From Chiridota heheva (Eukaryota; Echinodermata; Holothuroidea; Apodida; Chiridotidae), in assembly GCA_020152595.1 (NCBI GenBank), contig JAIGNY010004510.1:62001-126000 (forward strand): a DNA stretch of 64,000 bases, read 5' to 3'. Within the stretch, counting starts at the first letter, position 1, and each line of letters starts with the position of its first letter. The notes under the pieces were generated by a model. The model saw nothing but the letters and a program-made list of their open reading frames with translations. It searched no databases and was not told the DNA's origin. A program made the position numbers and the translations under genes. Positions 1 through 64,000 of the stretch are shown one piece after another.

Positions 1-139
1 CATCATTGCATATAAAGAGAAGCAATCAATGAATTCATCATTGCATATAAAGAGAAGCAATCAATGAATTCATCATGCATATAAAGAGAAGCAATCAATG
101 AATTCATCATTGCATATAAAGAGAAGCAATCAATAAATT
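1..139. repeat. 35-bp tandem repeat, four copies
   Basis: Four near-identical units start CATCATTGCATATAAAG. The third has lost one T. The array runs off the left edge. Confidence 0.9.
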
Positions 140-1645
140 TATTTTTATTTCTGACAATAATTAATTTGTTTTGTACAGAAAAATAAAATTTGATTACATA
201 GCTGCCCGAACTTTGAACCCACCATGAATCCTATTTAGGATGCTAGTAGTACACTAATATTGGACCATTTACAGTACCATCGTTTGGCCGTAATTTCTTT
301 CACTTTAACCTGTTTCTGTATGCTGATGCACAAAGATTATGTTTTCTCAATTTCCCATACATGCCTAAATAGAGAAGGCCACCCATATTTTTTGGTGGAA
401 CTTTACAGTTCTTCGAAAATGTGTTTACCTTAAATATCACTAAACAATTTACACTTATGGTTAAGAACTCCTTTGTATGCATCTACATACTCTTCCAGTT
501 TGAAAAATTCTTGAATTTGGAAGAATTTTATCTATTTTCTGTGAGATTTCTGTTCACTTCGAGCAGAGTTAATTTTTTTTGATTGTTCATGAGATGAAGG
601 TTCGATAAAAATTGTTTACTTGTTATTGTTACTTGAATTAAAATGTGCATGAGTTGTTAGCTAATTAGCTGTATGACAACCATAGAAGTAATATGACAGT
701 CAAACAGTTTGAGCGACATAAACTTGAAAGGTCCGAATGAGAACAACTTTTTCCCCCAACACAAGAACGGTTTTCTAATTTTGTTTTTTGAGCACTAAAA
801 GAAGTGTAAAGAACTTTGTATGAGAATTCAAGCAAGAAGGTAGATAATGTGGTAAGCTAATTGGCTGTGGGCCTAAGTTTAGTAGCCTAACATTTATTTC
901 ACCTTCACATTGATGTATGGACAGAAGTAATAACCCCACTGTACACACCATTAGTATGTGAAAAATTGTATGTGGGTATATGACTAATAACTAGTAGCAC
1001 ACTAGGCTAAATTCACATGTAGTAAAATGCTAGTTATTATACATCCACCCCCCTCCCTGTGCTCTTGACATTGGGATTGCCATACGATGGTTGCTTAATA
1101 TAGGTGACCCTCATTATTCCAACCATAGGGGCACTAAGCGATAGGCTCAGTAAGATCGTCAAATAAATTTCATTCTTAGAAAATACAGCGGCCTGCCTAA
1201 GTTTCTATACCTTGGGGTCTCTAAATACATACATTATAAAGCATTGTTTTTTGCTGTAGCACTAGTTATTTGTCTAAAAAGATGGGTTGGTAGTCAGGCA
1301 AAATAATTTTTGAATCAAATAAAAGAATGTCTGCATATCTCTTACAGTCCAAAAAAAAATTGCTTGAATGGGTACTGGTAGGAACTTTTTTGTGTCGCAG
1401 CAAACAAGGATGGCTGAAGTTATTGAACTATTCATTCTGATCAGGCATTCTGAGATAACAAATTAAATGATTCAACTAATCTGAAAAGTAGGTTTACATT
1501 TTAAAATGTACTAACAAACTTGTAGGCCGTACATCTTGTGTTTGTTCTTCAGTCATTTGGCCGTACATCTTGTGTTTGTTCTTCAGTCATTTAAATGATA
1601 TTAAATTTGAATAGATTTTATTTATGTTTTTTTTTTTTTTTGCAG
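140..1645. other. Presumed intron or upstream sequence, nothing recognised
   Basis: AT-rich sequence with stops in all frames. It holds a short direct duplication near 1528-1590 (unit beginning GCCGTACATCTTGTG). I see no exon or RNA gene. The 60-codon open frame at 300-482 on the minus strand has no visible domain. Confidence 0.5.
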
Positions 1646-1722
1646 CCACTTAAATGATAATGTTGAACAGGATGTGCTGGAGACACCTCAGGTCAAGAGG
1701 GCAAAGTTGAGAGATACAACAG
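1646..1722 (+). CDS. SENP-like gene, putative exon (N-terminal region)
   Basis: A strong polypyrimidine tract and TGCAG precede the exon, and GGTAAAG follows it. Read after one carried-in base, it encodes HLNDNVEQDVLETPQ followed by VKRAKLRDTT, a polar segment with a short basic KRAK patch that could belong to a nuclear localisation signal. It ends with one spare base, which pairs exactly with the two-base start of the exon at 35092. The intron to that exon would be about 33 kb, filled with transposons. No domain is visible, so the assignment rests on splice signals and phase alone. Undetected phase-compatible exons could lie between. Confidence 0.55.
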
Positions 1723-2283
1723 GTAAAGTGGTCACTTCATACCTATAACACTATTAACTGGTGAATACGGCTGGACTGCTTGTAGTTTTCTGTTTCTGCC
1801 ATTTCATAACTGTGGATCTTGTATGCTTATTTTTATCTCACTGAGCCGCGTAAACATCTGATTGATCCTTCAGAACTTACAGTAGTTATGTTCTGGTCTG
1901 GCTATTAGATCTGGCTGTCACCGTTTAGTGTGTACGTTAGCACTAAATGTTCGCAAATGCGCTAAACGTTTACTAATTATCGAAATAGTCAAGACTTGCC
2001 GGTTTAGTGTGTACGTTAGCGCTAAATGTTTGCAAATGCACTAAACGTTTACTAATTATCGAATGAGTTAAGACTTGCCGTTGAAAATCATTATCAATCA
2101 AATCACACACACAATTGGCTGACAAAATTCCAATCAATGACTTTTACAAACTGTAAACCCAATCAGCATAATCCAAATGTGCAGTAATCACCTACAGTAT
2201 GAATGGGTCATTCCATGTCAATCATCCCAAAGAATTTAAAGGTAAATAAAACAGTCTCAGAATTTCTTCAAAATTGGTTGAAT

Positions 2284-3180
2284 GTAATGTTTATCACTGA
2301 TGTAATGTTTATCACTGATGTAATGTTTATCACTGATGTAATGTTTATCACTGATGTAATGTTTATCACTGATGTAATGTTTATCACTGATGTTACAGTA
2401 TGTTTATCACTGATGTAATGTTTATCACTGATGTAATGTTTATCACTGATGTAATGTTTATCACTGATGTAATGTTTATCACTGATGTTATGTTTATCAC
2501 TGATGCAATGTTTATCACTGATGTTATGTTTATCACTGATGCAATGTTTATCACTGATGTAATGTTTATCACTGATGTAATGTTTATCACTGATGTAATG
2601 TTCATCACTGATGTAATGTTTATCACTGATGTTATGTTTATCACTGATGTAATGTTTATCACTGATGTAATGTTTATCACTGATGTAATGTTTATCACTG
2701 ATGTAATGTTTATCACTGATGTAATGTTTATCACTGATGTAATGTTTATCACTGATGTTACAGTATGTTTATCACTGATGTAATGTTTATCACTGATGTA
2801 ATGTTTATCACTGATGTAATGTTTATCACTGATGTAATGTTTATCACTGATGTTATGTTTATCACTGATGCAATGTTTATCACTGATGTTATGTTTATCA
2901 CTGATGCAATGTTTATCACTGATGTAATGTTTATCACTGATGTAATGTTTATCACTGATGTAATGTTCATCACTGATGTAATGTTTATCACTGATGTTAT
3001 GTTTATCACTGATGTAATGTTTATCACTGATGTAATGTTTATCACTGATGTAATGTTTATCACTGATGTAATGTTTATCACTGATGTAATGTTTATCACT
3101 GATGTAATGTTTATCACTGATGTTACAGTATGTTTATCACTGATGTAATGTTTATCACTGATGTAATGTTTATCACTGAT
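2284..3180. repeat. 18-bp minisatellite, left half, with a 365-bp higher-order duplication
   Basis: About 50 units of TAATGTTTATCACTGATG. Blocks beginning at about 2393 and 2758 are apparently identical over 365 bp, each opening with the variant junction GTTACAGTATG. Because 18 is a multiple of three and the unit lacks stops in some frames, both strands show long artefact frames (MFITDV, INITSV). Confidence 0.95.
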
Positions 3181-3182
3181 TA

Positions 3183-4388
3183 GGCTTGGGCGATATATCG
3201 ATATTTCGATATATTTCGATATTGACCTATATCGATATGGCCGATATTGAGTTCAAGGGTCATATCGATATATCGATATTATGTTTTTTTTAAAATACAC
3301 AATACATGAATTATTAAAAAGCTAAACATGACTATCAAACATCCAAGTATTTTTTTATTAAACAGCCACAAAAACTTAATGAATTTCATTTATATCAAAG
3401 TTTCAGGCACTCAGTTATGATAAAACTTATTAAAACATTAATATTGTGATAACAATAACCCCAAAATCCTTCCATGAACAAAAAACCACTTGACTCATGG
3501 AGCACAGAGGCATTGCGCAATACTTCAATTTTATACTTGATGGCTTACGATGTTGGACAACAAAAATCATAAGTTGTTGAATCCTCAAACATCGTGTTAA
3601 ATTTCCTCAAAAGGAATACTGAATCTGAATTTTTATATCAAACAATCATTAATTGACAAATTACTGACAAAACTATGAGGTTTTTCTCACTATTTTGTTC
3701 GCTCAGAAAGTTTAAAGTAAAAGTTACAGACTGGTCTTACCAGATCGATCAGATAATGTACAGTGCATTAATTACATACACTTAGTATCACTGTACAGTC
3801 TATGTACACACATACCATCTAGGCTATCACTGTTTCTTCTGAGTGACAACACTCGTGCGATGATTGAAGCAGACTAGAAATTGATAATACGATCATATAT
3901 AGACTTCTGAATGTCTAGAAGTCCATATAATGCTACCAAAATAATGCCTTTTCAGTACAACTTTCATAAGAAGTAAGTGAGTTATAAAATTTTAGGAAGA
4001 ATTGGAGCCGATTTTCGTAAGGCATACAGTGTAGGCCTAATACCAGTTCCACAACATTTTTTTTTTTTTTTAAGATTATGTTGAGGTCTAAACTTTTTCA
4101 AAGTTTCTGTGATTGATCTTTTGAGATAGAAACCATGTAAAGAACATTTTAAAACACAATGGGTGTTTATTTGAAGATGATATGTTTATATTTTGCAGTG
4201 ATTTCTGTTAATTTGTACAAAAAGTTTTACTTAACTTTTTTTTTTTGAGCCGAGGCGAGATTACCTTGCCCAGAACAGTACATACGACTTACGATGACGC
4301 CCCATAATTTGCATATCGATATTTCGATATTATCGATATTTTACAGGCGATATATCGATATTGCATCATGTTCAATATCGCCCAAGCC
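3183..4388. mobile_element. TA-flanked TIR element, copy 1 (GGCTTGGGCGATAT ends)
   Basis: Inverted ends GGCTTGGGCGATAT and ATATCGCCCAAGCC are flanked by TA on both sides, inside the 18-bp array. The subterminal regions are dense in CGATAT words. No transposase is visible. A TA duplication suits Tc1/mariner-type transposition, but the ends alone do not prove it. A second diverged copy lies at 7926-9054 in the opposite orientation. Confidence 0.85.
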
Positions 4389-5332
4389 TATCACTGATGT
4401 AATGTTTATCACTGATGTAATGTTTATCACTGATGTAATGTTCATCACTGATGTAATGTTTATCCCTGATGTAATGTTTATCCCTGATGTAATGTTTATC
4501 ACTGATGTAATGTTTATCACTGATGTTATGTTTATCACTGATGTAATGTTTATCACTGATGTAATGTTTATCACTGATGCAATGTTTATCACTGATGTAA
4601 TGTTTATCACTGATGTAATGTTTATCACTGTAGAACGTTTATCACTGATGTAACGTTTATCACTGATGTAACGTTTATCACTGATGTAACGTTTATCACT
4701 GATGTAACGTTTATCACTGATGTAATGTTTATCACTGATGTTATGTTTATCCCTGATGTAACGTTTATCACTGTAGAACGTTTGTCACGGATGTAATGTT
4801 TGTCACTGATGTAATGTTTATCACTGATGTAATGTTTATCACTGATGTAATGTTTATCACTGATGTAACGTTTATCACTGATGTAACGTTTATCACTGAT
4901 GTAATGTTCATCACTGATGTAATGTTCATCACTGATGTAATGTTCATCACTGATGTAATGTTTATCACTGATGTAATGTTTATCACTGATGTAATGTTTA
5001 TCACTGATGTAAGGTTTATCACTGATGTAACGTTTATCACTGATGTAACGTTTATCACTGATGTAACGTTTATCACTGATGTAACGTTTATCACTGATGT
5101 AACGTTTATCACTGATGTAACGTTTATCACTGATGTAACGTTTATCACTGATGTAACGTTTATCACTGATGTAACGTTTATCACTGATGTAATGTTTATC
5201 ACTGATGTAATGTGTATCACTGATGTAATGTTTATCACTGATGTAATGTTTATCACTGATGTAATGTTTATCCCTGATGTAATGTTTATCCCTGATGTAA
5301 TGTTTATCCCTGATGTAATGTTTATTACTGAA
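4389..5332. repeat. 18-bp minisatellite, right half
   Basis: About 52 units continuing the array on the far side of the inserted TA element. This half is richer in variants, with blocks of TAACGTTTATCACTGATG and TATCCC units, and grades into unique sequence ending at the element's right inverted repeat. Confidence 0.95.
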
Positions 5333-6796
5333 AAAAAGCCAAATTTTCAATTTTTAGCAAAATCGGATAAACGGTCAAAAGTTACGAGGAAATCATGGAA
5401 AATTTGAGACAATTATTGAGGCCTTAAAAATGAAAATCCAGTCGTTTTTAATTACCAAAATCAAGTTAAATCAAGTTATTAACATTTAATTATGAACATA
5501 TCTGAAATTTGGGATGAAAATACCCTTTCAAAAATATATTGACTGTTATTTTGTAATTTAGTTATGTCAATGAATTTCATAGAGGCTGCAGTCAAATGGC
5601 TGTTTTAAGTCTAAACATGGCTCTGAAAATTGTTTTAAATTTCCTCAGATTTTTCATCAAAGGAAGAGAGTTTTTGAATTTTTTGTGCAGGAAATGGATG
5701 CTAACAAATTTATTTATCTCGATTCTCGACGGTCCGTAACTTTTGATCCATAGGTCTGATTTCGCTTAAAATGAAATTTGGTTCTTTTCGGTGATAACAA
5801 TTGCATACAACGAATGTTTAACAAATTCTGAGATAGTGGTGTATTTTCCATTGGGTGATCTGACATGGAATGACCCGAATGGGAATATTTTGCACTTTGA
5901 TTTTGCTTAAATCCGAGTAACTTGTGAAATGCACCGTGAATTTGCAGCAGTAAACAAACAGTGAACTGGTGGAACTAACAATAGGCCATAACCTTAGGCT
6001 TTAATCCCACCCAATCAATACCCGTTTTACAAGCTGTTAAATCGATTCCAAAACACACGGTCAAGATACTTTAATCGTGACAATCAGTACACTTACATTT
6101 ACATGTAAATATTACTTAATGAGTCAAATTTTGCAAGAAAGCAAAAACGTATTGCAAAATAACTGAACAAAAAAAGGTTTTAACAAAGCTGAAATTCTGC
6201 GTGCTTTGCAAACATGGTGGCCAATTTTTCCAGAGGATTGATATGAGCAATACTTCTGGGGTGGTGGCGTAGTTTTGAAATGTTTTATTGTGAGGTATCA
6301 TAGTATGTAAGATTTCACAGTGAAAGCCCTAGCGAGTATGGCAAAAATGTTACGTGATGTTGAGACTAAATGACTTTGAAGGGAAGTTATCTGTTCGTTC
6401 TAAACTGAATTTCCATGTACGTTTTCCATAAAAAATGACGTTTTATACTGTAGAAATAAACTTTTCACAATTTGGAAAGCAGAGTTTTAGCGTCTATTTG
6501 GGCAATGTGGTCGATACTTTTGCCATACTGGTGGTTGCATGAATTTTTTACTTAGCATCGTAAATTGGAGCAATTTTGGTGTACTTTTGAAAATTACAGC
6601 ACTAAACGCGTGTAACCGGTACAGGCTTGCATTTTTTGGCGTGTACACATTTACTAAAATCCCTAAATGTTTACAGCTCTACTGGCTATTGCTCGCATTT
6701 GCATTTGATATATATGAAGTATGACAAATTGAGGTGTTTTAGGCATATCCACCATGAAAGCGGACATTAAAAGAGAAAATGATGAAGTAAACATCT

Positions 6797-6900
6797 TATC
6801 CTATTAAGGATATAATGTTCTATCTGTTGTGTTCTATTAAGGATATGATGTTTTATCTGTTGTGTTCTATTAGGGATATAATGTTTTATCTCTTGTTGTG
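6797..6900. repeat. 33-bp tandem repeat, about three copies
   Basis: Units of the type ATTAAGGATATAATGTT followed by CTATCTGTTGTGTTCT, next to the hAT copy and the LINE fragment. Confidence 0.8.
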
Positions 6901-6980
6901 GGGGAATGTTCTCTGGATTCTTTGACTTGGATATGTCAGGAGAAGCAGGAGAGTCTTTGCATAGTAAACAAATATATACT

Positions 6981-7866
6981 TGGATTAGAGGCATGTTTGT
7001 GTGATATAGAGCAATGGATGGTAAATAACAAGTTCAAGTTGAACTGATAAGACAGAGGTGATGCTGTTTAGCACAAAGTGGAGCCGGTATAAATTGGATG
7101 TGGCTGTTAATTTTGGAAGTGACAGAATAACACCTACTACGTCTGTGAGGAACCTTGGTGTTGTATTTGACAGTGCTATGTCTATGAAAAAGCATGTCAA
7201 CCAAGTCAGCCGGTCTTGCTATGCGCACATCAGGAACATCGGATGGATACGCTCATTGCTGAATACAGAAGAAACCAAATCTTTAGTGCACAATTTGATT
7301 ACTTCGCGACTTTACTGTAGTAAACTGTTATGCGGTACTGTGTGGTGTAACAGACTCTTTAACCAATAAACTGCAGCGTGTTCAGAACACAGCGGCCCGA
7401 GTAATCACTCGCACAAGAAGATCTGAACACATTACGCCTGTGCTGAAGGAGCTCCACTGGCTTCCAGTGGGTTACAGTATTAGGTACAAGGGCATTGTGC
7501 ACACTTTTCGGGCACTATGTGGCTTATCACCTTGTTATATGACAAATATGTTTAAACTGTATAGTCCAGCTCGTGCACTCAGGTCATGTAGATCTTCAAG
7601 TCTCGTGGTACCACGAACAAAAACTCAGTTATGGTGACAAATCTTTTAGAACAATAGCATCAGCACTCTAGAACAACCTTCCAAGTGATGTCTGAGACTG
7701 TTCAGTTTTGAAAACTTTTAAATCTTTATTAAAAACATATATTTATGCTAGCATATGGACTATAACTTCTAATTATATTAATTTATATCATATTTCATGT
7801 ACAGTGCTTATGAGCATGTTTTTTCATGAAATTTAACACTATAATATTCGGTATAATAATAATAAC
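6981..7866 (+). mobile_element. 5'-truncated LINE (3' end of reverse-transcriptase ORF)
   Basis: The frame at 7058-7369 encodes VRNLGVVFDSAMSMKKHV, and that at 7440-7637 encodes LKELHWLPV. Both are typical of the C-terminal ORF2 region of CR1/L2-like LINEs. One frameshift separates them, near LQRVQNTAARVIT. The 3' tail is an ATA microsatellite (about 7853-7865). A direct repeat of about 47-51 bp (6932-6979 and 7868-7918, starting TGTCAGGAGAAGCAGG) flanks the fragment and looks like an unusually long target-site duplication. Dead copy. Confidence 0.85.
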
Positions 7867-7925
7867 ATGTCAGGAGAAGCAGGATAGTCTTTGCATACTG
7901 TAGTAAACAAATATATACATTGTTA

Positions 7926-9054
7926 AGCTTGAGCGATATTCACCTTTAGACAATATCGATATATCGCTAGATATATACCGATAATATCGAAATATTGATA
8001 TGCAAATTGCAAAACGTCACATTGAAATAATATAACTTGTTTTGTAACAGGTAATATTGCTCCAGAACAGAAAATAGAAAGTACAAATTTTAAAGTAAAT
8101 TGACAGAACTGAATGGTAAATATGTACATAAATCTTCAAATTAACATCCATTATTACATCCGAAAGAAATTGTTTTTTACATTGTTTCTTTCTCAAAAAA
8201 TAAATCACAAACATTGAAATTCCATAAATTTGAACATATCATTTTTTCACTATTTTCGTGGCACTGGTATATAGTTTTTTTTTAAAATGAAAATGGGCCA
8301 ACTTTACCTTCGAATGCTAGGCCCCACTTGTTTTGAATTTCCTACATTTTTGCACTCTTTTTTAAAGACCTGGACATTCAGAAGTCAATAGATATTTATA
8401 GAAAATGTCTTCTGCTACTTAAATCGGACGAGTGGACTCAGAAATCTACACACACTGTTTGTACTTGTGCTGCTTACTGTACAGAAAGTGTGATGTGTGA
8501 ACGGACAAACTAGTGGGAAATATTTTTTAGTGTTAGGGATGAAATCTTTTAGTTTTGAGGATAAAATCTACTTTCAGGTGTCAATTAAGGGCTTTTCCAC
8601 ATAAATTTGGGAATGCGGTATTCCTTTTGAAAAATTTAGATGCGATGTTTAAGGATTTAAGATCTCATTGATTGCAATTGCTCAACCATTACAAATCATA
8701 AAAATTGACTTATATTATTGCGCAATGTCCATAGCGGCCTGTACATACAGAGTACAGTACTGTATGTCCGAAATAAGAATTTCCTGCCTGCGGAAGATAA
8801 TTTTAGGTAATATGTATTGAAATATTGATGACATAATCAACTCTTAACATTATTGACTGCCTGAAACTTTGATATTATTACAAATTACAAACTTTTTGTG
8901 GCTGTATAGTGAGGAAAGGTGCATGTTTGGTTGTCATGTTAACTTCATTAGTAGTTCATGTATAGTACAATATCGGTGTAAAACATATCAATATATTGAT
9001 ATGACCCTTGAACTCAATATCAATATGGGTCAATATTGATATATCCCCTAAGCT
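7926..9054. mobile_element. TA-flanked TIR element, copy 2 (diverged, inverted)
   Basis: Ends AGCTTGAGCGATAT and ATATCCCCTAAGCT with TA on each side, and CGATAT-type words near the ends. Interior words such as the segment around 8865-8910 match copy 1 on the opposite strand. No coding region is visible. It is more diverged than copy 1. Confidence 0.8.
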
Positions 9055-9200
9055 TATACATTGTGAGATTTTGTTGATGTGGGAATGTTTGCATATTAAT
9101 CACATTGTTTAGTTTTTAGTAAAATAACTTTGATTTATCGTGAACAAACATGATCAAAAATTGGTATTTTCAGAACAAAATACCAAAACTCACAATTGTG

Positions 9201-12000
9201 GGAGTATTTGATGTCTCTTCAAGCAAACTTATGACGTCTTTAAAACAGGGTTTGCACTGGCTTTGGATGTTTGGGAAGGAAATTCCTTCTTTCAAGAAAG
9301 TTTTGGTGGCGATTTCAGAATTTTGTTAGGGAATTGTAGGCAGACGATACCAAAGTTTACAAACACAATTTATCAACAAACATAACCTGGCCTCTGCAAG
9401 ATGTTCATTCATTCATAAATTTACAGTCGCTTTATAAATTTCTTTTTATCACTAATATATTGATTGTATACAGTGCTGGATATCATAGTTACAGAAAACG
9501 ACTGTAGTTGGAGACTAGTTACAAATTTCACCACCTACACACCTTGGTCACGTTTCGTTGTATACATTTAAGTACGTAAGGGATCCGTTCATTACCTCGC
9601 AAATTATAAGAATTATTTTACCGATAACAATAACCTACACCAAACTAAAAACCTGTCGTTCCGACCCCCCAGACAGGATTAACACTGAAGAGCAAGTGTT
9701 GATTCCGTCTATACATATATGTAAAGGTCCGGACCTTCGCGCGTAGGGATTCAGTTCGTCAAAGTAGTCTGTGAGCGGGTTGGTTACCTTGGCTCTGGCT
9801 CGACCGCTATCACCCTTCGGATCCACCGCGAGCGGTCGATCCATCTAGGTTTCCGTTCGCGGATACTGGTGGGTTGATTTTACAAGCCCGCCCACTGACG
9901 GCTCCGTTACCGCTCACCCCAGTTCGGGGTCAGTTTCTGCCAAGCCGGCTTCGCAAATTCTCAGTCGCGGTCTGATTTAATTCCCATAAGCGGTCAGCAA
10001 GTCAAAACGCGCCCGCCTCAGCCGGTGATGGCCTGCGGTCTAAACAGTGCTCTAAATGCCGGCAGTTTATGGCACTGTTTCCTGTGGACGGCCACCCGAT
10101 TGTTATCGGTGCAGCCCTGCGGCAGAGCTCAGACATGTTCCATTTGTCGAGCGTGGGACGGACAGTTTTGGTCTGACTTGGAAGATTTTCGAGAGGTGAC
10201 TGCCAAGGCCTCGACAGCCAAAGAGCTCGTGACTCGCCTGACGTCACCGCCAGAGGGTCCCACACCCTGTGGGCGCCTGTCGCCCTCTACCAGCCACAGC
10301 CGGGACCTGGCTGTAGACCAAGCGAGCTACACACGCGAGTGCCCGGGCGGTCAGCGAAGTCGCCACGGTCATGCACTTCCCTGCAGTCCGTTTCCTGGAG
10401 CAGGTCACGGAGTGTCCGTGAGTGCCGCACTGGTCCAGACGCAGGGGCGCCGCTCCTGGTCACGGACCAAGAGCTCCTCTCGCAGCTTTGATGACATGCT
10501 GTCAGTCCACCCGTCGGATGGAGGGTTTTCAGACCTGGACGTGCCCTTGGCCGCTCCTGTGTCCCAGGACCCGCACCCCAGGGACTCGGTGTTCCCTGCA
10601 GTGGCTTCGGCTTTTGAGCTGTTTACAGGAATGTCACACTTGGGAGAACCGTCGGTAAACAGGCCAGTTCTGGCGGAAAGGGACTTGTTTTCTTCTGCCC
10701 CTACCGCGGCTCCACTGCCCGCCGAGTGTGACATTACTCAACTCCTGAACTCGATACATTCCCAGCCGGGTATGATATTCGAGGCAGGATTGCCAACGGA
10801 AGCGTCCTCGCACCATCAGCTTCGCCAGCTGATTCCGGTGGTGCCTGCGACGGAATCTATGGCTCCGATTCGTAGATTCCCCCTGGAAACGTTGGTAAGG
10901 ACGCGTTTTTAGGCATGGGCTAGGACGCAAACACGAGATTGGACGTCCCACCCCAAGGACTTGAACCGCCTAGTCAATGTTTGCGAGGCGAATTATCAGT
11001 CCTGCATTCGGTCTCACCCAATTCCGCAGGAGGTCTTCAATCTCCTTCAATGTCCAAGTTCCGGAGCGTCACGCGTTATGGTGGGTGAAGGATGCGGTCC
11101 AAGGTTGCGCGATGCAGCCTTGCACCACAAAGAGACTCTCCACGCCCTTGATCGTGCCGCCAAGACGGGGATCAAGTTTCAAGGCTTGGCGCTTTGGGTG
11201 GCCGAATGTGTAAGACGTACTGTGGAGCCCTCCAAGGACTTATCAGAGCGCATTGAACCCCTGCTACGAGGGATCTTAGGCCTGGCCGACGCCACTGTCG
11301 GTCAGCTGTTCAATTTCCGCCTCGCTGAACGCCGAAAGCGCGAAAAGGTACTCCCTCTCCTGGGCCTTGATCTCTGACCACAAAGCAGGCCATTTTGGGG
11401 ACGTAGTGTCCCGACAGGCTCAGCACTAAGATGCCCTCCGTAAGACTCAAAAGCTGTTGAGCAAGACCCATCCTGTGCCGACCACTTCCCAACCCCTGTC
11501 TAGGGGTGGCCGCTCTCCTGGCTCTGCACGAGGTAGGAATTGGAGACGTAGGCCCAGTGGTCGTCCGGGCAGGGGGCATGTCCCTACTGGACAAAATCTT
11601 GGGCAGGTCACCGTGACCCAAGGGGGTCGCCGCTTCATGCCATCGGCGGACTTCACAGACACCCTACTAAATCTGGGCGTGTACAGAGAGACACCCGTGC
11701 CACAGGACACCGAGCTCGATGGCCGCTGCTGGACAAGCTTGCGAAACTCCTGGTAAAGGGAGCGGTCTCAGAACTCCACGCCCTACCGGCGGGTTTTTTC
11801 TTGTCGACCTTCTTCCTCGCCCCTAAGAAAGGCGGGAAGTGGAGGCCTATATTAAACCTAAAACCACTGAATTGCTTTGTACGCCCCACGCATTTCCGCA
11901 TGGAGACCCTTCATACAATTCTACCCAAGCTACACCAAGGTTGGTGGGTGACGTCAGTCGATCTGACAGACGCCTACCTCCACGTCCACCCGAACCACAG
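9201..12000 (+). mobile_element. DIRS element 5' part, duplicated copy 1 (truncated in RT)
   Basis: This 2,800-bp block repeats immediately as 12001-14811. It contains about 300 bp of AT-rich leader, a GC-rich gag-like region (about 10000-11750) and the first 67 or so codons of the reverse transcriptase (from 11801). It ends abruptly after DAYLHVHPNH. The two blocks differ mainly by single-base insertions and deletions in GC-rich runs, so frames in this copy are broken at different places. It cannot encode a complete enzyme. Confidence 0.85.
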
Positions 12001-12839
12001 GGAGTATTTGATGTCTCTTCAAGCAAACTTATGACGTCTTTAAAACAGGGTTTGCACTGGCTTTGGATGTTTGGGAAGGAAATTCCTTCTTTCAAGAAAG
12101 TTTTGGTGGCGATTTCAGAATTTTGTTAGGGAATTGTAGGCAGACGATACCAAAGTTTACAAACACAATTTATCAACAAACATAACCTGGCCTCTGCAAG
12201 ATGTTCATTCATTCATAAATTTACAGTCGCTTTATAAATTTCTTTTTATCACTAATATATTGATTGTATACAGTGCTGGATATCATAGTTACAGAAAACG
12301 ACTGTAGTTGGAGACTAGTTACAAATTTCACCACCTACACACCTTGGTCACGTTTCGTTGTATACATTTAAATGCGTAAGGGATCCGTTCATTACCTCGC
12401 AAATTATAAGAATTATTTTACCGATAACAATAACCTACACCAAACTAAAAACCTGTCGTTCCGACCCCCCAGACAGGATTAACACTGAAGAGCAAGTGTT
12501 GATTCCGTCTATACATATATGTAAAGGTCCGGACCTTCGCGCGTAGGGATTCAGTTCGTCAAAGTAGTCTGTGAGCGGGTTGGTTACCTTGGCTCTGGCT
12601 CGACCGCTATCACCCTTCGGATCCACCGCGAGCGGGTCGATCCATCTAGGTTTCCGTTCGCGGATACTGGTGGGTTGATTTTACAAGCCCGTCCACTGAC
12701 GGCTCCGTTACCGGCTCACCCCAGTTCGGGGTCAGTTTCTGCCAAGCCGGCTTCGGCAAATTCTCAGTCGCGGTCTGATTTAATTCCCCATAAGCGGGTC
12801 TAGCAAGTCAAAACCGCGCCCGGCCTCAGCCGGTGATGG

Positions 12840-14240
12840 CCCCTTGCGGTCTAAACAGTGCTCTAAATGCCGGCAGTTTATGGCACTGTTTCCTGTGGAC
12901 GGCCACCCCGATTGTTATCGGTGCAGCCCCTGCGGCAGAGCTCAGACATGTTCCATTTGTCGAGCGTGGGACGGACAGTTTTGGTCTGACTTGGAAGATT
13001 TTCGAGAGGTGACTGCCAAGGCCTCGACAGCCAAAGAGCTCGTGACTCGTCTGACGTCACCGTCAGAGGGTCCCACACCCTGTGGGCGCCTGTCGCCCCT
13101 CTACCAGCCACAGCCGGGGACCTGGCTGTAGACCAAGCGAGCTACCACGCGAGTGCCCGCGGCGGTCAGCGAGTCGCCACGGTCATGCACTTCCTGCGAG
13201 TCCGTTTCCTGGAGCAGGTCACGGAGTGTCCGTAGTGCTTCGCACTGGTCCAGACGCAGGGGGCGCCGCTCCTGGTCACGGACCAAGAGCTCCTCTCGCA
13301 GCTTTGATGACATGCTGTCAGTCCACCCGTCGGATGGAGGGTTTTCAGACCTGGACGTGCCCTTGGCCGCTCCTGTGTCCCAGGACCCGCACCCCAGGGA
13401 CTCGGTGTTCCCTGCAGTGGCTTCGGCTTTTGAGCTGTTTACAGGAATGTCACACTTGGGAGAACCGTCGGTAAACAGGCCAGTTCTGGCGGAAAGGGAC
13501 TTGTTTTCTTCTGCCCCTACGCGGCTCCACTGCCCGCCGAGTGTGACATTACTCAACTCCTGAACTCGATACATTCCCAGCCGGGTATGATATTCGAGGC
13601 AGGATTGCCAACGGAAGCGTCCTCGCACCATCAGCTTCGCCAGCTGATTCCGGTGGTGCCTGCGACGGAATCTATGGCTCCGATTCGTAGATTCCCCCTG
13701 GAAACGTTGGTAAGGACGCGTTTTTAGGCATGGGCTAGGACGCAAACACGAGATTGGACGTCCCACCCCAAGGACTTGAACCGCCTAGTCAATGTTTGCG
13801 AGGCGAATTATCAGTCCTGCATTCGGTCTCACCCAATTCCGCAGGAGGTCTTCAATCTCCTTCAATGTCCAAGTTCCGAGCGCCACGGCGTTATGGTGGG
13901 TGAAGGATGCGGTCCAAGGTTGCGCGATGCAGCCTTGCACCACAAAGAGACTCTCCACGCCCTTGATCGTGCCGCCAAGACGGGGATCAAGTTTCAAGGC
14001 TTGGCGCTTTGGGTGGCCGAATGTGTAAGACGTACTGTGGAGCCCTCCAAGGACTTATCAGAGCGCATTGAACCCCTGCTACGAGGGATCTTAGGCCTGG
14101 CCGACGCCACTGTCGGTCAGCTGTTCCGAATTTCCGCCTCGCTGAACGCCGAAAGGCGCGAAAAGGTACTCCCTCTCCTGGGCCTTGATCTCTTCGCAGG
14201 CCATTTTGGGGACGTAGTGTCCCGACAGGCTCAGCACTAA
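12840..14240 (+). pseudogene. DIRS gag-like ORF, frameshifted
   Basis: The frame at 12844 encodes a Cys/His-rich segment (CSKCRQFMALFPVDGHPDC followed by a CGRAQTCSIC element), a zinc-binding pattern usual near the start of DIRS gag proteins. Later frames (13153, 13776) carry acidic and helical segments such as FQGLALWVAECVRRTV. At least two frame changes separate these parts, and the 9201-12000 block holds the same parts with different breaks. Confidence 0.75.
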
Positions 14241-14599
14241 GATGCCCTCCGTAAGACTCAAAAGCTGTTGAGCAAGACCCATCCTGTGCCGACCACTTCC
14301 CAACCCCTGTCTAGGGGTGGCCGCTCTCCTGGCTCTGCACGAGGTAGGAATTGGAGACGTAGGCCCAGTGGTCGTCCGGGCAGGGGGCATGTCCCTACTG
14401 GACAAAATCTTGGGCAGGTCACCGTGACCCAAGGGGGTCGCCGCTTCATGCCATCGGCGGACTTCACAGACACCCTACTAAATCTGGGCGTGTACAGAGA
14501 GACACCCGTGCCACAGGACACCGAGCTCGATGGCCGCTGCTGGACAAGCTTGCGAAACTCCTGGTAAAGGGAGCGGTCTCAGAACTCCACGCCCTACCG

Positions 14600-15860
14600 G
14601 CGGGTTTTTTCTTGTCGACCTTCTTCCTCGCCCCTAAGAAAGGCGGGAAGTGGAGGCCTATATTAAACCTAAAACCACTGAATTGCTTTGTACGCCCCAC
14701 GCATTTCCGCATGGAGACCCTTCATACAATTCTACCCAAGCTACACCAAGGTTGGTGGGTGACGTCAGTCGATCTGACAGACGCCTACCTCCACGTCCAC
14801 CCGAACCACAGAAAGTTTCTCAAGTTTGCGGTAGCGGGTCGGATGTACGACTTCTGGGCTCTACCTTTCCGGCTCTCCATGGCTCCAAGGGTATTCACCA
14901 GGGTCACCCGAGTGTTCGGGGCACACCTGCGACGACTCGGCATACAGGCGTACATGTATCTGGACGATTGGCTTATAGTGGCATCGGATCGTCACACAGC
15001 CTTCCGAGATACACTAAGGGTAGTTCAGGAGGCAGAAGCCTTTGGGTGGATAATCAACCAGGAGAAATCGGACTTGGTACCGTCCCAATCTCCTCGGTTT
15101 CTAGGTGCGATTTTGGATTTCCAGAGCGGGATTGCTCGTCCGACTCCAGAACAAATCCTAGCAGTCCACGAAGGTGCCTGACTGCTCAGGCAACAACCCC
15201 AGTCCACAGCGCATGCGTGGCTAGTGTTTCTGGGTTACCTTGGCCAGTTTGGTGGATATCGTGCCATGGTGCCCATTCCACAGGCAAGACCTTCAGTTCC
15301 ATTTGCTCCGCTTCTTCGATTCGTCAGCGCGCGACCTCTCTGTCCCAGTACCACTCTGGGCGGATGTCGCAGCGGCCATTGCATGATGGCAAATCCCTAC
15401 CCACCTCACAGTGGGCATGCCTTTTACCTTTCCGAGGGAGAGCGTTACCTTGGTTACGGACGCTTCCCTTTCGGGATGGGGTGGCCACTTCGGCACCCAC
15501 AAGGCAGCAGGGTATTGGATGGGTTTATGGCTGGAGCACCATATCAATAACTTGGAACTGGAAACGGTCCGCAGGGCAGCCCTCCAGTTTGTGGAGCTAA
15601 TCCGCGGCAAGAGTGTCCTTCTTCGGACAGACAACACCACAGTAGTGGCGTACATCAATCGCCAGGGCGGCACGAGATCAGCTCCCCTGTGGCAATTGAC
15701 CAAGGAACTCATGACGTGGTGCAGGCTCCACAAGGTCTCCGTACGAGCAGTACACTTGCCGGGGAAGGAGAACACAGTAGCGGACCTTCTGTTCCGTCTG
15801 TCGGACTCACCGACGGAATGGTCTCTTCTCCCGTCTGTAGCCCAGATGATTTGGGCACAG
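14600..15860 (+). pseudogene. DIRS reverse transcriptase / RNase H
   Basis: RT motifs: FLAPKKGGKWRPILNLKPLN, VDLTDAYLHV (first catalytic Asp), WALPFRLSMAPRVFT and YMYLDDWLIV (LDD box). The frame stops at about 15181. RNase H continues in another frame from 15411, with TDASLSGWGGHF, LELETVRRAALQF, RTDNTTVVAYINR and ENTVADLLFRLSD supplying the Asp/Glu positions. The break between RT and RNase H means no intact polyprotein. Confidence 0.88.
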
Positions 15861-16310
15861 TACGGGTTGCCGGAGATAGACCCCTGTCTGTGGCCCAGAT
15901 GATTTGGGCACAGTACGTGTTGCCGGAGATAGACCTGTTCGCTTCCCCGTACAACCACAAGCTTCCAATTTTCTGACCCCCCATCCACGAGCGTGGCGGG
16001 TCGACGCATTCGCAAGCGACTGGCGCGATCTAGTGGGTTATGCCTTCCTTCTGTTTGCGCTAGTGGCCCGCGTTCTGTCGAAGCTCCAGACCGACAGCTG
16101 CAGGAGCCTACTACTAGTAGCCCCTCTCTGGCCGGATCAAGCGTGGTTCCCAGTATTGATCCGGCTGTTAGTCGATCAACCCCGGCTTCTGCCGGTCCGA
16201 TCAGATCTTCTTCGAATTCTGGGCTTGGGCAGGCTTCACGACCGCCCAGCCAATCTGCGCCTGACTGTGTGGCCTCTGTCCGCGAATCCCTACTTGCAAA
16301 GGGCTTTCGG
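15841..16310 (+). pseudogene. DIRS methyltransferase-like region with 53-bp tandem duplication
   Basis: After RNase H the frames read PEIDLFASPYNHKLPIF, RAWRVDAFASDWRDL and LLLVAPLWPDQAWFPVL, typical of the region after RNase H in animal DIRS elements. A 53-bp unit starting CCCAGATGATTTGGGC is duplicated at 15841 and 15894. Since 53 is not a multiple of three, it shifts the frame. Confidence 0.75.
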
Positions 16311-16324
16311 AGGAGTCTGCAGAT

Positions 16325-18290
16325 GTGGCTGCGAACTTTCGAAGGAGGTCCACTGTGGCCATGTATTCGGAAAGGATTCAAATCTTCGCCAACTGGTGTG
16401 CGGACCGACAAATTGCTTCAACTTCAGCCTCTGTAGGGCAAGTTGCGAATTTCTTGTTGTCTCTCTTTATTGATGGGTTGCAGATTTTCTCCATTAAGGG
16501 TAATCGATCGGCTATAGCCACTATCCATACGGGTTTCACTGATGGCACGTCGGTGACGGACTCTCCTGACCTCCTCAATCTGGTAAAGGGCCTGTTCCTT
16601 CGTCGGCCAACGGTGAGAACCTTAGCTCCACCATGGAACATGTCGGCCGTTCTCGTAGCCTTGGCCACCACTAGAGCTGTGAACGTTTAGGGATTTTAGT
16701 AAACGTGTACATGCCAAAATAAGCGCGCGTTTATCATGTACACGAGTTTAGTACCATAATTTTCGAAAATACACCAAAATTGCTCTAAAACTACAAGGCG
16801 AAGTAAAAAAATCGCGCAACCAGTATGGCAAAAGTACTGACTGCATTGCCCAAATAGACGCTGAGTTTTGCTTTCCAAATCGTAAAAAGCTTACTTCTAT
16901 AGTATAAATTATCATTTTTGTGGAAAATATGCATGGAAATTCAGTTTAGAAAGAACAGATAACTTCCCTTCAATGTCATTTAAACTCAACATCGCGTAAC
17001 TTTGTTGTCCTATTCGCTACGGCTTTCAAAGCTCTGTGAAAATCTTGCATATCGAGGTACCTCGCCGTAAAACATTTTAAAACTACGCCACCACAACTAG
17101 AAAGTTCTGAAATATCAGTCCTATCGAAAAAATGGCCGCCATCTTTTCGAAGCATGCAGAATTTCAGCTCTGTTAAAACCTTTTTCTGTTTATTTATTAT
17201 GCAATATTTTTTCTTTCTTGCAGAATTAATTTGACTCATCAGGTAATATTTACATGTAAATGTACTGATTGTCACGATTCAAGTGCTTTTTGGTCGATAA
17301 AACGAGCCTTGATTGCGTGGGATTTAAAGCCTTATGGCCTAACGATAGACCTATTGTAGTTTCACTGTTTACTGCTGCACATTTGCAGTGCATTTTACAA
17401 GTTAAATTACTCAGATTTCGGCGATATCAAAGTGCATAATATCCCCATTCATTGGTGATTACTGCGCATTTGTGATTCGCACATTTAAAAAGGATTATGC
17501 TAATCGGGTTTACAGTTTGTAAAAAGTCATCATTGATTGGAATTTTGTCAGCCGAATGTGTGTGTGATTTGAATCATGAATATTGATTTTCAACGGCAAG
17601 ACACTATGTATGAAAAACGATTACTCCCAATGAAGTATTTAGTAAACGTTTACAAGATTTGCGAGCGTGTAACGTGTACACGCTAAACAGATCTAGCCAC
17701 CACTCCTTTTGAACTGCTTACCACAGCCTCGTTAAAGCATGTTACGCTCAAAGCTGTGTTTTTGTTAGCGGCTGCTTCAGCTAGGCAGTGGAGCACCTTA
17801 CATGCGCTGTCTATCAAGGAGGGACACCTTCGTTTTGAAAACGATGGGGTGCACCTGGTTCCTGATCCCACGTTTTTGGCCAAGAACCAGACGCTGGAAT
17901 TTCTACCAAAAGCGATTTACTTGTCGAAGATCGAGACGTTCTCAGGAGTCGCGGCAGATCGGGTTTGGTGTCCCGTAAGGGCGCTGCGTTGTTACATTAA
18001 AGCTACACAGTCTCTCCGGGGACGGCATGACAGACTCTTTATATCCCTGAATAAGCCCCACACCCCTGTATCGATTGATACGATATCAAGGTGGCTTGTG
18101 GAGGTCATTAAGTTGGACGAGTCTGCTTTGGCTCGAGGTAAGGGTAATATTCGAGCGCATTTAATTCGGGGGATTTCCACCTCGCTGGCACTATTTCGGC
18201 GAGTCGACATCTGGGAAATAATGGCCGCAGCGGTTTGGAACAGCATTCACATTCACGACATCCTACTTGCGAGATGTGTCTTCGGATGAA
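16325..18290 (+). pseudogene. DIRS tyrosine recombinase, split by a hAT-like insertion
   Basis: The N-terminal part (16325-16671) has FANWCADRQIA and VGQVANFLLSLF. The C-terminal part (17696-18290) has AASARQWSTLHALS, holding the first catalytic Arg, and IRAHLIRGISTSLALF, holding the HxxR pair. The expected TSYLRDVSSDE segment with the nucleophile Tyr is readable only in a different frame near 18265, so a small indel also breaks the end. The hAT-like element 16672-17695 removes function. Confidence 0.85.
16672..17695 (-). mobile_element. hAT-like nonautonomous element (copy B)
   Basis: Ends TAGAGCTG and CAGATCTA with an exact 8-bp duplication GCCACCAC at 16664-16671 and 17696-17703. Removing the element and one duplicate rejoins the recombinase reading frame, which confirms the boundaries. 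It is 1,024 bp with no visible transposase. It is the reverse complement of copy A and lacks copy A's nested insertion. Confidence 0.92.
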
Positions 18291-18419
18291 GGGCCGGTCG
18301 CCCAGGCGGTCTGTAATCCGGCCGTCCGGGCGAAAAGCTCTTCTCACCTGTGATCCAGGGGCACTGTCTATAGTGAGTTTTCTCGTCTTTTGCTTCTTAT
18401 AGTTTACCTGTCATATTTT

Positions 18420-18840
18420 GCCGCAGTTACCCCCCCCCCCTTCCCCCCCCCCTCTCCTAGGTAGGGGGCGGGACTATTGCCCACCTTTCCGCAGAAAAAA
18501 ATGGGAGTCTGTGCATATTTATAGTATGACAGGAAAGCTATAATTTGAAGTAAATCCACCCCACTTACCGTAGTGGGGGTATTTACGAGAATTATACTAA
18601 CCTGTCATACTTCCCACCCACCTCCCCGGTTAGTCCCGGTTGGCGGTGCGAGAGTATGAGTTGTATGGGATGCGACGTGAGTGATAAGGTGGAGTAGGAA
18701 TGGTAACTGCGGTTTTTAGTTTGGTGTAAGGTGCGATAATAGAGCACATAACTGAGAGAGTGCATATTTATAGTATGACAGGTAAGTACAATTCTCGTAA
18801 ATACCCCCACTACGGTAAGTGGGGTGGAAATATCCCATGT
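18420..18840. repeat. DIRS terminal region: 56-bp inverted repeat and C-rich tract
   Basis: Arms at 18556-18612 and 18772-18827 are inverted copies with only a few mismatches (CCACCCCACTTACCG at the outer end, CTGTCATACT at the inner). A direct repeat GCATATTTATAGTATGACAGG occurs at 18522 and 18762. Runs of C lie near 18430-18455. DIRS elements end in inverted repeats and an internal complementary region. I do not find the matching left terminal repeat near 9.2-9.6 kb. Confidence 0.75.
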
Positions 18841-19035
18841 CTAATCGCTAAAATTCATATCGTTAATTCGAAGCCTAATGTTATGACTGAATGCTTAGCA
18901 TGGATTTGAACACTTTTCTTGGCCAGCAGCTCTCAGTAGCTGTGTGCGACCATTCCGCATTGCTTCTAATTTTGTGCGGGACTGTGAGAACTGATTGTGC
19001 AATTCGCGCAATTGCTCTCCTAATGTAAACTCTGC

Positions 19036-20345
19036 TTTAAAGCACTTTATAACCTGTACTAAGCAAGCACTATATAGCCTGCACTGAGCAAGCACTCCAT
19101 AGCCTGTACTGAGGAAGCACTCTATAGCCTGCACTGAGCAAGCACTCTATAGCCTGCTTTGAGCAAGGACTCTATAGCATGCGCTGAGCAAGCACTCTAT
19201 AGCCTGCACTGAGCAAGCACTCTATAGCCTGCACTGAGCAAGGACCTTATAGCCTGTACTGAGCAAGGCCTCTATAGCCTGCACTGATCAAGGACTCTAT
19301 AGCCTGCTCTGAGCAAGGACTCTATAGCCTGCGCTGAGCACGATGTCTATAACCTGCACTGAGCAAGCACTCTATAGCCTGCTTTGAGCAAGGACTCTAT
19401 AGCATGCGCTGAGCAAGCACTCTATAGCCTGCACTGAGCAAGCACTCTATAGCCTGCACTGAGCAAGGACCTTATAGCCTGTACTGAGCAAGGCCTCTAT
19501 AGCCTGCACTGATCAAGGACTCTATAGCCTGCTCTGAGCAAGGACTCTATAGCCTGCGCTGAGCACGATGTCTATAACCTGCACTGAGCAAGGACTCTAT
19601 AGCCTGCACTGAGCAAGGACGTTATAGCCTGCACTGAGCAAGCACTCTATAGCCTGTACTGATCAAGCACTCTATAGCCTGTACTGAGCAAGCACTCTAT
19701 AGCCTGTACTGAGCAAGCACTCTATAGCCTGCACTAAGCAAGCACTCTATAGCCTGCTTTGATCAAGGACTCTATAGCATGCGCTGAGCAAGCACTCTAT
19801 AGCCTGCACTGAGCAAGCACTCTATAGCCTGCACTGAGCAAGCACTCTATAGCATGCACTGAGCAAGCACTCTATAGCATGCACTGAGCAAGCACTCTAT
19901 AGCCTGCACTGAGCAAGCACTCTATAGCCTGCACTGAGCAAGCACTTTATAGCCTGCTTTGAGCAAGCACTGTATAGCCTGCACTGAGCAAGGACTCTAT
20001 AGCCTGCGCTGAACAAGGACTATAGCCTGCGCTAAGCAAGCACTCTATAGCCTGCACTGAGCAAGCACTCTATAGCCTGCACTGAGCAAGCACTCTATAG
20101 CCTGCACTGAGCAAGCACTCTATAGCCTGCTTTGAGCAAGGACTCTATAGCATGCGCTGAGCAAGCACTCTATAGCCTGCACTGAGCAAGCACTCTATAG
20201 CCTGCACTGAGCAAGCCCTCTATAGCCTGCACTGAGCAAGGACTCTATAGCCTGCACTGAGCAAGCACTCTATGGCCTGCACTGAGCAAGCACTCTATAG
20301 CCTGCAGTGAGCAAGGACTCTATAGCCTGCACTGAGCAAGCTTTT
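19036..20345. repeat. 25-bp minisatellite (about 52 copies) with 225-bp higher-order repeat
   Basis: Unit GAGCAAGCACTCTATAGCCTGCACT. Nine-unit blocks of 225 bp at about 19141-19365 and 19366-19590 share the same series of variants, including GCACGATGTCTATAAC. Partial copies of the same series recur near 19755 and 20127. Confidence 0.95.
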
Positions 20346-20975
20346 GAAATACTTCTCCAGGTAGACATGTCTAATTTTAAACGAATCCTCAAGCATTTTG
20401 TAAAATTTGATAAAGGAAACAACCAGGCTGTGGAGATTAGGCTTTTGGCTTTCTGAGAGTTAAATTGCTAAAGAGAGTTCCTCCCTGTGCTTTTCAGCTG
20501 TTCAGACACCACTGGTGAATGTTCAGACACCACTGGTGAATGTTTGACACAAAAGCAGTATAAATAGCAGTTTTTGATATGTAAATGAATTTCATTGTAG
20601 ATCAGAAGGTTAGAAAGAGTTTTAAAATACTGAAGATCAGTCTAGAAAAAAGAAGCTAGAATTTAAAAGTCTGTATCAGGTATGGCAGAAAGCTATGATG
20701 TCATACTGAGATTCTTCTGCTGATAATACATGCTTGTTTGGGATGTATGCAGTATAGTTGTGGTTTTCATTGCTTCAATTTTAGTTGCAAAATATTAAGC
20801 AAGCTGTTTGCTTTCTATCATCATATCATTCTTTGTGGGAGGCATTTACGGAGCAGTAAAAGCGTTATTTGGTTTTGATTTTAAAGATGAATGGAGTCGG
20901 CACCTTTATGTTGTGGATTAGTGCCAAATTTTTACCAGGCTGGTTTCATCAGTATGGTTAGTAAACAGAGTGGTT
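20346..20975. other. Intron sequence, little structure
   Basis: AT-rich unique sequence. A 24-bp unit (GTTCAGACACCACTGGTGAAT) occurs twice at about 20498-20545. No exon signal is convincing. Confidence 0.45.
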
Positions 20976-21046
20976 AGTAAACAGAATGATATGATCAGTA
21001 ATATAAGCAGTTTATATCATGATCAGTAATATAAGCAGTTTATATT
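20976..21046. repeat. 28-bp repeat (ATGATCAGTAATATAAGC), left of LINE
   Basis: About two units of the same 28-bp sequence that recurs at 34848-35025. The LINE sits between the two tracts. Confidence 0.8.
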
Positions 21047-21339
21047 TTATCTATTTATTTATCACTCCATTGAGTTACATACAAAGGAAAATTGGTAATT
21101 ACAAAATAGCATTAGAAACAAGAACAATAAACAAATAATGCAATAAACAGAATAGTATGGAATGAATGGTGAACTGGAGGAAGTGTAAAACTTTTGCTAG
21201 CCAGCTCGCCATCAACAAAGGAGAATACAATACAAAAAATAATTAGATAGGCCTGCCCCTAACCCAGTCACCTACCCAACCAGCGACCTGTTATCACTGA
21301 GACCCTGTTGCCTACACTCAACCAAACTACACACCCACC

Positions 21340-21530
21340 CCACCCCGCCCCTTCCATCCCACCCTGCCCCTCCCATCCCACCCTGCCCCTCCCATCCCAC
21401 CCTGCCCCCCATCCCACCCTGCCCCTCCCATCCCACCCCTGCCCCTCCCATCCCACCCCTGCCCCTCCCATCCCACCCTGCCCCTCCCATCCCACCCTGC
21501 CCTTCTCCTCCCATCCCACCTATCCCCGTC
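21340..21530. repeat. 19-bp C-rich minisatellite in the LINE 3' region
   Basis: About nine units of CATCCCACCCTGCCCCTCC with small length changes. The long minus-strand glycine-rich frames here are artefacts of the repeat. Confidence 0.9.
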
Positions 21531-21954
21531 CCTCTACTCCCCTACCCTCACACCCACCCCCTCTCACCGACATACACAGAAAACAAAGAAGACATAGAGA
21601 AAGAAAAGTTGGAATAATGTTGGTTAGTTATACGGGGCCAATAGATAATTCTTGAGCTTAGACTTAAAGTTATTTAGGGATTTCGATGATTTTAAATCAT
21701 TACTAAGGGAATTCCAGAGGGTCACACCAGCACAACGTACTTGAGACTTGGCTTTATGTGTACGAACAAAGGGCCGCATTAAGTGATGAGAATTACAAGT
21801 ATCGTAAGAATAAAAGCAGTTGTTATTCTAAAAGATTGACAGAAAGGACTCGGGCATCAATTTGTTGGTGACTTTGTACATGAAAATGCGTAGATTGTAA
21901 TTGTAGACAGTTAACAGCTTAAGGTGTCTGAACAAAGGCATGGATGGGGATCTA

Positions 21955-23086
21955 AGTAAGGCATTACCAATAGTCCTAGCAGCTCGTTTTTGGAGGATGT
22001 ATAAGCGTTGCTAAGTGGAATTATGTGTATTTCCCCATAGGAGAATACCATTAGAAAGGTGGGGGAGAATAAGTGAATTGTAAAGCAAAAGAAGTATGTA
22101 AGATGGAATGAAATGCCTTAGTCTATTCAAAATACCTGTGTTACAATCTACTATTTTACAAATCGATGAAACGTGTTCTTTCCAATTCAACTTACTATCA
22201 ATTAAGAGACCTTGGAATTTAGTATACGGAGCTGCCTGGATAATGTTATTATCGATCCTTGCTTCTAGAGGTTGACCACTTGAGTGACTGTCATTGTTAC
22301 TGAATACAATAAGCTTAGTTTTAGACACATTAAGAGATAAACTATTAGCTTTGAACCAACCAGACACTCGGTAAAACTCGGATGAAAGTTGCCGCAGAGC
22401 ATTATCAATATTTACATCATGAAGGTAAATTGTGGTGTCATTGGCAAAAAGAATGAAATATAATATAGAAGAGCATTTATAAATGTCGTTAATATAAAGT
22501 AAAAATAATAATGGGCCTAATATGGAGCCTTGTGGCACACCTATATTGGTAGTACTAACATTGGGTTTTGCTTTATTGTGTATAAAGAACTGTTTGCGAT
22601 CTGATAGATAACTTTGAAACCAATTATGTGAAATTCCATGCACACCGTGATATTTAAGTTTATCAAGGAGTATTCTATGGTCAATGGTGTCAAAAGCTTT
22701 GGAAAGGTCGATAAAAAGGCCAACAGTATTAAATTTCTTATCAAGGGAACTTGCAATATCATCAGTAGCTAATCAGGATGCCATATACGTTGAATATTGT
22801 TTTCTAAAACCAAACTGACTGCTAAATAATAAGTCATGCTTAGTGATGAATTCTGTAAATCTCTTATAAACTGATTTTTCGAATAATTTGGATAATGTTG
22901 GAAGCAGTGAAATAGGTCGATAATTTAAAGAAAGATCCTGCATTGCCTGACTTGAAGATTGGTACTATCTTGGCTATTTTTAGATCAGATGGAACAATTC
23001 CGTTACTAAAAGATAGATTTATCACATGAGCCAATGGATTTGCAATACTATAAATAGTTTCTTTATGAATCATGTTAGAAATGTTA
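21955..23086 (-). pseudogene. LINE reverse transcriptase, C-terminal and central part
   Basis: The frame 22643-22011 encodes [19 protein letters not shown] and FANDTTIYL, then [13 protein letters not shown] and [16 protein letters not shown]. The usual FADD box reads FAND, so a catalytic Asp is lost. The frame at 23073-22864 (LAHVINLSFSNGIVPSDLKI) is the N-terminal RT finger region. Frame breaks separate the pieces. Confidence 0.88.
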
Positions 23087-26000
23087 GGGAACAGGCGATT
23101 ATTAATCGCCGTGTATCGCCGTTTTTTTTCTGAACAAGTTAATGACCTGTTACTAAGGCTTTAATCGTCACACATCAATGCCCAAATCCTGAGAGTACCG
23201 ATCACAGCCAAAACAGTTATATTCTCTGCAGTGCACACACCGAAATAAGCTCCTTACAATAACAATAGAAGCTGTACTTTGGACTGGCCACGTATCGAGC
23301 GCGTCAGTTTTACAAGTGTGCATAGAAAAGTTTTCACTGATCTTGCCTGCTTTTAACTACATTGACGAATATATAAAATAGCCTAAATTCATTTTCTGTA
23401 TGTAACTTTTATGATTATTTAGCTGTATGTCATCTCTTTATGTATGATGCTGCACATTTAAATAATGTGTTTTTTTTCTTTCCACAGCTGAAGACAAAAT
23501 TAAAAAATTAAAACAGCTGAAGCAGAAAAAAAAAAAAAATCTCCGCCCAAGTGTAGAATTCTAATTTAAATTATGAAAAAAATATACCTAGCATATTAAG
23601 ATCTACAGTACCGATGCGAGCAGTTTGACAATTGCGCCGGTAATTTTACTGCTGGTAAGCTGCCGATAAAACGCCGGTAAAGTGCTGGTAATGCCGCCGG
23701 TAAAGCGCCGAGAAAAAAAACCGTTCTCGGAGCCAAAAACGTAGTGTTAGTTTTCATGCAACTTGCGATTTAATTTTTAAATAAAAAGATACTATCACGA
23801 GCATTATTTTTCAATCACAACTCTTATTTCTTTCAGCGAGGAAAGTCTTCGGTCTACTGTTTACGTCTGCACACGTACCGAATCTGCAAATTTCTTTAGT
23901 TCAGATACGTTTAAACTGATGTAAGTTTGCCGTTTTAAGCAAAATTAAATATTTTATTTCCCGTGTCTTTTTAAAGGACACAGATCAGCCCACAATAAAT
24001 TGGTAACGACAATGCAGAGCGTACCACAGAGATTTACGATCATTATTTATTTTCAACAAGTTCAAAAAAAAATACAAACTGAAAAACCCCGTGGCAACGC
24101 AACTTGTGTCTGCACTATCAGGCGGGCCGCGACGGCCATTTTTTTTTTCATAAATTGTAAAATGAAAATTGAATAAAATAATATCAACTAAAACTAAAAA
24201 GATAAGCGAAATAGAAAGGATCGGCGCAATAAAAATAAACAAGTTTAACTTACTGAGATTTCCATGTTTTATTCCGAAATATATAGTATTCCAAATAGTC
24301 GTAAAATTTTACTATTTAAAAATATTTCCACCAAAATATTAAGAAACGTTGTCACAAACTTGTTAATATGTAGTTCCATATACAGAAAAAGTGAAACGAA
24401 AGAAAATAGAAAAAAATAAATAAAATGAGAACAATTAAAATTCTGAACTAAGTACTCTTTGCTCAGTGTAGACCTCCATGTTGAAAACAATGCATCAAAA
24501 TCTGTCCGAAAGTTCGAAATCCGCGACGTGTAAGTAAACATAAACATACATGTTGCTCCCACTATTTGATAAGCCCAGGTGCAAAATAATTTCTTTATAG
24601 ATTAGATCGTGCGAAAATGTCTTTTTTTTTTCGACAGATATATTATAATTCTTATCCGAAACTTACGAACATTAAACTCCATTAACATTAATCTCTATGA
24701 AACACATACCGCAAAAACACGGCAAACTTCTAAAGAATCGATAATAATCATGCTGCTCCATTCCCAGCACTTTTGACAGATTTGTTTACAAATTGACGCC
24801 AGCTGTATCTGGACTTGGGCCTAGCGCGGTCCAATTAATTAAGATTGGCACATTTAAAGGGGAATACTTACGATTTTCACATTTAAGGAGAAATACTTAA
24901 AAAGGTATATGCCCCCTCTCGAATTTCATGTTGGCTTTCAAATATTTGAAGTCTAAAGACATAAACTTGAGTTTGGTGTTTATGGAAAAGGGACTGGGGA
25001 TCACAGCGATTAATAGCGATTTAGAGGGGTACTCCAGAGTGATTCCTTCTTCTACATGTTTAATTTAATATTATCAGGCTATCGAATTTAGGTGGGGGTA
25101 TTCTCCTTTATGAACAGATACAGTAATTTGGTAGATTATCTTGTCCCCTCTCTAATTTCCCCACAAAAATTAAAGTATAACAACAGCAAGAAGTTTTTTA
25201 TGATCTCCTAGCTCGTTTGCAAGTTGAAGCGACAAACTGGGATCGTTGAACTATTGAATTTGGGGTGGGGGCATTCTCTTTTATGAAAACATAATTTTGT
25301 AGATCGTATCGTCCCCTCCCCTATTTTCTTAAATTAATAATATTAATATTACGAATAGGAAGAAGTGGTGGATAGGGGTAGGGTGGAGGTGGCAGTGCCA
25401 TGGTTCTTTTTTAAGATCTCTCCGTTTCAGGTTTCAAATGGCAAATTTGATCACCAAACATTGAATTTGTGGGGGTAATTCTTTTTACTGTGAAAACATA
25501 CTTGGTATATGATATTGTCCTTCCCTCTCCCCATTTTCATTTGTTTTCCCGAATGAAGATAAGGCGATGCTTCAATCATCCCTCTCCGGTGCTCAGTGAA
25601 TTTCCTCATATTTCTTACTTCACAAAATGTTAGATGTCCACTCCCCCTCCCGGTTTTGGTATTGTTGTCTTTTTTTTTTTTTTTTACGGCTTTCCTCCAT
25701 TTTGAATGTTTACATAAAAGTGTCATGCGTGCAGCATGTCTTTAACAACTTAGCGCCGCGTGGCCGAGGAGTTCGAGGAAACCTGTCGCCAGGTTATAAA
25801 CCACCCAGAAGTAGTAACATGTGAAGGGGGACGCGGGCGGCATATCATTGAACGAGATATTTTGTTGTTTTTCTGACACAGTTCTAATGATTTTTAAAAA
25901 AGTAGAATTTATACTGATGCGATGTGTGGTAATAATTTGCTATACATTAACTTGGCGGCCATTAACTGGGGCAACAACAGGGTGTGTTAAAACTGATCTT

Positions 26001-26526
26001 TTGTAAGTTTGCGTAATGTTTCCCAGGAACCAACGCATTAAATAGCAGGCCTTTTGGAACGGGGGTTAGGAAACTGTTGTGGAAGCCTGACCACGATGGG
26101 AGTAAATAGTTACATTAAAAAATAACATTTTTATCAAAAGACAGTCATTGATGCATCGTGAGTTTTTGTTATAAATATATCTTTTATTATAATCATATTT
26201 TTCTTGTCAATGATCTGTAAAACTGTTGTAAAGTAGAAAAGACAATTTGTTTTCTTTTTTATTGAAACTTTATTGCTTCGACGGGAACAGCAATTTTATG
26301 TTAGATTCAACAACATAAGTGTACATCATACGTCAAGTGTATTGGGTGCAAATGCAACTTCCTCAACAGGTATTGATTGGTAGACATCCTGTGGACTTGA
26401 CTCATTTACTTACACTGGGGGTTATAGAGTGTTACGTAGTTGTAACCAGGGTATTATGCATAGAATATTCACACAACAGGTCCCAAAAATCGGCAATGCA
26501 CGGCGATTAAATAATCGCCTGTTCCC
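23087..26526. mobile_element. PIF/Harbinger-like nonautonomous TIR element
   Basis: Inverted ends of about 27 bp start GGGAACAGGCGATTATTAAT and match on the other strand at 26526 with one extra T. They are flanked by TTA at 23084-23086 and 26527-26529. A 3-bp TWA duplication is characteristic of PIF/Harbinger. Each end contains the palindrome GGCGATTATTAATCGCC. The 3.4-kb interior has no recognisable transposase. It splits the LINE reverse transcriptase. Confidence 0.85.
24890..25560. repeat. Diverged tandem units of about 180-200 bp inside the Harbinger-like element
   Basis: The pattern GAATTT..GGGGG..ATTCT..TTATGAA..CCCCTC recurs at about 25083, 25255 and 25463, with a weaker match near 24910. 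These are old, decayed duplications. Confidence 0.6.
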
Positions 26527-26529
26527 TTA

Positions 26530-26831
26530 TCCCAACCTGAAGAAATATTGTTTTTAAAACTTAATTTTACTAATATTTTTCCATACAGTCTTGTGATCTA
26601 AGTCAGAGCTAAAAAATGTGGAATAATGTGACTGTTTAGCTAACTTTATGATATTCTGAAGTTTATTTTTAAAAACTTTATATTTTGTTTCGTTTTGTAA
26701 AGAAGGATTGTTTTTAAACGTATGGTAAAATTTACTTTTCCGTTGAATCGATTTCAATATACCTGAAGTTAACCAAGGGGACTTTAATTTGTGTACACCT
26801 CGTTTATTTCTACGTAACAGGCAATTTTTAG
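26530..26831 (-). pseudogene. LINE segment between endonuclease and reverse transcriptase
   Basis: The minus frame reads HKLKSPWLTSGILKSIQRKS followed by a helix with YKVFKNKLQNIIKLAKQSHY. This is the standard linker between endonuclease and RT in CR1/L2-like LINEs. It joins the RT across the Harbinger-like element and the endonuclease across the larger insertion. Confidence 0.82.
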
Positions 26832-27309
26832 CTCCACCCATACACAGAGTGTATGAGTGGAGATTATCAAATCGTACGTGACCTCTCATATGTGCCTGTA
26901 CTAACTTTTGCTTAAAAATGCATCTCCTCCTAGGTTTTTACAGTTTTGCTCTTGAGATTCTGGCTCAAGCGAGATTTTTGTATCCAAATTTAAGCTTGTA
27001 TTTCGTTAAGAGAAAGTCCATGTATTTTTTAATTAGAGCTCTCTAAAGGTTTTAACAAAGTATAAGATTTTATGGTAATTTCGCTAAAAATAGCTCTATC
27101 CTATTCGCGTTTACGTGCAGTACCGCTCCGGGCCATGGTATTGGTCAGTTGGTATACCTGCATGTTTATTAGTTCCTTGTATGGACATATATGTTTAATC
27201 ATATCGCAGTATTTTCCAATCAGAATTCGGACATTCTGCTATGAATATGCACATCTCGTAATCTTATTTAGGTCACGCTGTATCGGATTGGATTACCGAG
27301 TTGGATAAT

Positions 27310-30300
27310 AGCTTATGACATAGCCTAGAAGATAACGTGTGAAGTTGTTGTTTGATCATTTTCGCTTGTCGTATAGCAAGTCTCAAGTGTTAGTAAGTTT
27401 TGTGCTACATTGCATCGCGGGGCTAGAGCGTTATACTTAAATCCACTAACGTTAAGGATAAAGTTTTGTTGGGTTTGTGAACGCAGCGGCATTGCGTAAA
27501 CCGTAATTTGCCGTATGGGCAGCAGATTGCCAGAAATATAAGTTTGTTTCAAACCTATAAGTTTTCGTGGACACGTGGAAGAATCATCGCTGGGCACGGT
27601 AGTATTCAATGGGGCATCCCAGGGCTGCTAATAAGGTTGTGACGTTTAACAGTTTAGGAAATCATGCTACGTGTAAACGAATGTTAATTCAATTTTTATG
27701 TTTGCTTTTTCAAGTTCGCATAAATTCACGAAACCATCTAACCAACCTTATCATTTCAATCTTTACCCGCTATGTCATTGCCTTCACATTTTTCACGGGC
27801 GTTATGCATATTACTAATTATTTCCACGGTACTTGGGATGGGATGCATGGAATGTAGCTAGCTTGTGCTCATTAGGAATGCGCTAGGCCCAGGCTAGCAC
27901 TCATTAACATAACCCGTCAAATACACACAAGAAATTTCCGCCTATATCCCTTAATTATCAAATCACAATACACATCACCCAACCACTGATCGGTGTAAAG
28001 TAAATTCTACCCCAGTTAATTTTGGCCTCCCGGCTCTTATTTCCTAGGAAATGTGGGCCCAGACAATTAAGCCGTAGCCATCCAGTAAATTTGTTCCCCC
28101 TCATAGTAAAACAGTACGCTAGGAAATTTGGGCCCGTCCCTTCTTTCCTATGAAATATGGAGACAACAACTTTAATTCTTTTCCAATCTACCTATTCCTA
28201 AAGTTGGCCCAGAAGAATTTACGTTAAAGGTTAGAAACACACAAGTCATGAATCAAACCACGGTAGCGATGCAAAGAAATCAAAATTCATACTTAACGAT
28301 GTCCTTTGGCCTATCGTTGAAAGTATCCCAGCTTTTAAGAGTTCTAATGTGCAGTGAAAACATTAAAGAAATTTCGTTTCACATCAATTGTGATAAAATT
28401 ACAGATTAATTCGTGTCTTTTATTATTTACTTCAAAGAGTAACAAATATTTCAAAACTAATAATTGTATTTACGGACGGATTAAATGTTTGCCTGGGTAT
28501 TGTTATTGTTTTTACGACCGGATTACCAGGGAGTTGTTGCTTGGATTACTTAATCACAAAATCAGCACGTGTTGTCATAAATTAATGCGGTAATAGCCCG
28601 CTCATGCTCAAAACTCGTAATATTCTCACGCCGTGTGATCTGTTATCCCCAGTTGCGGAAGTCACACGTGGTCGCTATAGCGTCTCTTAACATGAGTACT
28701 GTACTTACGGACAACAAACAATCATTCTCGGTTTTGGGGGAAAAAACTTCAAACACTTGAATATTTATTGCTATATAACAGCCCCATTAGTGCTGATTTG
28801 GGTGAAAATACATTGGCTAAATCATTCAAAAAGCTATTCCAAGTGCACTAAATTATACTGTGCAGCAAATTAGACCGCATCACTGCTCTAAACGCATTTT
28901 GGCAGTGACCCAGATTTTTCTCGCAGCAGTAGCGACATCAAAAGGGAATTACGTAATCCCGATGATTATTATTACATGGATAGGATGAATGTTAAGTATT
29001 ATATTTCAAGTGTTTCCTTAAGTTTGAACAAACAGAAAAACGGGAAGAACCAATTTTAATTTCATATTAAAGTAGCCATGCTAGTTCTGAAACTTACATT
29101 ATGCGTTCATATCAAGGTTTTTATTTAGGTCCTATCATCAATGATGACTTGAAATCGACAGAGGCGGCGGAGCTGGGAAGGGGATGTGCGGGCTTCAGCC
29201 TAATAATTTTAGGTGAACGTATCACATGTCACCTTATCTCATTAAATCCCCCAATATTTTGAACGCTCCGCCACCCCTGATAAGACAATTGAATTCTGAG
29301 ATGGCATGGGGTGGATGAGATGCAGAAAAGCATTTTCATACAATGAATCGTTGACACTTCAGGGCCGTAAATTCACATCTTCAACGTGAAGGAGCTTGCT
29401 TGGCTTCTTATCCAAACTTGGGGTCACAAGATACGAATTGAAACTCAAAAAAATCCCCACCCCACCCCCCCAATTGTGTACTATTTTTTTAATTCCATAG
29501 GCCTATACTTAAAAAGTAGGGGAATATGTATCCCGGGAATCACGGCAGTACGCTTTTTTGAATGAAACTAAAATTAAACAATTTGGAAGTCCTATGCAGA
29601 AAAAATCAAACATGTTTGGCATAGCCTAACATATTTTTTAATACATGTAGATGGTTGCTAATGTTCGTAATTTTGTTTTTAAAATGTATTGTTGCAGAAT
29701 ATGCTGCACTCAAAGTGACCTTTGCTCTCCGATAACGCGTCGGTAATCGACCGTTACATAGTGGAAACCTCCATTAACTCCTACATTAAAATTAATACAA
29801 AACGGCTTACAACTTTTTGTTAGAAGCATATTTTTTGAATTGTCACTATTCTTAAATAAATGAGGTAGTATGCTGCATATACCCGGCCCTAAGTTCGAAT
29901 ACCGAGGGCCATGAAATCAGGTGCGTTATTATTTTTTTAAAGAAGTGTTATGTATTTTCTCTGGTTTCTTTCTTTTTAGTGAGATAAGTATATTTTATCC
30001 TTGTATTATCTATTTTATTTCTTTACTGTTAAGCATGCAACAGTAGTTTCTTATTTTTCATTTGCTTTATGTTTATTTTAATAACCTTCTTTTTTCGTTT
30101 CTGTGATTTAAAAATTTTTTTAATTCTTGTTCCTCGCATTTCAGATACTGTCATGTCTGGCATAGGAATCAAAAAGATTTTTCTTCTATTCAAATTGTTT
30201 ACCTAAATCAAAGGAGACATATTCTTGCTTGTATGACCCTGGGATTACCATTATCAAACACTAAGGGCCGTAATTATTGGAAAGTCTTCCCTGCCCCTGG

Positions 30301-30830
30301 CCACGCACCACTATATACCCAATATTGAAATAAAAATGTGTTTTAAAAACATGTTAGCCTCAGATGTGTGTTAGGGTGTGGTGCGTTAAGCCTGTCCCCA
30401 TATGTGAGTAAGAACTCCGACGTAGCATGATAATTTTGAAGTTTATGTTGTATGTCCCAGAAAGAAGTTACACAATATCCTACAGCAGCAACTACTACAA
30501 ACTGACAAAACGATATATGAATACAACATTTATAGGCCTACCCTCTGTGTTCCCCCCGCCATTATGAGGAATACTCCCACAATGGGGGTATTCCCCTCTC
30601 TACCCTATTTAACAATTTTCTTTGTCTCCTGTTGTATAAACAAAATTCGTTCTCCACATGACCGTGGCAGTTACACTTGTATTTAGCTATTGATCCCATC
30701 CAATATTTTAGTCTATTTGCCTACTGGGGACAAGAAATACCAATAAAAAAAAGATACGTTGGACGAAATTTACCATCCCATTTCCTGTAGCCACAACCGC
30801 CTCTGCCCAACGCTGTTTCTCCCCTCCCCC
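27310..30830. other. Interior of the large insertion, no gene recognised
   Basis: AT-rich sequence with stops in all frames. Short repeated words near 28040-28160 (CTAGGAAATNTGGGCCC) occur twice. I see no transposase motif. Confidence 0.5.
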
Positions 30831-30834
30831 TACC

Positions 30835-31255
30835 CTTACCCTCCACCCTCCCACTCCACCCTCCCGATCCACCCTCCCGATCCACCCTCCCCTCCACCCT
30901 CCCCTCCACCTCCCCTCCACCCTCCCCTCCACCCTCTCCCTCCACCCTCCCCTCCACCTCCCCCCTCCCCTCCACCCTCCCCTCCACCCTCCCCTCCACC
31001 CTCCCCTCCACCCTCCCCTCCACCCTCCCCTCCACCCTCCGCTCCACCCTCCCGCTCCACCCTCCCGCTCCACCCTCCCTCCCGATCCACCCTCCCCTCC
31101 ACCCTCCCCTCCACCCTCTCCCTCCCCCCTCCTCCTCCACCCTCCCCTCCACCCTCCCCTCCACCCTCCCCTCCACCCTCCCCTCCACCCTCCCCCCTCC
31201 ACCCTCCCCTCCACCCTTCCCCTCCACCCTTCCCCTTCCCCCTCCACCCTTTGTT
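30835..31255. repeat. Polypyrimidine tract, CCCTCCCCTCCA-type units
   Basis: About 420 bp almost purely C and T on the + strand, with roughly 10-11 bp units. Apparent proline-rich and glycine/arginine-rich frames on both strands are composition artefacts. Confidence 0.95.
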
Positions 31256-31259
31256 AAGT

Positions 31260-32740
31260 TCAAGGGGAAAACAGTAATTTCTTCATCAATTATGGTAAAA
31301 TGTCAAATGAAACACAATTAGGGGCATAACTTTAAAACGAAATTCCATTATATTTCATATGTATGTTTCTTTGAAGTCACAAACAAATTTGGCAGCATGA
31401 TTTCTATGTTATGTTTCGTTCCTCATTAAACAAGATTTTTTAACAGTATTTGACAAAGAAAGTACATGAAATATATGATTTTTTTATCGGGATAATAATT
31501 TATTTATTTAAGAACTAATTATGTAAGAATAAAAACACCAGATATCAAAATTTAAGTAACGATCGTACATGTCAACTTGACTTTCACACACTCATACGAG
31601 AAGCAGGAAGTGCATGTTTGCACATTACATAGTGAATATAACGGTAGCGTCTTTCAAGTGGTGGATTAGCATGGGTTGCTATGGAAGGTCTATTAATAAG
31701 AACTGACGACGACGAGTAGACGCACAATTACAATGACGGGTTGTCACCTGCGTAATCGCTTATGATAGTAACAATGCTATCATGAAACGCCTAATACGAT
31801 CCGGACGAGAACACAGGTACGACGTGACGGACAGACATAACATCAACAACCAAGTCAATGTCCATGGCCTTTGATAACCAGTTGTGGTGCACTGGCGTGT
31901 CTACCCAACCCAGGCTTGAACCCAGGACCTCGTGGTCTGTAGACATGTATGATAACCGCTACACCACAGTAGGTAGATAATTGTTAAGAACCTGGCGAAG
32001 ATTTCGCTTTATACCTGCGTTAAAAGGGCGTCCACTTATGACAACTGGCCTTACGGTTAAACGGTTATGGATCGTAATGGTGACAGCTGTACATTTATGA
32101 AAAAATGCTAACTGTCACAACCTTAGCTGCTACTTTGGCCGATTACTGGCTAATTATAACATATTTGGCCGTTTTGAAACATGCTTGGTTAATAATCTTT
32201 TTCAGTACCGGCCAAATTAAATTAATCTAACATTTATGAAGATTAATGTGTAAATGTTAAACTTTTGTTATGTTTGCAAAATGTATTTTCTAACTATATG
32301 TTGTGGTGGAATTTACCTATGACCTCGCCAACGTCATTAATCAAGTGAGACATGATGGCACCATGCATTGAATGTCACATAGCTTTTGTTAGAAGCATAA
32401 TTTTTCAGACATCGCTATAACATGAACCTCATTGCACCCACTGCAAAACTAAGTCATTACTGAGAACCAATCTGGCAGTCATTCACAACTAACCTCATTT
32501 GGCACATATGACCTGACTGTTAAAAGGTGCCATTACACCCAAACAAACAAAACTGAATACAACTCATACGGGAAAGTTGAAACTCTTGGATTTTTAACAT
32601 GATGAATAATTGCCCACAAATGGAATGCACCTCAAATCAAACTTTAAAAACATCATAAAAGTACATATGACAAAAATAAAATCACTGAAAGCAATCAATT
32701 CTTCTTGCATTGTAATGGGTTGAGCTATAACATCATTGAT
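31260..32740. other. Right interior of the large insertion
   Basis: Unique AT-rich sequence holding the tRNA-like segment. The last 80 bp resembles the end of the related element at about 46.8 kb. No coding region. Confidence 0.45.
31899..31972 (-). other. tRNA-like sequence (tRNA pseudogene or SINE head)
   Basis: Read on the minus strand it has a box A-like GTGGTGTAGCGGTTATC and a box B-like GGGTTCAAGCC at tRNA spacing, with a T-arm stem CCTGGG/CCTGGG-type pairing and CTACT/GGTAG acceptor pairing. The D-arm text is similar to Val-type tRNAs. The anticodon stem is imperfect, so an active tRNA is unlikely. Confidence 0.5.
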
Positions 32741-32746
32741 GTCTAG

Positions 32747-32936
32747 TTATTAATAAGGTTGTCAAAAATGTTTATAAACTTACTATAAGCGGACTGTGCG
32801 TCTGTATCTAGAAGTACAGTCGACCAATCTGTGTGGGATAATTTATTAATAAGGTTGTCAAAAATGTTTATAAACTTACTATAAGCGGACTGTGCGTCTG
32901 TATCTAGAAGTACAGTCGACCAATCTGTGTGGGATA
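32747..32936. repeat. 96-bp tandem duplication inside the LINE
   Basis: Two virtually identical 96-bp copies beginning TTATTAATAAGG. On the minus strand they encode the LINE interdomain text HTDWSTVLLDTDAQSAYSKF. The duplication lies directly at the border of the large insertion. Confidence 0.9.
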
Positions 32937-32939
32937 AAT

Positions 32940-33790
32940 CAATAAGTAAGTTTTTTAAATTAGTTGGTCGGAGGTCATTTATAAGTGAATGATTAACATT
33001 TAATACTTCTACAATAAACTTACAGGATATAAATATCGGATAATGATCTGAAAGGCAGCAATAACAACACCACTAATAAAGATTTATCATAAACATTTGT
33101 ACAAATATTATCAATAATCGATGCAGATGAAGCTGTAACACGGTAGGTATATTTATAGTACAATAAAAAGAGTGAGATATTAGGATATCAGACAGATGAT
33201 CAACTTTAGCATTGATAATCCCCAGATTTATATTAAAATCACCTGCTAAAAAACAATACTTATTTTCTCTATTTATGGTATCTAAGATTAAATCAAGATT
33301 TGCAAGGAAAGAGACACAATTTGTATCTGGCGGCCTATATATCACAGCAATTATGATATTCTTTGAGCAGTGATTTAGTTCAATAAAAAGTGATTCACTC
33401 TCTTCCACATTCAAATCCTTTCTCGTGGAAAATGAGATATCATCTCAAATATACAATCCAATACCGCCACCTTTTCTATTGTCTCTAAGTGAATTGATAA
33501 AAGAATATCCTGGAATGGTGTAAAGGTTTTAATCGGAATTTAAAGTTAACCATGTTTCAGTCACAGCAATTATGTCAAAAGGAAAGTTGTTGACAGAAAT
33601 AATGAAGTTACATAAAGAGTCAAAAGTTTTTTACTAAACTTCTGGAATTAATATGAATAATTGAAAAATCATTTCTGTGATCATCAGTGTGGAGTACGAA
33701 GTTCTCTTTAGTTAAGTATTTACAGTCAACAACAGCCTGGAGTCCCTCGTAATTCAAATTATTGCGTACAAAAAAAAAACGGCACATCAA
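32940..33790 (-). pseudogene. LINE ORF2 endonuclease (APE type)
   Basis: Minus-strand motifs in order: FSIIHINSRSL, FDIIAVTETWL (catalytic Glu), GGGIGLYI, IIIAVIYRPP and CFLAGDFNINL. These define the apurinic-like endonuclease that nicks target DNA. Several stops and a frameshift show it is dead. Confidence 0.85.
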
Positions 33791-34039
33791 ATCCCAAGTA
33801 AATTGAAGCTCAACGATATGAAATTATAAAATAGTAATACATCGACGAGGTTGGCAAATCTTAATTTGAAGGCATATTCCACAAAGAAATAAAGAAAAGG
33901 TTAGTTGGTAAGGAGATGGAGATTTCATCCTGGATGGTCAGATGAAAGTAAAGTTGATACACATCAACGTGCTGCTGCATGGGATCATGTTTATGAAGTA
34001 ACTGTTGGTAGGTCATTCACTGATCGAATGTGCTTGATC

Positions 34040-34760
34040 TTTTTCTGGACATCTAAATCATGAATTAATGCAAAGACTTTACCGTCACTGGTCCACGAAC
34101 GTTGGACATATTGATTGTTATAGCTTATGTTGGAAAGTTGTAAGTTTTTCTTCGTTAGATCTTCTTTAACAACAATGTTTGAACCTTTTAAAGTTTTCTT
34201 CTTGCTACCATTACACTTCTTTTGGTATAGTAACCAGAAAATTTAGCTATGATTGCTCGTGGCTTCCCGTTATCAATCGTTTTCCCCACTCTGTGGGAAC
34301 GATCTATGTCTCTGTGTTCAATTGGGATTTGAAGTTTAGTTTCTAAGATATTTTTTACCAGATTAGTTGTGGTTTCTGCTAGTGACTTGGGAATTCCAAA
34401 AATCCTGATGCTGTTTCTTCTCGTATACTGTTTGTGATTGTTTACGAATTTGATTCTTTTTCCGAGTTTTCTTGAAGAAACTTAACTTTAGATCGAACAG
34501 ACTTCAATTCAGTTTCCTTTGCGTCCATTTTGATCTCAAGGTCAAAAACTCTTGATTCAAGTTTCTCAACTTCTTCTTTTGATTGTTCTAGCTTCCCTGC
34601 TATGGCTTTTCCTACACTTTTTTTTATTTCTTTAAATAGTTCGCTTTGTAGTAGGTCACTGGTAATATGGGACGCAATTTCAAGTGTTTGTTTATTGAGT
34701 GGTCGCAGGTGTGGAACCTGACTAATCTTTGGACATCTTTGATGTTTGTGTGTTAGGCTA
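34040..34760 (-). pseudogene. LINE ORF1: coiled coil plus nucleic-acid-binding domain
   Basis: The minus frame has a charged coiled coil (KLEQSKEEVEKLESRVFDLE) and then RRNSIRIFGIPKSLAETTT and DIDRSHRVGK with KPRAIIAKF. That order is characteristic of ORF1 RNA-binding proteins of L1 and CR1-like LINEs. Frame breaks lie between the two parts. Confidence 0.8.
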
Positions 34761-34847
34761 TTAAGCCTTATGCTACTTCAAACAAAATAGCGTGGAAGTG
34801 AAAGGCAAAAATAGCCGAAAGTCTAATTTCCACAAAGAAAAAAAACG

Positions 34848-35030
34848 TTTATATCATGATCAGTAATATAAGCAGTTTATATCATGATGAGTAATATAAG
34901 CAGTTTACATCATGATCAGTAATATAAGCTTGGCGTTCATGTCCTTAAAGGATTTTTGCCGACTTAATTCAGATATAAGCAGTTTCTATCATGATCAGTA
35001 ATATAAGCAGTTTATATCATGATCATTATT
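34848..35030. repeat. 28-bp repeat, right of LINE
   Basis: Several units of TTTATATCATGATCAGTAAT followed by ATAAGCAG, interrupted by about 55 bp of unique sequence. It matches 20976-21046 and ends about 60 bp before the exon at 35092. Confidence 0.85.
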
Positions 35031-35091
35031 CTTATCATGTTGGCATTGGTACCATGTTGATGTATTTAGTCTACCATACTTTTCTCTGCAG

Positions 35092-35312
35092 ACAAGACCT
35101 CTTCACGTTCTCCAAACCAGGAATCGACCCTTGTCCGTGTTGCCTCCTGGATCAAGGTCAAAACAACTAGTTTTGGTGGGAAGTACATGTTTCGACCGAT
35201 TGAGAACGGAAGTGACGGCACGCTGGAGGACAAAAGTGACAGCACGCTGGAGGACGTAAGTGACAGCACGCTGGAGGGCAACGAGCAGCACAATGTACCA
35301 GGGAGATCAAAG
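35092..35312 (+). CDS. SENP-like gene exon with 8-residue tandem repeat
   Basis: The acceptor is TCTCTGCAG and the donor AAG|GTAGGA. The exon carries two bases in and ends in phase 0. It encodes about 73 residues: DKTSSRSPNQ, then RVASWIKVKTTSFGGKYMF, then a threefold 8-residue repeat of the type SDGTLEDK/SDSTLEDV/SDSTLEGN with a 24-bp period. The repeat is acidic and probably disordered. No catalytic motif is expected here, since SENP N-terminal regions are poorly conserved and work in targeting. Open reading frame through the whole exon and phase agreement on both sides support it. Confidence 0.75.
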
Positions 35313-36050
35313 GTAGGAAATGCTCTCTTGTTGCTAAGAACTCGATGAAAAGGCTGCATCTTGTTACTATTTGAAAGTTTGATCCATCTCAGCCATTAGG
35401 CTCTTAGGCCATTTTTGCGACCTTGAGCCCGGTGCTTATCCCCAGTTTCCATGGCGCAAGCAGATGAGAGCAGGTTTATCCCCCAGCAATGCTGCTACTC
35501 ATTTTCACAGCCTGAGGCAAGCTGGATCAAGTGCCTTGCCCAAAAACACAACACAGTAATTTGTACATTCTTCTTATTCTGACACAAGACTCCCAAGCAC
35601 TGTATTCTTTACCCTGTCACTATAGTAGACTCACTTAAAATATCATATTTTTGATAAGATATGGGGTAAGATGAGATATTTTTATATAATATAAGAATTA
35701 ATTTTAATAATAAGAAAAGCACGGATAGCTTAGTGTAGTTCATAAATTGGAACCGTCCTCATTCTCAAGACTGATTTCATGAGTTTTTCTCTGAACCATA
35801 ACTGATTAGGGGGGAGCATTCCTTGTTCAACTGGATTTAATGGGAATTTTAATCCTTTAATACAATTCTGAATCCTGAATATATGTTTGGAGTAAAGTTG
35901 TCAAACTCTATATATGGATGTCACAAGATGGCAAATTAACAGATAAACCTCTGTTTTAAGTTGAATGTACATACTGTACTCAAAACACTTTCTTTTGCTG
36001 GACTATTTAAAGAATAGTAAAGCTATTCAACTACCCCCGGCGTCGGTGTG
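35313..36050. other. Intron, nothing recognised
   Basis: AT-rich intron between the exons at 35092 and 38096. No conserved frame or repeat is seen. Confidence 0.5.
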
Positions 36051-37145
36051 GGCGTCTGGTAAAGACTTTTGGTTAAAGTTTTTATAACTTAAGTTATGAA
36101 TGGTGTACATTCATGTGACTTGGCATAGCAGTAGAGGACACAGGTACTGATCAAATGAGCATGATTGGAGGGTTGTGTGCATACTAATTAGCTTATTTGC
36201 ATAACAAGGAAAAATTTGTCAGGTTTAAGTTTTGGTTAAAGAAAGTGGTTAAAGTTTTTGGTTAAACTTTTTATAACTTATGAATGGTGTACATTCATGT
36301 GACTTGGCATATAATTCTGTTCAAGTGAGCATGATTAGGGGGTTATGTGGCATAGGGGTACTGTTCAAGTGAGCATGATTAGGGGTTGTGTATGCATACT
36401 AATTAGCTGATTTGCATAACAATGAGAAAATATTTGTATCTATGATATCTTTTAAATAACAGTGGATGTAGAGATTTTGTTGGCACAAATGATCATATAT
36501 GTGAAGAGCATTGTCTACACTTGATGGTAAGGTGAAGTGTGCATATTAATTAGGTTATTTGCGCAACAATAGATTCATACAAACTGTTTAACATTCATGA
36601 GCGCATAACTTAAGTTATGATTGGTGTACATCCATGGAACTTGCCACAGGAGTTGAGGACATGGGTACTGTTCAAATAAGCATGATTGGGGGTTGTGTGT
36701 GCATACTAATTAACTTATTTGCATAACAATGAAAATATTTGTATTTATGATAAGTCTTAGATTAAAGCGGGAGTGGGGATTTTGTTTACACAAATGATGA
36801 TATATGTTAAGAGTATTTACACTTAATGGTGAGGTGTAATGTGCATGTAAATTAGGTTATTTGAATAACAATAGCCTTTCGTAGAAAATATTTAACCTGA
36901 GGTAATAACTTGATATTTGTAGGTGGCATTGGTACCGTTCAGTTGAGCATGATTGGGGGTTGTATGTACATACTAATCAGCTTATTTGCATAACAATGAA
37001 AATATTTCTATCTATGATATCTCTTAATTTTAAGTGGGTTTGGGGATTTTGTTTACACAAATGATCATATATGTGAAAAGCATTGTCTACACTCAATGGT
37101 GAGGTGTAATGCATATTGATTAGATTATTTGCATAACAATTTTAC
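36050..37145. repeat. Decayed tandem repeat, units of about 260-310 bp
   Basis: Three full units start near 36358, 36664 and 36926. Each has GAGCATGATT, GGGGTTGT, CATACTAAT, ATTTGCATAACAATGA, CACAAATGAT and GGTGAGGTG in order. Partial units lie upstream from about 36050. Confidence 0.85.
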
Positions 37146-38095
37146 CTCAACTTTTTCAGCTGTCAAATTATAATTACCCTTAACTAGATTCTTTTCAAGT
37201 ACTTCCCTGGCGTATCCAATAGTTTGAATCTACCAAATCACAGGGAAAATTATGAAATAATACCTGGAGACTGAGGATATCAGGATGTGATGTCACAACT
37301 ATATGTTAGTCATATTTCAGTCATTTCTAAACAAGCGAGACAAAACTTTTGACTTAAAAATCTCCTTAATGGATTTATATTTTAGAATGCTTCCTTTACC
37401 ATTTTTTTGTTTCTTTCTTAGTCCTCTTTCGTATAAGGTGAATTAACTTGACAACTAAACTAATCTTTTTAGATGAATAGAGGGTAGTTAGGTAAGTAAA
37501 TGGTGGAAGAAATAACAAATAATTGCATTATGCCGCAAGGATACATTGTTAATATTTTAATATTTCATTGACATGGGCAAGTCCTGGGTCTCTCCTTTCT
37601 TTGTGACTCAATGGATATAATGAAAAGAGGTTTTTCATTTATAAAGATTTCTTTCATGTTTTCTGAGTTACTGGGTGAGGTAGTAACCTCACCCAAAATG
37701 TCTGATACAACTCAAAGATATTTTGAAGCTTGCAGTAAAATGTGAAAATCTAAAGTGAGTGGAAAAGTAAGTGCATCCTTCAAAAGCTCATGTAATTTGA
37801 AATAACTTCCCCTACTAGCCCCATTACTGGCATACACGTCCATCAACAAGCTCATTGTCTACGCTAGCTACGAATAGTCGAGCATACTGTCCTTCTGACA
37901 ATTCTTGTTCATGTTTTGAAACATTTTTTTATAATTTTTAAATGTAACGTCTCGGTATTAATCTTTACTTCATTAAAAAGCACTAAAGACTTGAATACTT
38001 TTATATATACCTTTTGTTAAATTCTGTATTGAAAGTTTGAACAGCTTATTGTACATAATCTTACGAAGTAATTCATTATTATTGATTGTATGCAG
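37146..38095. other. Intron, nothing recognised
   Basis: AT-rich unique sequence leading to the acceptor at 38095. Confidence 0.45.
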
Positions 38096-38201
38096 GCACC
38101 AGATGAGCATCCTCAAGAAGGGATTAAAATTTTTACCCACAATGCTAAGAAGGTTACAGAGAATTCAAGCAGAAATACACATAGACCACAACATAGGAAA
38201 G
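38096..38201 (+). CDS. SENP-like gene exon
   Basis: The acceptor is TTGTATGCAG and the donor AAAG|GTGAGA, close to consensus. It starts in phase 0 and ends with one spare base. It encodes about 35 residues, APDEHPQEGIKIFTHNAKK followed by VTENSSRNTHRPQHRK, which is polar and basic with no recognisable domain. Both phases fit the flanking exons. Confidence 0.72.
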
Positions 38202-38894
38202 GTGAGAATATGACATAGGAAATTAGGAATTGTATTGAGAAGATATGACTCTCCCACTCTCCTGTGAAGCAGCCGTGACTGCAGGTAGTTTGGATATGTG
38301 CCAGCTGGCATCAAATGATGGGAACACAGTACTCTTGATATGAACATGTACAATATTTGTACATTGTGCATGTACTTATAAATTATATTTTACTATCACC
38401 ATCTAATTTCAGAAGTTCATTTAGGCCTGAAATGAGGTTTTCATATGTCTCAATGTACTAAGGAGTCTGGTAGCCCAGTTGGGTAGTCCCTGTTTGAGTT
38501 GTCAAGTTCTGTTTGTATAGTCATCAGCCTGTTCATAAATGTAAATTGGAAGAAGAAGAATGTTTTGGATAGCAGAAGTGTTTAGCTAAATGAGGGATTC
38601 TCTTTGAAACATTGCCACCAGGCATTTATTCCTATCAAAATTCTCTTCTATATTACATTGTATGTGGGAAGCAACATTACAATCTTTCTCTTGTGATATA
38701 ACTGTTCAAACTTTTGCAATAAACCTCTCTCATTCAATTACTAAACCTCGACAGAATTTGAAGTTCACCCTCACCCGCTTTCTTGATTTCTGCATTTAGT
38801 TTTAAATTTCAACCGCAATTCACTACTTCTTTCATACTATTTTACTCACTTTCAAAACATGTCTGCACCCAGGTTGAAAACCTCACTGGTTGAT

Positions 38895-39525
38895 TTGATG
38901 TGAGGATGAGTAACAAGGGTAACATTTGTTTATATGTTGAGGATGAGTAACAAGGGTAACATGTGTTTATATGTTGAGGATGAGTAACAATGGTAAAATG
39001 TTTATATGTTGAGGATGAGTAACAAGGGTACCATGTGTTTATATGTTGAGGATGAGTAACAAGGCTAACATGTGTATTTATGTTGAGGATGAGTAACAAG
39101 GCTAACATGTGTTTATATGTTGAGGATGAGTAACAAGGGTAACATGTGTTTATATGTTGAGGATGAGTAACAAGGGTAATGTGTTTATATGTTGATGATG
39201 AGTAACAAGGGTAAGATGTGTTTATATGTTGATGATGAGTAACAAGGCTAACATGTGTTTATATGTTGAGGATGCGCAACAAGGGTAACATGTTTATATG
39301 TTAAGGATGAGTAACAAGGGTACCATGTGTTTGTATATTGATGATGAGTAACAAGGGTAACATGTGTTTATATGTTGAATATGAGTAACAAGGGTAACAC
39401 GTTTATATGTTGAGGATTAGTAACAAGGATAACATGTGTGTTTATATGTTGAGGATGAGTAACACAATAACATATGTTTATATGTTGAGGATGAGTAACA
39501 AGGGTAACATGTGTTTATATGTTGT
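38895..39525. repeat. 37-bp minisatellite abutting a splice acceptor
   Basis: About 17 units of GATGAGTAACAAGGGTAAC followed by ATGTGTTTATATGTTGAG. The last unit (GTGTTTATATGTTG) runs directly into TTATCATAG, the acceptor of the exon at 39534. Minus-strand frames rich in SSTYKH are repeat artefacts. Confidence 0.95.
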
Positions 39526-39533
39526 TATCATAG

Positions 39534-39816
39534 AAACATTTGCCAAACCAGAAGCCCCTGCATTGCACGACTTAAGTAGAAGATCTATTCACCGCGGAAA
39601 AATCACAGATCACCAGAACTCACATGACCTACCAGGGTTACATGACCTTTCAGGGTTACATAACCTTCCAGGGTCATATGACCTTCCAGGGTCACATGAC
39701 CTACCAGAGTCACATGACCTACCAGGATCATCTCATAGAGGTAGCATAGCATCCCATCAGTTCCACACAGAGGTCAGGAGGTCATCCGAATCCAAACCTA
39801 GTCACCAGTCCATGAG
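39534..39816 (+). CDS. SENP-like gene exon with HDLPG six-residue tandem repeat
   Basis: The acceptor is TTATCATAG and the donor ATGAG|GTATGT. Two bases are carried in and two out. The roughly 94 residues include about six copies of a 6-residue unit of the form SHDLPG (18-bp period, variants LHDLSG, LHNLPG, SYDLPG, SHDLPE). A His/Ser/Arg-rich tail follows. A separate 37-bp intronic minisatellite runs to within about a dozen bases of the acceptor. The coding repeat stays in frame, which suggests selection to keep the reading frame. Confidence 0.75.
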
Positions 39817-40769
39817 GTATGTGTATCCCGAATGTTGTTTTGATCAAAGTAGTTCAAACTTACAAGTTAATGTCTTCTATATTGTCTCTGATTTGCAAGG
39901 AAAATTGTTTTGCTAATTGGTCTGAAGTACATTTTACAATAATGCTTTGTTATCCCCTAACCAACAAAGCTGGTGAATTACCGTCTGTCCATTTGTCAGT
40001 CTGTCTATCCCTCCACATCCATTATTAGCTCCACCATATGGGCCTGTGCAATGGTTTGCTTTAAAATGCATCTCCTAGGTTTTAACAGTTTTGCTCTTGA
40101 AATTCTGGCTCAAGTGAGACTTTGTATGCTTCATGTAGGTTGTATTTTGCTAAGAGATATTTTATGTATTTTTTCAATTAAAACTCCCGAAAGGTTTGAA
40201 GAAAGTATCATATTTCATATGTAAAGGTGCTAAAAATAGCTCTTTTAGCTGTAGACATTATGCCATCCTTGTACGTACCGTATGTGTGCGTGTCTAGTCT
40301 GTTGTAAAGCATGCATATCGCAGTGGCTAGATCTTTCAAGTGAATCACAGTGTGTTTAATGAAAACCATTTTCCAATCAGAATTATAATATTTTGACGAA
40401 TATACAAATTTTTGGATGAGGGTCGTGACATTTCCGTGATAATTACACGTGAGTTGCCAGTATAGTGTAAGTTGTTGTTTGTTGATCGATTACAATATAT
40501 ATTGATATATGTTCGTTCCATAACACTTACCGTCTTGTATTCAGAACCAGTATCACGTACCTGTATCTGTCAAACTCCTTCATTCTCCCGCTCTTAATCA
40601 CCTGTTGCAGAATCAAACAGTATTGTTGCAGTGCATTGTCTTGAAGGATAATTTATTTTCTTAGAAAGTTAGTTGTAATTGTTTCTTGTTAAATTTCAAT
40701 AATTATTGGTATCTCCATTTATTACGGATTTACACCTGTTAGTGTTGTTGAGCGTGACCATTAAGATGT

Positions 40770-41795
40770 ACTCGCTCACAAGTCCTTGCCATTGAAAATC
40801 AATATCATTCATGATTCAATCTAGTTATTCGTCCTATATCCCGTTCCAGGTCTTTTACTTTTCCACTGTTCTGTGTTTTTCTTGTTGGCTGACATTCACT
40901 GATTGTGGTTGTTTATTGTCCCAGTGATAACATACGTGAACGTGGGTTTTGACAATAACCAGATTCAATCACACACATTCGGCTGAAAAAATCAATGACT
41001 TTACAAACTGTGAACCCGATTAGCATAATTCTTTTTAAATGGGAGAATCACAAATGCGCAGTAATCATCTATGAATGGGAACATTTTCACTTTGATTTTT
41101 TCGAAATCTGAGTAACTTGTGAAATGCACCATGAATGTGCAGCAGTAAACAGTGAAACAAAGAATAGGCCATAATGTAAAGCTTTAAATCCCACTCAATC
41201 AAGGCCCGTTTTACAAGCTGTTAAATCGACCAAAAAACACGGTCAAAATACTTGAATTGTGAAAATCAGTACATTTAGATGTAAATATTATGTGATGAGT
41301 CAAATAAATTGTGCAAGAAAGAAAAAATATTGCACAATAAACAAACGGAAAAAGGTTTTAACAAAGCTGAAAGTCTGCGTGCTTTGCAAATATGGATGGC
41401 GGCTATTTCGAGAGGACAAATATGATCAGAACTGTTAGGGTTGGTGGTGTAGTTTTGAAATGTTTTACGGCGAGGTATCATAGTATGCAATATTTTCATA
41501 GTGAAAGTTAAAAAGTGAAAGTCCTAGCAAGTCCCACAAAAAAGTTACGCGATGTTGAGATAAATGACATTGAAGGGAAGTTTTCTGTTGTTTCTAAATT
41601 GAATTTCCACACATATTTTCCAGAAAAATGGTGATTTATGCTGTAGAAATAAAATTTTCATGATTTAGAAAGCAAAATTCCAGCATCTATTTGGGCAATG
41701 GAGTAGATATTTTTGCTATACTGGTTGTGCGGTTTTTTGTGTTTTGGTGTACTTTCTGAAAAGTACAATACTAAATGCATGTAAACTCTACACGC
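40770..41795 (+). mobile_element. hAT-like nonautonomous element (copy C)
   Basis: The interior matches copy A in the same orientation: CTTGCCATTGAAAATCA, GCAGTAATCATCTATGAATG, GTAACTTGTGAAATGCACC, ATTTGGGCAATGGAG. Both ends are eroded and I cannot see the 8-bp duplication. A 140-bp element is inserted at 40822-40961. Confidence 0.75.
40822..40961. mobile_element. 140-bp MITE inside hAT-like copy C
   Basis: The direct repeat GATTCAATC (40813-40821, 40962-40970) flanks a 140-bp insert whose ends TAGTTATT and AATAACCA are near-inverted. Copies A and B lack it. A 9-bp duplication would suit a Mutator-like element, but the inverted repeat is too short to be sure. Confidence 0.65.
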
Positions 41796-42304
41796 TTGCT
41801 TTGAAACAGTAAAACTGCTGGTATTCTAACATAATGACTCAAAGAAAATGTTAAAATTGCTTTTGAATTGCAAATTATAAACTCTGAATGCGATGTGTTG
41901 AGAGCAACATAACTTCTTTTCTATTCTCTCAAACTTTTCATTCTGATTACACTCTACCTCGCACTTTTCCACCTAACCTTTTGTTTTGCACCATCATTTT
42001 CCGGGATTGTCTCTCTGTGGATGGGTGTCTACTTTTGGTGAGATCGTTCCTTTTGTTTTTCCCTCCCGTTGTGACCATGCCTTCATGCCTTTTTTGATAC
42101 CTGCACAGTGGTTCTCATATAGTAGTTCCACAATTGTTTTTTTCTAGTTGTTCCGGCTCTCCCGGCCCTTGGTATTTCTTTCCATTATGATCAAACACTT
42201 CTGCCTTGACCTTGGCCCTCTCTCTCCTCCCTGTAAACCACCTGCTACCTCCATTGACCATTCCTCAGCCCCAGTCCCCAAAATTTTAATCATTTAGGCC
42301 ACCA

Positions 42305-43066
42305 ATGAACCAGACAGTTTCAAAAGAGTTCCCCCCTTCCTCATTCACAAGAAGCACCACCGCCTTGTTGGTACCCTCCCCTAAGGTTTTTACCCTCCGA
42401 TCCGGCAATTTCCTGCTGCACTGCACCAGGGACACTCAAGCCACCACCCTCCTCACCACCAAAACCCTAGCTGATACTGGTATCGACATAATTGTCACCT
42501 CCCACTGTTCCCTGAACTCCAGCAAAGGTGTCATTAAAACCAGAGACCTTGCCTACGTGACCAATGAAGACCTCATTGAGGAACTTGCCAGCCAACACAA
42601 TACTAAAGCCCATCGTCTCGTCCTCAAGAGAGACGATGCCGAAACACCCACCACCTGACTTTTGCCACACCAACTCTCCCCTCCCACATCACTGCTGGCT
42701 ATCTGAGAATCCCAGTCACTTTCTACATTCCCAAGCTCCTCCGTTGTCATAAGTGTCAAGAGGTATGGCCATGGGAAAAATCCCTGCTGCAGCCAAGCAC
42801 GCTGGAGCCCCGGACCATGACAGCGCCTCCTGCACCAACATCCCACTCTGCACCAATTGCGATGGTACTCACCCAGCCAACCATCCTTCCTTCTCAAAAG
42901 ACTGCCCCACCTGGCTTCAGAAAAAGCAGATAACGAAACTGAAAACCCTTATTCCCAGCACCACTTATCAGGAGGCCAGGAAGCAATTCCTCACTTCCCT
43001 CCACACCAAACCTTCCTACTCGAGCACAGTCTTCTCAAATATCAATACCGCCCCCTATCACAATTG
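42305..43066 (+). pseudogene. LINE ORF1 with CCHC-type knuckles, frameshifted
   Basis: Frame 42305-42658 carries SLNSSKGVIKTRDLAYVTNE, typical of the first domain of I-group ORF1. Across two frame shifts follow RCHKCQ / RYGHGKNPC and CTNCDGTHPANHPSF..CPTWLQKK, the knuckles that bind RNA, then TYQEARKQFLTS. Confidence 0.8.
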
Positions 43067-43508
43067 AAACTGATTGACATGCCCAAACCGACCTCACCTG
43101 GCTCTTCTTACCCAGTCCTAAGCCTATCACCATTGCCAACAACCCAACCACACCCATTACCCAAACCACCTCCACCACTATTTCTCTCTTCAACCTTCCT
43201 TTCTTTTCTAAGATCCCTGCCGTCCCCTACCCCAACATGTCAAATGACATCAAACTCAAGCCAACCTAGCCAACAAACAACCAATCAACAAACAGCCCAC
43301 AGGTATGACACTGAAGAGAACATGGATTGTTTGATTACTAAACCCACCGAACATACTTTTCGTCCAACTTTCCAAAACAACCGTTCCCAAAGAAACGGAC
43401 AGATTCAAAGAAATCCAACTCAGCTCAGACCCAACAGATCTTCCGTCAGATACCCTCCCCCCACCCTCCCTTCCTTCCCTTTATGGCGTGAAACACAAAC
43501 AATTACAA

Positions 43509-43860
43509 TAACACTCACAACATTATACAATGGAACATCAGAAGCCTTAAGGCCAATTCAGAAGAACTTGACCTACTAGCCACCACCTTCAACCCGGTCA
43601 TCTTTTGCCTACAAGAAAACTACTGACTGTTATTCCCTCAGTAAGTTCGCTTGCTACCATAAACGTCAAGAGGATGCCGACAGCGCCTGTCTCCATTTTC
43701 CTCAGACATGATATCCCACAGCCCTATTTATGTGAACACTGACCTTCAGGCCATCTGTATATCTATCTCCCTCCACAAAACCTTGACTCTTTGCAATTGC
43801 CAGCGTTCAGCCAACCAGCCTTAACAAACTACTAAGAAGATTTGGAGTATTGTTAAGAGC
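43509..43860 (+). pseudogene. LINE endonuclease, internally deleted
   Basis: The frame begins IIQWNIRSLKANSEELDLL and VIFCLQENY, the start of an APE-type endonuclease. The middle, where the AGDFN box should be, is missing. The text jumps to WSIVKSFHGRMGKSSISHL, a linker that normally follows the endonuclease. Confidence 0.72.
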
Positions 43861-44079
43861 TTCCACGGCAGGATGGGTAAGTCTTCCATTTCTCATCTCT
43901 CCTGGAATGGTAACCTTCTCACAGCGAAAAAAGATATCTTTAACCACCTCGCCGCAACTATCTCAACATCTCGTCCTCTGCCAACTACCCCTAAGCCATC
44001 CATGATGCTGGCTGCACCTTCAAAGGCCCAGATAACATCCCCTACCACAGTTCCTGAAACATCTCCCCAAGAAGGCCAC

Positions 44080-45450
44080 TACTCAGCCTCTCCAAACACA
44101 TTTGGTTGTCATACTCCTTTCCCCCTATCTGGAGGACAGCTATCATCACCCTGTCCCCAAACCGTGGAAGGACAGTACCGCCTCCTCCGGCTACCGCCCC
44201 CTCCGGCTACCGCCTCCTCCGGCTACCGCCCCCTCCGGCTACCGCCTCCTCCGGCTACCGCCCCCTCCGGCTACCGCCCCCTCCGGCTACCGCCCCCTCC
44301 GGCTACCGCCCCCTCCGGCTACCGCCCCCTCCGGCTACCGCCCCTCCGGCTACCGCCCCCTCCGGCTACCGCCCCCTCCGGCTACCGCCCGCTCCATCTA
44401 TCACCCTCACCTGCTGTTTCTATCAAATTATGGAAAGGATCATTAAGCAACGACTAAACTGGTTTCTTGAGACCGACAGAATCCTCTTCCCTCACCAAAG
44501 CGGCTTCCGGAAATGTCGCAATACCCTGGACCAGTTAATTACGCTTGACAACCGCTATCCTTGAATCCTTAATTGCAAAAAATGAACACCTCATTGCCAT
44601 CTTTTACGACCTCGAGAAAGCTTTCGACACTACTTGGAAATATGGCATTACCCGCAAGCTTTACACCATCGGCTTCGGAGGCCACCCCATCCATCTTTAT
44701 TCAAAACTTTCTCTCATCCATTTAGTTCCAAGTTTGTATTGGCCACACCATCTCCAACCCCCACCCTCAAGAAGTGGGCGTCACCCAAGGCAAAATCCTC
44801 TTCCCCATTCTCTTCAACCTGAGCATTAACAACATCGCTGACAACCTTAGCCCCAACTTTAACCATGCCCTCTACATGGATGACTTTATCATGTTCTACT
44901 CCTCACCTAGCTTTCCTCTTTTCGAAAATTGGCTCCCACTTAGCCTTAACCGGCTAAAAGTCTGGTGCAACAATAACTGTTTTAAATTCTCCAAAGACAA
45001 GAGTCTGCATGCATTTCTGTCATTTCAACAACCTCCACCTTAACTCGAACTGTGCTCAATGCCAATCACATTTCTAAAGTTGACCACACTAAGTTCCTTG
45101 GTTTACCCTTAGACCCCAAGCTCTACTACAAGTAACACATCACCAACCTGAAACAGAAATGCAACAGCTCCCTCAACACTCTACGCCTCCTCTCCAACAC
45201 CATTTGGGGTGCGAACCCCCATACTCTCCTCAAAATCTTCAGGCTCACCATTCATGCCAAGCTTGACTAAGGCAATATTGTCTACTGTGCCGCTTACAAC
45301 TCTTACCTCAACCACATCAACACCATCCAAAATAAAGCCCTCAGGTTTTGTTTGGGTGCCTACAGGACCTCCCCCATCACCAGCCTTCATGTTGAAGCCA
45401 ACGAACCCCCCTTTCTGCTAAGGTGTAGAAAGCTTAGCCTTTCCTACGCT
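44080..45450 (+). pseudogene. LINE reverse transcriptase, with minisatellite in the finger domain
   Basis: Motifs: PIWRTAIITLSPN before the repeat, then ITLTCCFYQIMERIIKQRL, SGFRKCRNTLDQLITL, FYDLEKAFDTTW (first catalytic Asp), GVTQGKILFPILFNLSINNI and YMDDFIMFYSS (YADD box as YMDD). Several frameshifts. A 16-bp minisatellite interrupts the start. Confidence 0.85.
44165..44395. repeat. 16-bp minisatellite GGCTACCGCCCCCTCC in RT
   Basis: About 14 units. One frame reads GYRPLRLPPPPATAPS. The unit sits exactly where LINE RTs have their conserved YRPI.LT box, and 16 bp is not a multiple of three, so each unit changes frame. Confidence 0.92.
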
Positions 45451-45594
45451 TTTAAAGCACTCTCCAACACCCAGAACCCTGTTTACAACCTCATTAGATA
45501 CCACAATTTCTCCATCCAATTTGATAGGACAAAAACCCTATCTCCTTCCTTCAGCTTATGCATCAGACCCGACCTCCACCATCTCGACACTTTT

Positions 45595-45722
45595 TCTCCC
45601 TGGGCCACCCCCTACCTTCTGGGCTTCTCCACTCATCACAAAACCCAAACTCACTTTTCCTCCCTGGGCCACCCCTCCCTTCTGGGCTTCTCCACTTATC
45701 ACAAAACCCAAACCCACCCTAA
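45595..45722 (+). repeat. 63-bp in-frame duplication in LINE
   Basis: Two copies encoding FSPWATPYLLGFSTHHKTQ and LGHPSLLGFSTYHKTQTH, upstream of RNase H. Confidence 0.85.
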
Positions 45723-45769
45723 CCTCTTCATCAACCTCCACAACCAAATCAAAGACCTAACTCGAAACT

Positions 45770-46480
45770 ACACCTGCATCTATACCGATGGCTCCAAGAA
45801 AGGCAACATGACAGCTGCTGTAGCCGTCGTCCGAAACATCACCCTCAGTAGCAGGCTTCCCGACTACTCGTCCATCTTGTCTGCTGAGGCCAAGGCCATC
45901 CTACTCGCCCTCAACTATATTGAGTACTCTCCGCTGAGCCACTTTACCATCTTCTCAGACTCCAAGGCTGTCCTTACTTCTTTACTCAATCTAAAATGGG
46001 ATAACCCCATATCGCACCTCCTCTGTAAACTCCTTTCGCTCCCCCTCACCCCTCTGCAGGAAAAGTATTCTTTTCTTCTGGATACCCAGCCATGTTGGCA
46101 TCCTGGCAATGACAGAGTGTATGCAGCCGCTAAGCTTGCCCTCAACCTCCTCCCTACCCCCTTTCCCAAAACCCTTTCTGACATCAAACCGCTCATCGCT
46201 TCCCTTGTTTGTGACCACTGACAAACCTCATGGGACTCACAAATTGATATCAAACTCCATGTCATCCAGCCCACCATTCTGATCAAACCCACCATCCACA
46301 ATCTCTCCTGTGTCGACAACGTCCACATTACCCACCTTAGAATAGGTCACACCCATCTCACTTACTCCCACCTTCTTATTAGCCCCCCCACCCCTCTGCA
46401 ACACTTGCCATTGTACCTCACAGTCCACCTTATCCTCCTTGCCTGCCCCCGTACAACCTTCCCAAAGCTTCTCTCGTCCC
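45770..46480 (+). pseudogene. LINE RNase H and C-terminal region
   Basis: IYTDGSKKGNMTAAVAVV, SAEAKAILLAL and TIFSDSKAVLTSL carry the catalytic Asp, Glu and Asp. The later WHPGNDRVYAAAKLAL box has lost the usual final Asp. LRIGHTHLTYSHLL then a Cys/His-type tail follow in another frame. Confidence 0.82.
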
Positions 46481-46879
46481 CCACAACTCAATAGCTGAGC
46501 TCTTCCAAAAAAAACCTCTGTAGAAAATGATCTCCTTCATCATGCTTCCCTCTACAACCATATTTAGTCCTCCTCTCCCACCCACTCTCTCTTCCTTTGC
46601 CCCTTCCTTGCACCCATGTACTTCCTCTCTCGATCCCACCTTCCTTGCTTTTAGTCCCCGTGTTTCTCTCAGGCTTCCCCTACTGTCTTCTTTTCCTACC
46701 TCTGGAATGATGTAAACTCCCGGAAACAATTTGGCTGTTGCTGTCGTGGTGCTGTTAAGCCCTCATCAAACAAACAAACAGAATGAAAGATATCAGATAT
46801 GACAAAAATAAAATTTCTTTAAAATAAAATCAGTCATTCAGTTTTTGCACTATTATGGGGAGAGCTATAACACCATTGA

Positions 46880-47770
46880 GGTCTTGTTTAGTCCGACATT
46901 ATGCATTGTTCAGCTAATGGAAAACAACAGATTTCTGCACTTGGAAAGGAATTGCAACTATTTTAATGAAAGGAAATTTATATAAAGGAGATTTTTGCCT
47001 TTAAGGAACTTCAAACAAATGCATTCCTGACATGAATAACAATTAGAATTTTTGTTCTGGCATGAAAAAAGGTCAAACATTAGAGGCTGATGCCTCAAAA
47101 GAATTTGTAATTAAGTATCATGGACATGATTAGCAATACAAGTTGAAATTAATCTGCAAAGAAGTTTTATTCTGATTTGGTAGACAGATCAGCCCTATCT
47201 GGTTTGTAAGGGAGCAAATATAAAGTTGAGTGTATATCAAGGTAACTGGAGGTGGGATTGCATGTGGTGGAATGTCATTTGGATTTCAGGTGTGATGGCA
47301 TGTAGGAAAGTATGGAAGGCCAAATAGGCTGGGAAGGCATATGGTACAGGGAGGAATGGTGGTGGGACAGGGTAGCAAGGCATATGGTGGAATGTCATCT
47401 TGATTGCAGATGTGATTGCATATGGGTCATGTGGTGGAATGGCATCTAGATTGAATGTATGATTTCCAGTGAGGGATATATGATGGGATGGCATGTAGAA
47501 CAGAAAAGGGGGTTAGTAAATGGGATGGCATGAGAGACAAGAGGGTGTAAGTATCTTATTAGCGGTGAGGAGATTTGTATCATTTGCGAAGTCTGGTTAA
47601 TTATTGGTACAATATTTTTTGTGCAGCGATCCAACAGACCTGAAAAAAAAAAGCCATGGTTCCATCATTTATGACCGCAGGAAAAACTAATTCGCAGGAA
47701 GAAATATTTTGTATTATTATTTCTTGAGTAAGCAACAGTATATTTGGTAAAAAGGTATGGTTCCGGCCTC
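46880..47770. repeat. Diverged intron duplication, copy 1
   Basis: The order ATGCATTGTTCAGCTA, TCTGATTTGGTAGA, a G-rich GGAATGGCAT region, GATTGCATATGGGTCATGTG, GATTTGTATCATTTGCGA and AGCCATGGTTC is the same as in 48380-50640. This copy has a single GATTTGTATCATTTGCGA segment. Confidence 0.85.
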
Positions 47771-48028
47771 AAAAAAATGTTTAGGGTTGGGGTTAGAAGA
47801 GTGGGCATTAAAGATTGAGATAGACAGAAGGTCTTACAGGGTAAGACTCAGGGAGGGGGTGACTCATCTGCATATTGTGATTCCTCCATGTAGTATATGG
47901 TGTGTTTTATTTATTTTATCACAATAGACACTTTACATAGGGAAAACTTGACAACTTTTGATGAATGACTCTAGAATGCATTAAAATTTTTTGTAAAAAT
48001 TAGAACCGATCTGATTTTCCTTGTGTAG
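47771..48028. other. Short intron segment before exon
   Basis: AT-rich sequence ending in the acceptor at 48028. Nothing else is recognised. Confidence 0.4.
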
Positions 48029-48257
48029 ATCTCAGATGTCAAGACCGTCAGATCATGACAGGTGGAGACCTCCAAACTCACGGCAATCAACCTCAGTCCA
48101 CGATATAATCTTTTCCACCAGTAACACATCGACATCATCCGCTGTAAATAGAGGTCATCAGGACCAGTTTAGTCGAAGGACCGGTTTGTCATCAGCTGTA
48201 AATAGAGGTCATCGGGACCGGTTTAGTCGAACGAGGATGATGTCAACTGCAACTGAG
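48029..48257 (+). CDS. SENP-like gene exon with duplicated 18-residue segment
   Basis: The acceptor is CCTTGTGTAG and the donor ACTGAG|GTAATG. One base is carried in and the exon ends in phase 0. It encodes about 76 residues, rich in Ser, Arg and Asp. A 54-bp in-frame duplication gives two copies of SSAVNRGHxDxFSR. An alternative AG seven bases downstream would break the phase with the previous exon, so I prefer the first acceptor. Confidence 0.75.
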
Positions 48258-48379
48258 GTAATGCAGATCTAGGCTTGGTTTTTGTTGGTTGTATAGAAAT
48301 AAATACAATCACCTTGTGGATGATTATTCCCATACCAACAAAGCTGGTGAAAAGGGGATATAGCATCTTTGCCGCCAGA

Positions 48380-50640
48380 TTGTCCATCGGCCTCATGCAT
48401 TGTTCAGCTACTATGGAACAAAAGATTGCTGCCCTAGCAAAGGAATTGAACTATTTTTATGAAAATAAATTTCTATAAAGGAGAACAAATGCATTCCAGA
48501 CTTTAATAGCAGCAATTAAAGGATTTGTACTGGGTTAAAAAAAAAGTTAAATAATAGATGTGATGACTGAATTGAATTTATAATGAAGTGTCTTGCGATT
48601 GAATAGCAAAAAACAAAAGTCCTCGCTTGAATAGAGTGGACACATAATAGACTTATGATAATCTGCTAATTAATCTGTACTGAATTTTCATTCTGATTTG
48701 GTAGATAGATCAGGGAGGTTATAGTGAGTTAGTTAAGAGTATATTTGGTAGATGAGTGAATGGCAAAAAGTGGGTTGAGGTAGTAGGTGAATGGATGATG
48801 GTAGGTGAATGGGGGACCTGGGGAATTAGAGGATGGTAGGTGAGTGGAGGATGGTAGATGAACGTGGCATGGCAGGTGAAAGGGGATGGTAGGTGAATGG
48901 GGTATGTTGAGTTGATATAAGTGAGGGGATGCGAGTTATAGAGGAAAAAATGTTGGGTGGAAGATGGTAGAATGATACGTAAATGTAGGAATTGGGATGT
49001 AGGTGAGATGGCATGGGGGACAGGATGGGATGAAATATGGGACAGAGTGGGATTGCATGTGGGATAGTGGCATGTGGGATAGGTTGGCATGTGAATTAGG
49101 GTGGCAAGGAATGTGGGACAGGATATCATGACATGGGGGCAGGGCGTCGTGGCATGTGGGACAGAGTGGCATGGCATGTGGGGAAAGGATAGCATGTAAT
49201 GGAAGTCATCTGGATTTCAGGTGGGATGGCATGTGGAATAGGGTGGGATAGCATGGAATGGCCTATGGGACATGGTGGAATGGCACTTGGTACAAGGGAT
49301 AGCATGTGGGACATGGTGGGATGGCATGTGGTATAGCACATGCTACAGGGAGGGATGACATGTGGGACAGGGTGGCATGGTATATGGGACAGGGTGGCAA
49401 GTCATATGGTGGAATGTCATCTTGATTGCAGGTGTGATTGCATATGGGTCATGTGGTGGAATGGCATCTGGATTTTCATGTATGATTTCCTGTAGGGAGG
49501 GAAGTTTGGTATGGCTCATAGAACATGAGAGTGGGATGGCAGGTGTGACAGAAGCTGGAAAGCATGTTATTAATGGCCAAGGGATTTGTATCATTTGCGA
49601 TGTCTGGTTTGAATAGAAGTATGTTATTAGCATGTTATTAATGGCCAAGGGATTTGTATCATTTGCGATGTCTGGTTTGAATAGAAGTATGTTATTAGCA
49701 TGTTATTAATGGCCAAGGGATTTGTATCATTTTGCGATGTCTGGTTTGAATAGAAGTATGTTATTAGCATGTTATTAATGGCCAAGGGATTTGTATCATT
49801 TGCGATGTCTGGTTTGAATAGAAGTATGTTATTAGCATGTTATTAATGGCCAAGGGATTTGTATCATTTGCGATGTCTGGTTTGAATAGAAGTATGTTAT
49901 TAGCATGTTATTAATGGCCAAAGGGATTTGTATCATTTGCGATGTCTGGTTTGAATAGAAGTATGTTATTAGCATGTTATTAATGGCCAAGGGATTTGTA
50001 TCATTTGCGATGTGTGGTTTGAATAGAAGTATGTTATTAGCATGTTATTAATGGCCAAGGGATTTGTATCATTTGCGATGTCTGGTTTGAATAGAAGTAT
50101 GTTATTAGCATGTTATTAATGGCCAAGGGATTTGTATCATTTGCGATGTGTGGTTTGAATAGAAGTATGTTATTAGCATGTTATTAATGGCCAAGGGATT
50201 TGTATCATTTGCGATGTCTGGTTTGAATAGAAGTATGTTATTAGCATGTTATTAATGGCCAAGGGATTTGTATCATTTGCGATGTGTGGTTTGAATAGAA
50301 GTATGTTATTGTGTGAAGCTTTAGGGTAGTATCCTTCTTATACCCTAACCACTGTCAATCCCAAACGACCATCAAAACTATAACTAATTTAGTATTTCCA
50401 TCCAGCTTCAGGCTTTACTTTATTTCTCTTTGTGTATTATTAGTATGGATGAGTATCAGAACAAAATCCTTACAATTTGCTTTGAAGGTGAAACCTACAG
50501 ACATGCAAAAAAGCCATGGTTCTGGCAGTTATAACTGCAGGAGAAAGGAGAAATTGCTATAAAAAAAAAAATTGATTCTTTGTGTAAGCAACTGTATCTG
50601 TGGTTGAAAGTTAAGGTTTTGGTCACATTTTTTCGGGTTC
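48380..50640. repeat. Diverged intron duplication, copy 2, with expansions
   Basis: Same order of landmarks as 46880-47770 but more than twice as long. The G-rich GGTAGGTGAATG/GGCATGTGGGA region is enlarged (48720-49560), and one segment has become a 68-bp minisatellite. Confidence 0.85.
49562..50311. repeat. 68-bp minisatellite, 11 copies
   Basis: The unit begins GCATGTTATTAATGGCC and contains GATTTGTATCATTTGCGATG. The first six copies read GTCTGG; from the seventh on, GTGTGG and GTCTGG alternate, so the later copies form a 136-bp dimer. Confidence 0.95.
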
Positions 50641-50664
50641 ATTGCTCCAAGTATGTACTACCCT

Positions 50665-50752
50665 AATGTAATTGTGCGATGAATAGCAAAGTAAATTGTG
50701 CAATGAATAGCAAAGTAAATTGTGCAATGAATAGCAAAGTAAATTGTGAAAG
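50665..50752. repeat. 24-bp tandem repeat, three to four copies
   Basis: Unit AATTGTGCAATGAATAGCAA followed by AGTA. Confidence 0.9.
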
Positions 50753-51139
50753 TGTGAACTTATGTGAGTTTATAAAAATGTATTTACTACATTAATATTA
50801 TATCTGTCACAATGTTTCTTGAGAATGATTTCTGACAACTTCATAAAATCCGTGGGAAAGTTTATAATTAATTCCAACTCTGCATGTTTTTATGCTTCTT
50901 TATTCATGTACTTATTATCTACATGTTTCTTGAAGGTTATTGCAGCAATTCTAAGATAATATCCATGTCATCAAAAGAAATTCATGTGTAGGGAGTGTGG
51001 GTCATTCATTTGCATTACAAGCACAGACAGATTCTTGTGTGTTCACTCAATATTGCTTCTGGTGGTATAGCCTGTTAGTCTAAGCGTCCATTTTTTGGCA
51101 AGATCTTTTTCTAGATTGACTTATTTCTTCCCTTTTCAG

Positions 51140-51279
51140 TGTTTTAGATTAGATGCCAAACAGAAGTATCAGGAGCTTCTTCAACAGTTTACAACAGTTA
51201 ATGTTAGCATGACCCACAAGCCCACCCCCATGACTCTCAACAGAACTAAGGAGGTTGTGGTCCGACAGCCAGAGGAGAG
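51140..51279 (+). CDS. SENP-like gene exon (YQELLQQ segment)
   Basis: The acceptor is TCCCTTTTCAG and the donor GAGAG|GTAAGC. It starts in phase 0 and ends with two spare bases. It encodes CFRLDAKQKYQELLQQ followed by a Thr/Val/Met-rich stretch and KEVVVRQPEE. The KYQELLQQ part resembles the IYRQLLQ segment in the middle of vertebrate SENP1, the first place in the chain where family similarity shows. A large minisatellite fills the next intron. Confidence 0.82.
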
Positions 51280-51589
51280 GTAAGCCACTTTGTTCCATAT
51301 TCTATCTATCATAGAAATGTTTCAGGAAAAGGAAGATTTTGACCTTACATGTATTTATCAGAAGAGACCTGATCTCACTGTGTGGTTAAAACATATTTAC
51401 AACATGTTGCTTCTGTTAAAGGAACAAGTGACTGCTTATGCAAAGTACTGGAATGTTTACTGGTTGAGAGATCAATGTTCTATCAGACTTTCCCTTATTT
51501 GAAAAAAAAATACTTACACACAGGTTAAGAAAATGTTGCAGTCCTTCAGAAAAACAAAAAAAATTGATCTTATATGTTTTAGGCTTTGC

Positions 51590-53350
51590 TGGACACATAT
51601 GACCAGGTTAAGCTCTAAAGATATACTGCAAAGAGACATTTGACCAGGTTAAGCTCTGAAGATATGCTGCTTAGAGACATAGACCAGGTTAAGCTCTAAA
51701 GATATGCTGCAAATAGCCATATGACCAGATTAAGCTTTAAAGATATGCTGCAAATAGCCATATGACCAGATTAAGCTCTAAAGATATGCTGCAAAGAGAC
51801 TTATGACCAGATTAAGCTCTAAAGATATGCTGCAAATAGCCACATGACCAGCTTAAGTATTGAAGATATGCTGCAAAGAGACATGACCATGTTAAACTCT
51901 AAGAATTTGCTGCAAAGAGACATATGACAAGGTTAAGCTCTGAAGATATGCTGCAAAGAGACATTTGACCAGGTTAAGCTCTGAAAATATGCTGCAAGAA
52001 ACATGACCAGGTTAAGCTCTGAAGATATGCTGCAAGAGACATGAGCAGGTTAGGCACTGAAGATATGCTGCAAGAGACATGTCCAGATTAAGCTCTGAAG
52101 ATATGCTGCAAGAGACATGACCAGATTAAGCTCTGAAGATATGCTGCAAAGAGACATGACCAGGTTAAGCTCTGAAGATATGCTCCAATAGACATGACCA
52201 GGTTAAGCACTGAAGATATGCTGCAATAGACATGACCAGGTTAAGCTCTAAAGATATGCTGCAAGAGACATGACCAGGTTAAGCTCTGAAGATATGCTGC
52301 AATAGACATGACCAGGTTAAGCACTGAAGATATGCTGAAAGTCACATGACCAGGTTAAGCTCTAAAGATATGCTGCAATAGACATGACCAGGTTAAGCAC
52401 TGAAGATATGCTGCAATAGACATGACCAGGTTAAGCTCTGAAGATATGCTGCAAAGAGACATGACCAGGTTAAGCTCTGAAGATATGCTCCAATAGACAT
52501 GACCAGGTTAAGCACTGAAGATATGCTGCAATAGACATGACCAGGTTAAGCTCTAAAGATATGCTGCAAGAGACATAACCAGGTTAAGCTCTGAAGATAT
52601 GCTGCAATAGACATGACCAGGTTAAGCACTGAAGATATGCTGAAAGACACATGACCAGGTTAAGCTCTAAAGATATGCTGCAATAGACATGACCAGGTTA
52701 AGCACTGAAGATATGCTGCAATAGACATGACCAGGTTAAGCTCTGAAGATATGCTGCAATAGACATGACCAGGTTAAGCACTGAAGATATGCTGCAATAG
52801 ACATGACCAGGTTAAGCTCTAAAGATATGCTGCAAGAGACATGACCAGATTAAGCTCCAAAGATATGCTGCAATAGACATGACCAGGTTAAGCACTGAAG
52901 ATATGCTGAAAGACACATGACCAGGTTAAGCTCTAAAGATATGCTGCAATAGACATGACCAGGTTAAGCACTGAAGATATGCTGAAAGACACATGACCAG
53001 GTTAAGTTCTAAAGATATGCTCCAATAGACATGACCAGGTTAAGCACTGAAGATATGCTGCAATAGACATGACCAGGTTAAGCTCTAAAGATATGCTGCA
53101 AGAGACATGACCAGATTAAGCTCTGAAGATATGCTGCAATAGACATGACCAGGTTAAGCACTGAAGATATGCTGCAATAGACATGACCAGGTTAAACACT
53201 GAAGATATGCTGCAATAGACATGACCAGGTTAAGCTCTGAAGATATGCTCCAATAGACATGACCAGGTTAAACACTGAAGATATGCTGCAATAGACATGA
53301 CCAGGTTAAGCACTGAAGATATGCTGAAAGACACATGACCAGGTTAAACT
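51590..53350. repeat. 38-40-bp minisatellite, about 45 copies
   Basis: Unit ACATGACCAGGTTAAGCTCT followed by GAAGATATGCTGCAATAG, with CTCTAAAG, CACTGAAG and GAAAGAC variants in repeated series. It fills most of the intron between exons 51140 and 53603. Confidence 0.95.
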
Positions 53351-53602
53351 CGGCTGCAAGAGACATTTGGGGTTTATTTTTTAAATCTGAATGTAATTAT
53401 TTTCTGGTAATTTTCCCTGGCTTTGGATTGTTTGTAACGTTTGACCTTTACTTCACATAAGGTTCTTTGCTTGAAAACTAAAGTGTTGAAAGTGATTTAA
53501 GTAGACGTAGTGTAGAGTTCAGGAAAGGGGTTTGCTTACCAAGTATTTACTGCCTTAATGATCACGAGTGTCATTACTTATTAATCTTATCGTTCATTTC
53601 AG

Positions 53603-53823
53603 AAATGCTGAAAATACTACCTTTATCGACATGCACTACAAACGACTGTCAGTGCCAGCCCCATCTCAGTCCAAATATCACAGCACACGAGTACTGCCTC
53701 ATCAGTATGAAACAAAGCGAGATATCCGAGAAGCAGCCAGGAATAGACTCCACCAACCAGTCACTGACTTAAGCCCAGTGTCTCCTGCATACACAAGAAG
53801 GATAGCAACTCCAGCCCAACCAG
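53603..53823 (+). CDS. SENP-like gene exon
   Basis: The acceptor is CGTTCATTTCAG and the donor CCAG|GTCAGT. One base is carried in and one out. It encodes about 74 residues, NAENTTFIDMHYKRLSVPAP followed by a His/Arg/Pro-rich stretch with IREAARNRL. No named domain is visible. The arrays at 51.6-53.35 kb and 54.2-57.1 kb lie on either side. Confidence 0.78.
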
Positions 53824-54190
53824 GTCAGTGTCGACCATGTTCAGCTTAATATTTTGAGTTGTATTTATTGTTTCTTTGTTTCATGAACAGAATATTATCT
53901 GAGAGGGTAAATCCGGCTAATACCGACTTTCTCCACTACAATTTGATGAAGTACTCTAGGTGATTCTAAATGGATTTGGATGTGTAGAGGAAAACTCAGC
54001 TAACTTGTTTTACAATGTTTAAAAAAACATGAAAGTAGCCATAAATGATGTATCAAAATCTCTTAAAAATGGACCATTTTTGAGCATTTTGAAGTCTCAG
54101 GCATCATTAGGGCAACCTTAGTATTAACCTGTATTCCCTATACTTTGCTGAAGTTGCTTGTATCTAATCCTATCAAATTGCTATAATCTT
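53824..54190. other. Intron segment, nothing recognised
   Basis: AT-rich unique sequence between the exon and the following array. Confidence 0.4.
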
Positions 54191-54194
54191 GTAA

Positions 54195-57090
54195 AAGTGG
54201 CCCTCACCGTCGAAGCAAAGTGGCCCTCACTGTCCAAGCAGTGGCCCTCACTGTTCAAGCAAAGTGGCCCTCACTGTCCAAGCAAAGTGGCCCTCACTGT
54301 TCAAGCAAAGTGGCCCTCACTGTCCAAGCAAAGTGGCCCTCACTGTCCAAGCAGTGGCCCTCACTGTCCAAGCAAAGTGGCCCTCATTGTCCAAGCAAAG
54401 TGGTCCTCACTGTCCAAGCAGTGGCCCTCACTGTCCAAGCAGTGGCCCTCACTGTCCAAGCAAGTGGCCCTCACTGTCCAAGCAGTGGCCCTCACTGTCC
54501 AAGCAAAGTGGCCCTCACTGTCCAAGCAAAGTGGCCCTCATTGTCCAAGCAAAGTGGCCCTCACTGTCAAGCAGTGGCCCTCACTGTCCAAGCAAAGTGG
54601 CCCTCACTGCCCTCACTGTCCAAGCAAAGTGGTCCTCACTCAAGCAGTGGCCCTCACTTCAAGCAAAGTGGCCGCTGTCAACAGTGGCCCTCACTGTCCA
54701 AGCAAAGTGGTCCTCACTGTCCAAGCAAAGTGGCCCTCACTGTCCAAGCAGTGGTCCTCACTGTCCAAGCAAAGTGGCCCTCACTGTCCAAGCAAAGTGG
54801 CCCTCATTGTCCAAGCAACGTGGTCCTCCCTGTCCAAGCAGTGGCCCTCCCTGTCAAGCAGTGGCCCTCGCTGTCCAAGCAGTGGCCCTCGCTGTCCAAG
54901 CAGTGGCCCTCGCTGTCCAAGCAACGTGGCCCTCACTGTCCAAGCAGTGGCCCTCACTGTCCAAGCAAAGTGGCCCCCACTGCCAAGCAACGTGGCCCTC
55001 ACTGTCCAAGCAACGTGGCCCTCACTGTCCAAGCAAAGTGGCCCTCACTGTCAAGCAAGCGTGGCCCTCACTGTCCAAGCAAAATGGTCCTCACTGTCCA
55101 AGCAAAGTGGCCCTCACTGTCCAAGCAGTGGCCCACACTGTCAAGCAGTGGCCCTCACTGTCCAAGCAAGTGGCCCTCACTGTCCAAGCAAAGTGGCCCT
55201 CACTGTCCAAGCAAAGTGGCCCTCGCTGTCCAAGCAAAGTGGCCCTCACTGTCCAAGCAGTGGCCCTCACTGTCCAAGCAGTGGCCCTCACTGTCCAAGC
55301 AAAGTGGCCCTCACTGTCCAAGCAGTGGCCCTCACTGTCCAAGCAAAGTGGCCCTCACTGTCCAAGCAAAGTGGTCCCCACTGTCCAAGCAAAGTGGCCC
55401 TCACTGTCCAAGCAACGTGGTCCTCACTGTCCAAGCAGTGGCCCTCGCTGTCCAAGCAGTGGCCCTCGCTGTCCAAGCAGTGGCCCTCGCTGTCCAAGCA
55501 GTGGCCCTCACTGTCCAAGCAAAGTGGCCCTCACTGTCCAAGCAACGTGGCCCTCACTGTCCAAGCAACGTGGCCCTCACTGTCCAAGCAAAGTGGCCCC
55601 CACTGTCCAAGCAAAGTGGCCCTCACTGTCCAAGCAAAGTGGCCCTCACTGTCCAAGCAAAGTGGCCCTCATTTTCCAAGCAAAGTGGCCCTCATTGTCC
55701 AAGCAAAGTGGTCCTCACTGCCCAAGCAGTGGCCCTCACTGTCCAAGCAACGTGGCCCTCACTCTCCAAGCAGTGGCCCTCATTGTCCAAGCAAAGTGGT
55801 CCTCACTGTCCAAGCAGTGGCCCTCACTGTCCAAGCAAAGTGGCCCTCGCTGTCCAAGCAGTGGCCCTCACTGGTCAAGCTAAGTGGTCCCCACTGTCCA
55901 AGCAGTGGTCCTCACTGTCCAAGCAACGTGGCCCTCACTGTCCAAGCAAAGTGGCCCTCATTGTCCAAGCAAAGTGGTCCTCACTGTCCAAGCAGTGGCC
56001 CTCGCTGTCCAAGCAGTGGCCCTCGCTGTCCAAGCAACGTGGCCCTCACTGTCCAAGCAGTGGCCCTCACTGTCCAAGCAAAGTGGCCCTCACTGTCCAA
56101 GCAAAGTGGCCCTCACTGTCCAAGCAAAGTGGCCCTCATTGTCCAAGCAAAGTGGCCTTCACTGTCCAAGCAGTGGCCCTCACTGTCCAAGCAGTGGCCC
56201 TCACTGTCCAAGCAAAGTGGCCCCCACTGTCCAAGCAACGTGGCCCTCACTGTCCAAGCAACGTGGCCCTCACTGTCCAAGCAAAGTGGCCCTCACTGTC
56301 CAAGCAGTGGCCCTCACTGTCCAAGGAAAGTGGCCCTCACTCACTGTCCAAGCAAAGTGGCCCTCACTCACTGTCCAAGCAAAGTGGCCCTCACTGTCCA
56401 AGCAAAGTGGTCCTCACTGTCCAAGCAGTGGCCCTCACTGTCCAAGCAAAGTGGCCCTCACTCACTGTCCAAGCAAAGTGGCCCTCACTGTCCAATCAGT
56501 GGCCCTCGCTGTCCAAGCAGTGGCCTCGCTGTCCAAACAGTGGCCCCAGCTGTCAAAGCAAAGTAGCCCTCGCTGTCCAAGCAGTGGCCCTCGCTGTCCA
56601 AGCAGTGGCCCTCGCTGTCAAGCAGTGGCCCTCGCTGTCCAAGCAGTGGCCCTCGCTGTCCAAGCAGTGGCCCTCGCTGTCCAAGCAGTGGCCCTCGCTG
56701 TCCAAGCAGTGGCCCTCGCTGTCCAAGCAGTGGTCCTCGCTGTCCAAGCAGTGGCCCTCGCTGTCCAAGCAGTGGCCCTCGCTGTCCAAGCAGTGGCCCT
56801 CGCTGTCCAAGCAAAGTGGCCCTCGCTGTCCAAGCAAAGTGGCCTTCACTGTCCAAGCAAAGTGGCCCTCGCTGTCCAAGCAAAGTGGCCCTCACTCACT
56901 GTCCAAGCAAAGTGGCCCTCACTCACTGTCCAAGCAAAGTGGCCCTCACTAACTGTCCAAGCAAGGTGGCCCTCACTCACTGTCCCAGCAAAGTGGCCCT
57001 CACTCACTGTCCAAGCAAAGTGGCCCTCACTGTCTAAGCAAAGTGGCCCTCACTGTCCAAGCAAAGTGGCCCTCACTGTCCAAACAAAGT
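54195..57090. repeat. 21/23-bp minisatellite, about 130 copies
   Basis: Unit GTGGCCCTCACTGTCCAAGC plus A, AAA or AAC, giving 21- and 23-bp classes. 56570-56815 is a nearly pure 21-bp block with CTCGCTG. 56880-57020 has a doubled CTCACTCACTG. The unit has no stop in any + frame, which explains apparent proteins of up to 910 residues. The exon at 57248 starts about 160 bp later. Confidence 0.97.
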
Positions 57091-57247
57091 GACCCTAAAT
57101 GTCCAAGTAAATTACTTTTATGAAGATTCCTCCATTTCCGTCAATGAATTTTTGCAGTTTTGGGAAATGATGGTCAAATTATATGATGATAATTTATTTT
57201 CCTTCATCATATTATTTATGCGTGCAGCATTTGATTCTGATCCACAG

Positions 57248-57398
57248 ATTTCAACAGTAAATCCGACCGATCAGATTCTCCGGTGTTGTTGGAGGTGCGG
57301 ATAGTCTCGAAAAAGACACCGCTAACGTCAAGATTCCAAAAGTTTGAGCAGAGTGTGCAAGGTTCACCGTATGTCGATGAAAAATGGGTGCAAGAAAT
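57248..57398 (+). CDS. SENP-like gene exon (SDSPVLLEV...WVQE segment)
   Basis: The acceptor is CTGATCCACAG and the donor GAAAT|GTAAGA. Two bases are carried in and two out, and no other AG nearby keeps the frame open. It encodes FNSKSDRSDSPVLLEVRIVS, a linker, then VDEKWVQE. The SDSPVLLEV and WVQE elements match, in order and spacing, the SDSVILLKV and WIKE elements of vertebrate SENP1 upstream of its protease domain. This is strong evidence for the family. Confidence 0.85.
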
Positions 57399-57911
57399 GT
57401 AAGATCCATAAAAATTTTTTGCGATATTACATTCATGTTAACTAAGTACTGAAGGTATTGTGATGTGTTGAACTTTGTATAGTCATAATACACTGTTTTG
57501 TTGACCCTTCCTTATCGAATATGGGTGTGACTTGCAGCACCCTTGACACTTTTTCACCCCTCTTTAATAGAGTATGTGGAATGAAAGAAAACATGATAAC
57601 AATCGAAACTCCCAGTATGAATGTGAATTACTCACATGAACACCAACTTCTGCTTGATATTAAGTTATTTGAACAGAGAGTCAATGATTTGAAACCCCTT
57701 TGTATCAAATATTGCGTACCTTTATGACCTTTCTGGCAGCTTTTTGACCTGCATTTAAACATTTTGAAAATAAAACAAAAAATGAAGTTGGCTAATGTAT
57801 CCTATAGCTGTTGTTCAACATATCATGTAATTAATGTCTTAGTTTTTTTATTGAAAACATCCCAGGATTTTAAATCAGCACCATGGAATAAACCATTTGA
57901 TTTTCGTTTAG

Positions 57912-57996
57912 TAAAGAGAAGTTTGAGTCAAGTGTAAGAATAACGAGACGAGAAGCGGAGGAACAAACTACAAGAATGCAGCTCCTTCAAGAGAAG
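57912..57996 (+). CDS. SENP-like gene exon (charged helix)
   Basis: The acceptor is TTTTCGTTTAG and the donor GAGAAG|GTAATT. One base is carried in and the exon ends in phase 0. It encodes KEKFESSVRITRREAEEQ followed by TTRMQLLQEK, a charged helix. It corresponds to the RxRERLRQIEEQ helix after the tryptophan segment in vertebrate SENP1. Confidence 0.85.
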
Positions 57997-58412
57997 GTAA
58001 TTTCGTCCTTCTTTGTACATCCACATATTCTTTTCAAAATTAGCCTACCCAGGAGGGGGTTGGGGGTTTATGGGAAATTGATCTTCCCTCAGTCTCAGCT
58101 GTCTCCTTGTACTGAGTCCAATTGTCCGTCCCCCATCCCGCAAAGGCATGGTGGGGAAAGCTGTGTTGTTGATAACCCTTCAATTTCTCTAGGTGGCACT
58201 CATTTCGACTGAAAGCATCAATTTTGGTTAAAAATTTAATAGAAAGTCAGAAATTTCTTATTTGTTTCATTTACACCCAATGATAAATGTAAATTTTGAT
58301 TCTCTTTTGTGTGTACAGTTCTTTCTGTTAAGTTACTACTTCAAAATGATTGCAAAGAGTGTTGTAACAAACAAGGTATGTGTTTATAATTGTTTTGTAT
58401 TTCACCTCACAG

Positions 58413-58445
58413 AAGGCAGAGGAACAAGCAAGAGCACTTGAAAAG
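58413..58445 (+). CDS. SENP-like gene 33-bp microexon
   Basis: The acceptor is TTCACCTCACAG and the donor GAAAAG|GTAAAT. It is phase 0 at both ends and encodes KAEEQARALEK. It continues the charged helix of the previous exon. Because it is symmetric and short, skipping it would keep the reading frame. A minisatellite with acceptor-like units starts almost at its donor. Confidence 0.75.
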
Positions 58446-59485
58446 GTAAATATAATTCATTTGTTTCTACAGATATATGAATATTATAATTTGTTTGTTT
58501 CTAGAGATTTGAATATTATAATTTATTTGTTTCTGGAGGTATTCATATCGATATTATAATTCGTTTGTTCTTGAGATACAAATATTATCATTTTGTTTCT
58601 AGAAATATATGAATATTATATTTTGTTTGTTTCTAGAGATATGAATATTATATTTTGTTTGTTTCTAGAGATATGAATTTTATAATTCGTTTCTTTTTAG
58701 AGATGAATATTATGATTCGATTCGTTTCTAGAGATTTAGATATAATTCATTTGTTTCTAGAGATAGGTGAATTATGATTTGTTTGGTTCTAGAGATATGA
58801 ATATTATATTTTGTTTGTTTCTAGAGATATGAATATTATAATTCATTTGTTTCTGGAGGTATTCATATCAATATTATAATTCGTTTGTTCTTGAGATACA
58901 AATATTATCATTTTGTTTCTAGAAATATATGAATATTATGTTTTGTTTGTTTCTAGAGATATGAATATTATATTTCGTTTGTTTCTAGAGATATGAATAT
59001 TATAATTCGTTTCTTTTTAGAGATGAATATTATGATTCGTTTGTTTCTAGAGATTTAGATATAATTCATTTGTTTCTAGAGATAGGTGAATATTATGATT
59101 TGTTTGGTTCTAGAGATATGAATATTATAATTCATTTGTTTCTAGAGATATATGAATATTATAATTCGGATGTTTCTAGAGATATGAATATTTTACTTCG
59201 TTTGTTTTTGGAGATATTTATATAAATATAATTTGTTTGTTCTAGAGATACATAAATATTATAATTTGTTTTTTTCTAGAGAGTTTCATATAAATATAAG
59301 TCATTTGTTTTTAGATATATTCATATAAATATTATAATTTGTTTCTTTCTAGAGAAATTCATATAAATATTATAATTCTTTTGTTTCTAGAGATATTCGT
59401 ATAAATAATATAAATTGTATGTTTCTAGAGATATTCATATAAATATTATGAGTCATTTGTTTCTAGAGATATTCATATCAATTAA
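58446..59485. repeat. 31-bp minisatellite with acceptor-like units, about 33 copies
   Basis: Unit TTTGTTTCTAGAGATATGAA followed by TATTATAAT. It begins within about 15 bases of the microexon donor. A block of roughly 350 bp (about 58500-58770) is repeated at about 58850-59110. Each unit contains a T-rich run followed by TAG. Confidence 0.93.
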
Positions 59486-59910
59486 ATTGCATAGTTCTGC
59501 AACCAATCAATTTTTTCGGAATTTCTGTAGTTTAAAGACGATATTCCATTACTGACTGATTCAGTCAGTGCATGGTTGAAATAATTTCCCCAGTTTCATT
59601 CAGATGATACCAGATATGCATTGGTATTCATTCTTTATTTGTTTGATAATTGCACAAAAATGTTTTTACTAAGTCAAAATTGTGAATGTTTTCATTTTCA
59701 CCTTGTCATGACTAAATGTTGAACATTGTTGCGGATTAAGAAAAAGGACAGTATTTATGGATGGTTAGTTGCCCTTAAAGGAATATTTCTGTACCAGCTT
59801 TGTGTTAAACCAGTGAACCCAAACAGAAGATGAATAGTCAATACCGTGCAAGAAATATATTCTCTGCTCTGGTTCACCATGGTGGTGGATTGCATCAGTT
59901 TTATTGATAA
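59486..59910. other. Intron segment between two arrays
   Basis: AT-rich unique sequence with no exon signal I trust. Confidence 0.4.
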
Positions 59911-59911
59911 A

Positions 59912-60442
59912 TAGCCACTCAATTAGCCAAGTTTATCAGTGGAACCCCTCAAATGTTTGGCTCAATTAGCCAAATTTATCAGTGGAACCCCTCAAATGTT
60001 TGGCTCAATTAGCCAAATTTATCAGTGGAACTCCTCAAATGTTTGGCTCAATTAGCCAAATTGATTAGCGGAACCCCTCAAATGTTTGGCTCAATTAGCC
60101 AAATTTATCAGTGGAACTCCTCAAATGTTTGGCTCAATTAGCCAAATTTATCAGTGGAACCCCTCAAATGTTTGGCTCAATCAACCAAATTTATTAGTGG
60201 AACCCCTCAAATGTTTGGCTCAATTAGCCAAATTTTCAGTGGAACCCCTCAAATGTTTGGCTTAGCCAAATTTATCAGATGTTTGGCTCAATTAGCCAAA
60301 TTTATTAGTGGAACCCCTCAAATGTTTGGCTCAATTAGCCAAATTTATCAGTGGAACCCCTTAAATGTTTGGCTCAATTAGCCAAATTTATCAGTGGAAC
60401 CCCTCAAATGTTTGGCTCAATTAGCCAAATTTATCAGTGGAA
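59912..60442. repeat. 43-bp minisatellite, about 12 copies
   Basis: Unit CAATTAGCCAAATTTATCAG followed by TGGAACCCCTCAAATGTTTGGCT, with one shortened unit near 60255. Confidence 0.95.
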
Positions 60443-60880
60443 CCTATGAAAGTCATCCCTAAATTCAAAAAGGACATAAGTATGAAATAAATATTGAACT
60501 GAATACCTAGACAAAACAGTGTCCTACGACTAGAGTATGGAAAGAATTATGCCAGTGTCATTCAAGGTGTTGTAGGCTTTTCTTTCCTGACAAAACCTGA
60601 TTTAAAAATATGATAAATAATGCTGTTTTCATTCTCAGTGGCCTTGCTCTCATTATCTGTTACTAAAATAGTAAGATGACAGCTGAATTTTGTCGCTTGG
60701 AGAAGCTAGGATTGTGCAAGCTAAGAGTCTATGAAGTTTCTTTGCTCACCTAAATGTAAAGTCACAAGCTCTTCTTGTATGGTTGCTATCTCATAAACCA
60801 GAGAATGACATAAGAGAAAGTAAACAATACTTTCTTGGTTCAATACAGATATTTATTTATCATGAAATTTCTATTTCCAG

Positions 60881-61135
60881 GCTAGAGCTCAATTGATTGC
60901 AGCTGAGAAAGACTCAGCCATTGACCTGGACTTGGAATTCCCCCTTATAGAAGATGACCTTGAACCAGAAATTGAAGAAGAGGTTTTACCTGAGCTTACC
61001 CTTGAGATGAAAGAAGAGATTGATAGAGTGCTCATTCCCCGCCCCCCTGAGGAGGTGCTGGTGGAGGGGTACAGGCTTAGCATCAAGAGGATGGATTTCC
61101 AGACATTAAAGGGCTTGAATTGGCTAAATGATGAG
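60881..61135 (+). CDS. SENP-like gene exon: start of Ulp1/C48 protease domain
   Basis: The acceptor is CTATTTCCAG and the donor GATGAG|GTACCG. It is phase 0 at both ends with 85 codons. An acidic stretch (EDDLEPEIEEEVLPEL) leads into LTLEMKEEIDRVL, then EEVLVEGYRLSIKRMDFQTL and GLNWLNDE. These align with the entry to the SENP1 catalytic domain (EITEEMEKEI, DEVLSEAFRLTI, LNWLNDE), where the enzyme begins to contact SUMO. The catalytic His, Asp and Cys follow in exons beyond the window. Confidence 0.92.
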
Positions 61136-61146
61136 GTACCGTAGCT

Positions 61147-62125
61147 TTACCGTATTACATCCCATATGTAATTAAGCTTGCCGCTGGACTTGATACTAAG
61201 CTGGCAGCCTAATGTATTACATTCTATGTGTAATATAAGCTGACTTTTGGACTTGATACTAAGCTGGCGGCTTAACGTATTACATTCTATGTGTAATATA
61301 AGCTGACCATTGGTCTTGATAGTAAGCTGGCAGCTTAACATATTACATTCTGTGTATTTCAGCTGGCCGCTGGACTTGATACTAAGCTGGCAGCTTACCG
61401 TATTACATGCTATGTGTAATTAAACTGGCAGCTGGACTTGATAGTAAGCTGGCAGCTTACAGTATTACATTATATGTGTAATATAAACTGACCACTGGAC
61501 TTGATACTAAGCAAGCAGCTTACCGTATTACATTCTTTGTGTAATATAAGCTGACCACTAGACTTAATAGTAAGCTGGCAGCTTATTGTATTACATTCTA
61601 TGCGTAATATAAGCTGACCACTGGACTTGATACCAAGCTGGCAGCTTACCGTATTACATTTTATGTGTAATATAAGCTGACCACTGGACTTGGTACTAAG
61701 CTGGCAGCTTACCGTATTACATTCTATGTGTAGTATAAGCTGACCACTGGACTTGATACTAAGCTGGCAGCTTACCGTATTACATTCTATGTGTAATATA
61801 AGCTGACCACTGGACTTGATACCAAGCTGGCAGCTTACCGTATTACACTCTATGTGTAATATAAGCTGACCACTGGACTTGATACCAAGCTGGCAGCTTA
61901 CCGTATTACATTCTATGTGTAATATAAGCTGACCACTGGACTTGATACTTAACTGGCAGCTTACCGTATTACATTCTATGTGTAATATAAGCTGACCACT
62001 GGACTTGATACTTAACTGGCAGCTTACCGTATTACACTCTATGTGTAGTATAAGCTGACCACGGGACTTGATAGTAAGCTGGCAGCTAACCGTATTACAT
62101 TTTATGTGTAATATAAGCTGACCGC
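61147..62125. repeat. 63-bp minisatellite, about 15 copies
   Basis: The unit contains CTGACCACTGGACTTGATAC, AAGCTGGCAGCTTACCGTAT and TGTGTAATATAAG. It starts about 12 bases after the donor of the protease-domain exon. As 63 is a multiple of three, a 229-codon minus-strand frame appears; I treat it as an artefact. Confidence 0.95.
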
Positions 62126-62164
62126 TATTTACTGTTAGAAAGAAGCTAGACTGCCCCAAATTAC

Positions 62165-62578
62165 CTACAGCAATGCAAGAAGTGTATGATTTAAATGAGC
62201 ACTGTTAATCCATACCTGGATCACTGTGTATGATTTAATTGAGCACTATTAATACATAGCTGGATCGCTGTGTATGATATAATTGAGCACTATTAATACA
62301 TAGCTGGATAGCTGTGTATGATATAATTGAGCACTATTAATACGTACCTATTTCACTGTATGATTTAATTGAGCACTATTAATACATAGCTGGATCGCTG
62401 TGTATGATTTAATTGAGCACTATTAATACATAGCTGGATCGCTGTGTATGATTTAATTGAGCACTATTAATACATAGCTGGATCGCTGTGTATGATTTAA
62501 TTGAGCAATATTAATACATAGCTGGATCCCTGTGTATGATTTAATTAAGCACTATTAATACATACCTATTTCGCTGGG
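62165..62578. repeat. 44-bp minisatellite, about nine copies
   Basis: Unit GCTGTGTATGATTTAATTGA followed by GCACTATTAATACATAGCTGGATC. It ends at a TA run and T/G homopolymers (62582-62617). Confidence 0.95.
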
Positions 62579-62599
62579 TATGATATATATATATATATA

Positions 62600-64000
62600 T
62601 TTTTTTTTTGGGGGGGGCGCTGATTTAGCTGCTGCCACTATAATGCTGCTCCTCAGAGATCTCATTTTTGCTCTGTGTAGTGAAACTATCATTTCTTATT
62701 TTTGCACTGTCGAAAGTGTTTATTACCTGGATCATTCTAGTCATAACCTCTCGGTGGATTTATTGCTGACTTTTTGTGACTTTTGACAATGTTTTCATAC
62801 TGTTTATATTCATTTATTTGGATTTTACTGTGTGTTCATACCCATGAGCTTAAACATTTAGTTTACAATGATAGAGATGTTAACATTGTTATGCAAATTG
62901 ACAAGTGGAGTGCATCCCTTTTGAATCTAAAGCTGTTGGGCGTGCATGAGCAATTTAGCATAATGCCTACACCAGCCAGACGAATTCAGTACACTAAGGA
63001 TCAGTTGCTTGCCTATTGTCATGGCAGTTCGTTGCCTTTTCCTTCTATATCTTCTGTTCTTAAAGACAATAGTTTATTTCATGCAAGAGGAAGAAGAGGG
63101 GGATCACACATCAAATGTAAAAAACTTAATTCTGTACAGATTCAGCATCAAGGTTTGTGTTATGGATAACAGATCACAATGTACACTTAGACTTAAAAGG
63201 TCCAGCGACGCCAATAGAGGTGTAAATCTTAAAAACTTGGTTCAAATCAAACTTGATGAAATTCATAAACATTTTGAAAGAAACTCCTTGTTTGAAATTG
63301 CCAATGCTAGATCCATCAGAAATAAAATACCACTTATAGTGGATCATATTGTTGACTCTAATCTTAATCTATTTTGTCTAACTGAGACATAGCTTAATGA
63401 CTATGACACTATGCGGGGCTGACCTCTCCCCTCAAGGTTTTAGCTTCCTTGGGGTTCCCTGCCCATCTGCCAGGTCAGGTGGTGGTACTGGCATTATTTT
63501 CAGAGACACACTTAAGGTTAAATTGCTAAGAAGTGCAGAAAAGACATCTTTTGAGTTTTCTGAGTGGCAAATTGTTGCCCATCATGTGACTTTTCGGCTT
63601 ATCATCTTATACCGACCTCCTTATTCTGAAGCTCACCCAATTACTACATTAACATTTTTTCATAAATTTAATGATTTTCTTGAGGAATGTGTATTGTGCC
63701 CTGAAAGACTCATTCTGGCTGGTGATTTTAATATTCATGTAAATGATAACAGTAATTCTGATGCTTGCATGTTTGCTGACATTCTGAATACTTTTAGCTT
63801 GAAACAACATGTCTGTTTTCCAACTCACGAGTCAGGTCATACCCTGGATCTTATCATTACAAGATCCACCAATGATCTATTTTTATCACCACCACAACCA
63901 GAACTTAAACTATCTAATCATTGGTCACTCAGATGTGTTCTGAACATACCTGGGACATTGCTTTCAACTGAGGAAATCAAATACCGGAAATATCGGAACA
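62600..64000 (+). mobile_element. LINE 5' part with APE endonuclease, runs off the right edge
   Basis: Frame 62783-63169 holds RRIQYTKDQLLAYCHG and ARGRRGGSHIK, a leader common in CR1/L2-like LINEs. From about 63285: SLFEIANARSIRNKIPLIVD, LNLFCLTET then a stop where a Trp codon is usual, SGGGTGIIFRD, LIILYRPPYSEA, LILAGDFNIHV, SGHTLDLIITR and LSNHWSL (usually SDH). A frameshift lies near 63415. Dead copy, endonuclease nearly complete. The 5' boundary is approximate. Confidence 0.85.

Follow-up and report, generated by a model that had tools for sequence, protein, structure and literature searches.

An 18-bp minisatellite and the terminal repeats of a MITE-like element in a nest of three small DNA transposons from Chiridota heheva

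Tandem arrays within transposons

Hikosaka and colleagues reportedly described, in 2000 and 2004, the MITE Xmix of Xenopus together with its tandem repeat Xstir. Xmix is a MITE with an internal segment amplified as a tandem repeat; it belongs to the T2-MITEs, has TTAA as its target and is presumed to be a Kolobok element (PMC6004289). A review that counts terminal repeats as one of the prevalent origins of tandem arrays gives the terminal inverted repeat (TIR) in its table as the source of Xstir (PMC9659126). The foldback element Tetris of Drosophila virilis carries tandem repeats in its TIRs, for which duplication of a part of the original TIR has been suggested, and its TIR-220 units of ~220 bp form part of these TIRs (PMC4079207). 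BrickBuilt, from the bacterium Porphyromonas gingivalis, holds a 23-nt minisatellite within a MITE, the array being located between leader and tail subunits with small inverted-repeat ends, and the abstract states no terminal-repeat origin for this minisatellite (PMC4596501). Coral MITEs are reported to form tandem arrays (PMC2872659).

We analysed a 64,000-nucleotide stretch of the holothuroid Chiridota heheva (assembly GCA_020152595.1, contig JAIGNY010004510.1, positions 62,001 to 126,000 of the forward strand; hereafter the window, with coordinates counted from its first letter). It contains three small DNA transposons, one inside the other, i.e., an outer element O (1906-6681), a middle element E2 (2205-5876) and an innermost element H (3181-4390), and a long 18-bp array inside E2. 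Arrays derived from terminal repeats are already known from Xmix/Xstir and Tetris, and E2 is another, unusually legible example, with the expansion in one arm only. E2 resembles Xmix in being a MITE-like element with an amplified internal segment, but differs in its target, GAAT rather than TTAA; it shares with Tetris the tandem repeats in the TIRs, but has an 18-bp unit in one arm in place of the ~220-bp units; and it is like BrickBuilt in combining a minisatellite with a MITE, but does not share the bacterial host or the leader-and-tail arrangement. The coral arrays did not look like the E2 case. No transposon paper was apparent, by titles and abstract starts, among the matches listed in literature searches on the termini of E2 and H, and no like case was found by title among the matches listed for a nested insertion with minisatellite, MITE, target duplication and hAT.

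Three nested elements and their target duplications

The sequence-only reading of this locus described a four-layer nest with clean target duplications at every layer. The nesting is real, and three of the four named layers (O, E2 and H) have such duplications; however, there are three insertions and not four, as the remaining layer, the 18-bp array, has no target duplication and is, judged by its flanks, an expansion of E2's own end. The outer element and its relatives in the window are as follows.

1898 to 1905, no strand: left target duplication of O, 8 bp, CTGGCTAT
1906 to 6681, forward strand: outer element O, with termini TAGATCTG and TAGAGCTG (the latter as reverse complement), enclosing E2, the array and H
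1923 to 2080, forward strand: 79-bp unit of O's left end, duplicated in tandem (two copies, 92% matches)
6682 to 6689, no strand: right target duplication of O, 8 bp, CTGGCTAT
16672 to 17695, reverse strand: complete relative of O, 1,024 bp, lacking E2, with its own target duplication GTGGTGGC and the same kind of ends as O
40785 to 41802, forward strand: relative of O without intact ends, lacking E2 and holding a different small insertion

An outer element with an 8-bp target duplication had been proposed, and CTGGCTAT indeed flanks O on both sides; the flanking repeat can also be read longer, as CTGGCTATT, and the 8-bp reading is the one given by the symmetry of its inverted ends. The status of O as a family follows from the complete relative, which has a different 8-bp duplication of its own, and the 8-bp length expected of hAT elements is thus found in both copies. 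O is therefore described as hAT-like, an assignment that would follow from duplication length and termini and that leaves room for other superfamilies with 8-bp duplications. In the alignment of the complete relative the 79-bp unit of the left end of O is single. The copy without intact ends carries an insertion of ~141 bp (40821-40961), flanked on both sides by GATTCAAT, at a site that differs from that of E2.

2201 to 2204, no strand: left target duplication of E2, 4 bp, GAAT
2205 to 5876, forward strand: middle element E2, with a perfect 16-bp outer TIR, GGGTCATTCCATGTCA, inside a longer, diverged TIR of ~140-150 bp
5877 to 5880, no strand: right target duplication of E2, 4 bp, GAAT

The 4-bp GAAT duplication claimed for the middle element is present on both sides of E2. 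Since the target continues with GGG and E2 starts with GGG, the flanking repeat is readable as 4 to 7 bp (GAATGGG); we use the 4-bp reading because the ends are then symmetric, GGG...CCC, with up to 7 bp being possible. In both of the two other O copies the insertion site reads ATGAATGGG with a single GAAT, which shows that E2 inserted into O, and deletion of E2 with one GAAT restores an alignable O. The empty-site versions of O that had been pointed out earlier are in this respect as described, but the one at ~40.8-41.8 kb lacks intact ends. Had the inner element stood at the same spot in every other O copy, the nest could have been one composite family; its absence from two of two other copies in the window is evidence against this, from a sample of two.

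With the array expansion and H subtracted, E2 measures ~640 bp by arithmetic, and it has the features of a MITE, being short and non-coding with TIRs (16 bp perfect) and a target duplication (GAAT). MITE families are further marked by many copies and by a target duplication of constant length. All copies available for comparison lie within the window and amount to two others of O, one other of H and none of E2, for which the window yielded nothing beyond short weak matches. A scan of viral contigs with the E2 terminus returned two loci that agree with the E2 end over just 16 bp and were taken as chance. Kolobok/T2-MITE elements are marked by a TTAA target and a terminal AGGRR motif (PMC6004289), and E2 was rejected as a member on account of its GAAT target and GGGTC ends.

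3173 to 3180, no strand: left target duplication of H, 8 bp, TCACTGAT
3181 to 4390, forward strand: innermost element H, hAT-like by target duplication and ends, with TIR TAGGCTTGGGCGATAT and subterminal CGATAT clusters at both ends
4391 to 4398, no strand: right target duplication of H, 8 bp, TCACTGAT
7924 to 9056, reverse strand: relative of H outside the nest, with its own 8-bp target duplication ACAATGTA on both sides

The innermost element is not a TA-flanked one, as had been proposed; its target duplication measures 8 bp. Taking out H with one copy of TCACTGAT restores the 18-bp phase of the array exactly, whereas the junction is out of phase if H is removed on the TA reading, and the relative of H is likewise bounded by an 8-bp duplication. 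A Tc1/mariner assignment with a 2-bp TA target was rejected on these two grounds. As for O, the repeat flanking H can be read longer, as TATCACTGAT, and the 8 bp were chosen from the symmetry of the inverted repeats. Short TIRs combined with subterminal repeated motifs are typical of hAT elements. H has an 8-bp duplication, a perfect 16-bp TIR and such motifs, all 20 of the 20 occurrences of CGATAT or ATATCG in H lying either in the first 100 bp of the element or in the last 80. This fits a hAT-like non-autonomous element, the hAT-like part of the assignment resting on the 8-bp duplications of both H and its relative and on the ends of H; local matches between the two are 71-73% identical.

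The reading frames listed wholly inside H reach at most 67 amino acids, from which we conclude that H has no transposase of its own. Of the 42 frames of at least 40 amino acids listed for the region, 10 from O, E2 and H were scanned, three of them from H, and none matched Pfam at an E value of 1 or below. All three elements look non-autonomous, with transposases assumed to be encoded elsewhere, and as no transposase was found, their superfamily names remain putative labels based on duplication length and termini. In the window at large, 10 of 52 long frames were compared with Pfam; three gave matches of reverse transcriptase/RNase H type, and one gave a weak unrelated match. The RVT_1 matches at 11552-12031 (E 1.5e-4, which falls short of the curated cut-off) and 14363-15178 (E 8.8e-16) are retroelement fragments.

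Two further elements lie downstream of the nest. One, at 23087-26526, has inverted ends GGGAACAGGCGATTATT.../...AATAATCGCCTGTTCCC placed 3.4 kb apart with TTA on both sides, and presumably is of PIF/Harbinger type; the other, at 18555-18828, is a MITE-like hairpin of 274 bp with 57-nt arms that are 96% complementary. An exon-like stretch at ~1646-1722, identified by eye, is preceded by a T-run and AG, followed by GT and open in one frame; the nest may lie inside an intron. The RT-like frames, this apparent spliced exon and the load of repeats would point to an animal source.

Origin of the 18-bp array

The sequence-only reading took the minisatellite for an inserted layer of its own. The array has neither ends nor a target duplication, and its unit and both of its flanks are present in the right arm of E2. 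The relevant features are listed below.

2205 to 2281, forward strand: left terminal repeat of E2, outer part, before the array
2282 to 5330, forward strand: 18-bp array of ~101 units, split by H, interpreted as one unit of E2's left terminal repeat expanded in place
5332 to 5385, forward strand: left terminal repeat of E2, inner part, after the array
5735 to 5876, reverse strand: right terminal repeat of E2, the unexpanded arm
5789 to 5806, reverse strand: single unexpanded 18-bp unit, ATGCAATTGTTATCACCG, in the right terminal repeat

Read inward from 5876, the right arm first corresponds to the left arm between 2205 and the array, next shows one unit, and finally corresponds to the post-array sequence beginning at 5332. 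The order is colinear, and exactly one unit plus one base separates the two flank matches. Each comparison was set against 2,000 dinucleotide-preserving shuffles. The segment before the array scores 72 against the right arm (shuffle maximum 41) and the segment after it scores 56 (shuffle maximum 39), and none of the 2,000 shuffles reaches the score in either case; for the second test the right-arm stretch was chosen after the alignment had been seen. Comparison of the single unit is weak when taken alone, its score being reached by 18 of 2,000 shuffles. When the whole window was scanned on either strand in 50-bp steps, neither flank of the array had a better match outside itself than the right arm.

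The case for the origin of the array is thus carried by the colinear flanks. Because the unit and both flanks occur in the same order in the other arm, the array, as judged from this colinearity, arose by expansion in place of 18 bp from E2's left terminal repeat, and it qualifies as a TIR-derived tandem repeat in that its unit is located within the element's own terminal repeat (5789-5806). The window is rich in tandem repeats (66 rows), from which we made our own selection of 21 array regions, including the array of the nest and omitting several short ones; among these 21, no array other than that of E2 is bracketed by inverted repeats. The array at 59918-60444 gave a 68% inverted match, but this match is located within the array itself.

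Order of events and age of the array

The order of events had been said to be directly readable. This applies to the entry of E2 into O and to that of H into the array, both of which are backed by empty sites and target duplications, but not to the full order, because growth of the array may precede or follow the insertion of E2. An insertion order of O, then E2, then H is supported. Very probably, O, E2 and H inserted in this order and 18 bp of the left terminal repeat of E2 expanded in place. In this explanation the hAT-like O, ~1.1 kb without its inserts, landed in the locus with duplication of 8 bp, and the MITE-like E2, of ~640 bp and with diverged terminal repeats of ~140-150 bp, then landed in O with duplication of GAAT. 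A segment of 18 bp in E2's left terminal repeat was copied in tandem to ~101 units, its counterpart in the right arm staying single, and the hAT-like H inserted into the array with duplication of 8 bp of it. The insertions with their target duplications, the empty sites and where the array came from are shown by the sequence itself; tandem growth could be due to slippage during replication or to unequal exchange, and the three elements would have been mobilised by transposases encoded elsewhere.

Divergence values did not behave as anticipated, the inner families having been expected to be younger. The trend is the opposite, i.e., Kimura two-parameter (K2P) distances of 0.194-0.216 between O copies taken pairwise (n 686-716), 0.295 between the left and right arms of E2 (n = 140) and 0.508 between H and its relative (n 1095; full-length alignment, the middle of which is poorly alignable), all of these being differences between family members or arms, none of which dates an insertion. 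Ordering the layers by family divergence was therefore abandoned. Arms that were identical at the time of insertion should differ no more than the O copies do, and on this reasoning the arms of E2 were probably unequal before E2 entered O, or the sampling error over 140 sites is large; the comparison is only suggestive.

The same comparison bears on a sub-case of the main explanation, in which E2 moved with its array already grown, as a mobile carrier of a minisatellite, so that the array would be older than the O site. The greater apparent divergence of the E2 arms suggests that the asymmetry predates the insertion, and MITE-borne amplified repeats are known from Xmix/Xstir (PMC6004289); on the other hand, the comparison involves one E2 copy, and a long array might hamper transposition, as has been suggested for Tetris (PMC4079207). 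We regard this sub-case as quite conceivable, if on balance somewhat doubtful.

Whether grown before or after the arrival of E2, the array was probably in place when H inserted. It splits into 101 units with 14 spellings, the commonest of which, ATGTAATGTTTATCACTG, occurs 52 times, and it includes one highly regular part.

2282 to 3180, forward strand: part of the array with an exact higher-order period of 365 bp (20 units), 534 of 534 compared positions being identical

The exact run stops where H begins on its left; once H is taken out of the unit order, the 365-bp period would run ~2 units further and then break, and the block duplication may be older or younger than H. Beyond H the array is heterogeneous and without this period. 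Three unit variants are shared by the two sides of H, i.e., ATGTTATG... (6 left, 1 right), ...GTTCATC... (2 left, 4 right) and ATGCAATG... (4 left, 1 right), the left counts being doubled by duplication of the 365-bp block, and three others are one-sided (0/16, 0/5 and 3/0, left/right). H is placed later than the array because of the three variants shared across it, which point to a mixture of units being present already on the arrival of H; recurrent mutation is possible.

The identity of all positions compared at a 365-bp shift might also be taken to mean that the array was formed or enlarged in part by sequence assembly, with the exact blocks as an artefact. We consider this improbable, since such an artefact would touch the periodic part alone and leave untouched the heterogeneous array to the right of H. 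A rival with four insertions in succession, in which the minisatellite is a layer of its own and the innermost element a TA-flanked one of Tc1/mariner type, would accommodate the length of the array, its position inside E2 and the TA at either end of H, but is very hard to reconcile with the colinear unit and flanks in the other arm of E2, with the array phase that is kept by the 8-bp reading and broken by TA, and with the 8-bp duplication of the relative of H.

The transposon nest in itself is ordinary transposon biology. In the preferred explanation, i.e., insertion of O, E2 and H with expansion in place of 18 bp of an E2 terminal repeat, the unexpanded right arm acts as an internal control, indicating which 18 bp became the minisatellite, and where, without recourse to a second genome, and the case illustrates how expansion of an element's own terminal repeat can pass for a nested layer. 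A more tentative and rather unlikely extension is that the E2 family makes minisatellites again and again from one and the same 18-bp piece of one terminal repeat and spreads them through the genome. If this were true, the unexpanded second arm would preserve the starting unit within each copy, and the birth of minisatellites would be traceable copy by copy.
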